From: Lentzea pudingi
GTDB lineage: Bacteria; Actinomycetota; Actinomycetes; Mycobacteriales; Pseudonocardiaceae
Assembly: GCF_014646255.1 (NCBI RefSeq)
Contig: NZ_BMNC01000001.1
Coordinates: 809,366 to 873,365 of the forward strand
DNA length: 64,000 bases
Direction: 5' to 3'
The position numbers were made by a program, and so were the translations under genes. Positions 1-64,000 of this stretch are shown here, one piece after another. Every line of letters begins with the position of its first letter. The stretch's first letter is position 1. The notes under the pieces were generated by a model, which worked only from the letters and a program-made list of their open reading frames with translations, was not told where the DNA came from and searched no databases.

Positions 1-485
1 TGCAACCGTTGCGTCCCGGCGGGCGGACGACGGCGGCGTTGTCGTCGCAGATCTCCGACGGCGCCTCGGCGGTGCTGGTGGTGTCGGAACAGGCGGTGCG
101 CGAGCACAAGTTGACGCCACGGGCCCGCGTGCACCACATGTCCGCGCGGGGCTCCGACCCGATCTACATGCTGACCGCGCCGATCCGGGCGACGAAGTAC
201 GCGTTGGAACGGGCCGGGATGTCCATTTCGGACATCGACCTGTTCGAGATCAACGAGGCGTTCGCGTCGGTGGCGCTGGCCTGGGCGAAGGAGCTGAAGA
301 TCGACCTGGGGCGCGTGAACGTCAACGGGGGAGCCCTTGCGTTGGGCCACCCGATCGGCGCGACCGGCACCAAGCTGTTCACGACGTTGCTGCACGAGCT
401 GGAGCGGACGGGTGGCCGGTTCGGGCTGCAGACCATGTGCGAGGGCGGCGGTCAGGCGAACGTGACGATCATCGAACGGCTCTGA
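1..485 (+). CDS. fadA6: Acetyl-CoA acetyltransferase FadA6, 5' end missing
   Basis: C-terminal part of a thiolase; the reading frame is open to the left edge, so the start lies outside the window. Visible thiolase signatures are [12 protein letters not shown], the NEAFA motif, the GGALALGHPIGATG catalytic-His motif and a final MCEGGGQANVTIIERL that carries the second catalytic Cys. In Mycobacterium the thiolase beside the ipd genes is FadA6, which cleaves the product left after opening of steroid rings C and D. It converges on ipdC with a 17-base overlap. The paralogous thiolase at 6370-7497 is assigned to the side chain because it sits beside cyp125. Family is clear; the FadA6 label rests on context. 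Confidence 0.85.
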   Translation, partial: QPLRPGGRTTAALSSQISDGASAVLVVSEQAVREHKLTPRARVHHMSARGSDPIYMLTAPIRATKYALERAGMSISDIDLFEINEAFASVALAWAKELKIDLGRVNVNGGALALGHPIGATGTKLFTTLLHELERTGGRFGLQTMCEGGGQANVTIIERL

Positions 486-1518
486 GCCGGTCGATCGCCG
501 CTTCGGCGTCCTTGACGATTCCTTCGATCAGGTCCGCGCACGTCGGCAGGTCGCCGAGCAGTCCGGCGACCTGACCCGACGCGAGCACACCCGCGTCGGT
601 GCGGCCCTCGACAAGACCGGCTTTGAGCAACATCGGCGTGTTCGCGGCCATGATCACCTGCGACCACGTGAGGTCCTTGCCGTGCTTCATGGCGAGGCCC
701 TCGCGGATCATCGCGCGCCAGCTCAGCCCGGTGTGCTGCCGGAACCGGGCCGCGTTGGTGACGGCCCGCGCGAGGCTGCTGGCACGCCCGGACTTTTCCA
801 GGTGCTCGACCAGGTCTGACCGCAGAACCCGGTGCGGCAGGCCGTCGACGCGCGTGGTCACGACCGTGCCGTTCAGATCTCGTTGCAGGTACGCGTGTTT
901 CACCGCGTCCGGGACCGTGCTCTCCTGGGTGAGCAGGAACCTGGTGCCCATCGCGATGCCGGCCGCGCCGTACGCCAGTGCGGCGGCGAGGCCCCGTCCG
1001 TCGAAGAAACCACCGGCCGCGATCACCGGGATGTCGACGGCGTCCAGCACGCTGGGGAGCAGCAGGGTCGTGGCGACACCGCCGGTGTGGCCGCCGCCCT
1101 CGCCGCCCTGGACGATCACCGCGTGGGCGCCCCACTTCGCGACCTTCTCCGCGTGCCGGGCCGCGCCGATCGACGGGATCACGACGACCCCGGCGTCGTT
1201 CAGCTTCGCGATCATGTCCGGTTTCGGTGCCAGCGCGAAGGAAGCGACCTTCACCTGTTCGCGGATCAGCAGGTCGATCCGCTCCGGGGCGTCGTGCGCG
1301 TCGGCCCGCAGGTTCACGCCGAACGGCGCGGTCGTGCGCGAGCGGGTCTCCTTGATCGCGGCTTCGAGCTCCGCGTAGGTCATGGTGGCGGAGGCCAGGA
1401 TGCCGAGCCCGCCCGCCTCGGCGGTCGCGGACACCAGCCGTGGCCCCGCGACCCAGCCCATCCCGGTCTGCACGACCGGGTGCCGCACGCCGACCAGGTC
1501 CGTGAGTGCGGTCCTCAC
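469..1518 (-). CDS. ipdC: IpdC, NAD(P)H/flavin reductase of steroid ring C/D degradation (NMO-like fold)
   Basis: A 349-aa TIM-barrel protein of the nitronate monooxygenase/2-nitropropane dioxygenase family. The N-terminus reads VRTALTDLVGVRHPVVQTGMGW; the flavin-phosphate region GGEGGGHTGGVATTLLLP and AAGGFFDGRGLAAALAYGA are intact. The GTG start at 1518 shares a GTGA overlap with the ipdB stop, so it is translationally coupled. IpdC in Mycobacterium and Rhodococcus acts on hydroxylated 5-OH-HIC-CoA-type intermediates before ring D is opened. An open frame continues upstream to 2346, but that part lies inside ipdB. Order ipdA-ipdB-ipdC matches Rv3551-Rv3553. Likely controlled from the KstR2-like site at 3780. 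Confidence 0.88.
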   Translation of the reverse strand: MRTALTDLVGVRHPVVQTGMGWVAGPRLVSATAEAGGLGILASATMTYAELEAAIKETRSRTTAPFGVNLRADAHDAPERIDLLIREQVKVASFALAPKPDMIAKLNDAGVVVIPSIGAARHAEKVAKWGAHAVIVQGGEGGGHTGGVATTLLLPSVLDAVDIPVIAAGGFFDGRGLAAALAYGAAGIAMGTRFLLTQESTVPDAVKHAYLQRDLNGTVVTTRVDGLPHRVLRSDLVEHLEKSGRASSLARAVTNAARFRQHTGLSWRAMIREGLAMKHGKDLTWSQVIMAANTPMLLKAGLVEGRTDAGVLASGQVAGLLGDLPTCADLIEGIVKDAEAAIDRLRAVR

Positions 1519-2228
1519 TGTGGAACTTCCTTGTCGCGCTTGCCACCCGGATCGAGCTTCGTCCTGATCAGCTCGAGTTCCTCGTCGGTCGGGAGCCGGG
1601 TCTCGACCACGTCCTGGGCGACGAGCGGGAACGAGGTCTGCTTCTGCACCTCGTCGACGGACACCCCGGGGTGCACGGACAGGACGCGCATCGAGTGGTC
1701 CGGGGTGTCGAAGCTGAGCACCGCCAGGTTCGTGACGACGCGGTGGACGTCGTGGAACGGGCCGACGGCTTTGTCGTAGCCGACACCGGACACCACGTCC
1801 ACCGCCTCGACCAGCACGCGCGGGCTGTGCCGCGGCACCCAGTAGCTGGTGCGGTGGTTGACGGTGTTGCCGGGCGCGCCGCGGAAGCCCAGGAGCTGCC
1901 GGGTGGGCTTGGCGTGGTCGCCGATCGCGGAGATGTTCTGGTTGCCGAACCGGTCGACCTGGTTCGCGCCCATCACGACGTGCCGGCGGCCGTGCGCCAC
2001 GACGTCGAACACCTTGCGGTACGGCAGCCAGCCCTCCACGGTGGACTCGGCCGTCAGCAGGAACGCCTCGCCGTCGCTGAGCAGCAGGTCCGGCTCGGTC
2101 GTGAGGCGGGCGAGCTTCGCGCCGAGCGACGGGATGAGACCCATCGGGCTGGCGAGCGTCTCCCCGGCTCCGAGGAACAGGTCGGCGCAGGCCGCGACGC
2201 AGACTTCGGCGCGCGTGATGTCGCTCAT
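1515..2228 (-). CDS. ipdB: IpdB, beta subunit of COCHEA-CoA hydrolase
   Basis: 237 aa, the usual length for the small subunit of the class I CoA-transferase-like IpdAB complex. In Mycobacterium this heterodimer hydrolyses the ring C of the cholesterol-derived intermediate COCHEA-CoA rather than moving CoA between acids. The N-terminus MSDITRAEVCVAACADLFLG and the block MGANQVDRFGNQNIS are typical of this branch. The ATG shares an ATGA overlap with the ipdA stop and the stop overlaps the ipdC GTG, so three subunits/enzymes are co-translated. It acts in the cytoplasm on a CoA thioester. Assignment combines family likeness and the conserved gene order. Confidence 0.9.
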   Translation of the reverse strand: MSDITRAEVCVAACADLFLGAGETLASPMGLIPSLGAKLARLTTEPDLLLSDGEAFLLTAESTVEGWLPYRKVFDVVAHGRRHVVMGANQVDRFGNQNISAIGDHAKPTRQLLGFRGAPGNTVNHRTSYWVPRHSPRVLVEAVDVVSGVGYDKAVGPFHDVHRVVTNLAVLSFDTPDHSMRVLSVHPGVSVDEVQKQTSFPLVAQDVVETRLPTDEELELIRTKLDPGGKRDKEVPQ

Positions 2229-3022
2229 CCCAGGAACCTCTCGTAGAACTCCGGCCAGGCCTCCAGATCGGACGCCGCGGTGGCGTACTCACGTTGAAGG
2301 GCCTCGTCACGGCCGTAGTCGGGCACGCAACTCGTGAACCCCGCACCGCCCGGTGCTTCCACCACGCCGTCGACCATCATCCGGTTGAGCAGCAACGTTT
2401 GCGGTGGCCCGTCGAACGTCTCCACGATCTGCTCGCACGAGACATAACGACGATCGGCGGCCAGGCAGAACAGGTCATCGAAATACGGATCAGGCCCGAG
2501 GTACTGGGCGTTGCCGTGCTTGTCCGCACGGTTGAGGTGCACCAACGCGACGTCGAGCTTCAACGCCGGCATCGCGACCAGTTCCTCGCCGTCGTCGTAC
2601 GGCGATCGCACGGTCTTCAGTTCTGGCGCGTGCTTCAGCACGTCCGATCCGAGTCCTGCCCTGATCGGCAGGAACGGCAGCCGGTGGCCCGCCGCCCGCA
2701 GCCCGGTCTGGAACATGCCCTCGTCCAGCTCCAGCACCTCGATCGCGGCGGTCTCGCGCGCCCGTTTGAACCACGGGTCGTACGGGATCGAGTCGAGCGA
2801 GACGAAACCGTAGACGAGCTTGCGGACCTTGCCCGCCGCGCACAACAGCCCGGCGTCCGCACCGCCGTACGTGACGACCGTCAGGTCCTTCGCCGGAGAC
2901 CGCAGCAGCGCTTTGACCAGCGTCATCGGCTTGCGCCGCGAGCCCCAGCCGCCGATGCCGACGGTCATCCCGTCCTTTATCCCGCCGACGACCTCGTCAG
3001 CTGTCATTCGCTTGTCGCGCAT
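2225..3022 (-). CDS. ipdA: IpdA, alpha subunit of COCHEA-CoA hydrolase
   Basis: 265 aa. Conserved blocks include GMTVGIGGWGSRRKPM near residues 19-33, VVTYGGADAGLLCAAGKV and GYGFVSLDS-like YGFVSLDSIPYDPWF, closely resembling the M. tuberculosis protein Rv3551, though this copy is somewhat shorter than that one (about 290 aa). It pairs with IpdB to open ring C. The chosen ATG (MRDKR) matches the mycobacterial N-terminus MPDKR and overlaps the echA20 end by 26 bases; an internal ATG five codons later is possible. The gene is third in the leftward echA20-ipdA-ipdB-ipdC operon. Confidence 0.9.
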   Translation of the reverse strand: MRDKRMTADEVVGGIKDGMTVGIGGWGSRRKPMTLVKALLRSPAKDLTVVTYGGADAGLLCAAGKVRKLVYGFVSLDSIPYDPWFKRARETAAIEVLELDEGMFQTGLRAAGHRLPFLPIRAGLGSDVLKHAPELKTVRSPYDDGEELVAMPALKLDVALVHLNRADKHGNAQYLGPDPYFDDLFCLAADRRYVSCEQIVETFDGPPQTLLLNRMMVDGVVEAPGGAGFTSCVPDYGRDEALQREYATAASDLEAWPEFYERFLG

Positions 3023-3764
3023 GGTTTCCGTCCAGGAAGGCCTGCCGGGCGTGGTCCGACACGCCGGTGAGGTTCAGCTCGAAGGTGAAGCCCTGCTCGA
3101 AGCGGTAACTCTGGTGCACGCGCTGCGGGTCGATGCCGTTGATGGCCTCCTTGGCCGCCCGGATCACCGCCGTGTCCTTCTTCGCGATCTCCTTGGCGAT
3201 CTCGCGAGCCGCGTCGTCGAGTTGCGCGCGTGGCACGACCTCGACGACGCTGCCGTGGTGGTGCAGCGTCTGCGCACTGACGTTGCGAGCTGTGTAGTAC
3301 AGCGTCCGCATGAGGTGCTGCGGAACGAGCCGGGCCAGGTGCGTGGCCGCGCCCAGCGCTCCTCGATCGACCTCGGGCAGCCCGAACGTGGCGTCGTCGG
3401 ACGCCACGATGATGTCCGCGTTGCCGACCAGTCCCACGCCGCCGCCGAGGCAGAACCCGTTCACCGCGGCGATCACCGGCACCTCGCAGTCGTACACGGC
3501 CGCGAAAGCCTTGGCGCACCCCCGATTGGCCGCCACCAGCGCGTTGTAGCCCTCGGCGCGCTGGATCTCCTTGAGGTCGACGCCCGCGCAGAAGCCGCGG
3601 TTCTCGGCCCTCAGGATCACCACCCGCGCCTCCGGGTCCTCACCCGCGGACGTGACGGCCCTGGCCAGCTCGAACCAGCCCTGCGACGGGATGGCGTTGA
3701 CCGGGGGATAGTCGACGGTGACCTCGATGATGCCGTTTTCGGTGTGGCTGCTGGAGATTCCCAT
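2997..3764 (-). CDS. echA20: EchA20, crotonase-family steroid ring D hydrolase
   Basis: 255-aa crotonase. The oxyanion-hole regions are visible as FCAGVDLKE and NGFCLGGGVGLV. In M. tuberculosis EchA20 hydrolyses ring D of HIEC-CoA, giving the substrate of IpdAB; that is family knowledge, not something the sequence alone proves. First gene of the leftward operon; its ATG lies 15 bases from a KstR2-like palindrome (3780-3797), so the promoter is probably repressed by KstR2 until HIP-CoA accumulates. Divergent SDR genes start at 3828. Confidence 0.88.
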   Translation of the reverse strand: MGISSSHTENGIIEVTVDYPPVNAIPSQGWFELARAVTSAGEDPEARVVILRAENRGFCAGVDLKEIQRAEGYNALVAANRGCAKAFAAVYDCEVPVIAAVNGFCLGGGVGLVGNADIIVASDDATFGLPEVDRGALGAATHLARLVPQHLMRTLYYTARNVSAQTLHHHGSVVEVVPRAQLDDAAREIAKEIAKKDTAVIRAAKEAINGIDPQRVHQSYRFEQGFTFELNLTGVSDHARQAFLDGNHARQANDS

Positions 3765-3779
3765 GGAGCCGCCTTCCGA

Positions 3780-3797
3780 ACCAAGCGATTGCTTGGT
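3780..3797. promoter_or_regulatory. KstR2-like operator
   Basis: ACCAAGCGATTGCTTGGT is an 18-bp inverted repeat with 7-bp perfect arms around GATT. The KstR2 consensus AnCAAGnnCTTGnT is matched at 11 or 12 of the fixed positions depending on register. It sits in the 63-bp gap between echA20 and the divergent SDR gene, where one repressor could control both directions. The extended arms differ from the standard 14-bp KstR2 site, so another TetR repressor is possible. Confidence 0.65.
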
Positions 3798-3827
3798 AAC
3801 TTAGCAGTGCCGGAGCGACCGGGGTAG

Positions 3828-4589
3828 GTGCTGGTGGAACTGGACCTCGACGGAGCAGTGGTCCTCGTGACGGGCGGCGTGCGGGGTGTCGGTCTCGGCA
3901 TCACCCGAGCGTTTCTCGCTGCCGGGGCCGTCGTCGTGACGTGCGCTCGCCGGCCCGCAGAGGTCGACGGCGCGTCGTTCATGTCGTGTGACGTGCGGGA
4001 TGCCGGGCAGGTGAACGCGCTGGTGTCCGGGATCGTCGCCTCGTACGGCCATCTCGACGTCGTGGTGAACAACGCCGGTGGGGCCCCGTTCGCGTTGGCG
4101 GACAAGGCTTCGCCGCGGTTCCACTCGAAGATCGTCGAGCTGAACCTGCTGGCACCGTTGCTGGTGTCCCAGGCGGCGAACGCCGTGATGCAGACGCAGG
4201 AGTCCGGCGGGTCGATCGTGAACGTGAGCAGCATCAGCGGACGGCGTCCGTCACCTGGTACCGCCGCTTACGGTGCCGCGAAGGCCGGTCTCGACAACCT
4301 GACGTCGTCGCTGGCCGTCGAGTGGGCGCCGAAGGTGCGGGTCAACGCGCTGGCCGTCGGCATGGTGCGCACCGAACAGTCGCACCTGCACTACGGCTCC
4401 GAGGCCGGGATCGAGGCCGTGGCGAAGACCGTGCCGTTGGGGCGTCTCGCGGCACCGGACGAGATCGGCGCGTGTGCCGTGTTCCTGGCGTCACCGCTGG
4501 CGTCGTACGTGAGCGGCGCGACCTTGGTCGTTCATGGCGGGGGAGAAGCACCCGCGTTCCTGACCGCAGCCGATGGGGGTTCTGGATGA
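3828..4589 (+). CDS. SDR-family oxidoreductase, Rv3549c-like
   Basis: 253-aa short-chain dehydrogenase/reductase. It has the NAD(P) loop TGGVRGVG near the N-terminus, NNAG, the catalytic Ser region NVSSISG and YxxxK as YGAAK. The GTG at 3828 is taken as start; a second GTG at 3834 has better spacing from GGGGTAGG and is equally likely. Stop and next start overlap as ATGA. In Mycobacterium two SDR genes (Rv3548c-Rv3549c) sit beside echA20-ipdAB, and this pair matches them in place. The exact steroid intermediate oxidised or reduced cannot be read from sequence. Confidence 0.82.
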   Translation: MLVELDLDGAVVLVTGGVRGVGLGITRAFLAAGAVVVTCARRPAEVDGASFMSCDVRDAGQVNALVSGIVASYGHLDVVVNNAGGAPFALADKASPRFHSKIVELNLLAPLLVSQAANAVMQTQESGGSIVNVSSISGRRPSPGTAAYGAAKAGLDNLTSSLAVEWAPKVRVNALAVGMVRTEQSHLHYGSEAGIEAVAKTVPLGRLAAPDEIGACAVFLASPLASYVSGATLVVHGGGEAPAFLTAADGGSG

Positions 4590-5440
4590 GCCGGGTCGTG
4601 ATCGTGACGGGGGCGGGACGGGGCATCGGCCGGGCCCACGCGCTGGCGTTCGGTGCCATCGGAGCGAGGGTCGTGGTGAACGACCTCTCGGCGGCGGTCG
4701 CGGGCGAGGTGGCGGAGCAGATCGGGCCGCGGGCCGTCGTCAACACCGACGACGTCGGCACCTGGGCGGGCGCGCGGCGGCTGGTCGAGACCGCGGTGTC
4801 CGAATTCGGCGGGCTGGACGTCCTCGTCAACAACGCGGGCATCGTGCGGGACCGCATGGTCGTCGGCTGCAGCGAGGACGAGTGGGACGAGGTCGTCCGC
4901 GTGCACCTCAAAGGCCATTTCGCGACGCTGCACCACGCGGCCGCGCACTGGCGGGCCGTGCACAAGGCGGGCGGCGCGGTGAACGGCCGCGTGATCAACA
5001 CGTCGTCCGGCGCGGGACTGTTCGGCAGCGTCGGGCAGGCGAACTACTCGGCGGCCAAGGCCGGGATCGCCTCGATGACGCTGGTCGCGGCCGCGGAACT
5101 GGCCCGGTACGGCATCACGGTCAACGCGATCGCCCCGGCCGCGCGGACCAGGATGACCGAGGCGACGTTCGCGGACATGATGGCGGCGCCCGAGGACGGG
5201 TTCGACGCGATGGCGCCGGAGAACATCTCGCCGCTGGTCGTGTGGCTCGGCAGCGAGGAGGCCGGGGACGTGACCGGCCGGATGTTCGAGGTCGATGGCG
5301 GACGCGTCTGCGTGGTGCACGGGTGGCGGCGCGGGCCGGAGGTCGACAAGGGCTCGCGGTGGTCGCCGGACGAGCTCGGGCCCGTCGTGCGCGAGCTGGT
5401 CGCCGACGACCACCCGACGCCGGTCTACGGAGCCGAGTAA
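4586..5440 (+). CDS. SDR-family oxidoreductase, Rv3548c-like
   Basis: 284-aa SDR of the longer 17-beta-HSD type. The loop TGAGRGIG, NNAG, NTSSGAG and YSAAK are all intact, so it should be active. The C-terminus extends about 30 residues past the usual VDGG block, as in Hsd4A-like proteins that act on CoA-linked steroid intermediates. The ATG overlaps the stop of the previous SDR. Similar in layout to the protein at 26338-27186, suggesting paralogues for different steps. Substrate is inferred only from the cluster. Confidence 0.82.
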   Translation: MSRVVIVTGAGRGIGRAHALAFGAIGARVVVNDLSAAVAGEVAEQIGPRAVVNTDDVGTWAGARRLVETAVSEFGGLDVLVNNAGIVRDRMVVGCSEDEWDEVVRVHLKGHFATLHHAAAHWRAVHKAGGAVNGRVINTSSGAGLFGSVGQANYSAAKAGIASMTLVAAAELARYGITVNAIAPAARTRMTEATFADMMAAPEDGFDAMAPENISPLVVWLGSEEAGDVTGRMFEVDGGRVCVVHGWRRGPEVDKGSRWSPDELGPVVRELVADDHPTPVYGAE

Positions 5441-5450
5441 CTTCGATCAG

Positions 5451-9011
<3,561 letters not shown>

Positions 9012-9018
9012 AAACGAC

Positions 9019-9052
9019 TGAGGTCCCTCCACCTGCGGATGGAGGGACCTCA
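9019..9052. terminator. Hairpin terminator between convergent operons
   Basis: A 13-bp perfect stem (9019-9031 pairing with 9040-9052) around an 8-base loop, seven bases after the cyp125 stop and 12 bases before the end of the leftward operon. It lacks a clear T run and would serve both directions. Confidence 0.7.
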
Positions 9053-9064
9053 TGCTGTGCTGGG

Positions 9065-9505
9065 TCAGGTCTCGACGCGCAGGGTCGCGAGGGCCCGTTC
9101 GGTCTCCCAGAACGCCCGCATCGACTTGATCAGGCCGTCCTCGCCCACGTTGTAGACGAACACGCCCTCGGTGTCCACCCGCGCGCCGCCGGGCAGGAAC
9201 GCGCTGATCGTGCCGACGTTCGCGCACTCCGAGCCCGCCGCGAACGAGTCGTGCATCGCGAACTCGAAGCGCTCCACGTTGGCGATCGCCAGGTCCCAGA
9301 ACGCGGCGATCGCCTCCTTGCCGTGATGCCCCTTGCCTTCGGCGTCGAACATCGACGGACCCACCGGGTCCTCGACCACGGCGTCCTCGGCGAACAGGGC
9401 CAGCCACTCGTCCTTCAAGCCGCGCGTCACGCAGTCCATCGACCGCCAGGACGCCACGCGGGCAGGGGTTTCCGTCTTGGACGCCGTCCAGGTCACCGCT
9501 GTCAT
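9065..9505 (-). CDS. SnoaL/NTF2-like protein, KSI-fold
   Basis: 146 aa with the alpha+beta barrel pattern of the NTF2/SnoaL superfamily: GLKDEWLALFAEDAVVEDPVGPSMFD and GKEAIAAFWDLA near the N-terminal third, then alternating beta strands. The family includes ketosteroid isomerases and polyketide cyclases. The ATG overlaps the stop of the LLM gene before it (ATGA), so it is the last gene of a five-gene leftward operon with ltp3/ltp4. A role on a steroid intermediate is likely from context but the catalytic acid of true KSI cannot be assigned with confidence. Confidence 0.75.
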   Translation of the reverse strand: MTAVTWTASKTETPARVASWRSMDCVTRGLKDEWLALFAEDAVVEDPVGPSMFDAEGKGHHGKEAIAAFWDLAIANVERFEFAMHDSFAAGSECANVGTISAFLPGGARVDTEGVFVYNVGEDGLIKSMRAFWETERALATLRVET

Positions 9506-10358
9506 GCGAACTCTCCGATCACCTCGTCGGCGAAGCGCCGAAGTCCGTCCTTCTTGGCCTGCAGACCGCCGTCGAATCCGACGCCGTAGAACAGCCACGG
9601 CACGACGATCGTGTCGGTCACCCCGGCCTCGGCCATCTGCTTGTAGCCGTCGAGCCCGAACCGGTCGATGCACACGGCCTGGATCTCGAACGGCCGCTCG
9701 AACGCGCCGAGGTCGCCGAGCGTCGCGATGACGGACTTCAGCTCGTCGAACTTGATCATCGCGGACGTCCAGCCGTCCCCGACGCGGGCGGCGCGCTTCA
9801 ACGCTGCGGGGGAGTGGCCACCGACGTAGAACGGCACCGGCGAGGTGGGTGCCGGCGACATCTGCAGCCGGTCGAAGTCGAAGTAGTCACCGTGGTACTC
9901 GACCATGCCACCGCCGAGCACGAGCTTCAGCACGTCGATCATCTCGTCCACGCGCGCGCCGCGGTTCTTGAACGGCACCCCGCACCACTCGAACTCCTCC
10001 GGCGACCAGCCGAGGCCCACGCCGAAGCCGAACCGGTTGCCGGTCATGTGCGCGACCGACCCGACCTGGCGGGCGAGCAGCAACGGGTTGCGGGAGCCCA
10101 GTTTCAGCACCTGCGTGTAGAAGTTGATCCGGGACGTCACGGCGCCCATCGCGGCGGCGGCGACGAACGGGTCCACCCACGGGGTGTCGGCGTTCCACAT
10201 CCGGGAACCGTCGGGCGTGTACGGGTAGTCGGCGGAGACCTTCTCCGAGAAGAAGAGGGAGTCCGGCAGCGCGATCGAGGCGTAGCCGCACTCCTCGGCG
10301 CACTGCGCCAGCTCGGTCAGCTGGTCGAGCGGGCTCATGGCGATGCCAACGGTGAACT

Positions 10359-10362
<4 letters not shown>
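9502..10362 (-). CDS. LLM-class (F420/FMN-dependent) oxidoreductase
   Basis: 286-aa luciferase-like TIM barrel of the TIGR03619 type: VKFTVGIAMSPLDQL at the start, GFGVGLGWSPEEFEWCGVPF and PVPFYVGGHSPAALKRAARVGDGW in the core. The GTG shares GTGA with the ltp3 stop and the stop shares ATGA with the next gene, giving tight translational coupling. Such enzymes use F420H2 or reduced flavin. In the steroid clusters they flank ltp3/ltp4, but substrates are unknown. Confidence 0.8.
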
Positions 10363-11500
<1,138 letters not shown>

Positions 11501-11504
<4 letters not shown>

Positions 11505-12556
11505 TCACGCCCTTCCATGACGCAGACGAGGTTCTGTTGGAGCAAGGGGCCGCTGGTGGCGTGCCCGAGGACCTTCTGAGCGGTGCCGTCGTGGATCCGG
11601 CGAGCCGCTTCGCCGATGCGGGCCAGGCCCGCGGCGAACATCGGGTTGCCCGCCAGCACACCGCCGGACGGGTTCACGGTCACGTCGTCGCCGAGGCCGA
11701 GCGCCTGGCGAAGCAGGATCTCCTGGTGCGTGAACGGCGCGTGCAGCTCGGCGAGCTCGACGCCGTCAGCGCCTGCCGCCTTGCCCGCGGCCACGGCTGA
11801 AGGGGAAGTCGTCAGGTCGCGCGTGCCGAACGACGGTGAGTCGACGCGGTGCTCGAAGCCGGTGATCCACGCCGGACGTTCGCACAGCTCGCGGGCCTTG
11901 TCTCCCGCTGCCAGCACGATCGTGGCCGCGCCGTCCGTGATCGGCGCGCAGTCGTGGCGGCGCAACGGATCGGCGACGTAGGGAAGAGCCAGGAGTTCGT
12001 CGGCATCGACCTCGCCGGACAGTTGCGCCAGCGGGTTCGAGAGAGCGTGCTGCCTGCTCTGCGCGGCCACGGCGGCCATCGCGCGTTCGTCCCACAGGCC
12101 GTTCTCGATGCCCATCCGCGCCTGGATCCCGGCCAGTCCGAGCGAGTCGGGCCACAGTGGAGTGACGAGGTACGGGTCGAGCTGCATGGCCATGACCCGG
12201 CGCAACTGGCCGGCCGACGACTTGCCGAAGCCGTAGACCAGGGCCGTGTCGACCTCGCCGCAGAGCAGCTTGACCCACGCCTCGTAAAGCGCCCACGCGG
12301 CGTCCATCTCGACGTGCGACTCGGCGATCGGCGGGAACGCGCCGATCGCGTCGACCGCCGAGACGAACGAGAACGCGCGTCCCGCCAGGTAGTCCGAGGA
12401 GCCCGAGCACCAGAACCCGATGTCGGTCTTGGTGAGCCCGAGGCCGCCGAGCACCTCGTGGAAGATCGGCACCAGCATCTCGACACCGTTGGTGGTGCCG
12501 TCGGTCTCGCGCACGCAGGGCGTCTGCGCGAAGCCGACTACCGCAATGTCACGCAC
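11501..12556 (-). CDS. ltp4: Ltp4-type thiolase-fold lyase
   Basis: 351 aa, second thiolase-like protein of the operon. Start RDIAVVGFAQTPCVRE; later blocks include WCSGSSDYLAGRAFSF and VNPSGGVLAGNPMFAAGLARIGEAA. The frame begins earlier, at 12607, but that extension overlaps the DUF35 gene and lacks homology, so the GTG at 12556 is taken, seven bases after the DUF35 stop. Together with the DUF35 protein it is expected to form a retro-aldol complex that releases a branched fragment from 24-alkyl sterol side chains; that is family knowledge. Confidence 0.84.
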
Positions 12557-12563
12557 GCGAGCC

Positions 12564-13508
12564 TCACAGGTGCTGGGAGTAGGAGTCGAACGGCGCGTCC
12601 GGCTCACCGGACGGCTTGAAGTGGTCGATGTTCTGCATCGTCGGGCCCCACTCCTCGCGCGGCTTCCAGACCGCTTCCACGCGCATGCCCATCCGCACGT
12701 CCTCGGGCGCGACGCCGAGCAGCAGGTGCAGGAACGGGATGTCCGCGCCGTCCAGCAGGACGTAGGCCGAGACGTACGGCGGTGGGATGCGCTGACCGAG
12801 GAACGGCACGTTGACCACGCAGAACGTCGTGATCGTGCCGCGGTCGGCGAGTTCGACCTGGTCCGTGGTCGGCACGCCGTCGGTGGGGCAGGCGGGTCGT
12901 GGCGGGAAGTAGACCTTCTCGCAGGACGGGCAGCGCTGGGCGATCAGCCTGCCCTCCATGAGGCCGCGCAGGAACGGGTCCTCGGTCGGCGACGCCGAGT
13001 GCGTGTAGTGGAGATTCACCGGCGTGGTCACCATCGTGACGTCGTCGGCTTCGGTTGGTTCTTCCGCCGGTTCGTCGGAGAGCTCGAAGCACTCGATGTC
13101 CGTGATCGCGCCGACTCGTTCTCCGCGCCACCTTGCGCGCACGCGAGCGCCTGTCCCCATCTGCTCCGGTGAGCCGGCGTCGACCGCGTGCAGCAGCGAG
13201 GTGTCGGCACCGTCCAGTTGGATGAGCGCCCACGCGAACGGCCGGTCGAGCGGCTGCCCTTCGAGGGGTTCGGGGATCCACGACCACCCGCGCACGACAC
13301 CGGTCGCCGCCACGTCCACGAACTCGTGGAGCCGTTCGGCGGTCACGGGGTCGTACTCGAGCGGCGGCACGTGCACGCGCCCGTCGCTGCCGCGGATCCC
13401 GGTCACCTTGCGGCGGCGCAGATCCGAGAGGAACCGGCCCAGCGTCGGGCCGAGGGAGCGCGTGTAGTCGAAGCCAACGTCGAGCGGAGCACTCAGCGGC
13501 CGAGTCAC
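12564..13508 (-). CDS. Double DUF35 OB-fold protein, Rv3521-like
   Basis: 314 aa containing two DUF35-type OB domains in tandem, about residues 45-145 and 185-300. The second domain is preceded by a zinc ribbon, CPSCEKVYFPPRPACP; the first keeps the fold pattern but no cysteine ribbon. DUF35 proteins are obligate partners of SCP-x thiolase-like lyases and hydratase domains in steroid side-chain degradation. First gene of the leftward DUF35-ltp4-ltp3-LLM-SnoaL operon; GTG start ten bases from the KstR-type box. Gene order matches Rv3520c-Rv3523. Confidence 0.85.
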   Translation of the reverse strand: MTRPLSAPLDVGFDYTRSLGPTLGRFLSDLRRRKVTGIRGSDGRVHVPPLEYDPVTAERLHEFVDVAATGVVRGWSWIPEPLEGQPLDRPFAWALIQLDGADTSLLHAVDAGSPEQMGTGARVRARWRGERVGAITDIECFELSDEPAEEPTEADDVTMVTTPVNLHYTHSASPTEDPFLRGLMEGRLIAQRCPSCEKVYFPPRPACPTDGVPTTDQVELADRGTITTFCVVNVPFLGQRIPPPYVSAYVLLDGADIPFLHLLLGVAPEDVRMGMRVEAVWKPREEWGPTMQNIDHFKPSGEPDAPFDSYSQHL

Positions 13509-13517
13509 AGATCAAAG

Positions 13518-13531
13518 TGAAACAGGTTCTC
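13518..13531. promoter_or_regulatory. KstR-type operator, shared by divergent genes
   Basis: TGAAACAGGTTCTC keeps the conserved T, AAC and GTT of TnnAACnnGTTnnA with only the last A lost. It is in the 45-bp gap between the DUF35 gene (leftward) and the LLM gene (rightward) and can serve both. Confidence 0.65.
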
Positions 13532-13553
13532 GAAATGGTGGCAAGATGGGCGC

Positions 13554-14582
13554 ATGAAGCTCGGTCTGCAGCTCGGGTACTGGGGTGCTCAGCCGCCTCA
13601 GAACGCCGCTGAACTCGTGGCGGCGGCGGAGGAATTCGGCTTCGACGCGGTGTTCGCCGCCGAGGCGTGGGGCTCGGACGCGTTCACCCCGTTGGCGTGG
13701 TGGGGATCCGAGACCTCGAGGGTGCGGCTCGGCACGTCCGTCGTGCAGATGTCGGCGCGCACGCCGGCCGCCTGCGCGATGCACGCGCTGACCCTGGACC
13801 ACCTGTCGGGCGGGCGGTTCATCCTGGGGCTCGGGGTGTCCGGGCCGCAGGTCGTGGAGGGCTGGTACGGGCGGCCGTTCGCGAAACCCCTGGCCAGGAC
13901 GAGGGAGTACGTGTCGATCCTGCGGCAGGTGATGGCCCGCGAGGCGCCGGTGCGCAACGACGGCCCGCACTACCCGTTGCCCTATCAGGGGCCTGGGGCG
14001 CTGGGGCTCGGCAAACCGCTGAAGCCCATCACCCACCCGTTGCGCGCTGACCTGCCCATTTGGCTCGGCGCGGAGGGTCCGAGGAACGTCGCGCTGACGT
14101 CGGAGATCGCGGACGGCTGGCTCGCCATCTACTACGCGCCACGGCTTGCCGGCATGTACGACGAGTGGCTCGACGAAGGCTTCGCGAAGTCAGGCCGCGG
14201 CAGGGAGAACTTCGAGGTCGCGGCCACCTGCCAGGTCGTCGTGACGGACGATCCGGCGTCGGTGCGGGCGATGCTGAAGCCGTTCGTCGCTTTGTACATC
14301 GGCGGAATGGGCGCGCCCGGGATGAACTTCCACGCCGAGGTCTTCACGCGCATGGGCTACGGCGAGGTCGTCGAGGACGTCGGCAGGCTCTTCCAGGCCG
14401 GGCGCAAGGACGAGGCCGCGCAGGTGGTTCCGGACGAGCTGGTGGCCGAGATCAGCATCGTCGGCGACGTGGAGCACGTGCGCGAGGAGGTCCGCCGGTG
14501 GGAGAAGGCGGGCGTCACGACGTTGCTCGTCGGATGCCGCGACGTTGCCTCGATCAAGGCCTTGTCGGAGGCTTGTCAGTAA
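13554..14582 (+). CDS. LLM-class F420-dependent oxidoreductase, Rv3520c-like
   Basis: 342-aa luciferase-like monooxygenase-fold protein: MKLGLQLGYWGAQPP, HLSGGRFILGLGVSGPQVVEGWYG and WLGAEGPRNVALTSEIADGW are the family blocks. It corresponds in likeness and position to Rv3520c, which is next to Rv3521-ltp4-ltp3. Likely an F420-dependent steroid or acyl-CoA oxidoreductase; no substrate has been fixed. It is the only gene between two KstR-type boxes. Confidence 0.85.
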   Translation: MKLGLQLGYWGAQPPQNAAELVAAAEEFGFDAVFAAEAWGSDAFTPLAWWGSETSRVRLGTSVVQMSARTPAACAMHALTLDHLSGGRFILGLGVSGPQVVEGWYGRPFAKPLARTREYVSILRQVMAREAPVRNDGPHYPLPYQGPGALGLGKPLKPITHPLRADLPIWLGAEGPRNVALTSEIADGWLAIYYAPRLAGMYDEWLDEGFAKSGRGRENFEVAATCQVVVTDDPASVRAMLKPFVALYIGGMGAPGMNFHAEVFTRMGYGEVVEDVGRLFQAGRKDEAAQVVPDELVAEISIVGDVEHVREEVRRWEKAGVTTLLVGCRDVASIKALSEACQ

Positions 14583-14583
14583 G

Positions 14584-14597
14584 TGAAACGCGTTCTA
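14584..14597. promoter_or_regulatory. KstR-type operator
   Basis: TGAAACGCGTTCTA matches all conserved positions of TnnAACnnGTTnnA. It begins two bases after the LLM stop and ends ten bases before the fadD GTG; a transcript starting here would have almost no leader. Confidence 0.75.
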
Positions 14598-14607
14598 CTT
14601 TGAGGGT

Positions 14608-16140
14608 GTGGTCACAGGACTCTGGAACATCGCCGCCGATCAGCCGGACCTGACCGCGCTGGTCGATCCGAGTGGTCGCGAGATCACCTACGCCGGGCTC
14701 GCGGCCGACGCGAACCGCTACGGACGCGGGTTCCGGGCCTTGGGGCTCGAACCCGGCGACAGCATCGTGCTGATGCTGCCCAACAGCGCCGACCTGGTGG
14801 CGGTGTACTTCGCCGCCTACCAGACCGGTCTCTACGTCGTGATGGCCAACTGGCACCTGACCGGCGCCGAGGTCGCGTACCTCGTGCAGGACAGCGGTGC
14901 CAAGGCTTTCGTCGCACACGAACGGTTCGCGGCCGCCGCTGCCGAGGCCGCGGCGAGCCTGCCGGCCGGAGCGCGGTTCGCGGTCGGTGAGATCGAGGGG
15001 TTCACCCCTCTGGCCGAGCTCGGTGACGGTGAGGAAGGCAGGCCCGACGGCCGGACCACCGGGTCGCCGATGCTCTACACCTCCGGCACGACCGGGCGGC
15101 CCAAGGGCGTGCGCAGGCCGTTGACCGGCGCCGACCCCGACACCGTGCCGCCGAGCGCCGCCTGGTTCTTCGGCATCTTCGGGATCAAGCCGCACGACGG
15201 GCACGTGCACCTGTGCGGATCTCCGCTCTACCACACGGCCGTTCTCAACTTCGTGACCATCTCGATCCAGCTGGGCCACACCGCGGTGCTCATGGACCAC
15301 TGGGCTCCGGAGGAGATGCTGCGTCTGATCGAGCGGTACGAGGTCACCCACAGCCACATGGTGCCGACGCAGTTCCACCGGTTGCTGGCGCTGCCGGACG
15401 ACGTGAAAGCCAAGTACGACATGGGATCGCTGCGCGCGATGATCCACGGCGCGGCGCCCTGCCCGCTGGAGGTCAAGCGCCGCATGCTCGACTGGTGGGG
15501 GCCGGTCGTGATCGAGTACTACGCGGCCACCGAAGGCGGCGGCACCGCGATCAGCGCTACCGAATGGCTGCGCAAGCCGGGTTCGGTCGGGCTGCCGTGG
15601 CCGACGTCCGAGATCAAGATCCTGGGCGAGGACGGCACTGAGCTGCCGGTCGGTGAGCAGGGCCTGGTCTACATGCGGATGGGCGACGCGACCTTCGAGT
15701 ACCACAAGGACTCCGAGAAGACCCGGGCCGCGCGCGTGGGCAAGCTGTTCACGTTGCAGGACATCGGGTACCTCGACGAAGACGGTTACCTGTTCCTGTG
15801 CGACCGCAAGAACGACATGATCATCTCGGGCGGGGTGAACATCTACCCGGCGGAGATCGAGGGTGAGCTGATCTGCCACCCGAAGGTCGCGGACGTGGCC
15901 GTGTTCGGTGTGCCGCACGCGGACTGGGGCGAGGCGATCAAGGCCGTCGTGCAGCCGGTGGACGGCGTCGAGGGTTCGGACGCCCTGACCGAGGAACTGC
16001 TGGAGTTCGCGCGCACGCGGCTCGCGAAGTTCAAGCTGCCGCGCACCGTCGAGTACATGGACGAGTTGCCGCGCGACCCGAACGGCAAGCTCTACAAGCG
16101 AAAGCTGCGCAGCCGAGAAGAAAGTTCAGGCAGTGCGTGA
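14608..16140 (+). CDS. Acyl-CoA synthetase (FadD family)
   Basis: 510-aa ANL-superfamily ligase. The ATP loop YTSGTTGRPKG lies near residue 153, YYAATEGGG forms the A5-type motif, DIGYLDEDGYLFLCDRKNDMIISGG the hinge, and Lys in DPNGKLYKRKLR the catalytic lysine. It activates a carboxylate with CoA via an acyl-adenylate. Different from FadD19 at 20207 and closer in appearance to the FadD4 group. Being KstR-boxed, a sterol side-chain or HIP-like acid is the likely substrate. First gene of an operon with the pyridoxamine-oxidase-like gene and kstD. Confidence 0.8.
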   Translation: MVTGLWNIAADQPDLTALVDPSGREITYAGLAADANRYGRGFRALGLEPGDSIVLMLPNSADLVAVYFAAYQTGLYVVMANWHLTGAEVAYLVQDSGAKAFVAHERFAAAAAEAAASLPAGARFAVGEIEGFTPLAELGDGEEGRPDGRTTGSPMLYTSGTTGRPKGVRRPLTGADPDTVPPSAAWFFGIFGIKPHDGHVHLCGSPLYHTAVLNFVTISIQLGHTAVLMDHWAPEEMLRLIERYEVTHSHMVPTQFHRLLALPDDVKAKYDMGSLRAMIHGAAPCPLEVKRRMLDWWGPVVIEYYAATEGGGTAISATEWLRKPGSVGLPWPTSEIKILGEDGTELPVGEQGLVYMRMGDATFEYHKDSEKTRAARVGKLFTLQDIGYLDEDGYLFLCDRKNDMIISGGVNIYPAEIEGELICHPKVADVAVFGVPHADWGEAIKAVVQPVDGVEGSDALTEELLEFARTRLAKFKLPRTVEYMDELPRDPNGKLYKRKLRSREESSGSA

Positions 16141-16585
16141 CGCCATCAAGATGTCGGCCGACGAGGTCGAGACGTTCCTGGCCGGGCAGAAGACGTTGAT
16201 CGTGGCGACCATCGGCCGCAACGGGCTGCCGCACCTGGCGCCGATGTGGTTCGCGTGGGTGGACGGCGAACTGGTCTTCTGCACCGACCGCAAGTCGCAG
16301 AAGATCGTGAACCTGCAACGTGATCCGCGCTGCAGCGTGCTGGCCGAGGCGGGGGAGTCCTACGACCAGCTGCGCGGCGTGCACATGGAGGGCGTCACCG
16401 AGTTCACGGACCTCGGCCCGGTCGTGGACGCCGTGGTGGAACGCAACTTCGGCGAGGTCGGCGACGACCCCCAGGCCCGTGAGGCGCTGCGCAAGGCGAT
16501 GTCGAGGCGTGTCGCCGTGATCTTCCGTCCGACCAAGACAGCCAGCTGGGACCACCGGAAGACGATGTCTGGAGTGAACCCGTGA
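16133..16585 (+). CDS. Pyridoxamine 5'-phosphate oxidase-like (FMN/F420-binding split barrel) protein
   Basis: 150-aa split-barrel flavoprotein of the TIGR03618 type: LIVATIGRNGLPHLAPMWFAWVDGELVFCTDRKSQKIVNLQRDP is the family core. Such proteins in actinobacteria bind F420 or FMN and reduce small molecules. The GTG overlaps the fadD end by eight bases and the stop overlaps the kstD ATG, so it is co-translated with both. A reductase role on a steroid intermediate is inference. Confidence 0.8.
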   Translation: MRDAIKMSADEVETFLAGQKTLIVATIGRNGLPHLAPMWFAWVDGELVFCTDRKSQKIVNLQRDPRCSVLAEAGESYDQLRGVHMEGVTEFTDLGPVVDAVVERNFGEVGDDPQAREALRKAMSRRVAVIFRPTKTASWDHRKTMSGVNP

Positions 16586-18288
16586 ACCTGAACCGCCGTC
16601 AGGTGCTCGCCGGAGCCGGTCTCGCACTGGCCTCCGGACTCGTCAAACCGGCCACCGCGTCCGCCGACCTCGGCGAGTTCGACGTCGTGGTCGTCGGCGC
16701 GGGAGCGGCCGGCATGACCGCCGCGCTCACCGCCGCCAAACGCGGCCTGAGCTGCGTGGTCGTGGAGAAGGCGCCGACGTACGGTGGCTCGGCCGCCCGG
16801 TCCGGCGCCGGGATCTGGATCCCCAACAACGAGATCATCCTGGCCGCCGGTGTGCCGGACACGCCCGCGAAGGCCGCGCAGTACCTGGCGGCCGTCGTCG
16901 GCGACATCCCACTGGTGCGGCAGCAGGCCTACCTGACGCACGGGCCGCAGATGCTCTCGTTCGTCATGCGCAACAGCCCGCTGCGCTTCCGCCACATGGA
17001 CGGCTACAGCGACTACTACCCGGAGTACCCCGGCGGTATCGCGAAGGGACGGTCGATCGAGCCGGAGGTGCTCGACGGCCGAATCCTCGGACCCGAACTC
17101 GCGAACCTCAACGCCCCGTACCTGTCGACACCGGCCGGAATGGTGATCTACGGCGCGGACTACAAGTGGCTCGCGCTGGCCCTGGTCAACGCGAAGGGCG
17201 CCGCGACGGCCGCCGCGGCACTGGCCAGGGGTACCGCCGCCGCACTGGCGGGCCAGAAGCCGTTGACCATGGGACAGGCGCTGGCCGGCGGGCTGCGCGC
17301 GGGCCTGTTGCAGTCGAACGTCCCGGTCTGGCTGAACACCGGGCTGCAGGACCTGATCGTCGAGCACGGCGTCGTTCGCGGAGTGCTGACCTCACGCGGT
17401 GCCGTGCGGGCACGTCGCGGCGTGATCATGGGTTCCGGCGGCTTCGAGCACAACGCGGCCATGCGCGCCCAGTACCAGCGCCAGCCGATCGGTACCCAGT
17501 GGACGGTCGGCGCGAAGGAGAACACCGGCGACGGCCACCGGGCCGGTCTGCGCGCGGGCGCCGCCGTGGACCTGATGGACGACGCCTGGTGGGGTCCCGC
17601 GATCCCGGTGCCCGGCACCCCGTACTTCTGCCTCGCCGAACGCACGCTCCCCGGCGGCCTGATGATCAACGCCGCCGGTCGCCGCTTCGTCAACGAGGCC
17701 GCGCCCTACAGCGACGTCGTGCATGTCATGTACGACAAGAACCCGTCCGCCCCGTGCATCCCGGCGTGGCTCGTCGTCGACCAGAACTACCGCAACAGGT
17801 ACCTGTTCGCCGACGTGGCGCCGACGCTGCCGCTGCCGGACGGCTGGTACTCCTCCGGCGCGGTCGTGAAGAACTGGTCGCTGGACGGCCTGGCCTCGGC
17901 CATCGGCGTGCCGGCCGCGAACCTCAGGTCGACCGTCAGCCGGTTCAACGGCCAGGCCATGACCGGCCGCGACACCGACTTCCAACGCGGCGACAGCGCC
18001 TACGACCACTACTACACCGACCCGGCGGTCTTCCCGAACTCCTGCCTCGCACCGCTGTGGGCGCCCCCGTTCTACGCCTTCAAGATCGTGCCCGGCGACC
18101 TCGGCACCAAGGGCGGCCTCGTCACCGACGCGCGCGCCCGCGTGCTGCGGCCGGACGGCTCGGTGATCCCGGGGCTCTACGCGGCGGGCAACGTGAGTTC
18201 GGCCGTGATGGGCAACAGCTACGCCGGGGCGGGTTCGACGATCGGGCCCGCCATGACGTTCGGGTACATCGCGGCGAACGACGTCTAG
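16582..18288 (+). CDS. kstD: 3-ketosteroid dehydrogenase (KstD family) with Tat signal
   Basis: 568-aa FAD-dependent dehydrogenase. FAD loop VVVGAGAAGMTAAL starts near residue 35; the KstD C-terminal block is GLYAAGNVSSAVMGNSYAGAGSTIGPAMTFGY with the catalytic Tyr in NSYAGAG; a middle Tyr lies in APYSDVVHVMY. KstD enzymes put a double bond into ring A (delta-1 or delta-4). Before the FAD loop is a twin-Arg leader, NRRQVLAGAGLALASG, ending TASA, unlike the cytoplasmic KstDs of Rhodococcus. ATG overlaps the previous stop. Which of the delta-1/delta-4 reactions is catalysed is not certain. Confidence 0.85.
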   Translation: MNLNRRQVLAGAGLALASGLVKPATASADLGEFDVVVVGAGAAGMTAALTAAKRGLSCVVVEKAPTYGGSAARSGAGIWIPNNEIILAAGVPDTPAKAAQYLAAVVGDIPLVRQQAYLTHGPQMLSFVMRNSPLRFRHMDGYSDYYPEYPGGIAKGRSIEPEVLDGRILGPELANLNAPYLSTPAGMVIYGADYKWLALALVNAKGAATAAAALARGTAAALAGQKPLTMGQALAGGLRAGLLQSNVPVWLNTGLQDLIVEHGVVRGVLTSRGAVRARRGVIMGSGGFEHNAAMRAQYQRQPIGTQWTVGAKENTGDGHRAGLRAGAAVDLMDDAWWGPAIPVPGTPYFCLAERTLPGGLMINAAGRRFVNEAAPYSDVVHVMYDKNPSAPCIPAWLVVDQNYRNRYLFADVAPTLPLPDGWYSSGAVVKNWSLDGLASAIGVPAANLRSTVSRFNGQAMTGRDTDFQRGDSAYDHYYTDPAVFPNSCLAPLWAPPFYAFKIVPGDLGTKGGLVTDARARVLRPDGSVIPGLYAAGNVSSAVMGNSYAGAGSTIGPAMTFGYIAANDV

Positions 18289-18519
18289 GGACAGCGGTAG
18301 AGCGCGGGCATTCGGTCAGCGCCTCGCGACCGCGGTGCCAGGGAACCGATGCCGACGGTCACGCCGCCTCCCAGACCGTGACCTGGCCGCTGATCGTCGT
18401 CTAGGGACAGAGGCAGAGCGCAGGCGCTCGGTCAGCTCCCCGCGACTGCGGCGGTGCCGGGGAACCGATGCCGATGGTCACGCCGCTTCCCAGACCGTGA
18501 CCCGGCCGGTGATCGTCGT
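18282..18519. repeat. Tandem duplication, two imperfect copies of about 116-119 bp
   Basis: Copy 1 spans 18282-18400 and copy 2 about 18398-18519; both begin CGTCTAGGGACAG and end GATCGTCGT. They differ at scattered bases plus a 3-base indel. Copy 2 holds the last 13 codons and stop of the leftward membrane-protein gene; copy 1 holds a decayed duplicate of that tail reading TTISGQVTVWEAA-stop instead of TTITGRVTVWEAA-stop. The region fills the 189 bases between kstD and that gene. Confidence 0.85.
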
Positions 18520-19245
18520 GGTGTCCACGGCGCTCACCTCGACCAAGAACGTGCGGCCACCGGGCGTCCGGCCGCACACCCGGCTGCCGGCGATCAGGTT
18601 CACCGCGTCCCTCGTGCCCCGCCGGGCGATGTCGGCGGCGCACTCGTCGCGGCCTGGCGTGCCGTCGCCGGTCCACTCCGCGAGCAGGTAGTTCTCGTCG
18701 CCGTGCAGACGGCCGGGTGTCAGCGGCCAGACGTTCATGCCGTCCATGCCGCGTGGCTCCGCGAGATCGAGGTTGTAGCTGCCGAACGGCACCGTGCCGC
18801 TGAACCGCACGCCGTCGCCCGTGGGCACGGGTGGGAGGGTGGCAGCTTTGGCGGCAGTGGTGGTGACGACCGGTGGGACGACAGCCGGGGCGTTGACGGT
18901 CGGACGCGCCGTCGTGACGATCGCGGCCGGACGGCCTGCCGTGGTCGTGGTGACGGGCAGGACGGCGGGCGCTGGTGACGACGTGGCGGCGGCTTCGACC
19001 GAGTTCGGGCTGGTGACCGCCGCCGGCATCTCCCTGCCCGGCTCGCCGGGAGCGATCAGCTTCATGGCCAGTGTGGACACACCCGCGACGGCGAGCACGG
19101 AGACCGCGGCGGTCGCGCCCCAGAAGGCCCTGCCCCGCACGGGCTTGGCGGGAGCTCCGAGGGTGATCGCCATCGACCCGGCCTGGAACGCCGTGCTGAC
19201 GTTGCCCTCTATCCCGTTGTCGGTCTCTTGGTCGGAGTGTGTCAA
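18478..19245 (-). CDS. Single-pass membrane protein with proline/threonine-rich stalk
   Basis: 255 aa from a TTG at 19245 preceded by AGGGG; an ATG at 19173 would give 231 aa. N-terminal part carries NGIEGNVSTAFQAGSM, resembling short motifs seen in actinobacterial signalling proteins. A hydrophobic segment AFWGATAAVSVLAVAGVSTLAM follows at about 37-58, then an Ala/Thr/Pro/Val-rich stalk, then an outside domain of about 110 residues with two Cys (DECAAD and SRVCGR) that could form a disulphide. No enzyme motif is visible and the function is not recognised. It lies inside the sterol island but has no KstR box of its own. Confidence 0.7.
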   Translation of the reverse strand: MTHSDQETDNGIEGNVSTAFQAGSMAITLGAPAKPVRGRAFWGATAAVSVLAVAGVSTLAMKLIAPGEPGREMPAAVTSPNSVEAAATSSPAPAVLPVTTTTAGRPAAIVTTARPTVNAPAVVPPVVTTTAAKAATLPPVPTGDGVRFSGTVPFGSYNLDLAEPRGMDGMNVWPLTPGRLHGDENYLLAEWTGDGTPGRDECAADIARRGTRDAVNLIAGSRVCGRTPGGRTFLVEVSAVDTTTITGRVTVWEAA

Positions 19246-19340
19246 GACTGGCCCCTGCCCCGGACTGCGGATGTTTGATACGCAGATCGGAGCATCGCCG
19301 CGATGTGTTACGGGCGCGAACGAATTCGCCCGGGAGCTGC

Positions 19341-20132
19341 CTACCGGCCCTTGAACTCCGGCTTGCGCTTCTCCGCGAACGCCCGCGGCCCCTCCTTCGC
19401 GTCCTCGCTGGAGAACACCTCCATGCCGAGCCGAGCGTCCACTTGGAACGCCTCGTTCTCGTGCATCACCTCGGTCTCCCGGATGGTCTGCAGGATCTTC
19501 TGGACCGCGATCGGCCCGTTGGCCGTGATCAGCGCGGCGAGTTCGAGGGCCTTGTCCAGCGCCTGGCCGTCCGGCACCACGTGCCCGATCAGCCCGATCT
19601 CCTTGGCCTCCGCGGCCCGGATGTGCCGCCCGGTCAGCAGGAGGTCGGCCGCGACCGTGTAGGCGATCTGGCGCGGCAGCCGCACCGCCGAGCCGCCCAG
19701 GGGGAACAGGCCCCAGCGCGCCTCGGAGACACCGAACCGCGCGCTCTCGCCGGCCACCCGGATGTCGGTCGCCTGCAGGATCTCCGTGCCACCGGCGACC
19801 GCGGGTCCTTCCACGGCGGCGATGAGCGGTTTCGTCAATCGACGACCTTTGAGCAGTGGTTCGATGACGGAGAAGTCGAACTTGCCCGCGTTCTCGCTGG
19901 GATGGTTGGACGTCATGGCTTTCAGGTCCGCGCCCGCGCAGAACGAGCCGCCCGCGCCGGTCAGGACGCAGACGCGGACGTCCGGATCGGAGTCCACGCG
20001 GTCCCACGCCTCCTTCATGATGGCCAACATGGGGCCGGACAAGGCGTTGCGGACCTCCGGGCGGTTCATCGTGACGACCAGGACGTTGCCGACCAAGTCC
20101 ACCAACGCATGTGGTTCCGTCGTGGTCGTCAT
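19341..20132 (-). CDS. echA19: Enoyl-CoA hydratase EchA19
   Basis: 263-aa crotonase. Oxyanion-hole segments are [12 protein letters not shown] and [12 protein letters not shown], with a [12 protein letters not shown] region typical of EchA19. In M. tuberculosis EchA19 (Rv3516) hydrates the unsaturated steroid side-chain CoA ester and lies divergent from fadD19, exactly as here. ATG start 50 bases from the KstR-type box at 20182. Stop is 95 bases from the start of the leftward membrane-protein gene. Confidence 0.88.
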
Positions 20133-20181
20133 TCACGCGCCTCCTGGATCGAGTCTGACCGCACGGGGGATTGTCCCGAAC

Positions 20182-20195
20182 AGTAACACGTTCTA
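20182..20195. promoter_or_regulatory. KstR-type operator shared by echA19 and fadD19
   Basis: AGTAACACGTTCTA keeps the AAC, GTTCTA half but has a degraded left end. It is the only such motif in the 74-bp divergent interval and ends 11 bases before the fadD19 ATG. Confidence 0.65.
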
Positions 20196-20206
20196 CTTTG
20201 CCTACC

Positions 20207-21793
20207 ATGGCCCTCAACGTCGCAGACCTCGTTGAACACGCCGCCGACACCGTGCCCGACAGGACCGCGCTCATCTGCGGTCCCAAGCGGGTCACCTACG
20301 CCGAGCTGGAGTCGCGAGCCAACAAACTGGCTCACCACCTGGTAAAGAACGGCGTGACGCAGGGTGCGCACGTGGGGCTCTACGCGCGCAACTCGATCGA
20401 ACTGGTCGAAGCCATGCTCGCGGTCTACAAGCTGCGTGCCGTGGCGATCAACGTGAACTACCGCTACACCAAGAACGAGTTGCAATACCTGTTCGGGGAA
20501 GCGGACCTGACCGCTCTCGTACACGAACGGCGGTACGCGCCGTTGGTCGCGGAGGTCGGCGCGCCCGGTCACACGGTCGTCATCGACGACGAGACCGAGG
20601 AACCGTTCGAGGGCGCCGACTACGAGACGGTGCTGGCGGAGGAGTCCGGCGAACGGGACTTCGGGCCGCGCAGCCCCGACGACCTCTACATCCTGTTCAC
20701 CGGCGGCACGACCGGCATGCCCAAGGGCGTGATGTGGCGGCACGAGGACGTATGGCGCACGCTCGGCGGCGGCATCGACTTCGTGACCGGCGAACGGCTG
20801 ACCGACGAGTGGCACCAGGCCAACGCCGGCAAGGACTACGGGCTCATCAGGCTGTGCCTGCCGCCGCTGATCCACGGCGCGGCGCAGTGGGCGGTGCTCG
20901 GCGCGTTGTTCAGCGGCAGCACGGTGGTGCTGGTGCCCAAGTTCGACCCCGCCGAGATCTGGCAGGTGATCGAAAGGGAAAAGGTCCAGGTCGCCGTCAT
21001 CACCGGGGACGCCATGGGCCGGCCGCTGATCGAGGAGTTCCAGCGCGGCAGCTACGACGGTTCGTCGCTCTACATCCTCAACAGCAGCGCCGCCCTGTTC
21101 TCCTACACCGTCAAGAAGCAGTACCAGGAGCTCCTGCCGCACACGACGCTGCTGGAGTCGATCGGGTCGAGCGAGACCGGGTCGACCGGCATCGGCGCGG
21201 TGCCCAAGGAGATGGTGAAGACCGACGGCACCAAGGTGAAGCTCAACGAGGACACCATCGTCATCGACGAGGACGGCAACAAGCTCGAGCCGGCGCCCGG
21301 TGTGATCGGCAAGCTGGCGCGCGGCGGGCACATCCCGCTCGGCTACTACAAGGACCCCGAGAAGACCGCGCGGATGTTCGTCGAGGTCGGCGGCAAGCGG
21401 TTCACCGTGCCCGGCGACTTCGCCCGGTTCGAGGAGGACGGCGACATCACGTTGCTGGGACGCGGCAACACCTGCGTCAACACCGGCGGCGAGAAGGTGT
21501 TCCCGGAGGAGGTCGAAGGGGTGCTGAAGTCGCACCCGGACGTCTTCGACGCGCTCGTGATCGGCATTCCCGACGACCTGCTCGGCCAGCGCGTCGGCGC
21601 GATCGTCCAGCCGCGGGACGGTGCCACGCCGACACTGTCCGAACTGGACGCCCACGTCCGCGAGTCGCTCGCGGGCTACAAGGTGCCGCGGTCGTTGTGG
21701 CTCGTCGGCGAGATCGGCCGCACCCCCAGCGGCAAACCCGACTACCAGTGGGCGAAGCGCCACGTGGAGGACCATGCGCACCAGCCTGTGTGA
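20207..21793 (+). CDS. fadD19: Steroid-CoA ligase FadD19
   Basis: 528 aa. The N-terminus MALNVADLVEHAADTVPDRTALICG and the ATP loop LFTGGTTGMPKG closely match mycobacterial FadD19, as do PPLIHGAAQWA and the C-terminal GYKVPRSLWLVGEIGRTPSGKPDYQWAK with its catalytic Lys. FadD19 attaches CoA to the C26 carboxylate of cholestenoic acid and, in Rhodococcus, is essential for C24-branched sterols. An upstream in-frame start at 20171 is rejected because it would cross the operator. It overlaps the next gene by 20 bases. Confidence 0.92.
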   Translation: MALNVADLVEHAADTVPDRTALICGPKRVTYAELESRANKLAHHLVKNGVTQGAHVGLYARNSIELVEAMLAVYKLRAVAINVNYRYTKNELQYLFGEADLTALVHERRYAPLVAEVGAPGHTVVIDDETEEPFEGADYETVLAEESGERDFGPRSPDDLYILFTGGTTGMPKGVMWRHEDVWRTLGGGIDFVTGERLTDEWHQANAGKDYGLIRLCLPPLIHGAAQWAVLGALFSGSTVVLVPKFDPAEIWQVIEREKVQVAVITGDAMGRPLIEEFQRGSYDGSSLYILNSSAALFSYTVKKQYQELLPHTTLLESIGSSETGSTGIGAVPKEMVKTDGTKVKLNEDTIVIDEDGNKLEPAPGVIGKLARGGHIPLGYYKDPEKTARMFVEVGGKRFTVPGDFARFEEDGDITLLGRGNTCVNTGGEKVFPEEVEGVLKSHPDVFDALVIGIPDDLLGQRVGAIVQPRDGATPTLSELDAHVRESLAGYKVPRSLWLVGEIGRTPSGKPDYQWAKRHVEDHAHQPV

Positions 21794-22862
21794 CGAGCTG
21801 GGCATCGAGCACCCCGTCTTCGGCTTCACGCCGTCCGAGCACGTGGCGGCGGCGATCAGCAGGGCGGGCGGGCTCGGTGTCCTCGGGTGCGTGCGGTTCA
21901 ACGACGCGGAGGACCTCGACCGCGCGTTGACGTGGATGGACGAGAACACCGACGGCAAGCCGTACGGCGTCGACATCGTCATGCCCGCCACCGTGCCGAA
22001 GGAAGGCACGCAGATCGACCTGGCCGGACTGATCCCCCAGAGCCACAAGGACTTCGTGCAACAGACGTTGCTGAAGCTCGGCGTGCCACCGCTACCGGAC
22101 GGAGAGGGCGGCGAGGGCGTGCTCGGCTGGCTGCACTCCGTCGCGCGCTCCCACGTCGACGTGGCGCTGGAACACCCGATCCGGCTCATCGCGAACGCGC
22201 TGGGCTCACCCCCGGCGGACATCATCGAACGGGTGCACGCGGCGGGCGTGCCGGTGGCGGCGCTGGCGGGCAAGGCCGAGCACGCGCGACGGCATGTGGC
22301 CAACGGTGTCGACATCGTGGTGGCACAGGGTTACGAGGCCGGCGGGCACACCGGTGAGGTCGCCACGATGGTGCTCGTGCCGGAGATCGTGGACGCGGTG
22401 GACGTCCCGGTGCTCGCCGCGGGAGGCATCGGTTCGGGACGGCAGGCCGCCGCGGCGATGGCGCTCGGTGCGTCCGGTGTGTGGATGGGCTCGTACTGGC
22501 TCACCACGGCCGAGTACACCCTGGGCAACTCCAGCACGCAGGAAGCGCTGCTGGCCGCCGGTTCCAGCGACACCGTCCGCACCCGCGTCTACACCGGCAA
22601 ACCGGCGCGGCTGCTGAAGACGCGGTGGACCGAGGCGTGGGCGCAGCCGGGCGCGCCGGAGCCGTTGCCGATGCCGTTGCAGAACATCCTGGTCAGCGAG
22701 GCGCACCACCGGATCGCCCGGTCCGACGACCCGTCCGTGGTCTCGATGCCGGTCGGGCAGGTCGTCGGGCGGATGAACGAGGTCCGCCCGGTCGCGGACG
22801 TCATGGCGGACCTGCTGGCGGAGTTCGGCGTGACGGTCGAACGCCTCACCAAGCTGCGCTGA
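21774..22862 (+). CDS. Nitronate monooxygenase-family flavoprotein
   Basis: 362-aa TIM-barrel protein with MRTSLCDELGIEHPVFGF, the GYEAGGHTGEVATMVLVPEIV loop and AAGGIGSGRQAAAAMALGASGVWMGS, the FMN-binding pattern of the 2-nitropropane dioxygenase family. The ATG lies inside the fadD19 3' end, so it should be co-translated. It is a paralogue in fold of IpdC at 469-1518. Reductase activity on a steroid-CoA intermediate is a reasonable guess, true nitronate oxidation being less likely here. It converges on the next gene with a 17-base overlap. Confidence 0.8.
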   Translation: MRTSLCDELGIEHPVFGFTPSEHVAAAISRAGGLGVLGCVRFNDAEDLDRALTWMDENTDGKPYGVDIVMPATVPKEGTQIDLAGLIPQSHKDFVQQTLLKLGVPPLPDGEGGEGVLGWLHSVARSHVDVALEHPIRLIANALGSPPADIIERVHAAGVPVAALAGKAEHARRHVANGVDIVVAQGYEAGGHTGEVATMVLVPEIVDAVDVPVLAAGGIGSGRQAAAAMALGASGVWMGSYWLTTAEYTLGNSSTQEALLAAGSSDTVRTRVYTGKPARLLKTRWTEAWAQPGAPEPLPMPLQNILVSEAHHRIARSDDPSVVSMPVGQVVGRMNEVRPVADVMADLLAEFGVTVERLTKLR

Positions 22863-23757
22863 GTTTCAGGAGCTGGGCGGTCGCACCGCCCAGCTCGAAC
22901 TCGTTGCGCTTCGCCGCGGTGAAGTAGCGGTGCACGTCGTGGCTCATGTCGATGCCGGTGCCGCCGTGGACGTGCACGGCGGTGTGCGCCACGCGGTGCC
23001 CGGCGTCGGCGGCCCAGAACTTGGCCGTCGCCACCTCCGCTGCCGCGTCCAGGCCCTCGGACAGGCGCCAGGCGGCCTGCCAGAGCGTCAGGCGGATGGC
23101 CGCGACGTCGATGTACGCATCAGCGAGACGTTGCGCCACGGCTTGGAAGCTGCCGATGGGCCGGTCGAACTGCACGCGGGTGCGGGCGTACTCGGCCGTC
23201 AGCTCCAGGGCGCGCTCGGTGACGCCGAGCTGCAACGCACACAGGCCGAGCGTGTAGCGCGTGATCAGCCAGTCGGGGGAGAGGCCGGGAACGACCTCGC
23301 CGCCGGAGAACTCGAAGCATCCGGCGTCCGAGCCGTCGACGAGCTCCTGCGGGGTGACCTCCACCTGGCTGGCCTCGACGAGGAACACCTCCTCACCGTG
23401 CGCCACCAGGAAAGCGGCGGCAGTCCGGGCGAACGGCACCGCGGTCAGCACGCCGTCGGCTTCCGAGAGTGCCACGGACAGCACGGATCCGGGCGTCAGC
23501 CAGCGGGAACGCTGATCGGCCGTACCGAACTCGGCGAGCGCCGACGCGGCGACCGTCGCCGGCAGGTAGGGGACCGCCGCGACCGCGCGGCCCAGTTCGA
23601 CCAGCACCGAGCACTGTTCCAGCACCCCGAACTCGTCCGGCTGCTCCGGCACCACGCCGGACTTGACCAGGTCGGGCCACGGTGAGTCCGACGAGTCGAG
23701 GATCTTGCGGGTCAGCGCCGCCAGCTCGCGCTGCGCCTCGGTCAGCGTGAAGTCCAT
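22846..23757 (-). CDS. fadE27: Acyl-CoA dehydrogenase, FadE27/ChsE5-type subunit
   Basis: 303 aa, short for an acyl-CoA dehydrogenase, as expected for one half of an alpha2beta2 ChsE heteromer. Visible are the C-terminal family block YARTRVQFDRPIGSFQAVAQRLADAYID and the end motif HVHGGTGIDMSHDVHRYF. ChsE4-ChsE5 of Mycobacterium oxidise 3-oxocholest-4-en-26-oyl-CoA in the first beta-oxidation round. The pair with the gene upstream and with an FdxD gene matches Rv3503c-Rv3505. Frame extends to 24453 but only inside the partner gene. Confidence 0.85.
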   Translation of the reverse strand: MDFTLTEAQRELAALTRKILDSSDSPWPDLVKSGVVPEQPDEFGVLEQCSVLVELGRAVAAVPYLPATVAASALAEFGTADQRSRWLTPGSVLSVALSEADGVLTAVPFARTAAAFLVAHGEEVFLVEASQVEVTPQELVDGSDAGCFEFSGGEVVPGLSPDWLITRYTLGLCALQLGVTERALELTAEYARTRVQFDRPIGSFQAVAQRLADAYIDVAAIRLTLWQAAWRLSEGLDAAAEVATAKFWAADAGHRVAHTAVHVHGGTGIDMSHDVHRYFTAAKRNEFELGGATAQLLKLSAAW

Positions 23758-23765
23758 GGCATCTC

Positions 23766-24926
23766 CTACCGGGGTACGGCGGGGAGCCCGAGGCCCGTCC
23801 GCGCGATGATGTCCCGCTGGATCTCGTTGGTGCCGCCGCCGAACGTCAGGATCAACGCCGACCGGTGCATGCGTTCCACCCGGCCGTGCAGCAGTGCGCA
23901 GGGAGAGCCGGCGCGCACGATTCCGTTGGCGCCCAGCACCTCCATCAGCAGCCGGTAGCCCTCGGTGGCGAACTCGGTGCCGAACACCTTGGTCGCGGAG
24001 GCCTCGGCCGGTGACGGCGCCTCGTCGGAGCCGGAGGCGATGCGCCAGTTGATGAGCTTGAGGAACTCGGTCTTGGCGTGCACGCGGGCGAGGTGCAGAC
24101 GTACCCATTCCTGTTCCGCGGCACCGGTTTCGTCCGCCCATTGACGAACTTCGCGCAGCGCGGTCTGCAGCGGCGCGGCCGAGCAGAGGGCGACGCGTTC
24201 GTGGTTGAGCTGGTTCGTGATGAGCTTCCAGCCCTTGTGCTCCTCGCCGATGAGGTTCGCCGCGGGCACCCGCACGTTGTCGTAGAAGGTCGCGCTGGTC
24301 GTGGGTCCGGACATCGTCGGCACGGGCGTCCAGGAGAAGCCGGGATCGGTGGTCGGCACCATGAGGACGCTCAAGCCCCTGTGCCGCTGCGACTCCTGGT
24401 CGGTGCGGCAGGCCAGCCACACGTAGTCGGCGTACTGGACGAGGCTCGTCCACATCTTCTGGCCGTTGATCACGTACTCGTCGCCGTCGCGGACCGCCCG
24501 TGTGCGCAGGGCGGCGAGGTCGGTGCCCGCCTCCGGTTCGGAGTAGCCGATGGCGAAGTGCAACTCACCGGACGCGATCTTCGGCAGGTAGCACGCCTTC
24601 TGCTCGGGCGTGCCCAGGGACATGATCGTCGGCCCGATGGAGTTCAGCGTCAGGAACGGCACCGGCGCACCGGCCGCGGAGGCCTCGTCCAGGAAGATCA
24701 GCTGCTCGATCATCGGCCGGTTCCGGCCGCCGTACTCCTCCGGCCAGCCGATGGTCAGCCAGCCGTCGCGACCCATCTGGCGGACGGTGTCCTTGTAGAC
24801 CCCGGCGTCGCCGTAGTCACTTCCGCCGGCGAGGCCGGCCCGTCGTTCGGGCGTCATGAGCGCGGCGAAGTACGCCCGCAACTCCTGGCGCAACTGCTCC
24901 TGCTCGGGCGTGAAACCGATGCGCAT
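23766..24926 (-). CDS. fadE26: Acyl-CoA dehydrogenase, FadE26/ChsE4-type subunit
   Basis: 386-aa acyl-CoA dehydrogenase with N-terminal MRIGFTPEQEQLRQELRAYF, flavin-binding region FAIGYSEPEAGTDLAALRTRA and KMWTSLVQYADYVWLACRT. C-terminal FGGGTNEIQRDIIARTGLGLP is the usual ACAD end. It precedes the shorter partner by eight bases in the same operon and forms the larger half of a ChsE-type heteromer. The ATG at 24926 is chosen; the longer frame would run through the KstR-type operator. Confidence 0.88.
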   Translation of the reverse strand: MRIGFTPEQEQLRQELRAYFAALMTPERRAGLAGGSDYGDAGVYKDTVRQMGRDGWLTIGWPEEYGGRNRPMIEQLIFLDEASAAGAPVPFLTLNSIGPTIMSLGTPEQKACYLPKIASGELHFAIGYSEPEAGTDLAALRTRAVRDGDEYVINGQKMWTSLVQYADYVWLACRTDQESQRHRGLSVLMVPTTDPGFSWTPVPTMSGPTTSATFYDNVRVPAANLIGEEHKGWKLITNQLNHERVALCSAAPLQTALREVRQWADETGAAEQEWVRLHLARVHAKTEFLKLINWRIASGSDEAPSPAEASATKVFGTEFATEGYRLLMEVLGANGIVRAGSPCALLHGRVERMHRSALILTFGGGTNEIQRDIIARTGLGLPAVPR

Positions 24927-24937
24927 AACCGCTACTC

Positions 24938-24951
24938 TAGAACAAGTTCTA
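24938..24951. promoter_or_regulatory. Perfect KstR-type operator
   Basis: TAGAACAAGTTCTA is identical to TAGAACnnGTTCTA, the best site of the window. It lies between the leftward fadE26-fadE27 operon (11 bases from the start) and the rightward ferredoxin gene (20 bases from the start). Confidence 0.88.
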
Positions 24952-24971
24952 CTTGATGTCAGGAGGCCGCG

Positions 24972-25163
24972 ATGAAGGTCGGCGTCGACCCTTCGCTGTG
25001 CGAGGCGCACGGGGAGTGCATGTCCATCCTGCCCGAGGTCTTTGACCTTGACGACGACGAGGTTCTGCAGATCCGGGACGGTGAGCTGGCGTCGGCCGAG
25101 GAGGCTCCGGCCAAACGGGCCGTGGCGTCGTGCCCCAAGGGCGCACTGCGGCTCTCACGCTGA
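24972..25163 (+). CDS. fdxD: [3Fe-4S]-type ferredoxin FdxD
   Basis: 63 aa with three cysteines at 10, 16 and 54. The first motif is CEAHGEC, the CxxHxxC pattern where His replaces the fourth cluster ligand, and the last is SCPKGAL. These small ferredoxins feed electrons to P450s or flavoenzymes in actinobacteria. It is KstR-boxed and divergent from fadE26, as Rv3503c is near Rv3504. CYP125 at 7785 is the obvious partner in this window, by inference. AGGAGG stands seven to twelve bases before the ATG. Confidence 0.88.
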   Translation: MKVGVDPSLCEAHGECMSILPEVFDLDDDEVLQIRDGELASAEEAPAKRAVASCPKGALRLSR

Positions 25164-25180
25164 TGGGCCTTGTCAAGAAC

Positions 25181-25194
25181 AGGAACAGATTCTA
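25181..25194. promoter_or_regulatory. Weak KstR-type operator
   Basis: AGGAACAGATTCTA fits TnnAACnnGTTnnA at most conserved places but has A for T at the first base and A for G in the right half. It stands 47 bases before the Zn-alcohol dehydrogenase gene and would control the four-gene operon 25242-29450. Confidence 0.5.
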
Positions 25195-25241
25195 GTGTCC
25201 GACGGGTACTTCGGCCGTGAGCTCAGCGAGGAGTGATACCG

Positions 25242-26327
25242 GTGAAGGCTGCCGTGCTCAACCAGGTAGGCGACGACAAGCTCGAGCTCCGCGACGACGT
25301 GACCACCACACCCGTGGGTCCGCAGGAGATCCGCATCAGGATCAAGGCTTGCGGGGTGTGCCACAGCGATCTGTCCGCAATGGACGGAACACTGCCGGCC
25401 CTGGCGCCCGGCGTCGTCGGCCACGAGGGCGCCGGTGAGGTCGCCGAGATCGGGAGCGCCGTGACGTCGCTCGCGGTCGGTGACCACGTGGCGATCACGT
25501 TCGTGCCACCGTGCGGGAAGTGCGCCCAATGCGTGACGGGTCAGTCGCATCTGTGCCTCGTGCACACCATTTCCGCGTTCACGTCGCCGAGGTTCGTCGT
25601 CGGTGGCAGCCCGGCCTTCGGGTACGCCGGGCTCGGCGCGTTCGCCGAGGAGATGGTCGTGCCCGCCGACGCCGCGGTGAAGATCGACGACGACGTGCCG
25701 TGGGACGTCGCCGCGCTGCTGTCGTGCGGCATCCTGACCGGCGTCGGAGCGGTGCTCAACACCGCGAGGGTCGAGGCGGGTGCCAGCGTCGCCGTGATCG
25801 GCTGCGGTGGTGTCGGTGTCGCGGTGATCCAGGGTGCCCGGCTCGCCGCCGCGGCCCGGATCGTCGCGGTCGACCCCGTGCCGGAGAAGCACGAGGTGGC
25901 GCAGAGGTTCGGCGCGACGCACGCGACGACGCCCGACGGCATCGTGGACCTCAACAACCAGCTGAACTCCGGCATGGGCTTCGACTACGTCTTCGACGTC
26001 GTCGGGCTGCCCGCCACGATCCGCCAGGCGTGGGACCTGACCCGCCGCGGTGGCCACACGGTCGTCGTCGGAGCGGGCCGGGCGGACGCGATGGTGTCGT
26101 TCAGCGCCCAGGAGCTCTTCCTGCACGACAAGACGTTGCACGGATCGTTCTACGGGACGGCGAACTTCCGCCGCGACATCCCGCGCATGATCGCGCTGTG
26201 GCGGCAGGGCCGGCTCGACCTCGAAGGCATGATCAGCAAGCGGATCAGGCTGGAGGACGTCAACGAGGGACTGCAGGCGCTCAAGGGCGGCGGATCCCTG
26301 ATCCGCCAGGTCATTCTGTTCGACTAG
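25242..26327 (+). CDS. Zinc-dependent alcohol dehydrogenase
   Basis: 361-aa MDR-family dehydrogenase. Catalytic zinc ligands are seen in KACGVCHSDLS and GHEGAGEV; structural-zinc cysteines in CGKCAQCVTGQSHLC; NAD loop VIGCGGVGVAVIQGA. The GTG at 25242 is preferred over the in-frame GTG at 25233 because GCGAGGAG lies eight bases upstream. It would oxidise a primary or secondary alcohol, probably a C26 alcohol or a C24-derived fragment of the side chain; the adjacent aldehyde dehydrogenase fits a two-step alcohol to acid conversion. Confidence 0.85.
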   Translation: MKAAVLNQVGDDKLELRDDVTTTPVGPQEIRIRIKACGVCHSDLSAMDGTLPALAPGVVGHEGAGEVAEIGSAVTSLAVGDHVAITFVPPCGKCAQCVTGQSHLCLVHTISAFTSPRFVVGGSPAFGYAGLGAFAEEMVVPADAAVKIDDDVPWDVAALLSCGILTGVGAVLNTARVEAGASVAVIGCGGVGVAVIQGARLAAAARIVAVDPVPEKHEVAQRFGATHATTPDGIVDLNNQLNSGMGFDYVFDVVGLPATIRQAWDLTRRGGHTVVVGAGRADAMVSFSAQELFLHDKTLHGSFYGTANFRRDIPRMIALWRQGRLDLEGMISKRIRLEDVNEGLQALKGGGSLIRQVILFD

Positions 26328-26337
26328 GGAGTCTCTT

Positions 26338-27186
26338 GTGGACCTTGCGGGGAAGGTCGCCGTCGTCACCGGCGCCGGTGCCGGGCTCGGCCGCGCGGAA
26401 GCACTCGAGCTCGCGCGGGCGGGCGCGTCGATCGTGCTCAACGACCTGCCGGGATCGGCCGACGCCGCCGCGGCCGAGATCGAGGAACTCGGCGCGAAGT
26501 GCGTCGTGGTCGAGGGTGACGTGGGGGAGCGGAGCACCGCCGACGCCCTCGTCACCGCCGCGATGGAGCAGTTCGGCGGACTGCACGTCGTGGTGAACAA
26601 CGCGGGTGTGCTGCGCGACCGGATGCTGTTCAACATGACCGACGAGGAGTGGGACCTGGTCGTGCGGGTGCACCTGCGCGGCCACTTCCTGTTGTCGCGC
26701 AACGCGGTCGCGCTGTGGAAGCAGCAGTCGAAGGCGGCGGGCGAACCGGTCTACGCGCGGATCGTCAACACCTCCTCGGAGGCGTTCCTGCTCGGTTCGG
26801 AAGGCCAGGCCAACTACGCGGCGGCCAAGGCGGGCATCGCGGCGCTCACCGTGGCGACGGCCCGGGGCGCGAGCCGGTACGGCGTGCGCGCCAACGCGAT
26901 CTGCCCCCGCGCCCGCACCCAGATGACGGCGCACGTGTTCGGCGACGCACCGGAGGGCGACGACTCGCTGGCGCCCGAGCACGTCGCGAAGTTCGTGGCA
27001 CACCTGGCGGGACCGTCCGGGGAGAATATCAACGGACAGGTCTTCGTCGTGCACGGCGGCATGGTCGCGCTGATGGCACCGCCGACCGTCGAGCAGAAGT
27101 TCGGCGCGTTCACCGATCTCGACGGCCACTTCGCCGACCGGGATCCACAAAGGACCTTCGCCTGTACGGAAACGATGGCACTGTAG
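26338..27186 (+). CDS. 17-beta-HSD4-like short-chain dehydrogenase, Hsd4A/Rv3502c-like
   Basis: 282-aa SDR of the multifunctional peroxisomal type. TGAGAGLG, NNAG, NTSSEAF and YAAAK are intact; a C-terminal extension (VEQKFGAFTDLDGHFAD) goes beyond the classical SDR core. In Mycobacterium the neighbour of fdxD and fadE26/27 is Rv3502c, an SDR of this kind that oxidises the 22- or 24-hydroxyacyl-CoA. Start GTG with AGGGAG at -12 to -7. Downstream of the ADH by ten bases. Confidence 0.84.
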   Translation: MDLAGKVAVVTGAGAGLGRAEALELARAGASIVLNDLPGSADAAAAEIEELGAKCVVVEGDVGERSTADALVTAAMEQFGGLHVVVNNAGVLRDRMLFNMTDEEWDLVVRVHLRGHFLLSRNAVALWKQQSKAAGEPVYARIVNTSSEAFLLGSEGQANYAAAKAGIAALTVATARGASRYGVRANAICPRARTQMTAHVFGDAPEGDDSLAPEHVAKFVAHLAGPSGENINGQVFVVHGGMVALMAPPTVEQKFGAFTDLDGHFADRDPQRTFACTETMAL

Positions 27187-27194
27187 GAGGAGCT

Positions 27195-28700
27195 GTGGCG
27201 CTCACCGTCCACCCGCACCGCGAGACGCTGGGCCTCAAGGACGGCCGGCTCCTCATCGGGGGCGAGTTCCGCGAGGCCGACGAGACCTGGACCCACCACC
27301 ACCCCGCGACCGGCGAGGAGATCGGCAGCTTCGCCGTAGCGTCCGCGAAGGACGTGGACGAGGCGGTGCTGGCCGCCCGCAAGGCGTTCGACGAGGGCAC
27401 CTGGGCGCGCAGCCGGGCGAGCGAGCGGATCAAGGTCCTGCGCAGGTACGGGGATCTGCTCCGGGAGCACTCCGACGAACTGCGCGGCCTGCAGGCGCTG
27501 GACAACGGCGTGCCGCTGTCGTTCGGCCAGATCTACGCCACCTCGGTCGGCATCGCGGCGGACATCTTCGACCACCACGCGGGCTGGATCGACAAGGTCG
27601 GCGGCCAGACCCTGCCGCCGTACCAGGGCGGCGACCACCTCGCGATGACGTTCCGCGAACCGGTCGGCGTCGTCGCGGCGATCCTGCCGTGGAACGCGCC
27701 GTTCGTGCTGTTCGCCCAGAAGCTCGCACCCGCGCTGGCCGCCGGCTGCACGGTCGTGGTGAAGCCGTCGGAGTTCGCGTCGTTCTGCGTGATCCGCATG
27801 GTCGAGCTGCTGCTCGAGGCGGGCCTCCCCGAGGGCGTCGTCAACCTCGTTACCGGCCCCGGCAACCCGACCGGCGAGGCGCTGATCACCCACCCCGGTG
27901 TCGACAAGATCAGCTTCACCGGCAGCCGCGGTGTCGGCCGCCGGATCGTCGAGGCCTCCGCCGCGACGATGAAGCGCGTCTCCCTGGAACTGGGCGGGAA
28001 GTCGCCGGCGATCGTGTTCGCGGACGCGCCGAACGTCGGCCTCGCCGCGATGACCTGCATGGGCATGGTCACGATGGGCCTGTCCGGGCAGGCGTGCGTC
28101 GCGCACACCAGGGCGTTGGTGCAGCGGGAGGCGCAGGACGAGTTCCTCTCGATGGCGCAGATGCTCGCGACCGCCGTGACGTTCGGCGACCCGTTCGACC
28201 CGGCCGTGCTCGCCAGCCCGCTGATCAACGGCAAGCAGCTCGAACGCGTGCTCGGCTACATCGAACGCGGCCAGGAGGAAGGCGCCCGCCTCGTCACCGG
28301 CGGCACCCGGCTCGACGGCGACTACGCGTCCGGCAACTTCGTCGCCCCGACGATCTTCGCCGACGCCAGCAACGACATGGCGATCGCCCGTGACGAGATC
28401 TTCGGCCCGGTGCTGACGGTCGTGCCGTTCGACACCGAGGAAGAGGCCGTCCGGATCGCGAACGACACCGAGTACGGGTTGGGCGCGGGCGTGTACACCA
28501 ACGACGTGCGCCGCGCGTTCCGCGTCTCGAAGGCGTTGCGCGTGGGAATGGTCGGCATCAACGGCTTCCAGCTCGAACCGCACATCCCGTTCGGCGGCTA
28601 CAAGCAGTCGGGCCTGGGCCGCGAGGGCGGGCAGAGCGCCTACGAGGCCTACACCGAGCTCAAGACCGTGATGATGCCGCTGACCGACGAGATGATGTAG
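27195..28700 (+). CDS. Aldehyde dehydrogenase
   Basis: 501-aa NAD(P)-dependent ALDH. Expected motifs are present: ILPWNAPF, KPSEFA, FTGSRGVGRRI, the general-base Glu in LELGGK and the catalytic Cys in SGQACVAHTR, and EIFGPVLTVVPF. GTG start at 27195 with GTAGGAGGAG before it; the frame upstream overlaps the SDR. Its stop abuts the ATG of the next SDR with no gap. Likely oxidises an aldehyde from side-chain cleavage or from the ADH of this operon. Confidence 0.88.
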   Translation: MALTVHPHRETLGLKDGRLLIGGEFREADETWTHHHPATGEEIGSFAVASAKDVDEAVLAARKAFDEGTWARSRASERIKVLRRYGDLLREHSDELRGLQALDNGVPLSFGQIYATSVGIAADIFDHHAGWIDKVGGQTLPPYQGGDHLAMTFREPVGVVAAILPWNAPFVLFAQKLAPALAAGCTVVVKPSEFASFCVIRMVELLLEAGLPEGVVNLVTGPGNPTGEALITHPGVDKISFTGSRGVGRRIVEASAATMKRVSLELGGKSPAIVFADAPNVGLAAMTCMGMVTMGLSGQACVAHTRALVQREAQDEFLSMAQMLATAVTFGDPFDPAVLASPLINGKQLERVLGYIERGQEEGARLVTGGTRLDGDYASGNFVAPTIFADASNDMAIARDEIFGPVLTVVPFDTEEEAVRIANDTEYGLGAGVYTNDVRRAFRVSKALRVGMVGINGFQLEPHIPFGGYKQSGLGREGGQSAYEAYTELKTVMMPLTDEMM

Positions 28701-29450
28701 ATGCGGCTGGACGGGAAGGTCACCCTGATCACCGGCGCCGCCCGGGGTCAGGGCGCCGCCGCGGCACGCCGGTTCGTCGCCGAGGGCGCGCGGGTGATGA
28801 TCACCGACGTCCTCGACGACCAGGGCAAGGAGCTCGCGGCCGAACTCGGCGCCGAGTACTGCCACCTGGACGTGTCGTCGGAGGACGAGTGGGCCGAGGC
28901 CGTCGCGTTCACCGTGCAGACGTTCGGCGACATCACGGTTCTCGTGAACAACGCCGGAATCCTGCATTTCTCCGCGCTGGCCGACACGAAGCTCGCCGAC
29001 TACCAGCGGGTGATCGGCATCAACCAGGTCGGCACGTTCCTCGGCATGCGATCCGTTGTGGCGTCGATGAAGCAGGCCGGTGGCGGGTCGATCGTGAACG
29101 TGTCGTCGGTCGAGGGTCTGGGCGGCATGCCGTACCTGACGGCGTACACGGCGTCGAAGTTCGCGATCCGCGGCATGACCAAGGTCGCCGCGATGGAGCT
29201 GGGCCAGCACGGGATCCGGGTGAACTCCGTGCATCCCGGCGCCATCGACACCCCGATGGTCAGCGAGGCGCTGGGCCGCACGATCGACGTCTCGCCGATC
29301 GGCAAGAAGCTCGCGTTGCGGCGGATCGGGCAACCGGAGGACGTCGCGAACGTCGTGCTGTTCCTGGCCAGCGACGACAGCGCGTACTGCACGGGCGGGG
29401 AGTTCGTGGTCGACGGAGGGGCGACCGCGACGCACGCGCTGAACGGTTGA
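28701..29450 (+). CDS. SDR, 3-alpha/20-beta-hydroxysteroid dehydrogenase type (FabG3-like)
   Basis: 249 aa, classical SDR length. TGAARGQG, NNAG, the catalytic Ser region NVSSVEG and YTASK are intact, followed by HPGAIDTPM. The GxxxGQG loop and HPGAIDTPM block are typical of the 3-alpha,20-beta-HSD / FabG3 (Rv2002) group, which reduce or oxidise steroid hydroxyls with NADH. Last gene of the ADH-SDR-ALDH-SDR operon. Steroid specificity is from likeness and context. Confidence 0.85.
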   Translation: MRLDGKVTLITGAARGQGAAAARRFVAEGARVMITDVLDDQGKELAAELGAEYCHLDVSSEDEWAEAVAFTVQTFGDITVLVNNAGILHFSALADTKLADYQRVIGINQVGTFLGMRSVVASMKQAGGGSIVNVSSVEGLGGMPYLTAYTASKFAIRGMTKVAAMELGQHGIRVNSVHPGAIDTPMVSEALGRTIDVSPIGKKLALRRIGQPEDVANVVLFLASDDSAYCTGGEFVVDGGATATHALNG

Positions 29451-29524
29451 CATTTGCCAGACGCAACCCGGTTGATCTCATCGGCGTCTTCGTGGTCGAG
29501 AGGTCAGGAACTGGGGAGCTTCAT

Positions 29525-31009
29525 GTGAAATCACTACTTTTGACGGCCGCGCTGGTCATCGGACTGGCGCCGGCCGCGCTGGCGGCCGAAGAGGCGCAGA
29601 CGCCTGCTCTGTCCTGGCAGGACTGCCAGGACGGGTTCCAGTGCTCGACGGCGAAGGTGCCGCTGGACCACGACCAGCCCTACGGCGCGAAGATCGACCT
29701 CGCGCTGATCAGGCTGCCCGCGACCGACCCGGCGAAGCGGATCGGCTCGTTGTTCGTGAACTTCGGCGGGCCCGGTGCGTCCGGTGTGGACAGACTGCGG
29801 GCGCGCGGCAAGTGGGAATGGCTGTTCTCGTCCGAGCTGCGGTCGCGGTTCGACGTGGTGTCGTGGGACCAGCGCGGCATCGGCCGGTCGGCGACGGTGC
29901 GGTGCTTCGACAGCGTCGAGGAGCAGCAGGCGTTCCTCAACTCCATCCCGGTCTACCCGGACACCGCGGCGCAGGAGCCCGCGTTCTTCGACAGCTACCG
30001 CGAGTTCGTGCGGCGGTGTGAGGCCAAGTCCGGCGACCTGCTCGACCACGTCTCGTCCGCCAACACGGCTCGTGATCTCGACCTGCTGCGCAAGGCCGTG
30101 GGCGACAAGAAGCTGACGTACCACGGCATTTCGTACGGCACGCACCTCGGCGCGATCTACGCGAACATGTTCCCGGACAAGGTGCGCGCGCTCGCGTTCG
30201 ACGGCTCGCTCGACTTCATCGGCAACGCCACCGGGCACGGTGACCAGGGCAGGACCGTGCCGCTGGACACCCGCCAGGACGTGCCGCGCGGTGTCGCCGA
30301 GACGTTCGACCAGTTCCTGAAGCTGTGTGCGGCACCGGGCGCCCAGTGCGCGTTCGCCGGCGGCGACCTGAAGCAGAAGTGGGCGGACCTCGTCGCACGG
30401 GTGACGGCGTCCCCGGTCACCACGCCGGACGGGCGGTTCGACCGCGTCTCGCTGATCACCACCGTGTGGGACTCGCTCGCGCAGCCGGACACCTGGCAGG
30501 ACCTGGCCCGCGTGCTGCAGGGCGTCTGGGAGGCACCGGCCTCGCTGACGGCGTCCGCCGCCGACTACACCTCGAACCGGTTTGAGGCCTTCAACGCCGT
30601 GCAGTGCTCGGACAGCGACTTCCCGCGTGACGCGGCCACGTACACGAAGTACGGCAAGAGCGAGGACCAGCGCGTGCCGTACTGGGGCCGGGCCGTGGTG
30701 TTCGACATGATGGCCTGCGCGTTCTGGCAGGGCCGTGACGACGACCGCTACACCGGCCCGTGGAACCGCTGGACGTCGGCGCCGATCCTGTTCATCAACA
30801 GCAGGTTCGACCCGTCGACGCCGTTGCACGGTGCTCGTGACGGTGCCGCGGAGATGGCCCGCACGGGGTTCCTGACCGTCGAGGGGTACGGGCACACCTC
30901 CATGTACGTGCGCAGCGCGTGCGCGGAGAAGGCGAAGCGGGAGTACCTGTTCACCGGTGTGCTGCCTGCTCAGAAGACGTGCGGCATCGACAAGTCGCCG
31001 TTCGCCTGA
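29525..31009 (+). CDS. Secreted alpha/beta hydrolase (tripeptidyl aminopeptidase-like)
   Basis: 494 aa with a Sec-type leader (KSLLLTAALVIGLAPAALAA). Nucleophile Ser in GISYGTHLG, oxyanion region FVNFGGPGASG, catalytic Asp and His in SRFDPSTP and GHTSMYV. C-terminal TAP-like domain present. Peptidases of this family remove N-terminal tripeptides outside the cell. GTG start; a TTGACA at 29447-29452 may be its -35. Not obviously part of the sterol regulon: no KstR box precedes it. Confidence 0.86.
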   Translation: MKSLLLTAALVIGLAPAALAAEEAQTPALSWQDCQDGFQCSTAKVPLDHDQPYGAKIDLALIRLPATDPAKRIGSLFVNFGGPGASGVDRLRARGKWEWLFSSELRSRFDVVSWDQRGIGRSATVRCFDSVEEQQAFLNSIPVYPDTAAQEPAFFDSYREFVRRCEAKSGDLLDHVSSANTARDLDLLRKAVGDKKLTYHGISYGTHLGAIYANMFPDKVRALAFDGSLDFIGNATGHGDQGRTVPLDTRQDVPRGVAETFDQFLKLCAAPGAQCAFAGGDLKQKWADLVARVTASPVTTPDGRFDRVSLITTVWDSLAQPDTWQDLARVLQGVWEAPASLTASAADYTSNRFEAFNAVQCSDSDFPRDAATYTKYGKSEDQRVPYWGRAVVFDMMACAFWQGRDDDRYTGPWNRWTSAPILFINSRFDPSTPLHGARDGAAEMARTGFLTVEGYGHTSMYVRSACAEKAKREYLFTGVLPAQKTCGIDKSPFA

Positions 31010-31015
31010 GACTTC

Positions 31016-31046
31016 GGAGGGCCTCACCTCGCTGGTGGGGCCCTCC
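31016..31046 (+). terminator. Intrinsic terminator hairpin
   Basis: A 13-bp stem with one mismatch (31016-31028 with 31034-31046) and a 5-base TCGCT loop, six bases after the hydrolase stop. No strong T run follows, as usual in high-GC actinobacteria. Confidence 0.75.
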
Positions 31047-31068
31047 GGGGTGACCTACCTTGGGTTTC

Positions 31069-32181
31069 ATGCTGAACCCGCTGAGTCAGGTGTCCTTGGA
31101 ACGGTTGCGGCGGCGCACGAGCGTGAAGTGGCGGCAGTTCCCGGACGACGTGCTCCCGCTGTGGGTGGCCGAGATGGACGTCGACCCGGCCGAGCCGATC
31201 AAGCAGGCCCTCGTCGACGCCCTGGAACTGGGCGACACCGGTTATCCGGCCGGGACCGCCTACCAGGAGGCGCTCGCGGCGTTCGCACGAGAACGTTGGG
31301 GCTGGGACCTGCCCGTGGAACGCGCGGCGCTCGTGTCCGACGTGATGCTCGGCGCCGTCGAGCTGATCAAGCTGGTGTCCGGGCCCGGCGACCCGGTGAT
31401 CGTCAGCCCGCCGGTGTACCCGCCGTTCTACCTGTTCGTCCGGAGCCTGGGGCGCGCCGTCATCGAGGCACCGCTGACGAACGGGCGCCTCGACCTCGGC
31501 GTGATCGAGCGGACGTTCCGGCACGTCAAGGCCGACCGCCCGGTGTACCTGCTGTGCAACCCGCAGAACCCGACCGGCACCGTCCACACCGCGGGGGAGC
31601 TGACGGCACTCGCCGAGCTGGCCAGGACGTACGGCGTCCGCGTGATCGCCGACGAGATCCACGCGCCGCTCGTCTCCAGGAGCGCCCGGTTCGTGCCGTA
31701 CCTGAGCGTCGACGACCAGGGGATGTGCCTGATGTCCGCGTCGAAGGGCTGGAACCTGGCGGCGATGCGCGCGGCGGTGGCGGTCGCGAACACCGACGAC
31801 CTCGCGAGGCTGCCCGAGGAGGTCAGCCACGGACCGAGCCACTTCGGCACGATCGCGCACGCCGCCGCGTTCACGCACGGCGGCGAGTGGCTCGACGCCC
31901 TGCTCGACGGCCTCGACGAGAACCGGAAGCTCCTCAAGACCCTGCTCACCGAGCACCTGCCCGAGATCGGCTACGAACCCTCCGAGGCGACCTTTCTGGC
32001 CTGGCTCGACTGCCGGGCCATCAGCGACGACCCGGCCGCGTTCTTCGTCGAACGGGGCAAGGTGGCGCTGATGTCGGGCCGGGAGTTCGGCAGTGGGGGA
32101 GAGGGCCACGTCAGGTTCAACCTCGGCACGTCGCCCGAGATCATCACCGAGGCCGTGCGCCGGATGGCTGCCAGCCGCTGA
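31069..32181 (+). CDS. MalY/PatB-type PLP-dependent aminotransferase (cystathionine beta-lyase family)
   Basis: 370-aa fold-type I PLP enzyme. The family hallmark PLWVAEMDVDPAEP stands near residue 30, LLCNPQNPTGT and ADEIHAPL follow, and the PLP Lys lies in MSASKGWNLAAM. PatB/MalY proteins are C-S beta-lyases that release a thiol, pyruvate and ammonia from cysteine S-conjugates. ATG at 31069 is used rather than a TTG nine bases earlier. Precedes the ABC transporter genes by 67 bases and may share a transcript with them. Confidence 0.82.
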   Translation: MLNPLSQVSLERLRRRTSVKWRQFPDDVLPLWVAEMDVDPAEPIKQALVDALELGDTGYPAGTAYQEALAAFARERWGWDLPVERAALVSDVMLGAVELIKLVSGPGDPVIVSPPVYPPFYLFVRSLGRAVIEAPLTNGRLDLGVIERTFRHVKADRPVYLLCNPQNPTGTVHTAGELTALAELARTYGVRVIADEIHAPLVSRSARFVPYLSVDDQGMCLMSASKGWNLAAMRAAVAVANTDDLARLPEEVSHGPSHFGTIAHAAAFTHGGEWLDALLDGLDENRKLLKTLLTEHLPEIGYEPSEATFLAWLDCRAISDDPAAFFVERGKVALMSGREFGSGGEGHVRFNLGTSPEIITEAVRRMAASR

Positions 32182-32248
32182 CAGCGCTCTGCCAGCGGCC
32201 TGCCAGCGCGGCGGCGCACAGTTCCCCCGGGAGACACAGGGAGGAACG

Positions 32249-33199
32249 ATGGCACTCGCGATCAGGGCTGAAGGCCTGGTCAAGCACTACGGGGAGACCA
32301 AGGCGCTGGACGGCGTCGACCTCGAGGTGCCGGAGGGGAAGGTCGTGGGTGTGCTCGGGCCGAACGGCGCGGGCAAGACCACGGCGGTGCGGGTGCTGGC
32401 CACGTTGCTGCGCCCGGACGCGGGGCACGCCACGGTCCACGGGCACGACGTGCTCAAGGACCCGAGGGCGGTCCGGTCGCTGATCGGCCTGACCGGGCAG
32501 TACGCGTCGGTGGACGAGGACCTCTCCGGCACGGAGAACCTCGTGCTGCTGGCCCGTCTGCTGGACCACTCCCGTGCGGGGGCGCGAGCGAAGGCGGCGG
32601 AGCTGCTCGAGCGGTTCGAGCTCACCGACGCCGCCGGACGGGCCGCCAAGACGTACTCGGGAGGCATGCGCCGGCGGCTCGACCTCGCGGCCAGCCTCGT
32701 CGGCAACCCGTCCGTGCTCTACCTGGACGAACCGACCACGGGGCTGGACCCGCACGCCCGCAACGAGGTGTGGGCGGTGGTGCGCAAGCTCGTCGCGAAC
32801 GGCGTGACGGTCCTGCTCACCACGCAGTACCTGGAGGAGGCTGACCAGCTCGCCGACTCGATCACCGTGTTCGACCACGGTCGCGTCGTGGCCGAGGGCC
32901 GGCCGGACGAGCTGAAGCGGCGCGTGGGCGGGCAGACGCTGCAGGTGCGGCCGACGTCGATGCGCGACCTCGACGTGGTGTACCGGATCCTCGGCGACCT
33001 GACCGGGGCGCGCCCGACCCGTGACGACGACACGGGGTTGCTGACGGCGCCGGTGAACGACCCGGTGCTGCTGTCCACTTTGGTCCGCAAGCTCGACGAG
33101 GCCGGCATCACCGCGGACGAACTGGCGTTGCGGCTGCCCTCGCTCGACGAGGTCTTCCTCGCGCTCACCGGCAAGCAGACCGAAGGGAGCCTGGCATGA
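32249..33199 (+). CDS. DrrA-type ABC transporter ATP-binding protein
   Basis: 316-aa ATPase of the daunorubicin-resistance (DrrA) family. Walker A GPNGAGKTT, Q-loop LTGQYASVDEDL, signature TYSGGMRRRLDLA, Walker B VLYLDEPTTGLDP and switch His replaced in LLTTQYLEEADQLAD are in order; the His of the H-loop appears as Gln, normal in this subfamily. The C-terminal DUF4162-like part ends SLDEVFLALTGKQTEG. Good RBS GGGAGGAA. Pairs with the permease (ATGA overlap). Probably exports a hydrophobic drug or lipid. Confidence 0.9.
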   Translation: MALAIRAEGLVKHYGETKALDGVDLEVPEGKVVGVLGPNGAGKTTAVRVLATLLRPDAGHATVHGHDVLKDPRAVRSLIGLTGQYASVDEDLSGTENLVLLARLLDHSRAGARAKAAELLERFELTDAAGRAAKTYSGGMRRRLDLAASLVGNPSVLYLDEPTTGLDPHARNEVWAVVRKLVANGVTVLLTTQYLEEADQLADSITVFDHGRVVAEGRPDELKRRVGGQTLQVRPTSMRDLDVVYRILGDLTGARPTRDDDTGLLTAPVNDPVLLSTLVRKLDEAGITADELALRLPSLDEVFLALTGKQTEGSLA

Positions 33200-33969
33200 G
33201 CACCATCGCGTTGGACAGGGGCATGCGCCACGGCTTCTCCTTGGCCTGGCGGGGAATTCTCAAGATCCGCAAGAACCCCGAGCAGCTGATGGACGTCACG
33301 CTCGCGCCGATCATCTTCCTGGTGATGTTCACCTACCTGTTCGGTGGCGCGCTCGCCGGCAGCACGGACAGCTACCTGCAGATGCTGGTGCCGGGCATCA
33401 TGGTGATGAACATCCTGCAGGCCAGCATGACCGCAGGCGTGCAGATGAACACGGACGTCTCCAAGGGCGTGTTCGACCGGTTCCGCTCGATGCCCATCGC
33501 GCGCTCGGCGCCGTTGGTCGGGGCGGTGCTCGCGGACATCGTGCGGTACGTCGTGTGCATCGTCGTGCTGCTCGTGGTCGCCACGATCATGGGCTTCCGG
33601 ATCCAGACCGGACCGGTCGAGCTGCTCATCGCGGCCGGGCTCACGATCGCGTTCGGGCTGTGCTTCTGCTGGGCGTCGGTGTTCGTGGGCATGCTGCTCA
33701 AGACGCCGCAGGCCGTGCAGGGCATGATGTTCGTGCTGATCATGCCGTTGACGTTCGGCAGCAACGTGTTCGTCGGCACCTCGACGATGCCGGGCTGGCT
33801 CAAGGCGTGGGCGGACATCAGCCCCGTCAGCCTGCTCTCGGACGCGCTGCGCGGGCTGCTCAACGGCGGCGCGATCGCCGGGCCGCTTACCGGATCGCTG
33901 ATCTGGATGGCCGGCGCGGTCGCGGTGTTCTTCCCGCTGGCGATGTGGGCGTACCGCAAGCGCGTGTGA
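33196..33969 (+). CDS. DrrB-type ABC transporter permease
   Basis: 257 aa, ABC-2 type membrane protein with six predicted hydrophobic stretches, beginning after a KIRKNPEQLMDVTLAPIIFLVMFTYLFGG amphipathic/first TM segment and including the conserved FDRFRSMPIARSAPLVG loop. Works with the ATPase before it as an exporter. No biosynthetic cluster adjoins, so substrate is unknown. Followed by a strong bidirectional hairpin. Confidence 0.9.
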   Translation: MSTIALDRGMRHGFSLAWRGILKIRKNPEQLMDVTLAPIIFLVMFTYLFGGALAGSTDSYLQMLVPGIMVMNILQASMTAGVQMNTDVSKGVFDRFRSMPIARSAPLVGAVLADIVRYVVCIVVLLVVATIMGFRIQTGPVELLIAAGLTIAFGLCFCWASVFVGMLLKTPQAVQGMMFVLIMPLTFGSNVFVGTSTMPGWLKAWADISPVSLLSDALRGLLNGGAIAGPLTGSLIWMAGAVAVFFPLAMWAYRKRV

Positions 33970-33978
33970 CCACTTTCG

Positions 33979-34009
33979 GAGGCGGGCCTCAGCTGCTGAG
34001 GCCCGCCTC
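33979..34009. terminator. Bidirectional terminator hairpin
   Basis: A perfect 14-bp inverted repeat (33979-33992 with 33996-34009) around CTG, between the permease stop (33969) and covering the stop of the convergent SARP gene (33989). Flanked by T-rich stretches on neither side. Confidence 0.75.
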
Positions 34010-37000
34010 TTCACGTATCCGTTGCAGCGCCTCGGCTTTGGTGATCGTCAGTCTTTCCGGCTCGCCGAGCTCGGCGACGAGGCGCCGCACGTCCGGGTCG
34101 CCCATGTCGAGGCGGCCGCGGATGAGCTGGGCGAGCGCGAGCACCCGCACGGTCGCATCGGCGTCACCCTGCGCGTGGCGGACGAGTGCCAGCAGTTCAG
34201 CGACCATCGCGAGGTCCGGCATGTCACCGCGTTCCGACGTTGTCCGGATGGCCACCCCGGCAAACGCCGCGGCGTCGTCGAACCGGCCGTCGGCGATCGC
34301 GATGCGGGCGTCGAGCATGGCCACCCACTCGGTGATGAACGACCCGAGCACGGACGACGTGGTGGCGCGCTGCTTGAACTTGGTGCTCAGCGCGCGTGCC
34401 TGTTCGACCCTGCCCGCGCGCAGCTCCACCTCGGCCTTCGCGTAGTCGAGCATCGTGGACAGCTGGTCGTTGCCGACGCCGCGGACGAACTCCTCTGCGG
34501 CGGCCACCTCGCGTGCGGCCGCGGTGTGGTCGCCCATCCGCGCGTACTCCACCGCGAGCCGCCACCGCTGCTGCACGGCGTCGTCCTGCGACCGCAGCTC
34601 CGTCGCCACGGCCAGCCCGCGTTCGTACAGGTCGATCGCCGCCTGGTTGTCCCCGGTGTGCGAGACGAACGCGGCCTTCATGCCCAGCGTCATCGCCGAG
34701 CCCCAGCGGTCTCCGATGGCCGTGAACTGGTCGTACGCACGGTCACGGGCCCGTTCGGCGCCGTCGAGATCCCCCTCGTCGACCAGCATGAAGCTGAGCG
34801 CCCACTCCGCGCCCGCCCGCGCCCACGGGTCCTCGCTCGCCGCGGCCCGCCGCACCTCACGCCGTGCGAGCTCGAAGTTCTGGCTGAGGAACGCGAGCAT
34901 CGGCAACGCGATCGCGAGCGACGGGTACTTCTGGACGGCACCGCTGTCCACGCACCGGTCGATGACGGCCGCGGCCTCCACCGCGTCCGTCACGCCCGGC
35001 ACCGCGGCCATGATGAGCTGCATCGCCCGGAACGTCGCGAACCGGTCCGGCGGCAGCAGATCGCCGAGCGCGAGCACGTCGCGCACCGACATCTCCGCGC
35101 GTTCGTTGTCGCCCTTGACCAGCCAGTACCAGAACGTGGCGCCGAGCAGGTCCGCCGCCAGCTCGACCTCGCGGTCGTCGATCGCCCCGCGCAACGCGGC
35201 CACGACGTTGTCCTGCTCCGCCTCGTAGACGTCGATCGCCTCGAGCTGGCGCGCGGTGCGGGTGAGCGGCTCCCACCGTTCGGTCAGCTCGCGGTAGTAG
35301 TGCCGGAACCGGCCGACGACCTCCCGCTTCTCAACGGAGGCGTTGAGCTGCTCGTCGGCGCAGACCCTGATCGTCTCCAGCATCCGGTACCGCGGTTCGC
35401 CGTCGAGCTCGACGACGTCCACGATGGACTTCTCGACCAGGGACGTGAGCACGTAGAACGAGTCCGGCAGGCAGACCGCCTCGATCGCGGCGAGGTCGGC
35501 GCCGGCGGGGAACACCGCGAGCCGCCGGGCGAGCCGCAGCTCCTCGTCCGTCAGCAGGTCCCAGCTCCACTCGACCACCGCGCGCAACGTGCGCTGGCGC
35601 GGCAGCGCGGTGCGGCTGCCCGAGGTGAGCAGCCGGAACCGGTCGTCCAGGCGCTGGGTGATCTGCCGGACCGTCATCGACCGCAGCCGTGCCGCCGCCA
35701 GTTCCAGCGCGAGCGGCATGCCGTCGAGCCGGCGGCAGATCAGCCGCACGTCGTCCACAGTGGACTCGTCGAGCCGGAAGCCGGGCTTCACCGCGCTCGC
35801 CCGGTCGAGGAACAACCGCACGGCACCGAACCCGGACACGTCCGCCTGCCCGTCCGGCACGGCGAGAGGACCGATGGGGCACAACGACTCGCCGTCGATC
35901 GCGAGCGGTTCCCTGCTGGTCGCGAGCACGCGGAGGTTCGGCACCCGGCGCAGCAGCTCGGTGGTGAACTCGGCCGCCGCGCCGATGAGGTGCTCGCAGT
36001 TGTCCAGCACCAGCAACGACTCCCCGGCACCGAGCACCTCGGCGATCCGGTTCATGCCCTCGCTGGCCCGCCGCCGCGGGTCCCCGGCGAACGTCACCTC
36101 GAACGCGCTGAGCACCGCACCGGCCAGGTCCTCCGCCGCCCGGATTCCGGCCAGCGCCGCGAACCACACACGACCCTTGGCGTGCAACGGATGCCGTGCC
36201 GCGACCTCGGTGGCGAGCCGGGTCTTGCCCGCACCGCCCGGCCCGACCAGCGTCACCAGCCGGACCTGTCCGAGCAGCCCGGAGATCTCCGCGACCTCGG
36301 CCTCCCGCCCCACGAAGCTGGTGAGCCGCACCGGCAACCGGTCGGCCACCGCCCGCGGCCCGAGCTCACCGCGCAACGCCGCCAGGTGCACGTCCTGCAG
36401 CTCCTGCGACGGATCCACACCCAGCTCGTCGGCCAGCCTGCCGCGCACCTCGGCGTAGACGCGCAGCGCGTCGGACTGCCTGCCCTGCGCGCACAACGCC
36501 CGCATCAGCAGGCCTGCCAGCCGCTCCCTGAGCGGGTGCTTCTCGTGCAGCGCCGTCAGCGCGGCGACGTCCAGCTCGCCCCGGTCTTCCTCGACGGACA
36601 GACGTGCCTCTTCGAGCCGTGCGGCGGTCGGCGCGGCGAACGGCGCCTCCCGCACGTCGGCCAGCGCGTCCCCCCGCCACAGCGCGAGCGCCTCGTCGAG
36701 CCGCCCGGCGGCGCGCAGCCGTTCGAACCGGAAGACGTCGACGTCCTCGGTCGCCACGCCCAGCCGGTACCCGCCCGGCTCCAGCGCGACGGGACACACC
36801 TTGCGCAGCCTCGACACGAGCGACTGGAGCGCGTTGACGGCGTCGGCCGGCGGCTGCTCACCCCACAGGTCGTCGATCAGCGTCGTTGTCGGCACCGGGC
36901 GGCCGGGGTCGAGCGCGAGGCGGGCGACGAGCATGCGGACGCGGGCACCACCGATGTCGACCGGTGTGCCGTCCTCGGTCTCGACGGTCGTCGGGCCCAG

Positions 37001-37015
37001 CAAAACCACGCGCAC
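33989..37015 (-). CDS. SARP/BTAD-AAA-TPR transcriptional regulator (AfsR-like)
   Basis: 1008 aa in three parts. An OmpR-type winged helix of the SARP class (residues about 1-95, RVVLLGPTTVETEDG then DDLWGEQPPADAVNALQSLVSRLRK), a BTAD domain (about 95-240, ending ELGVDPSQELQDVHLAALRGE), an NB-ARC-type ATPase (Walker A VGPGGAGKTRLA near 275, Walker B LLVLDNCEHL, RxxR as TSREPLAI), and then about 500 residues of helical TPR-like repeats. Such proteins activate secondary-metabolite or stress genes. GTG start at 37015 follows the likeness (VRVVLLGP). Target genes unknown; convergent to drrAB. Confidence 0.86.
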   Translation of the reverse strand: MRVVLLGPTTVETEDGTPVDIGGARVRMLVARLALDPGRPVPTTTLIDDLWGEQPPADAVNALQSLVSRLRKVCPVALEPGGYRLGVATEDVDVFRFERLRAAGRLDEALALWRGDALADVREAPFAAPTAARLEEARLSVEEDRGELDVAALTALHEKHPLRERLAGLLMRALCAQGRQSDALRVYAEVRGRLADELGVDPSQELQDVHLAALRGELGPRAVADRLPVRLTSFVGREAEVAEISGLLGQVRLVTLVGPGGAGKTRLATEVAARHPLHAKGRVWFAALAGIRAAEDLAGAVLSAFEVTFAGDPRRRASEGMNRIAEVLGAGESLLVLDNCEHLIGAAAEFTTELLRRVPNLRVLATSREPLAIDGESLCPIGPLAVPDGQADVSGFGAVRLFLDRASAVKPGFRLDESTVDDVRLICRRLDGMPLALELAAARLRSMTVRQITQRLDDRFRLLTSGSRTALPRQRTLRAVVEWSWDLLTDEELRLARRLAVFPAGADLAAIEAVCLPDSFYVLTSLVEKSIVDVVELDGEPRYRMLETIRVCADEQLNASVEKREVVGRFRHYYRELTERWEPLTRTARQLEAIDVYEAEQDNVVAALRGAIDDREVELAADLLGATFWYWLVKGDNERAEMSVRDVLALGDLLPPDRFATFRAMQLIMAAVPGVTDAVEAAAVIDRCVDSGAVQKYPSLAIALPMLAFLSQNFELARREVRRAAASEDPWARAGAEWALSFMLVDEGDLDGAERARDRAYDQFTAIGDRWGSAMTLGMKAAFVSHTGDNQAAIDLYERGLAVATELRSQDDAVQQRWRLAVEYARMGDHTAAAREVAAAEEFVRGVGNDQLSTMLDYAKAEVELRAGRVEQARALSTKFKQRATTSSVLGSFITEWVAMLDARIAIADGRFDDAAAFAGVAIRTTSERGDMPDLAMVAELLALVRHAQGDADATVRVLALAQLIRGRLDMGDPDVRRLVAELGEPERLTITKAEALQRIREEAGLSS

Positions 37016-37045
37016 GCTTCCAGCTTTCCAGATCACCGGCCGCGA

Positions 37046-37918
37046 TCAGGCGAGAACACCCAGTGCGCGGCCCAGCGCGTCCCTGACCAGCCGCTCGAAC
37101 CCCTCGTCGGTACTGCCGCGCGGCACCCGTTCGGTGAGCATGATCGAGTAGAGGTAGGCCTGGTAGGCGGCCAGCCTGACGCGGGCGGAGTCCGTGAACT
37201 CGAAGCGGTAGCTGTCCAGGAAGTCCGGGTCGTCCTCGATCTCGCCGAACAGCGCGAGCGACACGAACTCCGCGACCGGATCGCCCCAGAACGCCCGCTC
37301 ACCGTCCACGAGCCCGGTGAGCCCGGTGCCGGCGAGGACGTTGCCGTCCCAGAGGTCGAAGTGCACCAGCGCGGGACGTTCCACCTCGTCGAACGCCTTG
37401 GCGTGCCGGGTGAGATCGGTGGTCGGGAGGTCGACGCCGAAGCGTTCGGCGTCGGCCCGCACCGCGTCGAACATCCCGAAGAACGCCCCGGTCCACGTCT
37501 CGTGCAGGCCGAGCTGCGGATAGCCGAAACCGGGCCCGGTGATCCCGTGCACCGCGCGGACGGCGGCTCCGAGCTCGCGACGGACCTGCGGGCGGTCGAC
37601 GTCGGACCGTCCGAAGAGGGGTTCGCCCGGTAGGCACGTGGCCAGGAGCGCCGTGTCGTCCGCGTACACGACCTCCGGCACCGGTGCGACCGCGGACCCG
37701 AGCCGGCAGAACATCGCCTCGGTGCGCATGAGGTGCCGTTCGTAGGTCAGGCCCGGTGGCGCGTCAGGCGCGATCTTGAGCACGAACTCGCCCTCGCGCG
37801 CGGACACCCGGAACACCGAGTTGTAGGTGCCGCCGCCCAACGGGCACGTCGTCACTTCGGTGAGTCCCGCGGCTTCGAGGATTCGCTGCACCCCGGCCAA
37901 TGTAATGATCGAGAGCAT
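37046..37918 (-). CDS. Aminoglycoside phosphotransferase (APH)-family kinase
   Basis: 290 aa. ATP-lid PLGGGTYNSVFRVSAREGEFVLKIAP with the phosphate-binding Lys, the catalytic loop VHFDLWDGNVL, and the metal-binding LVDGERAFWGDP are intact. This family includes antibiotic, choline and CHK-type kinases. The ATG at 37918 overlaps the ATG of the divergent LanC-like gene (37917); a start further in would separate them but cut the first helix. It lies 30 bases upstream of the SARP gene, possibly read together with it. Confidence 0.82.
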   Translation of the reverse strand: MLSIITLAGVQRILEAAGLTEVTTCPLGGGTYNSVFRVSAREGEFVLKIAPDAPPGLTYERHLMRTEAMFCRLGSAVAPVPEVVYADDTALLATCLPGEPLFGRSDVDRPQVRRELGAAVRAVHGITGPGFGYPQLGLHETWTGAFFGMFDAVRADAERFGVDLPTTDLTRHAKAFDEVERPALVHFDLWDGNVLAGTGLTGLVDGERAFWGDPVAEFVSLALFGEIEDDPDFLDSYRFEFTDSARVRLAAYQAYLYSIMLTERVPRGSTDEGFERLVRDALGRALGVLA

Positions 37919-39179
37919 GGGGACGTACCGGGGGACCGCCGAGCGCGCTTGGCGATGGGTGCTGGATCAGGTTCGCGAGGACGAGTTGGGGGTCTGGATC
38001 CCGGAGTTCGCGGGTGGGGACCTGCCGGGCGAGTGGCGGACGAGCATGTACGCGGGCGTCGGCGGGCTGGCGCACGTGCTGGCGGAGATCCGCCTGAGCA
38101 GGGAGTGGACGGCGCGCGAGGAGGAGCTGGCGGAGGCCGTCGTGGCACGAGTCCGGGCGAACGGGACGGCCGAGGCGAGCTTCTTCAACGGGCTGGTCAG
38201 CGAACTGGGCGTGCTGACGGCGTTGGACGCGCCGGGATCCGGGGAAGCGGTGGCCAGGCTGCTCGAACTGTCCACACCGGACGGATGGGTGCACGAGCAC
38301 CTCGTCCCGCCGCGCTTTCGGGAGGGCGCCCGGTGCCACGACGTGACGGCGGGCACGGCCGGGGTGCTGCTGGGCGCGGTGTGGGCACGTCGTCACGGCG
38401 TGGCGGGCGCCGAGGATCTCGCCCACGTAGCAGCCGGAATCCTGCTGGCCGAACGGGAAGAGGTGCCCGGCGGGCTGAACTGGCGGATGGTGCCGGTGCG
38501 GTTCTCCGTCGAGCAGCGGGAGACCCCCAACTTCTCGCACGGCCTCTCGGGCGTCGCGACGGCACTCGCCCTGGCCGGGGCCGAGTTCGGGCGCCCGGAC
38601 CTCGTCGAGGCCGCTGCCGCCGGCGCCGAGCACCTCGTGACGCTGGGCGACACGTCCGACGGCGGATTCCGGGCGCCGCTGCGCATCCCGCGCCTGGAAG
38701 GCTTCGAGGAGTTCAGCTACGGCTGGTGCCACGGGCCCACCGGGACCTCGTTGCTGTGGCCCGCCCTGCGGCGCGCGGGGGTGTCCGAGGTGGCCGGTGT
38801 CGACGTGGACGAGTGGCGGCGCCGGTGCCTGCACAGCATCCGCGTCTCCGGGTTGCCCGAGCGGAAGTACCCGGGGTTCTGGGACAACGACGGCCGGTGC
38901 TGCGGGACGGCGGGCGTCGGTGACGTGCTGCTGGACTCGGGCCGGCACACGGACTTCGCGCTGCACCTGGCCGATGTGCTGGTGGAACGGGCGATCGCGG
39001 ACGGCGAGGGTGTGTGCTGGCGGTTCACCGAGCACCGCGACGAGGACCCGTTGCTGCCGCCGGGCGTCGGCTGGATGCAGGGTGCGGCCGGTATCGCCGG
39101 GTTCCTGTTCCACGCCGCGCGCGTGGCCGAGGGTGATGCGCGGTCCGTCCCGCGCATCGACACCTGGTGGACCCTCTAG
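37917..39179 (+). CDS. LanC-like cyclase-fold protein
   Basis: 420 aa with the alpha/alpha barrel repeats of LanC: NFSHGLSGVATAL, SYGWCHGPTGTSLLWPAL and RCCGTAGVGDVLLD. LanC ligands for zinc are Cys, Cys, His (WCxG and CHG); here the third motif is CCG, so Cys stands for the His. The last part is GVCWRFTEHRDEDPLLPPGVGWMQGAAGIAGFL. No lanthipeptide precursor is seen nearby, so a glutathione- or protein-thiol-adding role as in LanCL, rather than lantibiotic making, is possible. ATG at 37917; TAATGA at 37903-37908 is a possible -10 for a leaderless transcript. Confidence 0.8.
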   Translation: MGTYRGTAERAWRWVLDQVREDELGVWIPEFAGGDLPGEWRTSMYAGVGGLAHVLAEIRLSREWTAREEELAEAVVARVRANGTAEASFFNGLVSELGVLTALDAPGSGEAVARLLELSTPDGWVHEHLVPPRFREGARCHDVTAGTAGVLLGAVWARRHGVAGAEDLAHVAAGILLAEREEVPGGLNWRMVPVRFSVEQRETPNFSHGLSGVATALALAGAEFGRPDLVEAAAAGAEHLVTLGDTSDGGFRAPLRIPRLEGFEEFSYGWCHGPTGTSLLWPALRRAGVSEVAGVDVDEWRRRCLHSIRVSGLPERKYPGFWDNDGRCCGTAGVGDVLLDSGRHTDFALHLADVLVERAIADGEGVCWRFTEHRDEDPLLPPGVGWMQGAAGIAGFLFHAARVAEGDARSVPRIDTWWTL

Positions 39180-40180
39180 GCGGGCGACCAGCCCAGCTCC
39201 GGGCCGAGCTTCGTCGCGATGTCCGTGAGGATCTGCACGTAGTCCTCGTGCGCGAAGCTGAACGGCAGCGCGAACGCCACCTCGTCGACCTCCTGGAACG
39301 CGACGTGCGCGTAGAGGCGCTCGGCGATCTCGGCGGACGTGCCGACGATGTCACCCTCGAACATGAAGTCGCGCGGCCCGAACGTCTTGCCCACCCGGTC
39401 CGCACGTCCGGCGACGTACGCCTCGTACTTCGCACGCTGCTCGGGCGTGGCCGAGTCGGTCGGGATCACCACGAGGCCCTGGGAGACGCGGCCGCCGCCG
39501 TGCTCGCGGAACGCCTGGATGAGCGTGCGCTGCGTCTGCGCGAAGTCCAGCGATCCCTCGGACTGGATCACGTTGCTGGCCAGCAGGTTCAGCCCGTTCT
39601 TGCCGGCCCAGCGCGCCGACCGCAGACTGCCGCCGCCGTACCAGATCCGGTCGCGCAGGCCGGGCGAGTGCGGCTGGACGCGGTCCGACCAGACCTCGAT
39701 GCCCTCGACACCGCTGAACGACGCGACCTTCTCGCCGCCGACGAAGTCCAGCAGCCGCTTCACCCGGTCGTAGCTGAAGTTCTCGACGTCGGCGGTCTCC
39801 GGGTACAGCACGTGCTTGACGTCGTCCCAGTGCATCGGCGGCCCGACGCTCACGCCGGGGTTGAGCCGCCCGCCGGACAGCACGTCGACCGTCGCCAGGT
39901 CCTCGGCGAGCCGCAGCGGGTTCTCCCAGCCCAGCGGGATGACCGCGGTGCCGAGCTGGATCCGGCTCGTGCGCTGGGTGGCGGCGGCGAGCACCGCGAC
40001 CGGCGACGAGATGCCGAACTGCAGGTGGCGGTGCCGCACCCACGCGCTGTCGAACCCGAGCTCCTCGCCCAGCACGATCACGTCGAGCGTGGACCGGTGA
40101 CCCGCTCCCGGGTCGTTCTCGTCGAACAGCCCGATGGTGAGAAAACCCAGCTTCCGCAACGGCTCTGACTTCCGCGGCAC
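39176..40180 (-). CDS. LLM-class flavin-dependent oxidoreductase
   Basis: 334-aa bacterial luciferase-like protein: HRSTLDVIVLGEELGFDSAWVRHRHL, LATVDVLSGGRLNPGVSVG and DRIWYGGGSLRSARWAGKNGLNLL match FMN- rather than F420-type members. GTG start with GAGGAGG five bases upstream. Its stop overlaps the end of the LanC-like gene by four bases, convergent. Monooxygenase substrate unknown; the beta-barrel insertion is short. Confidence 0.82.
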   Translation of the reverse strand: MPRKSEPLRKLGFLTIGLFDENDPGAGHRSTLDVIVLGEELGFDSAWVRHRHLQFGISSPVAVLAAATQRTSRIQLGTAVIPLGWENPLRLAEDLATVDVLSGGRLNPGVSVGPPMHWDDVKHVLYPETADVENFSYDRVKRLLDFVGGEKVASFSGVEGIEVWSDRVQPHSPGLRDRIWYGGGSLRSARWAGKNGLNLLASNVIQSEGSLDFAQTQRTLIQAFREHGGGRVSQGLVVIPTDSATPEQRAKYEAYVAGRADRVGKTFGPRDFMFEGDIVGTSAEIAERLYAHVAFQEVDEVAFALPFSFAHEDYVQILTDIATKLGPELGWSPA

Positions 40181-40220
40181 GAATCCTCCTCAGCGTCTCC
40201 TCCCGATTTTAGATGACATC

Positions 40221-40500
40221 TCAACTACGTCCAGATGCTGGAACGAACGTGACCGCGAACGACGTCTTCCGCGCGTGCAGCCGGTACTGCGGAAGCACGC
40301 CCGGTCCGCACGACGCGGTGCCGAGGCCGTTTTGGGCGAGGTTGAGGTACACGCGGTCACGGGCTGCAGTTCGTGGGTGTGCCGTGCAGCGTCCAGGTCT
40401 TCGCTGGCCCAGCGGCGGGCGGTGAAGTCGAACACCGGCTCGCCCACGATCCGCAGCCGCCGACCCGCGCGACGTCGTTGATCGTGACGCGCTTGCTCAT
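40221..40500 (-). pseudogene. lacI/beta-galactosidase deletion scar
   Basis: The leftward frame starts with MSKRVTINDVARVG, the helix-turn-helix start of a LacI repressor, then breaks. After the break another frame reads RRLRIVGEPVFDFTARRW and SEDLDAARHTHEL, and, one frame further on, DRVYLNLAQNGLGTASCGPGVL followed by PQYRLHARKTSFAV and a stop at 40221. The last pieces are the end of the small C-terminal domain of LacZ-type beta-galactosidase. So the 5' end of a lacI gene is joined to the 3' end of a beta-galactosidase gene, with a frameshift inside the latter. Begins two bases after the LysR stop. Confidence 0.8.
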
Positions 40501-40502
40501 GA

Positions 40503-41372
40503 TCACCTCTCGTCCGACTGCGACCGAGTATGCAGGGCGTCGAGCACCGCGGTGATCGCGGCGCGCGAGCCGCGGCGCACGGCGGCGGTGATCCTCCTCG
40601 TCACCGGCAGCTCCCTCGTGACCACGTCGAACCGGCGGTCGACGGCCAGCGCGGGCAGCACCGCGACCGCCAAACCGGCCTCGACGTGCTTGAGCGTCAG
40701 CATGTAGTTGCTGAACCGGCCGACGACCCGCGGCTCGAACCCCGCCTGCCGGCACAGCCGCGTCGCGAGCTTCGCCATGTAGGAGCCGGGGATGTCGAAC
40801 GCCCACGGCTCGTCCTTGCACGCCGCGATGTCGGCCGCGGGGTGGTTCGGCGGCGTGACCAGCACGATCGGGTCCTGGCCGAGCGGCACGACGTCGATGT
40901 CGCGGGGGACCGGCAGCTCGACGAAGTCGGTCGTCGTGATGATCACGTCGACCTCGCCCGCGAGCAGCGCGGGCATGCTCGCGTGCGGTTCCAGCTCGAC
41001 GATCTCGACGTGCAGGTGCGGGTGGCCGAGGTGCTGGATCGCGGGCACGGCGAGCGTGTGGATCGAGCTCTGGAACGCGCCGAGCCGGATGAGACCCGAC
41101 GGTTCGTCGTTCAGCCCGCGCAGCTCGGCCTCGACGGCCTCCATCTGGTCGAGGATCGACCGCGCCCGGCGCGCCAGGATGAGCCCGGCCGACGTGAGCC
41201 GGACGCGCCGCCCCGTCCGTTCGATCAACTGCGTGCGCGTCTCGCTCTCCAGCACCGCGAGCTGCTGCGACACACTCGAAGCGCTGAGGTTCGCGGCCTG
41301 CGCCACGGCCCGCACGGTGCCCAGCGCGTCGAGCTGGCTGAGCAGGCGCAGGCGCCAGGGGTTGAGCGTCAT
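40503..41372 (-). CDS. LysR-family transcriptional regulator, DgdR-like
   Basis: 289 aa. Winged helix at residues 1-65 (LNPWRLRLLSQLDALGTVRAVAQAANLSASSVSQQLAVLESE), helical linker, then a substrate-binding domain (GLIRLGAFQSSIHTLAVPAI). It is divergent from the aminotransferase-fold gene at 41449, the arrangement of dgdR-dgdA in Burkholderia, where the LysR protein represses the decarboxylase until dialkylglycine is present. The interval holds no clear T-N11-A box beyond a weak GCTGT...ACAGC pair. Confidence 0.82.
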   Translation of the reverse strand: MTLNPWRLRLLSQLDALGTVRAVAQAANLSASSVSQQLAVLESETRTQLIERTGRRVRLTSAGLILARRARSILDQMEAVEAELRGLNDEPSGLIRLGAFQSSIHTLAVPAIQHLGHPHLHVEIVELEPHASMPALLAGEVDVIITTTDFVELPVPRDIDVVPLGQDPIVLVTPPNHPAADIAACKDEPWAFDIPGSYMAKLATRLCRQAGFEPRVVGRFSNYMLTLKHVEAGLAVAVLPALAVDRRFDVVTRELPVTRRITAAVRRGSRAAITAVLDALHTRSQSDER

Positions 41373-41439
41373 GCTGTGCAGTATTTCCGAACAGCAAGCG
41401 TGGGATCGTGAGATGGACCTGATGCTCGCCCGGTTCTAG

Positions 41440-42675
<1,236 letters not shown>

Positions 42676-42681
42676 CCACTT

Positions 42682-42719
42682 GGCCATCCGCCTCGGTCCG
42701 AAGGTCGAGGCGGATGGCC
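42682..42719. terminator. Inverted repeat after the PLP enzyme gene
   Basis: Perfect 13-bp arms (42682-42694 and 42707-42719) with a 12-base loop, seven bases after the stop at 42675 and 25 bases before the histidine kinase GTG. Most likely a terminator; no T run. Confidence 0.65.
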
Positions 42720-42743
42720 GGTGCTGGTCCTACGATCGGTCGG

Positions 42744-43757
42744 GTGGGGGACAAACACACCAGAACGCTGGTCATCGTCACCGTCGCCCTGTGCGTGCTG
42801 GTCTTCGTGGCCACCGGGCGGACCATCGGCCTCGACCGGGCGTTGCACCTGGTCAGCGGCAGGGGAGTGGGCGAGACCTGGTTCGAGAACCCGCTGTACC
42901 TGATCGTCGAACCCGCAGCCGTGCTGGTGCTGGTCTTCACCCACGCGTGGCGGTCACGGGTGCTGCTGGCCATCCCGTCGATCGCGATGCTCGTGGCCGT
43001 GGTCGAGCACGCCGCGTTCTACCGTCCTCACACGATGTTCTCCCGCGCCGACGCGGTCCAGCTGATGCTGATCCTGTGCGCCGTCATGGCAGTCGGCGGG
43101 CTGTTGTTGCGGATGAGGGAACGGTCGCGGGTCGCGTTGGCGGCGGCAGCGGAGGAACGGGCCAGGCGCGACGAACGGCTCGACATGGCCCGCGAACTGC
43201 ACGACGTGGTGGCCCACCACGTGACCGGCATGCTGGTGCAGGCGCAGGCCGCGCTGGTGGTGGCGGCGCAGGACAAGGACAAGGCCTGCGCGATGCTGCC
43301 GGGCATCGTGGACGGCGGCACGGAGGCGTTGGGGGCGATGAGTGCGATGGTGAGAACGTTGCGGGACAACGGAACCGCGACCGCGACCACCGACCTCACC
43401 GCCGACCTGCACCAGCTCGCGGAGAAGTCCGGGCTGCCGGTGCTGGCGAACATCGAGCTGGCCGAGGTGCGGCCGGAGCTCGGCCGGTCGGTGCTGCGGA
43501 TCGTCCAGGAGGCGCTGACCAACGTCCGCAAGCACGCCTTCGACGCGACGCGCGTGGAGGTGGACGTGCGGTCGACGAGTGAGGTCCTGCTGCTGTCCGT
43601 TGTGGACAACGGCAGGACGCGTCCGGCGCACTCGGGCGGCTTCGGATTGGTGGGAATGAGGGAACGGGTGAGTGAGCTGGGCGGGCGGTTCTTCGCGGGC
43701 GCCACGGGTGACGGCTGGCTCGTCACGGCCGAGCTGCCGCTGGAGGTGCGCGCGTGA
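42744..43757 (+). CDS. Sensor histidine kinase (NarL/DesK-type)
   Basis: 337 aa. Three to four hydrophobic segments in the first 130 residues, then the HisKA_3 dimerisation helix DMARELHDVVAHHVTGMLVQAQAALVVA with the phospho-acceptor His in ELHDVVAH, and a HATPase_c end with LRIVQEALTNVRKHA and GGFGLVGMRERV. Start GTG at 42744; the frame runs upstream into the previous gene. Stop overlaps the response-regulator GTG (GTGA). Signal unknown. Confidence 0.87.
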   Translation: MGDKHTRTLVIVTVALCVLVFVATGRTIGLDRALHLVSGRGVGETWFENPLYLIVEPAAVLVLVFTHAWRSRVLLAIPSIAMLVAVVEHAAFYRPHTMFSRADAVQLMLILCAVMAVGGLLLRMRERSRVALAAAAEERARRDERLDMARELHDVVAHHVTGMLVQAQAALVVAAQDKDKACAMLPGIVDGGTEALGAMSAMVRTLRDNGTATATTDLTADLHQLAEKSGLPVLANIELAEVRPELGRSVLRIVQEALTNVRKHAFDATRVEVDVRSTSEVLLLSVVDNGRTRPAHSGGFGLVGMRERVSELGGRFFAGATGDGWLVTAELPLEVRA

Positions 43758-44380
43758 TCTCCGTGCTCATCGCCGAGGACCAGGACATGGTGCGCGCCGG
43801 GTTCCGGCTGATCCTCGAGTCCCAGCCCGACATCAGCGTGGTCGCCGACGTCGCGGACGGGGTCAGCGCGGTCCAGCAGGCTCGCGCGCTGGAACCGCAG
43901 GTGTGCCTGGTGGACGTGCGGATGCCGGGCCTCGACGGCCTGGAGGTCACCCGTCAGCTCGCCCCGCACACCCGCGTTGTGGTCGTGACGACGTTCGACA
44001 GCGACGAGGTGCTGAACAAGGCGCTGGACCTCGGCGCGTGCGGGTTCCTCACGAAGGACGCGTCGCCGGGGTTGCTGGCCGAGGCGGTCAGGTCTGCGGC
44101 TCGTGGCGACGTTCTCGTGTCGCCGCAGGTGGTTCTGCGCGTGTTGCGGCGGTCGACGCCTCCGGTCGCCTCCGCTGATGCTCACGTGTTGAGCGAACGT
44201 GAGCTGGAGGTTGTGCGGCATGTCGCGAAAGGCTTGAGCAACAACGAGATCGCGGCCTCGCTGAAGGTTTCCGTGTCGTCAGTCAAGGCCTACCTCGCGT
44301 CGGTGCAGACCAAGGTCGGGGCGCGCAACCGCGTCGAGATCGTGGCGTGGGCGTTCCGCGCGCACGTGGTGGCCGGCTGA
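43754..44380 (+). CDS. LuxR/NarL-type response regulator
   Basis: 208 aa. Receiver at 1-120 with acidic pocket AEDQDMVRAG, phospho-acceptor Asp in VCLVDVRMPGLDG, Thr/Lys positions VVVTTF and LTKDASP. C-terminal LuxR HTH: LSERELEVVRHVAKGLSNNEIAASLKVSVSSVKAYLASVQTKVGARNRVE. Co-translated with the kinase; the pair is a typical two-component system. No DNA target could be seen in the window. Confidence 0.9.
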   Translation: MISVLIAEDQDMVRAGFRLILESQPDISVVADVADGVSAVQQARALEPQVCLVDVRMPGLDGLEVTRQLAPHTRVVVVTTFDSDEVLNKALDLGACGFLTKDASPGLLAEAVRSAARGDVLVSPQVVLRVLRRSTPPVASADAHVLSERELEVVRHVAKGLSNNEIAASLKVSVSSVKAYLASVQTKVGARNRVEIVAWAFRAHVVAG

Positions 44381-44487
44381 CCATGGCCATCCGGCCAGTT
44401 CCGCCGCTGTGACTGCCTCAACGGCCATGATCTCGGTGCTCTCCGGCCGATCCTGCGGCACTGCTCGGCCCAGCAGAGTTCTGTGTT

Positions 44488-45557
44488 GTGAGAAACCTCT
44501 GGGGCGCAACGGTTGCGGGTCTGCTCGTCTGGGTCTTGGTGCGGAGCTTCGGCACCGGCGTGATCGACCTCCGCGTCTACCTCGCGGGCGGTGAGGCGTG
44601 GCTGGCCGGCACCGACCTGTACACCGCGAACTTCCACGCCTACCGGGGTTTGCCGTTCACCTACCCGCCCTTCGCGGCGATGGTGTTCAGCGTTCTCACG
44701 CCACTTCCCCTGGCCGCCGCGGCACTTCTGTTCACGGTGGTGGGCATCGGCCTCTTCACGGCGGCCGCCCGCACGTTCGCCGGGTTCGGCCTGATCGCGG
44801 TGTTCCTGCTGCTCGAACCCCTGCGCATCAGCCTCGACCTGGGGCAGATCAACCTGGTCCTGATCGGGCTCGTCGCCCTGGACTGCTTGCTGCCCCGCAC
44901 GTTCTGGCCGCGCGGGATGCTCGTCGGGCTGGCCGCCGCGATCAAGCTGACCCCGGCGATCTTCGTGCTGTTCTTCCTGTGCCGCGGGCGATGGCGGCCC
45001 GCGCTGACCGCCGTGGCGACGTTCGCCGCCTGCGCTGTGCTCGCACCTGGGCAGGCGAAGCAGTTCTGGTTGCACGCGATGCTTGACCCGGAACGTGTCG
45101 GTGGTCTCGCGTACAGCGCGAACCAGTCGTTGCGCGGCTTGCTGTTCCGGCTCGGCGCACCGGAGTTCTGGTGGTTCGTCGCGGTGGCGGCGGTGCTGGC
45201 GCTGACCGTCGTGGTGCTGCCGCGTCTGCGAGATGACCTGACGGCTCTGGTGGCCACTGCGGCAGCCGGGTTGCTGATCTCGCCGGTGTCCTGGTCGCAC
45301 CACTGGGTGTGGATCGCGCCGGCGCTGGTGTTGTTGCGGGGCAGGGCGCGGATCGCAGTCGCGGTGGTGTTCGCGGTCGGCCCGCACTGGTTGATGCCTA
45401 CGGCGGGGGACAAGGAGCTGGGGTGGACCTGGTGGCAGCACGTCGTCGGCAACACCTACGTCTGGCTGGGTCTCGCGTTCCTCGGCTGGTGCGCCGTGCA
45501 GGTCGGGCAGAGGTGGCTGGACGGGGTTCCCGCCCGGGTCCCCGTCCAGCCACCGGT

Positions 45558-45561
<4 letters not shown>
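44488..45561 (+). CDS. GT87-family polyprenol-phosphate mannosyltransferase-like membrane protein (DUF2029)
   Basis: 357 aa with about nine membrane spans. DLRVYLAGGEAWLAGTDLYT carries the periplasmic acidic motif of GT-C enzymes, followed by FTYPPFAAMVF and LGQINLVLIGLVAL, KLTPAIFVLFF and SPVSWSHHWVW, all typical of DUF2029/alpha-1,2-mannosyltransferases (PimE-like). These add mannose from polyprenyl-phosphomannose to outer glycolipids or glycans. GTG start. Converges on the GH3 gene with a 4-base overlap. Confidence 0.83.
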
Positions 45562-47780
<2,219 letters not shown>

Positions 47781-47910
47781 AGGGCGGACCTCCGGGGACG
47801 AGGGCCTGTTTACCTTGCGGCACAACAGGGTTGGCCGGAGCGTAACCTGCGTTCACGAAGTGGTATAGACCATCGGGGAACCGGAACGAGTACCGGTTCC
47901 CCCGCTGGTC

Positions 47911-48453
47911 CTATCGGCACCAGGACAGAACCGTCTCGGCGAAGTCGGGGAACTCCGCCCGCGCCGCCGCCAGCACCTCTGCGGGCGTGCGCGGCTCGAT
48001 CCCGGAGTACTTCTCGGCGACGGCACGCAGGTCCGCGTGCGGCACCCCGCTCTCCGACCCGAACTCGACGGCCTCCTGCGGCCCCACCCCGCCCGCGAGC
48101 AACCACAGGAACTCGCTGAGGCTCGTCGCGACGGGCCCGACCTCACCCTCCGACCCGAAGAACATCACGGGCTGCGCGGTCAACGGCCCCTCGCGCACCA
48201 GCCACAGCACCGCGAGCCCGCCCGTGCCGTCCTTCCCGAAGAGCCGGAACTCGGCGCCGTCCAACTCCTTGTTGCCCGTCCACGACCTGATCCAGTCGGT
48301 CGTGTCCTGCGCCGACTCGAACTCGTCGTACGGCTCGTAGTCCATGTTGCCCGGCGAGGGCTCGTCGGTCTTCTCGTCGTACTCCCACGGGAAGTCGATG
48401 CCGCTGAGGGCGGCCAGCGCGGCGGGGAAGGCGCGGTCGTCGGTGATCTCCAC
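47911..48453 (-). CDS. SMI1/KNR4-like hypothetical protein
   Basis: 180 aa, acidic. Segments GAEFRLFGKDGTGGLAVLWLV and VMFFGSEGEVGPVATSLSEFLWLLAGG resemble the SMI1/KNR4 (SUKH) fold, in which bacterial members are often immunity proteins or uncharacterised. No toxin gene is adjacent: the neighbours are a beta-glucosidase and an NB-ARC protein. Family assignment is by pattern only. Confidence 0.6.
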   Translation of the reverse strand: MEITDDRAFPAALAALSGIDFPWEYDEKTDEPSPGNMDYEPYDEFESAQDTTDWIRSWTGNKELDGAEFRLFGKDGTGGLAVLWLVREGPLTAQPVMFFGSEGEVGPVATSLSEFLWLLAGGVGPQEAVEFGSESGVPHADLRAVAEKYSGIEPRTPAEVLAAARAEFPDFAETVLSWCR

Positions 48454-48602
48454 GCGCGAACGCTACTTCAACCCGCACGCCCTCGAGAGCGGCAAGGGGG
48501 AGGTGCTCGCCCACGTCGCTAAGTGACGCGCCGCTACCCGTGTGATGGAAGATTTGGCGGCCCTCCTGGCCGTAGCTTGGACTGACGGGGAGGGCGGGAC
48601 CA

Positions 48603-50636
48603 GTGCGAAATGTGATGTCGGGCAGTGCGGGCCGGGTGGTGCAGGCGTCGTCGATCGGCACGGTGCACCTGCACAACCAGGAGCCTGTACCCGTGCCGTT
48701 CCAGCTGCCGCCAGCGCCGCGCTGCTTCGTCAGCAGGCAGGACGAGCTCGCGGCGCTGGAAGGCTGGCCGTTGCTGGTGATCAGCGGTCCGGGCGGGGTG
48801 GGCAAGACGTCGCTGGCGCTGCGGTGGCTGCACGACCGGCGCGCGGAGTTCCCGGACGGGCAGCTCTACGCCGACCTGGGCGCGCACTCGCCGAACGGGC
48901 CCGTCGCGCCCGAGGACGCGCTGGAGTGGTTCCTGCACGCGTTCGGGATGCGGGACGTGCCGGGGACGCTCCCGGCCAGGCAGGCGTTGTTCCGCTCGGT
49001 CACCGCCGGCCTCGCCTTCTCCGTGCTGTTAGACAACGCCGTGTCGTCCGCGCAGGTCAGGCCCTTGTTACCGGCCTCGGGAACAGTCGTGGTCACCAGC
49101 CGGTGGCGGCTGAGCCCGCTCGGCACCGACGCCGCGCGCTTCGTCGAGGTCGCGCCGCTCGGGCAACGGGACTCCGTGCGGCTGCTCGAAGAGCTGGTCC
49201 AGGACGACCGGCTCACCGCCGAACCCGACGCCGCCGGGGAACTGGCCAGGCTCTGCGGCGGGCTCCCGGTCGCGCTGTCGGTGGTCGGCGCACGGTTGTC
49301 GGCCCGGCCGCGGCGATCACTGGGACGGGAGTTGACCGAGTTGCGCGACGACCGGCTGCCGGAGCTGGACGACGACGCTTCGGTCGCCGCGGTGCTCGAT
49401 CGGTCCTATGTGGACCTGCCCGTCCGGCAGGCCCGCCTGTACCGGTTGTGCGCCTGGTTGCCCGGGAACGGCTTCGGGTCCGAGGCGGCAGCGGCCGTGG
49501 TGGGCGGACGGGTGGGTGACGTCGCGAAGGACCTGGAAGAGCTGGTGGAGAAGAACCTGCTGTCCGAGATCGCGGACAACCGGTTCCGCTTCCACGACAT
49601 GCTCCGCACCCACGCGCGCACCAAGGCCGACCCGACCTTGCCGGACAGCCTCCGCCGGGTGATGGAGTGGTGCGTCGCGTCCGCGGTCTCCGCTGACCTG
49701 GCCCTGATGCCTGGTCGCCAGCGGATCGGCCCGGCCTACCGCGAGGCTGTGCCGATGGCGGACGGCGCGGCCGCCTGGCTTGAGCTCGAACGGAGCAGCC
49801 TCGTCGCTGCCGTGAGGTGCGCGCCAGAACACGGCCTGTCCGATCTGGCCTGGCAGCTGTGCGAGGCGATGTGGCACCTCTTCATCAAAGGCCACCACTA
49901 CGCGGACTGGGTCGAGACCCACCGGGTCGCCATCCCGGCGGCACGCCAGTCGGGGAACCCGGTCGCGGCGGCGAGGCTCGGCACCCGGCTCGCGATGGCC
50001 TACCTCAACCTCGGCCGCTACGACGAGGCCACGGCCGAGCTCGAGGCCGTGCTGGCGGCGGGCCTCGGTGACCCGGTGAGCGAGCCGTCGGCGCTGTCGT
50101 TGCTCGGCCGGGCCCACCTCGAACGCGGGGACCCGGCGGCCGCGCTCGACTGCTACCGGCGGGTGCTCGGCGCGCGGAACGAACCCGGTCGTGAGCGCGG
50201 TGTTGCCATGGCGCGCCGGCGGATCGGTCAGGCGTTGATCGAACTGGGCCGGGCGGACGAGGCGATCGAGGAGCTCGAACTGGCCGAGTCGTTGCTCACC
50301 GATCCCGTCGAACGGGCGCGGGTGCGGACGTTCCTCGCACGGGCCTGCGCCGACACCGGTGAGCGCGACCGCGCGAGGTCGTTGCTCGACTCGGCGAGCA
50401 ACGACCTGCGCACGTCACCGTTCGACCGCGCGGACGCCCTGGTGCTGCTGGGCACGCTCGCGGACGACCACGAGCAGGCCCGGGAGCACTACGGCGCCGC
50501 GCTCGCGTGCTTTCCCGATCCGTCCGACCCTGCCGCCGTCCGCGTACGGGACCTTCTGGAACGGCACGAGCACCGCCTCGCAGCCGACGTGATCCCCGAG
50601 CAGCAGACCGGCGAGCAGCACCGCGACCCCTGCTGA
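48603..50636 (+). CDS. NB-ARC/TPR STAND ATPase (NLR-like) with N-terminal amyloid-like motif
   Basis: 677 aa. Residues 1-25 carry SGSAGRVVQASSIGTVHLH, a Gly/Val-rich V-Q-A motif. NB-ARC follows: Walker A SGPGGVGKTSLALRWLHD near 61, Walker B VLLDNA, sensor TSRWRLS, GLPVALSVVGARL, and the MHD-like FHDML. From about residue 370 there are TPR-type helical repeats (RLAMAYLNLGRYDEATAELEAV, LGRAHLERGDPAAALDCYRRVL). No DNA-binding or catalytic domain is fused. Such proteins are signalling hubs and some are phage-defence NLRs. Start GTG with GGGAGGGCGGG upstream; a second start four codons on is possible. Confidence 0.82.
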   Translation: MRNVMSGSAGRVVQASSIGTVHLHNQEPVPVPFQLPPAPRCFVSRQDELAALEGWPLLVISGPGGVGKTSLALRWLHDRRAEFPDGQLYADLGAHSPNGPVAPEDALEWFLHAFGMRDVPGTLPARQALFRSVTAGLAFSVLLDNAVSSAQVRPLLPASGTVVVTSRWRLSPLGTDAARFVEVAPLGQRDSVRLLEELVQDDRLTAEPDAAGELARLCGGLPVALSVVGARLSARPRRSLGRELTELRDDRLPELDDDASVAAVLDRSYVDLPVRQARLYRLCAWLPGNGFGSEAAAAVVGGRVGDVAKDLEELVEKNLLSEIADNRFRFHDMLRTHARTKADPTLPDSLRRVMEWCVASAVSADLALMPGRQRIGPAYREAVPMADGAAAWLELERSSLVAAVRCAPEHGLSDLAWQLCEAMWHLFIKGHHYADWVETHRVAIPAARQSGNPVAAARLGTRLAMAYLNLGRYDEATAELEAVLAAGLGDPVSEPSALSLLGRAHLERGDPAAALDCYRRVLGARNEPGRERGVAMARRRIGQALIELGRADEAIEELELAESLLTDPVERARVRTFLARACADTGERDRARSLLDSASNDLRTSPFDRADALVLLGTLADDHEQAREHYGAALACFPDPSDPAAVRVRDLLERHEHRLAADVIPEQQTGEQHRDPC

Positions 50637-50744
50637 CGGCACCGGCGGGCACACCAGGACGTCCGCGATCCCGAGCCACCGGGCCGGCGCGCGGCCGACG
50701 TGCGCGACGAGCAGCTCGCCGGCCCGCGTGACGCCGTCAGGCAC
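50415..50744 (-). CDS. Small ORF overlapping the NB-ARC 3' end
   Basis: 109 aa frame, GTG at 50744 overlapping the stop of the upstream leftward gene (50737-50739), so it could be translationally coupled. Third codon positions are nearly all G or C through the 107 bases free of other genes, as in real genes here. It begins PDGVTRAGELLVAHVG and includes a hydrophobic stretch AGVAVLLAGLLLGDHVG. The remaining 222 bases overlap, antisense, the end of the NB-ARC gene. No family recognised; a decayed or extended remnant is possible. Confidence 0.3.
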   Translation of the reverse strand: MPDGVTRAGELLVAHVGRAPARWLGIADVLVCPPVPSAGVAVLLAGLLLGDHVGCEAVLVPFQKVPYADGGRVGRIGKARERGAVVLPGLLVVVRERAQQHQGVRAVER

Positions 50745-51834
50745 GGTGCACCGGAACCGGTTCGGCGGCGCACTCCCGGTCCGGTTCGGCCAGCTCGAGC
50801 AACCGGTACATCGTGCGGCGCAGCACCGCCGCCGCTCCACCGGGCCGGGAGCTGATCGTCAGCGGCACCCGTCGTGCCTGCCGCGCCACAGGTTCGGCGA
50901 GGTCCAGCGGGGGCGCCGATCCGGCCAGTCGATCGGCGAGGCTGTTCGTCCTGACCTGCGGTGTGCGGGCGAGGACGACCGGTATTCCCGCTGCAGCGGA
51001 ATACTGCGTCACGGAGCCGTGGTCACCGACGACCGCGTCACTCGCGACGATCATCGCCCGCCAACCTTCCTCCGGCGGCACGATGATCAGGCCTGGGCAG
51101 TCGGCAAGCCATGCCCGCACCTGCCACGCGCCGTGCACCTGCCAGATGTTGGGGTGCAGGACCGCCGCGGTCCGGGTCTGCCGCGCCAGCGCGCGGTAGA
51201 AGGGGAGCAGGCTGCCGAACGTCGACCTCGCCGTCCACGTCGAGGTGATCGTCACGAGCGTCTCGCCCGGCGCGATGCCCGCGGCGGCCCGGTAGCGGTC
51301 GCGGAACGGCAGACTCGCTGTCAGCCGGTCGAAGCAGATGTCACCCGCGACCACCGCGTGCGGCACCGCTTCGGGACAGGCCTCCGACAGCAGCGCGAGT
51401 TCGTCGTCCAGCGCCAGCACGATCGCCGCCGGCACCACCCGGCCCGCTCGGGTGAGCGAGGCCCGGTCGAGACCGTGACCGTGCAGCCGCCGGGACTTCG
51501 CCGCGCTCGCGCCGTGCGGCAGCACCATCACCGGGCCGTGCACCAGGTCCGTGCCGCGATGGCTCGCGGCGACGACGAGGTCGAACCGGTGCCGCAGAGC
51601 GTTGTCCCACGGCGTCGTCGCCAAACCCCGTGCCGCGACGAACTCCTCGGTGCCGGGCGGCGATCCGGTGGGCACCGTGCACACGACCTGCACCCGTGGA
51701 TCGGCCGCGAGCAGGGGCAGCACGTCCATCAACCGCGTGCCCGCCACGAGGTGCGGCACCATCACGAGCACCTGGCGGCAGTCCGGCACGGTCACCCTGC
51801 GCTCGGCGCCGAGCCCGAACGGTTCCCACATCAC
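50737..51834 (-). CDS. GT-B-fold CDP-glycerol glycerophosphotransferase-like protein
   Basis: 365 aa. An N-terminal Rossmann-like half (VLVMVPHLVAGTRLMDVLPLLAADPRVQVV) and a C-terminal half with HPNIWQ, PEEGWRAMIVASDAVVGDHGSVTQYSAAAGIPVVLA, a pattern like the SDxSSxxxD end of TagB/TagF glycerophosphotransferases and related GT-B enzymes. Overlaps the upstream nucleotide-sugar dehydrogenase by ATGA, so the two make one product or surface glycan. Acceptor and donor unknown. Confidence 0.6.
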   Translation of the reverse strand: MMWEPFGLGAERRVTVPDCRQVLVMVPHLVAGTRLMDVLPLLAADPRVQVVCTVPTGSPPGTEEFVAARGLATTPWDNALRHRFDLVVAASHRGTDLVHGPVMVLPHGASAAKSRRLHGHGLDRASLTRAGRVVPAAIVLALDDELALLSEACPEAVPHAVVAGDICFDRLTASLPFRDRYRAAAGIAPGETLVTITSTWTARSTFGSLLPFYRALARQTRTAAVLHPNIWQVHGAWQVRAWLADCPGLIIVPPEEGWRAMIVASDAVVGDHGSVTQYSAAAGIPVVLARTPQVRTNSLADRLAGSAPPLDLAEPVARQARRVPLTISSRPGGAAAVLRRTMYRLLELAEPDRECAAEPVPVHRA

Positions 51835-53072
51835 GCCACCTCCACCGGGTCACCGGAGGAGCAGTCGAAGACCGGCACGTCGTCCCGCCGCACCGGCTCG
51901 TGCGCCGCGTGCCTGGTCATGATCAGCACGAGGTCGGCCGGCGCGGAGACGGGCTGCGAGACGAGCGTGGTCCCGTTGTCCAGCAAGAGACTCGGCACGT
52001 ACGGGTCGTGGTAGGCCACGTCCGCCTCGCCGGACAGTTCGTTGATCACCCGCACCGCGGCGGACTGCCGGACGTTCGCGGTGTCCGGCTTGTAGGTCAC
52101 GCCCGCGACGAGCACCCTGCTGCGCCGCAACGGAGGCAGCCCGCGCGCGGCGAGCGCCTCCCGCAACCGGTGCACGGTGTGCGCGGGCATGGCGTCGTTG
52201 ACCGCGATCGCCGCGTCGACCACCGGCGAGTGCAGGCCGTGCCGGCGGGCACTGGCCGTGAAGAACCCGGCCGACACCGGGATGCAGTCACCGCCCGCAC
52301 CCGGTCCCGGCCGGTGCCGCAGGAACCCGTACGGCTTGCTGCCGGCCGCCTCCAGCACCTCGTCGACGTCGACCCGCTGGGCCCGGCACAACGCCGCGAG
52401 CTCGTTCGCCAGCGAGATGTTGACCATCCTGAAGGTGTTCTCGAAGATCTTCACCAACTCGGCCGCACGGGTCGAGCTGACGGCCACGACCCGGCGCGCG
52501 ACCCGGCTCACGAACCGCACCGCGAGTTCCGTGCACCGCGGCGTGTAGCCCGCGACGACCCTCGGAACCGTGTCCACGCCGACGTTGCCCGGGTCCGTGC
52601 GCACCGGCGAGTGGGCGAGGTGGAAGTCGAGTCCCGCGCACAGTCCGGACACGGCCGCGATGCGCGGCAACACCACTTCCTCGACCGTGCCCGGCGCACA
52701 GGTGCTCTGCACGATCACGAGCGCGCCGGGCCGCATGGCCTTGGCGACCTCGTCGGCAGCCTGTGCGAGCAAAGACACGTCGAGCCGGCCGTGCCGCCCG
52801 GCAGGCGTCGGCACGCAGAGGACGTAGACGTTCGAGTGCGGAATTCCCTGCGTGCTGTGCCGCAACAAAAGCCGCCCGCTGGCCAACGCGGAATTCAGCT
52901 CCTGCTCGGTGACCGTCGTGAGTCCGCAGCCGGGCCGTTGCTCGCTGATCTCGCGAACCCGTTCCGCACTCGCGTCCACGCCGAGAACGGTCAGGCCCGA
53001 CCTCGCGGCCGCGACGGCGGTCGGCAATCCGGTGAAGCCGAGTCCGATGACGGTGATGTCGATGATGTCCAC
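51831..53072 (-). CDS. Nucleotide-sugar dehydrogenase (UDP-ManNAc/UDP-Glc dehydrogenase family)
   Basis: 413 aa. NAD loop VIGLGFTGLPTAVAAARSG, central region VCVPTPAGRHGRLDVSLLAQAADEV and C-terminal VLVAGVTYKPDTANVRQSAAVRVINEL with HDPYV are those of WecC/UgdH enzymes that oxidise the C6 hydroxyl to a uronate. The nucleophile Cys is in GAGGDCIPV, where related enzymes have GGHCIP or GGSCFP; His or Ser is replaced by Asp. GTG start with GGGAGG seven bases before it. Probably supplies a uronate sugar for the next gene's product. Confidence 0.82.
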   Translation of the reverse strand: MDIIDITVIGLGFTGLPTAVAAARSGLTVLGVDASAERVREISEQRPGCGLTTVTEQELNSALASGRLLLRHSTQGIPHSNVYVLCVPTPAGRHGRLDVSLLAQAADEVAKAMRPGALVIVQSTCAPGTVEEVVLPRIAAVSGLCAGLDFHLAHSPVRTDPGNVGVDTVPRVVAGYTPRCTELAVRFVSRVARRVVAVSSTRAAELVKIFENTFRMVNISLANELAALCRAQRVDVDEVLEAAGSKPYGFLRHRPGPGAGGDCIPVSAGFFTASARRHGLHSPVVDAAIAVNDAMPAHTVHRLREALAARGLPPLRRSRVLVAGVTYKPDTANVRQSAAVRVINELSGEADVAYHDPYVPSLLLDNGTTLVSQPVSAPADLVLIMTRHAAHEPVRRDDVPVFDCSSGDPVEVA

Positions 53073-53165
53073 AACGCACCTCCCAAAGGTTTGTGGACAC
53101 CAAGGTGCGGTGCGACATTGCCCGAAAGCCTTTCCGTGGCCTGCGAGTTCACTGAACGCGCTGGT

Positions 53166-53200
53166 GAAACGCTGTGGTGGCGCAAACCTGGAAGCGTTTC
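53166..53200. promoter_or_regulatory. Inverted repeat upstream of SARP gene
   Basis: GAAACGCT (53166-53173) and AGCGTTTC (53193-53200) are perfect inverted arms 19 bases apart, in the 268-bp interval between the nucleotide-sugar dehydrogenase and the SARP gene. Two regulatory proteins or one dimer could bind; no known operator is matched. Otherwise the interval shows no coding signal. Confidence 0.35.
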
Positions 53201-53340
53201 CATGCGTGCTGTACTGCCTGCGGTTTCAGGGTGCTTTCAGTACGCCGATCGGGCTTCGAATGCGCAACTTCGCTGGAAAGCCCCCTTGGTTGGGAGCACA
53301 CTGCTTGCGGGAGAGATGCACCTGGCGAGGGGTGGCGCGG

Positions 53341-56298
53341 GTGGAGATCGCATTCAGGATTCTCGGGCGCACAGGCCTGAGGACGGCAGACGGCTTCGTC
53401 CACGACTGGGGGAAGCCGAAAGCCCGTGCCGTTCTCGCGGTGCTGTTGTTCCACGCGGGCAAGCCGGTGCCGGTGCGCACGCTGGAGAAGTGGGTGTGGT
53501 CGGGCGACGGGCCGAGCAATCCCTACCCGACCCTGCAGACCTACGTCGCCCGCATCAAGGCCGCGCTGCGCGACGCAGGCCTGCCGGGAGTGATCTCCAA
53601 TGTGGAACGCGCCTACCAGCTGGACGTGGACAGGTCGTCGATAGATCTGTACGCCTCGATCGAACTGGCGCGGAAGGCGAAGGCCGCGGCCTACCAGGCG
53701 TCACCCGACCTGGAGAAGGCGTGCGCGTTGTCCGAACAGGCGATCGCGTTGTGGAGCGGCGAGCTGTTCGCCGATCTCGACAGCGACCTCGCGTGCGAGC
53801 GCCGCGACTCGTTGGTGCGTTACCACTACCTGCCGGCCATGAACGGACTGCTGTACGGGCTGGGCAAGCTGGGCCGGTTCGAGCAGATGTTGTTCCACCT
53901 CAACGAGATCCAGCCGGAGCACGACCTCGACGTCCTGCTGGCCCGGCACCGGCTGGTGGCGTTGTTCGGGCTGCGCAAGAGGGTTGAGGCGGCGCAGTAC
54001 CACGTGAGCGTGCGACGCCGGATCGTGGCGGAGATCGCCGACGGCTCCGAGGCCGAGCTCCTCCGGCTCTACGAGGAACTGCGCTCGCGGCACGACCAGC
54101 AGAGCACACCTTCGAATGCCGGCCCGCGCCCGAGGTACCTGCCGCACGGCGCCGACGCGTTCACCGGGCACGAGACCTTGCTGGCAGAGCTCGACAACCT
54201 CGTCCTCCCGCACCCGCGACCACGGTTGGTCGCGCTCGACGGGCCGCCGGGCGTCGGGAAGACGACCCTCGCGCTGCACTGGGCGTCGTCGGTGCGGGAC
54301 CGGTTCGCCGACGGCTACTGGTTCGCGTCCCTGGACGGCGTGGCGCACGGCCCCCGCGTCGAGGCCGGCCAGGTGGTGAAGGACCTGCTGGCCGAGTTCG
54401 GTGTCGCGGCCGACTCGATCCCGTCGCTCGAGGCCCGCACGGCCCGGTTGCGCGAACTGCTGGCCAACCGCTGCATGCTGGTCGTACTGGACAACGTGGC
54501 GGACACGAGCCATGTGCGCGCGCTCCTGCCGGCCCTGTCGACCTGTTTCGTGCTCATGACGAGCCGAGCCCGCCTGAGTGAACTGGTGGTCCGGGACCGG
54601 GCCCGCTGCCTGACCGTCGACCCGCTCGGCGAGGACGAGACCGTCGCGTGGCTGCGCAACCGCCTGGGCCACCGGGCTTCCGCGGCCCCCGGCGGGGTGG
54701 TGAGGCTGGCGGCCCTGGCGGACGGCATGCCGCTCGCGATGGAACTGATCGGCGAGCAGGTCGCGGCCCAGCCACGGCGTTCGCTGGAGGACTTCGTCCG
54801 CGTGCTCGCCTCGGGCCGCGCGTTGCTGTCGCTGAGCAACGGATCCTCCGGCAGCATCCGGAACGCGTTCGAACTGTCCTATCAGAACTTGAGCGAGGAG
54901 CAGGCCACGCTGTTCCGGTTGCTCGGCCTGCACCCGGTCCGTGAGGTGTCGCTCGACATCGTGGCGGCACTGGCCGGAGTCGACCGCGAGGACGCCCGTC
55001 ACCTGGTCGACTCGTTGGTGTGGACCCGTTTGGTCGACTCGACGGACGGCGACCGCTACCGCATGCACGATCTCATCCGCGAATACGCGGCGGAACGAGC
55101 GGAACGCGACGAGCCACCGGCGGAACGTGCCGCGGCCGTGGGCAGGATGCTCGCCTGGTACACGCACACGGTGCACAACGCGGACCGCTGCGTCGTCGGC
55201 TTCCGCGAGGAGGTGCCGATGCTGGACCTGCCGCCCGGCGTGAACCCTCGTCACTTCACCGACGAGGACGACGTCGCCCAGTGGTGCCTGCAGGAGGAAG
55301 CCGCCCTGGTCGGCGTGATCAAACACGTCGCCGACCCCGAGCACATCTGGCGGCTCGCCAACTCCGTGGGCGAGCTCTTCATGCGCTACCTCCGCAACGA
55401 CACCGTCGTGGCGGTCATGGAGGCCGGCGCAGCGGCCGCGCGCGAATGCGGCGAGATCGGCACCGTGGTGGACACGTTCCAGAACGTCGGCTTCGTCCAC
55501 ATGACATATCGGCACGACCACGAGTCCGCCGATCGTTGGTTCCGCGAGGCGCGCGCGATCTTCGGCGACCGCGACGACCCCGAGACGCTGGCCGTGCTGC
55601 TGCGCAACGAGGCCGAGTGCGTGCTGCAGGGCGCCCACAACGTGCCCCGCGCGATCGAGATGTACCAGCAGGCTCTCGCGTTGGCGGTCACGGATGACAC
55701 GCGGGCGGGAATTCTGCACCGGCTCGGCGTGGCGTGCAGGGCGGGCAACCGGCTCGACGAGGCGGCTTCGCACCTCTACCAGGCACTGCACCTGCGGGAG
55801 AGACTGGGCGACGGCCTCGGTCAGGCTCGCAGCCGCCTCGAACTGGCCCAGCTCGCGTTCGACCTCGGCGACTCGTTCGGTGCCAAGGCCAGCTGTCACT
55901 TCGCGATCGGGTTGTTCCAGCAGGCCCACTCCGGTGCGGGGGAGGCGCGGGCGCTGACGTTGCTTGCGGCGATCGTCAAGGCGGACGACCTGGAGTTGGG
56001 GCGGTACTACGCGAACCGGGCGATGGAGCTGTCGCGTGGCGTGGACCGCGAGGTGGAAGCCGTCGTCAACGACGTGGCCGGCCAGATCGAGTGGCGGGCG
56101 GGGCAGCGGGAGCTGGCGGTCGAGCGGTGGCAGGCCTCGTTCTCCGCGTTCCGGGACATCAGCGACCCGAGGGCCGACGCGATCGCGGTGCATTTGGACG
56201 AACTCGCTCAATTCGTGCAACCCGAGGTACCTCTGGGACGTCTTCCATCTCAGACGGGCGTGGCCCAGGACCAAGAACTTCTGGGCGGCTTGGAATAG
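53341..56298 (+). CDS. SARP-BTAD-NB-ARC-TPR regulator (AfsR-type)
   Basis: 985 aa. Winged helix of the SARP class at about 1-95 (EIAFRILGRTGLRTADG ... NPYPTLQTYVARIKAALRDAG), BTAD at 95-245 (FEQMLFHLNEIQPEHDLDVLLARHRLVALFGLRKRVEAAQYHVSVRRRI), NB-ARC from about 275 (Walker A DGPPGVGKTTLALHW, Walker B MLVVLDNVAD, GMPLAMELIGEQV, MHDLIREYA), then TPR repeats (GDGLGQARSRLELAQLAF, IEMYQQALALAV). Binds direct repeats near promoters of secondary-metabolite genes. GTG at 53341 is chosen by likeness; the open frame before it is noise. Confidence 0.87.
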   Translation: MEIAFRILGRTGLRTADGFVHDWGKPKARAVLAVLLFHAGKPVPVRTLEKWVWSGDGPSNPYPTLQTYVARIKAALRDAGLPGVISNVERAYQLDVDRSSIDLYASIELARKAKAAAYQASPDLEKACALSEQAIALWSGELFADLDSDLACERRDSLVRYHYLPAMNGLLYGLGKLGRFEQMLFHLNEIQPEHDLDVLLARHRLVALFGLRKRVEAAQYHVSVRRRIVAEIADGSEAELLRLYEELRSRHDQQSTPSNAGPRPRYLPHGADAFTGHETLLAELDNLVLPHPRPRLVALDGPPGVGKTTLALHWASSVRDRFADGYWFASLDGVAHGPRVEAGQVVKDLLAEFGVAADSIPSLEARTARLRELLANRCMLVVLDNVADTSHVRALLPALSTCFVLMTSRARLSELVVRDRARCLTVDPLGEDETVAWLRNRLGHRASAAPGGVVRLAALADGMPLAMELIGEQVAAQPRRSLEDFVRVLASGRALLSLSNGSSGSIRNAFELSYQNLSEEQATLFRLLGLHPVREVSLDIVAALAGVDREDARHLVDSLVWTRLVDSTDGDRYRMHDLIREYAAERAERDEPPAERAAAVGRMLAWYTHTVHNADRCVVGFREEVPMLDLPPGVNPRHFTDEDDVAQWCLQEEAALVGVIKHVADPEHIWRLANSVGELFMRYLRNDTVVAVMEAGAAAARECGEIGTVVDTFQNVGFVHMTYRHDHESADRWFREARAIFGDRDDPETLAVLLRNEAECVLQGAHNVPRAIEMYQQALALAVTDDTRAGILHRLGVACRAGNRLDEAASHLYQALHLRERLGDGLGQARSRLELAQLAFDLGDSFGAKASCHFAIGLFQQAHSGAGEARALTLLAAIVKADDLELGRYYANRAMELSRGVDREVEAVVNDVAGQIEWRAGQRELAVERWQASFSAFRDISDPRADAIAVHLDELAQFVQPEVPLGRLPSQTGVAQDQELLGGLE

Positions 56299-56529
56299 CC
56301 ATTCATCATGCCGGGTGTCATTCATTTCGGTGGCACGCACACGGGCAGTGTTCATTCAGCGGCGAATCGCCACCAAAATCTGACACGAGCCAGTGGTGGA
56401 TCATGATAAATCGATTTCACGGGACGCCGTGCGTAGCCCTGAGTAGCCCGCCGCAGGTGGCGAGCACGGGGCGTGAGACGATCATCAACGTCGGGGGAGA
56501 ACCGCAACCGACGATCAGAACGGAAAAAA

Positions 56530-56673
56530 GTGAAGAACTTTCCTGTTACCGCGCGAGCGGTGATGTGGACCGGGCTCGGCGCCGCGGTTGTAGCCGCGGC
56601 TGCCGAGTGGCCGACCCTGGGCTACAACGCTTTGGCACTCGTTCACAGCCTCTGGTCGATGAAGTTCGGCTGA
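56530..56673 (+). CDS. Small hydrophobic peptide
   Basis: 47 aa from a GTG: KNFPVTARAVMWTGLG, then AAVVAAAAEWPTLGYNALALV, then HSLWSMKFG. A single hydrophobic stretch with a few aromatic residues and a basic N-terminus; no signal cleavage site or known bacteriocin motif. Third-position GC bias is weaker than in neighbours. Support: it is the only frame in this interval followed by a strong terminator at 56731, and GGAAAAAA sits before the GTG. Could be a membrane peptide or bacteriocin-like product; function not recognised. Confidence 0.45.
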   Translation: MKNFPVTARAVMWTGLGAAVVAAAAEWPTLGYNALALVHSLWSMKFG

Positions 56674-56730
56674 TCCTCTGGCCTGTCGTCACCGCGCGAG
56701 CGGTGGCGGCGGGCGAGGCAGCACCTCTCC

Positions 56731-56772
56731 AGCTCCGACTCGGACCGCATCCGGGTCGGAGCTTTTATATTA
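56731..56772 (+). terminator. Strong rho-independent terminator
   Basis: Stem of 13 pairs (56731-56743 with 56751-56763, one T-G), 7-base loop ACCGCAT, followed by TTTTATATT. The best intrinsic terminator of the window; it ends the transcript of the 47-aa peptide gene or of a longer RNA. Confidence 0.88.
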
Positions 56773-56984
56773 GCGCTCTCCGCGTGGTGTGGAGTAATTT
56801 TCTGAATTGTTGGCCTGATGGTAGTCCGTTTAAGATCGATTGACGAAAGTAAAACATCGGATCGGCCGATGAACGGTTGTCCACAAGTGCTGCGGCGATA
56901 GCGCATTCGCATCAGTCCGAATGCTCCGTCCGCCGGGTCTTCGTGAGCAGGCTCGACACGCGCTTCGGGCCACCGTTCAGCAGC
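56773..56984. other. Low-GC intergenic DNA
   Basis: About 210 bases with clearly lower GC than the rest (for example the stretch GGAGTAATTTTCTGAATTGTTG). I see no ORF with coding bias, no repeat and no clear promoter until the MerR-type site that follows. Confidence 0.6.
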
Positions 56985-57016
56985 TTGCATCCGGTACCGG
57001 CGTACGGGTTTACCGT
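56985..57016 (+). promoter_or_regulatory. MerR-type promoter/operator
   Basis: TTGCAT (56985-56990) and a -10-like TTTACC/TACCGT (57009-57016) are 18-20 bases apart, the long spacing MerR regulators need. Between them CCGGTAC-CGGC-GTACGGG forms a dyad with one mismatch. It precedes the small gene at 57024 with almost no leader. Confidence 0.65.
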
Positions 57017-57023
57017 CGGAGGC

Positions 57024-57332
57024 ATGGAGGAAGCAGTGGACTGGGTGCCCCGGGCCTGCACGTTGCCGACAGCGGAGAAACCGTTCCGCGTGGCCGAGTT
57101 CGACGAACTGCTGGACGGCGCCGCACGCCACCGTCCACAGAGGACACGGCTCGTACTCGAACTGGAGCCACGGCCGGAGGTCGCGGCACGTGCGGCGAAC
57201 TTGGCGGTGCGGGAGACGGGCTGCTGCTCGTTCTTCACGTTCGAACTGACGGCGACCGGCGACGGGCTGAGCCTCGCGATCTCGGTGCCCGCCGCGCACG
57301 CCGAGGTGCTCGACGCGTTGGCGGCGAGGTGA
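57024..57332 (+). CDS. Small protein encoded with a MerR regulator
   Basis: 102 aa. A WVPRACTLPTAEKPFRVAEFDELL start, a conserved RETGCCSFFTFELT block with adjacent Cys67-Cys68, and an end VPAAHAEVLDAL. Similar short proteins precede MerR genes in many actinobacteria and the paired Cys could bind a thiophilic metal or metalloid. No annotated function. Stop overlaps or abuts the merR start, so the two are co-translated. ATG at 57024 preferred; the open frame upstream crosses the promoter. Confidence 0.65.
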   Translation: MEEAVDWVPRACTLPTAEKPFRVAEFDELLDGAARHRPQRTRLVLELEPRPEVAARAANLAVRETGCCSFFTFELTATGDGLSLAISVPAAHAEVLDALAAR

Positions 57333-57334
57333 GC

Positions 57335-57718
57335 ATGCGCACCGGGGAGGTCGCCGAGGCGGCCGGGGTGAACCGGGAGACGCTGCGGTACTACGAGCGC
57401 GTCGGTCTGCTCGCCCGGCCGGAGCGCTCGCTCGGCGGGCATCGGCTGTACCCGCCGGGGACGGTGGCGGTGATCCGCGTGATCAAGGCGGCGCAATGGC
57501 TCGGGTTCACCCTGGACGAGATCGCCGGCCTGCTCTCGACCGGGTCTCGCCGTCCCGGTCTGCGGGACCGCGCCGAGGTCAAGCTCGGCGAGGTGGAGGC
57601 GAGGATCGCGGACCTGGAGACCGTCCGCGACACGTTGCGGGTGGCGATCTCCGCCGGGTGTGACGACCTCGTGGTCTGCTCGCACACGCCGTCCTGCCCG
57701 CTGCCGATATCGTCCTGA
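57335..57718 (+). CDS. MerR-family transcriptional regulator
   Basis: 127 aa. N-terminal winged helix MRTGEVAEAAGVNRETLRYYERVGLLARPERSLGGHRLY; dimer helix; C-terminal GCDDLVVCSHTPSCPLP with three cysteines. Mercury MerR has Cys82, Cys117 and Cys126; here the position of Cys82 is occupied by Arg and the loop is CDDLVVCSHTPSC, so the metal pocket is not the mercury type. It presumably twists the long-spacer promoter at 56985. An in-frame GTG six bases earlier is a second choice of start. Confidence 0.85.
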   Translation: MRTGEVAEAAGVNRETLRYYERVGLLARPERSLGGHRLYPPGTVAVIRVIKAAQWLGFTLDEIAGLLSTGSRRPGLRDRAEVKLGEVEARIADLETVRDTLRVAISAGCDDLVVCSHTPSCPLPISS

Positions 57719-57739
57719 TCATCTGATCGGGAGGGTGTC

Positions 57740-58672
57740 TTGCCGGGGTTCGTCGCGGGGATGGAACGTCACCAGGTCGCCGTCTACCTCGGCGCACTGG
57801 CCGCGGGCGGGCTGGCCGGCTGGACCGCGCCGGGCGCCGGGCCGGTCCTCGAACATGTCATCAACCCCGTGCTGGCCGCCCTGCTGTACGTGACGTTCCT
57901 GCAGGTCCCGGTGGCGGAACTCGGGCGGTCGCTCAGAGCGGGCCGGTTCCTGGGGGCCGCGCTCGTCCTGAACTTCGTCGTGGTGCCGCTGGTCGTGGCG
58001 GCGCTGTTCGCGTTCTTGCCCGACGATCAGGCCGTCAAGGTCGGCGTGCTGTTGGTGTTGCTCACGCCGTGCGTCGACTACGTGATCGTGTTCAGCGGAT
58101 TGGCCGGTGGGGACAGTCGCCGCCTGCTCGCCGCCACGCCGTTGCTGCTGCTCGCGCAGATGGTGCTGCTGCCTGCTTATCTGTGGCTCTTCCTCGGTTC
58201 CGGCCTGGCCGTTGTCGAACCCGGGCCGTTCGTCGAGGCGTTCGTCGTGCTGATCGCGATCCCGCTGGCGCTGGCGTGGCTCACCCAGACGTTCGCGGCG
58301 GAGCGGTTCGCCGGGGCTGTCGGCACGACGATGGTGCCGTTGATGGCCGCGACCCTGTTCACGGTGGTCGCGTCGCAGGTGCCGAAGCTCGGCGGCGACC
58401 TGGCGCAGGTCGTGCGCGTGGTGCCGTTCTACGTGGCGTTTCTGGTGATCATGGCCTTCGCCGGGCTTGTCGTTGCCCGGATGTGGGGCCTGGACGTGGC
58501 GTCGAGTCGCGCGATCGTGTTCACCGGGGCCACGCGCAACTCGCTGGTGGTGCTGCCGCTCGCGTTGGCGCTGCCCGGCGACGTCGCGGCCGTCGTCGTG
58601 GTGACGCAGACGCTGGTCGAGGTGGTCGGCATGGTCATCTACGTGCGGGTGGTGCCGCGGTTGGTGCCGTGA
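57740..58672 (+). CDS. Arsenite/bile-acid transporter superfamily permease (Acr3-like)
   Basis: 310 aa with about ten membrane spans. The first half ends LLVLLTPCVDYVIVFSGLAGGDSRRLL, whose Cys is in the position of the Cys essential for ACR3; FTGATRNSLVVLPLALALPGD is the repeat typical of the BART superfamily. Start TTG with GGGAGGG four bases before it; an ATG seven codons on is the other choice. The MerR gene is 21 bases upstream, so the operon is likely metal- or metalloid-induced. Converges on the TetR gene with a 38-base overlap. Confidence 0.75.
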   Translation: MPGFVAGMERHQVAVYLGALAAGGLAGWTAPGAGPVLEHVINPVLAALLYVTFLQVPVAELGRSLRAGRFLGAALVLNFVVVPLVVAALFAFLPDDQAVKVGVLLVLLTPCVDYVIVFSGLAGGDSRRLLAATPLLLLAQMVLLPAYLWLFLGSGLAVVEPGPFVEAFVVLIAIPLALAWLTQTFAAERFAGAVGTTMVPLMAATLFTVVASQVPKLGGDLAQVVRVVPFYVAFLVIMAFAGLVVARMWGLDVASSRAIVFTGATRNSLVVLPLALALPGDVAAVVVVTQTLVEVVGMVIYVRVVPRLVP

Positions 58673-59252
58673 CGCGGCGGGCCAGAAGTTGCCAGCTCGC
58701 GACGAGGTCGTCCACCTCGAATCCCGGCTCGTCGTCCTCGGACTGCAGGTAGAGCAGGATCGGGCCTTCCAGCGCGGCCACGAGTTGCAGCGCGAGTGCG
58801 CCGCTCTTGGCGTCGTCCGGGCGCGCCTCGGCCAGGAGCACCTGGACGTGGAACAGCATCGGGCTCCTGCCCGGCACCGGCCGGCCGATGTCGAGCGCGG
58901 CGCGGGCCAGGGTGGTGTGCGAGACCAGGAACTCGATCCGGGCCCGTCCGAAGGCGAGCAGTCGTTCGACCGGTGGCGCTCCGGGCCCCAGTGGAGGAGG
59001 CCCGGAGATCAGCTGCCGCTGGAAGTGCTTCTCCTCCTCGTCGAACAACGCGTGGAAGATGCCCGACCGGGTGCCGAAGCGGCGGAACACCGTGCCCTTG
59101 CCGAGGCCCGCGCGTTCGGCGAGGCCGTCCATGGTGACCCGGTCGGCACCGAGTTCGGCGACCATCTCGCGTGCGACCTCGACCAGGTGGGCACGGTTGC
59201 GCGCCGCGTCGGCCCGTTCCTCACGGTGCCACGACAGCGCGACGGGTTCCAC
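58635..59252 (-). CDS. TetR-family transcriptional regulator
   Basis: 205 aa. HTH at about 20-65: HLVEVAREMVAELGADRVTMDGLAERAGLGKGTVFRRFGTRSGIFHALF. The C-terminal ligand domain is all-helical, ligand unknown. GTG start, AAGGACC before it. It follows the FMN reductase gene by five bases in the same operon and probably controls it through the two sites at 59868-59912. Confidence 0.86.
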   Translation of the reverse strand: MEPVALSWHREERADAARNRAHLVEVAREMVAELGADRVTMDGLAERAGLGKGTVFRRFGTRSGIFHALFDEEEKHFQRQLISGPPPLGPGAPPVERLLAFGRARIEFLVSHTTLARAALDIGRPVPGRSPMLFHVQVLLAEARPDDAKSGALALQLVAALEGPILLYLQSEDDEPGFEVDDLVASWQLLARRVTAPTAAPPARR

Positions 59253-59257
59253 GGTCC

Positions 59258-59839
59258 TTACGCCTGCTGCGCGGCGAGCTGACGGTCGCGCAGCGGCGCG
59301 AGTGCGCTGCTCCAGGCGACGAGCTCGTCGAACATCGTGGACAGCGTGGACACCTGGAAGTCCGACGGCTGGAACTCGCTGAAGTTCTTGAACTCGGTGA
59401 ACATCGACAGCGACACGCTCGTGCGCACGTCGGCCATCTTCAGTTCGCCCGCCACGAGACGAAGGTGCTCCACGGCCCGTGCGCCGCCGACGCCGCCGTA
59501 CGACACGAAGCCCACGGCCTTGTTGTTCCACTCGGCGAACAGGTAGTCGATCGCGTTCTTCAGCACGCCGGACGTGGAGTGGTTGTACTCGGGCGTGACC
59601 ATGACGAAGCCGTCGAACTCGGCGATCTTCGCCGCCCACGCCTTGGTGTGGTCGTGCTGGTACTGGCCCATCGCCGGCGGCATCGGCTCGTCGAGGTGGG
59701 GCAGCGGGAAGTCCTTGAGGTCGACCAGTTCGAACGTCGCGTCGGTGCGCTGCTCCGCGTGCCCGGCGACCCACTTCGCCACCTGCTCGCCGTTCCGGCC
59801 GGGGCGGGTGCTGCCGATGATGATCCCGATGTGCGTCAT
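59258..59839 (-). CDS. NADPH-dependent FMN reductase (flavodoxin-like)
   Basis: 193 aa. IGIIIGSTRPGRNGEQVAKWV binds FMN phosphate and MVTPEYNHSTSGVLKNAIDYL is the hallmark of the NAD(P)H:FMN/quinone reductase family. It reduces FMN or quinones; possible oxidative-stress or drug detoxification role. ATG at 59839; a longer frame to 59893 would run through the operators. First gene of the FMN reductase-TetR operon. Confidence 0.88.
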   Translation of the reverse strand: MTHIGIIIGSTRPGRNGEQVAKWVAGHAEQRTDATFELVDLKDFPLPHLDEPMPPAMGQYQHDHTKAWAAKIAEFDGFVMVTPEYNHSTSGVLKNAIDYLFAEWNNKAVGFVSYGGVGGARAVEHLRLVAGELKMADVRTSVSLSMFTEFKNFSEFQPSDFQVSTLSTMFDELVAWSSALAPLRDRQLAAQQA

Positions 59840-59867
59840 GTCGTGAGGTCCTTTGCCGAGTTCAACT

Positions 59868-59912
59868 GAAGCGGACTGTACCCCGCTTCTCAAAGTGGAC
59901 TGTACCCCGCTT
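59868..59912. promoter_or_regulatory. Doubled TetR operator
   Basis: The first site has perfect 7-bp arms, GAAGCGG (59868-59874) and CCGCTTC (59883-59889), around ACTGTACC. The core GGACTGTACCCCGCTT (59873-59888) recurs at 59897-59912, 24 bases on. Located 28-73 bases before the FMN reductase start; sites of this sequence type are known for TetR repressors of such operons. Confidence 0.8.
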
Positions 59913-60031
59913 GTGTTGGATCGGCTCCATGCCGTGGGTCACAACGGCCGTCAGAGGCCGTGCTGGGTGGTCGGCAGTCCGGTCAGGAATCGAGAAGCAC
60001 CGGTCCCGGGGTGACGCCTAGCGTTCCCGGC

Positions 60032-60658
60032 ATGACCTCATTCGACGCGATCACCCTCGAAGTGGCCGACCTCGCGGCCTCCGAACGCTTCTACGCCAAC
60101 GCCTTCGGGCTCGGCTCCCGGCTGCGGCTGCGGGCCTCGGGGGAACCGGCGACCGGCTTCCGCGGGTTCACCCTGTCCCTCACGGTGGCGCAGCCCGCCG
60201 ACGTCGACCTGCTGATCGGCGGCGCGCTCGACGCCGGCGCGACCGTGCTGAAGTCCGCCGGGAAGTCCCTGTGGGGCTACGGCGGGGTCGTGCAGGCGCC
60301 GGACGGCACCATCTGGAAGGTCGCCACCTCGGCGAAGAAGAACACCGGCCCGGCGACCGGGCGGATCGAGGACGTCGTGCTGCTGCTCGGCGCGACGGAC
60401 ATCGCCGCGAGCAGGCAGTGCTACGTCGACCAGGGGTTCACCGTCGAGAAGAGCTTCGGCCGCATGTACGTGCAGTTCGCCGCGGCCGGATCGGTGAAGC
60501 TGGGCCTGTACCGGCGGCGGGCGCTCGCCAAGGACGCCGGGGTGGCGCCCGAGGGCTCCGGCTCGCACCGGGTCGTCCTGCACGGCGCCGGCGAGTTCAC
60601 CGACCCGGACGGGTTCGCGTGGGCGTCAGGGCAACCGGCCGGCCAGCTCGGCGCGTGA
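60032..60658 (+). CDS. Glyoxalase/VOC-superfamily protein
   Basis: 208 aa with two beta-alpha-beta-beta-beta repeats: residues 1-110 (MTSFDAITLEVADLAASERFYANAFGL ... GVVQAPDGTIWKVATSA) and 110-208 (VVLLLGATDIAASRQCYVDQGFTVEKSFGRMYVQF ... FTDPDGFAWA). A VOC fold with possible metal sites; the His/Glu ligands are not all seen, so it may be a binding protein. ATG chosen; the longer frame from 59960 has no support. Overlaps the decayed LAL regulator by 33 bases, convergent. Confidence 0.75.
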   Translation: MTSFDAITLEVADLAASERFYANAFGLGSRLRLRASGEPATGFRGFTLSLTVAQPADVDLLIGGALDAGATVLKSAGKSLWGYGGVVQAPDGTIWKVATSAKKNTGPATGRIEDVVLLLGATDIAASRQCYVDQGFTVEKSFGRMYVQFAAAGSVKLGLYRRRALAKDAGVAPEGSGSHRVVLHGAGEFTDPDGFAWASGQPAGQLGA

Positions 60659-61612
60659 GCGGATGTCGAGCTTCGTGTAGACCTTGCGCAGGTGGTACTC
60701 GATGGTCTTCGGGCTCAGGAACAGGGCGGCGGCGACCTCGCGGGTGGTCTTGCCCTCCGCGAGCAGCAGCGAGACCTGCAACTCCTGTGGCGTAAGGCTT
60801 TCGCCCGGCGTCCTGCGCTGGATGGTCTCGCCGGTGGCGCCGAGTTCGATCGCGGCGAGGTCGGCCCAGCGCGCGGCCCTCAGGTTCTCGAACGTCTCGA
60901 GCGCGGCGTGCAGGTGCGGCCGGGCGTCCACCCGCCGCCGGGCGCGGCGCAGGCGGGCACCGTAGGCGAGCCTGGTGCGCGCGGTCTCGAAGTCTTCCAA
61001 AGTCCTTTCGTGGTAACCCAAAGCCGCCTCGAAATGCTCGTCGAAGCCGTCGCTGACCACACCCAGCGTCCGCTCGGCGCGTCCCATCGCCCACGGCTGG
61101 CCCTTCGCGGCCGCCTCGGCCCGGTAGCGCCGCGCGACCCGCACCGCGTCGTCCCTCCTGCCGAGTCGCACCAGCGCGTCGGTGAGTTCCGGCGCAGGCG
61201 ACAGGTCCGGGCCTCCGCGCGGGCGTCGGCGACGATGCGCCTCAGGCGGCGCCGGAGTCCGCGTCGCGCAGGTACAACGGGCCGATCATCAGCCACGACA
61301 GCCTGCGCCGGTCATCGCGGAGCAGGCCGGACTCGGTGAGCAGGGCGACCGCGGCTCGGATCTGGTCGGCGCCGCCCTGGTTGGCGAGGATCCGGGCGAC
61401 GCCCGCGGCCATCTGGCCGAGGCCCCGCGCTGTTGAGGTTGTGACGTGGTCCAGCAACGCCTCGATCTCGTGTGCCAGCTCTACTCCGGTGGTGGTGTCG
61501 CCTGGGTAGAAGCAGGTGTTGACGGCGTTGGCCAGCAGGACCACGGCCGCGTTGGGGTCGGGAGAGTCGGCTGCGGCGATCCGGCAGAGGTCGCGGGCCC
61601 TGGTGACCGCCG
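60626..61612 (-). pseudogene. Decayed LAL (LuxR) regulator
   Basis: C-terminal LuxR HTH is complete: SLTPQELQVSLLLAEGKTTREVAAALFLSPKTIEYHLRKVYTKLDIRSRAELA (frame ending at 60626). Upstream the helical part is broken into three frames: SPAPELTDALVRLGRRDDAVRVARRYR, then RRLRRIVADARAE, then DPNAAVVLLANAVNTCFYPGDTTTGVE. At least two frameshifts lie near 61200 and 61240. The N-terminal ATPase half is missing, and the match ends at about 61612, where the remnant of an oppositely oriented glycosyltransferase begins. Confidence 0.8.
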
Positions 61613-61833
61613 CCCGGCGCCCGTTCATCTACGTGCCGCTGCGCCACCACTTCGAGCAGAACTTCCACGTACGGCACCGGCTCGAACGCTATGGAGCGGG
61701 CCGGTGCATGACGTACGAGGAGGTCTCCGACCGCGACGTGCTGGCCGAGGAGATCGGCCGCGAGGTGAGCTACCGCCGCGTCGAGACGGACGGCGCTTCC
61801 CGGGCCGCGGCCCTGCTCGCCGAGTTGCTCTGA
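61613..61833 (+). pseudogene. 3' remnant of a glycosyltransferase (MurG-like, GT-B)
   Basis: Only the last 70 or so codons remain: RPFIYVPLRHHFEQNFHVR, then HRLERYGAGRCMTYEE and VETDGASRAAALLAELL before the stop at 61833. The block VPLRHHFEQN-HRLERYGAGRCMxYEE is the acceptor/donor-side end of MurG-like transferases. The open frame back to 61516 belongs to noise over the LAL remnant. The junction near 61613 probably marks a deletion. Confidence 0.72.
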
Positions 61834-61839
61834 GGAGGG

Positions 61840-62247
61840 TCAGTCCGTCGAACGGTCGTCGGCCGCCGCGGTCTGGGTGATCACGGCGACCGTCTGCTCC
61901 AGCCCGCGCTGCACCTCGTCGCCCTGCGCCTCCCGGACGCTGTGCAGGCTCACCGTGATGCGCGACCGCCCCGGCGCGACCTCTTCGATCTGGAGTTCGC
62001 CGTGGTAGTCGTCCGGGCCCTCAGCACCCCACTCGAGCGTCCGCCGCTCGGCGTCCGGCCGCACCCACGCCTCGCCCTCGACGTGGTGGCCGTGCACCTC
62101 GGCCTCCACGTGCACCTGCTCGCCGCCCTCCGGCTCGGCGGCGGTCATCTGCGGGAAGTAGCGGGGCAGGTTCCGCGGCTCGGCCAGGAACCCGAACAGG
62201 GTGTCGGCCGGGATGTCGGCTTCAGCTGAGTGCGTGTACGTCGTCAT
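61840..62247 (-). CDS. SRPBCC (START/Bet v1-like) protein
   Basis: 135 aa: MTTYTHSAEADIPADTLFGFLAEPRNLPRYFPQMTAAEPEGGEQVHVEAEV is the polyketide-cyclase/dehydrase family start and the rest alternates beta strands with a long final helix. Binds a hydrophobic ligand; no catalytic residue obvious. ATG at 62247 overlaps the VanZ-RDD gene end by 26 bases, so the two share an operon. Confidence 0.75.
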   Translation of the reverse strand: MTTYTHSAEADIPADTLFGFLAEPRNLPRYFPQMTAAEPEGGEQVHVEAEVHGHHVEGEAWVRPDAERRTLEWGAEGPDDYHGELQIEEVAPGRSRITVSLHSVREAQGDEVQRGLEQTVAVITQTAAADDRSTD

Positions 62248-63313
62248 GGCGGTCGGGGTACCCGGTCTTCTGCCTGGCGAACACGTCCCGCGTCCTAGCC
62301 AGATGTTCGTGCCATCCGCGCTGGTCACGCCGGAACACGGGCACGACGAACGCCCCGCCGACGTACAGCGCGACGACGGCCAGGTCCCACCAGCCGATGT
62401 CGACGAGCGGCGACACCACGGCCGCGTAGGCCATGAACCCGGTGAAGCCGAGCAGTTCGCGCAACGCGAGCTGGAACGGGTTGGCGCGCGACCCGTCCTG
62501 GGCGCGGATCCGGTAGTGCAGCAGCACTCCGCCGATCGTCAGCCCGTTCGCCGCGGCCGGCAGCACCACCCGGAACGCCACGAGCACGCACACCGCCCAC
62601 CGCGGATCCGAGTCGAGCACCAGCTTCGCGATCACGATCACCAGCACGAGCTCGGAGATCAGCCCTAGGATCCGGCGCGGCACGGTGACGGTCTCGACCG
62701 GCGCGCTCGCCTCGTCGGACGAGGGCACCCTGGGCACGACGAACGCGGCGGGAGCCATCATCCAGCCCAGCAGGCCGCCGAAGGTGTTGGAGATCAGGTC
62801 GTCCACGTCGGCGATCCGGTAGGGGCACGGGTAGAAGCCGAGGTTGCCGGTGTACTGCACCACTTCGACGGCCAGCGAGATGCCCAGGCTGATCGCGATC
62901 ACGGCGAGCGGTCCCTTGCCGTACGCCTTGCGCAGCACCACACCCAGCGGCACGAACAGCGCGACGTTGAACAGCTGCTGCAGGAACGCCTGCGACTTCA
63001 CCATCGCGAGGACGCCGGAACGCCCGCTCGCGGCCATGTTGTTGCTCATGTCGGTCACCCACTGGAAGGGGACCGTGGACAGCATCTGCTCGCCCGTGCA
63101 CAGCTTCGACACGTCCGACGGGAACGGCAGGAAGATCAGCGCCAGCGCCACGAGCCCGTAGGCCAGCAGGCCGTAGAGGACGAACGCGCGGCGCGGCTCG
63201 ACCCGCCGGAAACGGAAGTAGTGCAACAGGACCAGGGGGAGGAGAACCATCAACCCGACACCCACGAACGCCAGGAAACCGGTCCGGGCGGTTTCCCAGT
63301 ACGACGCCATCAT
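62222..63313 (-). CDS. VanZ-RDD fusion membrane protein
   Basis: 363 aa. N-terminal half: VanZ-like with four to five spans, QQLFNVALFVPLGVVLRKAYG and AVEVVQYTGNLGFYPCPYRIADVDDLISNTFGGLLGW (the RxxDVDDLIxNTxGxxxG motif). C-terminal half: RDD-family block PRRILGLISELVLVIVIAKLVL ... LHYRIRAQDGSRANPFQLALRELLGFTGFMAY. VanZ raises teicoplanin resistance in enterococci by an unknown mechanism. First of a two-gene operon; either of two neighbouring ATG codons can be the start. Confidence 0.82.
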   Translation of the reverse strand: MMASYWETARTGFLAFVGVGLMVLLPLVLLHYFRFRRVEPRRAFVLYGLLAYGLVALALIFLPFPSDVSKLCTGEQMLSTVPFQWVTDMSNNMAASGRSGVLAMVKSQAFLQQLFNVALFVPLGVVLRKAYGKGPLAVIAISLGISLAVEVVQYTGNLGFYPCPYRIADVDDLISNTFGGLLGWMMAPAAFVVPRVPSSDEASAPVETVTVPRRILGLISELVLVIVIAKLVLDSDPRWAVCVLVAFRVVLPAAANGLTIGGVLLHYRIRAQDGSRANPFQLALRELLGFTGFMAYAAVVSPLVDIGWWDLAVVALYVGGAFVVPVFRRDQRGWHEHLARTRDVFARQKTGYPDRHDDVHALS

Positions 63314-63377
63314 GTGCGGACCAATGCCCGCTCACGTCCGGCGGCAAACCTTGATCGGGGAAGTTGGGGCGAACGGC

Positions 63378-64000
63378 TCAGCGGCGCCGTGCGAGGTAGA
63401 CGGTGTTCGTGGAATCGGTGCCCTGCAGGGGATTGGGGAAGCTGACCACCTCGGCGCGCACGTCGGTGAAGACGGCCGCGAGGGTGTCGGTGTACTCGGT
63501 CTCGGGCGGGTCGTTGGACCAGAGCGCGAAGATCCCGCCGGACTCGAGGAGCCCGGCCAGGCGGTGCGCGCCCTCGACGGTGTAGAAGTCGGCGTTGGTG
63601 GGATGCAGCAGGTGGCGCGGGGAGTGGTCGATGTCGACGATGATCGCGTCGAACTCCCTGCCGGGCGTGGCTGCGTCGTAGCCCTGGCCGGAGCGGGTCA
63701 GCGCGAAGAAGTCACCGTGCACCAGTTCGCACCGCTCGTCTGCCGCCAGCGTCCTGCCGGCGGGGATGAGGCCCTGCTGGTGCCACTCGATGACCTCGCC
63801 GAGGGCGTCGACCACCAGCAGTGAGGCGACGTTCTCGTGCTCCAGGACGGTCTGCGCGGTGTAACCGAGCCCGAGGCCGCCCACCACGACGGTCAGGTCG
63901 TCGCCGGGCAGCTCCGCCAGCGCGAGGTTCGCCAGTTCCACCTCCGCCACGGTGAAGAGGCTCGACATCAGGAACTCCTCGTTGAGCTTGATCTCGTGGA
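63378..64000 (-). CDS. Spermidine synthase-like methyltransferase-fold protein, 5' end missing
   Basis: 207 residues seen; the frame runs off the right edge (HEIKLNEEFLMSSLFTVAEVELANLAL), so the start is not here. Core: VVVGGLGLGYTAQTVLEHENVASLLVVDALGEVIEW (nucleotide loop) and FDAIIVDIDHSPRHLL. Spermidine synthases have a Gly-rich GGGDG loop; here it is GGLGLGY, so a different acceptor is likely. Confidence 0.78.
   Translation of the reverse strand, partial: HEIKLNEEFLMSSLFTVAEVELANLALAELPGDDLTVVVGGLGLGYTAQTVLEHENVASLLVVDALGEVIEWHQQGLIPAGRTLAADERCELVHGDFFALTRSGQGYDAATPGREFDAIIVDIDHSPRHLLHPTNADFYTVEGAHRLAGLLESGGIFALWSNDPPETEYTDTLAAVFTDVRAEVVSFPNPLQGTDSTNTVYLARRR

Follow-up and report, generated by a model that had tools for sequence, protein, structure and literature searches.

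Signalling through amyloid-type motifs by bacterial NLR proteins has been inferred largely from Bell-NLR pairs encoded side by side, as set out in the sections of two reports used here (PMC8086366, PMC7889193). In the BASS pairs of those sections, the NLR bears a short motif N-terminally and other proteins bear it C-terminally, in actinomycete hosts as in the present case. The core of the RHIM and PP motifs is given as G-(I,V)-Q-(I,V)-G in the part of PMC7885112 drawn on, and the part of PMC9815663 drawn on notes ARD for BASS2. A glycosyltransferase fold of two Rossmann domains tied to STAND/NLR proteins in conflict systems is described for the GT4 effectors, often fused to the NTPase in the relevant section of PMC8195603.

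The DNA analyzed here, called the window, is a stretch of 64,000 nt from the genome of Lentzea pudingi (9.2 Mb, 56 contigs). Our main reading is that its NB-ARC/TPR NLR carries, in the first 28 residues, a conserved Q-centered motif, which other, non-NLR proteins of L. pudingi also carry and which is predicted to be an amyloid-type tag, and that such an NLR gene, which faces a gene for a GT-B (TagF-like) enzyme in 40 of 47 retrieved loci, likely works together with it. We put the probability of this reading at roughly 0.5. The features to which the text refers are the following.

48587 to 48594, plus strand: GGGGAGGG, likely ribosome-binding site, 8 nt 5′ of the GTG at 48603 (sequence; assignment inferred).
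48603 to 50636, plus strand: NLR-like protein of 677 aa, with N-terminal motif, QLPPAP linker, NB-ARC and TPRs in that order (ORF call, Pfam, homologues).
48606 to 48686, plus strand: motif RNVMSGSAGRVVQASSIGTVHLHNQEP, core VVQA at 48636 to 48647 (own-genome profile match; also in homologues).
48786 to 48809, plus strand: Walker A, GPGGVGKT, residues 62 to 69 (sequence).
49083 to 49310, plus strand: best-scoring stretch of the NB-ARC model (Pfam).
49986 to 50450, plus strand: TPR region, with TPR_12, TPR_16 and TPR_MalT stretches (Pfam).
50737 to 51834, minus strand: convergent partner gene, 365 aa, predicted GT-B fold, TagF-like, no tandem repeat in this copy (models, locus comparison).
51831 to 53072, minus strand: UDP-glucose/GDP-mannose dehydrogenase gene, with a 4-nt overlap with the start of the GT-B gene (Pfam).

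The reading frame and peptide of the NLR gene were re-read from the sequence and were as the earlier note gave them. The protein starts with MRNVMSGSAGRVVQASSIGTVHLH; its opening residues, MRNVMSGSAGRVVQASSIGTVHLHNQEP, are followed by a proline-rich linker and then by the Walker A. A start context of M, one residue and NVM was found in 8 of the 10 nearest listed homologues, the window copy included. The NB-ARC/TPR architecture proposed earlier was borne out by Pfam, with NB-ARC at 31.8 bits (cut-off 23.5) and several TPR models above their cut-offs, TPR_12 at 55.3 bits (cut-off 30.1). PADLOC gave two weak matches to the protein, in the TPR region only. At E <= 0.001, NB-ARC matches numbered 57 in the whole genome; by reading of the upstream sequence, many are SARP-like.

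A search for homologues of the NLR found 3657, and of the 120 listed, 104 had a Q-centered core in the N-terminus, which was VVQA in 81; the search pattern requires the Q, and these counts therefore say nothing on whether it is invariant. Ten of the others had fewer than 14 residues ahead of the QLP linker and start too late to be judged, and the remaining six lacked the core, five of them starting late by reading. The consensus of 21 chosen NLR N-termini was xNxxSGxxxGxVVQAGSIGxVHFH. The claim of a conserved short motif ahead of the NB-ARC domain thus held, and, judged from the sequences, this motif is not a product of chance.

The likeness to RHIM/PP-like motifs, as the earlier note had worded it, was not supported. 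The window motif family shares with RHIM, fungal PP and BASS3 a V-Q center with surrounding glycines, and some relatives, with AIQVG, SVQIG or VFQIG, come close to the published core; the window core V-V-Q-A-S, however, does not fit G-(I,V)-Q-(I,V)-G, and neither of our motif profiles, A1 and A2, gave a score to the BASS3 peptide from the literature. Membership in RHIM/PP/BASS3, in the wording of the earlier note, was rejected on these grounds. Because some effector-side copies of the motif read VVQARD, and ARD is noted for BASS2, BASS2 would be the likelier kin. Action of the window motif as an amyloid-type assembly tag is a prediction.

A degenerate DNA pattern gave 32 matches in the L. pudingi genome and 25 with the reversed control, which is near chance, so the case for the motif in this genome rests on the profile search. 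Profile A2 was built from NLR N-termini only and has 21 rows, one of which is the window peptide itself. Beyond NLRs it matched a cyclase-fold protein (contig C24, E 4.6e-7), in which the motif lies close to the C-terminus, and a 91-aa frame (C29, E 9.6e-6), which has two hydrophobic stretches and carries the motif C-terminally. It also matched a frame (C11, E 5.0e-5) in which the motif precedes a hydrophobic stretch, and a protein with TPRs (C20, E 0.0014); the labels hydrophobic and helical, here and below, were assigned by reading of the sequence. The last of these is near the chance level set by a likely chance match that lies outside any gene by reading (C4:450463, E 0.0035). Four motif-like NLRs of the same genome (C3:801k, C4:564k, C12 and C19) had no A2 match and were found by profile A1 only, which contains these four sequences. 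In the first of these (locus L100, C3, about 801 kb), the N-terminus consists of two hydrophobic stretches and then a motif-like stretch, as if the small C29 protein had been fused on.

The earlier note had asked for a motif partner in the genome and had expected it to be an effector encoded elsewhere. A profile made from NLRs only did find the motif on non-NLR proteins, at C24 and C29, and the first part of this expectation was thus confirmed; the constant partner, on the other hand, is the adjoining convergent GT-B-fold gene. Neither profile found a second motif match within the window. The window NLR thus differs from the BASS pairs, as described in the sections cited above (PMC8086366, PMC7889193), in having no adjoining motif partner and an enzyme gene as its constant neighbor. 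The BASS arrangement does occur in the same genome at C29, where an NLR, a small frame (about 90 aa, with two hydrophobic stretches) and a second NLR follow one another and all three carry the motif (L161, 7298 to 11872). GT-B genes lie on both flanks of this row.

The predicted model of the cyclase-fold protein matched class III cyclases (Ma1120, 4wp9, E 5.8e-8, TM 0.70 on the target). D18 and D65, presumably the metal-binding pair, were invariant across 50 aligned members of the family. A loose pattern, some of whose matches fall elsewhere than in the motif, found the Q core in 54 of 85 homologues. At C24 (L155, 4895 to 8956), a CRP/FNR-like gene, the gene for the cyclase-fold protein with its C-terminal motif, and genes for a 621-aa and a 236-aa protein form a row on one strand. 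On a plasmid of Streptomyces coelicoflavus (L162), an enzyme-NLR pair has upstream of it a row that includes a Crp/Fnr gene and one for a cyclase-like protein; no such motif was seen in that protein (27% identity).

In Lentzea, with the best 150 candidates per genome scored, the motif was matched at E <= 0.01 in all 24 genomes, in 117 frames. We read 40 of these frames, every one from outside the L. pudingi genome, and 13 of the 20 longer ones had a P-loop, by pattern, after the motif. The motif was C-terminal in two helical proteins (L179, L184), two cyclase-like proteins (L172, L186) and L222, and preceded a hydrophobic stretch in four frames (L173, L174, L176, L177). In eight genomes that keep the motif NLR-enzyme pair (G001, G005, G010, G013, G015, G017, G018 and G022), no frame of 450 aa or less, and no motif partner, was found at E <= 0.01 among the best 150 candidates per genome; in each of the 10 further long frames read in these genomes, the motif was followed by a P-loop, which in one case was recognized by eye.

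The enzyme gene lies 100 nt from the NLR gene. It faces the NLR gene in 40 of the 47 retrieved loci, which were found by NLR peptides, among the matches listed, and hence are no even sample, and it faces a motif NLR in 20 of the 24 Lentzea genomes. Convergence of the two genes need not by itself mean joint function, but the enzyme likely works with the NLR. In predicted structures the enzyme models have two Rossmann domains in a GT-B arrangement, and the nearest fold matches were UDP-GlcNAc 2-epimerase and TagF. The window enzyme had no Pfam match, that to the CDP-glycerol glycerophosphotransferases (Glyphos_transf, PF04464) included, and no PADLOC match; PF04464 matches were weak and confined to 4 of 28 aligned relatives (best E 0.0084), and a PDB sequence search with the enzyme profile gave nothing better than E 0.058. 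The locus resembles the GT4 systems in the predicted fold of its enzyme and in its tie to an NLR, and differs from the fusions frequent in the cited section of PMC8195603 in that the enzyme is encoded by a separate convergent gene.

The enzyme gene is kept in most retrieved Streptomyces loci, where the NLR has no such motif and its N-terminus is instead glycine-rich. Homology of this N-terminus with the helical-looking motif proteins L179 and L184 was considered and is not claimed (hhalign probability 5.5, E 0.0071).

Many relatives of the enzyme gene contain a tandem repeat between the two halves of the gene; the window copy has none. We judged 52 of 58 places, setting aside 6 with the C half only and counting as a repeat 3.5 copies or more. 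A repeat was present in 33, with units of 7 nt (29), 10 nt (3) or 8 nt (1), none divisible by three. The repeat-bearing genes were in frame (ON) in 15 cases and out of frame (OFF) in 18, whereas all 19 genes without a repeat were ON (Fisher 3.6e-5, relatedness ignored). A further 24 enzyme places went against a clean rule: 16 were ON and 2 OFF without a called repeat, both OFF copies having about 2 units by eye, and 4 were ON and 2 OFF with a repeat. A set of 31 loci gave 16 ON and 10 OFF with a repeat and 4 ON and 1 OFF without; these were the best-scoring loci of a longer list, with one gene present twice, several shared with the 52 places and a looser repeat rule that let in one 6-nt unit. 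Across the 47 loci, 24 arrays lay in 52,805 bases of enzyme sequence, compared with 8 in the other 724,968 bases; two of these 8 likewise lay at enzyme genes. In two Streptomyces anthocyanicus strains, with aligned flanks 99.3 to 99.6% identical, the gene was ON with 9.6 copies and OFF with 17.6 copies; the facing strand of this strain pair had short CDSs only and no full NLR annotated. Frames whose ON or OFF state follows the copy number, even where two strains of a single species are compared, read at the sequence level as a signature of phase variation, and the repeat in the relatives likely switches the enzyme on and off.

In Lentzea, the 14 retrieved loci of the window type had the enzyme ON and no called repeat. 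At C29 of L. pudingi, one enzyme copy was OFF with 11.7 units. The arrays there lie at 6733 to 6814 and 13500 to 13640 of L161, and the second enzyme copy has a 20-unit array at its 5′ end. Repeats of 7, 8 or 10 nt with ON and OFF frames were seen in the enzyme genes of many of the loci L120 to L152 and L162 to L167.

In the Streptomyces Pgl locus, a slippage-prone homopolymer repeat in one component gives rise to phase variation. The enzyme genes resemble Pgl in that a slippage-prone repeat resides in one component of a Streptomyces locus; they differ in the genes concerned and in the repeat, which is no homopolymer but has units of 7, 8 or 10 nt. Pgl acts in phage defense, according to the part of PMC12707154 used here. 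Among the open-licence papers listed, none dealt with a Streptomyces gene that is linked to an NLR and switched by a repeat.

From what is known of such families, the TPRs would sense a trigger and the NB-ARC domain would oligomerize. The motifs so gathered may nucleate a filament and recruit other motif proteins, the candidates in L. pudingi being the small C29 protein and the cyclase-fold protein. The GT-B enzyme, to judge by its fold and neighborhood, would be a constant enzymatic arm that modifies a cell-envelope or invader glycopolymer. In relatives with a repeat, frames and copy numbers suggest that this arm is switched by slippage, in which case only part of the population would pay its cost. 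A wider proposal, which we make tentatively, is that the NLR signals through an N-terminal module that can be exchanged, either an amyloid tag or a membrane-active helix, and is coupled to a GT-B gene with expression that flips as heptanucleotide repeats are gained and lost, as a form of bet-hedged immunity in actinomycetes.

A somewhat unlikely alternative gives the NLR the role of a guard: the enzyme would make a TagF-like cell-envelope polymer that phages use or avoid, and the NLR would watch the enzyme or its product and fire on disturbance. The fold match to TagF and the weak Glyphos_transf matches in relatives speak for it, as does the sugar-nucleotide dehydrogenase gene that overlaps the enzyme gene in the window and has a relative beside the pair in 5 of 14 retrieved Lentzea loci (L239 to L243); in L106 to L152, none was found at E 1e-4. 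Repeats of the kind found in the enzyme genes are known from phase-variable surface glycan genes, a resemblance that also fits. However, an NLR is still present beside enzyme genes that are OFF by frame, which argues that silence of the NLR hardly depends on the enzyme. Another unlikely alternative makes the NLR an AfsR-like regulator of development or secondary metabolism that lacks the DNA-binding part; the motif would then be a plain protein-docking strand and no amyloid tag. The NCBIfam AfsR model (NF053617) matches the NB-ARC/TPR part with 212 bits, and a BTAD/NB-ARC/TPR gene lies 2.7 kb downstream; this score is, however, far under the model's cut-off of 1430, Pfam and NCBIfam found no BTAD or DNA-binding domain in the window protein, and unrelated proteins carry the motif close to their C-terminus, which a shared assembly tag would lead one to expect.

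The repeats might instead be neutral minisatellites or marks of decaying genes and no switch at all, which would suit the 18 of 33 repeat-bearing genes that are out of frame and the S. anthocyanicus pair with its lack of a full annotated NLR. We regard this as quite improbable, given that in all 33 cases the unit length is not divisible by three and that the arrays are concentrated in enzyme genes. If the repeats do switch the enzyme, bacterial NLR loci would hold a contingency switch that is measurable by repeat counts in colonies. In the genome studied here, proteins of several kinds carry the motif, and a family of actinomycete NLRs is tied to an enzyme gene and has its N-terminus as the exchangeable part.

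Among the other neighbors, the gene at 47911 to 48453 (minus strand) was rejected as a partner: it had no Pfam, NCBIfam or PADLOC match, and a relative was present in 1 of 20 retrieved Lentzea loci (L239). The window also encodes a BTAD/NB-ARC/TPR (SARP-type) regulator at 53332 to 56298 (plus strand), near the NLR-enzyme pair, and at 45558 to 47780 (minus strand) a glycoside hydrolase family 3 protein with CBM6 and, by reading, a secretion-type N-terminus.
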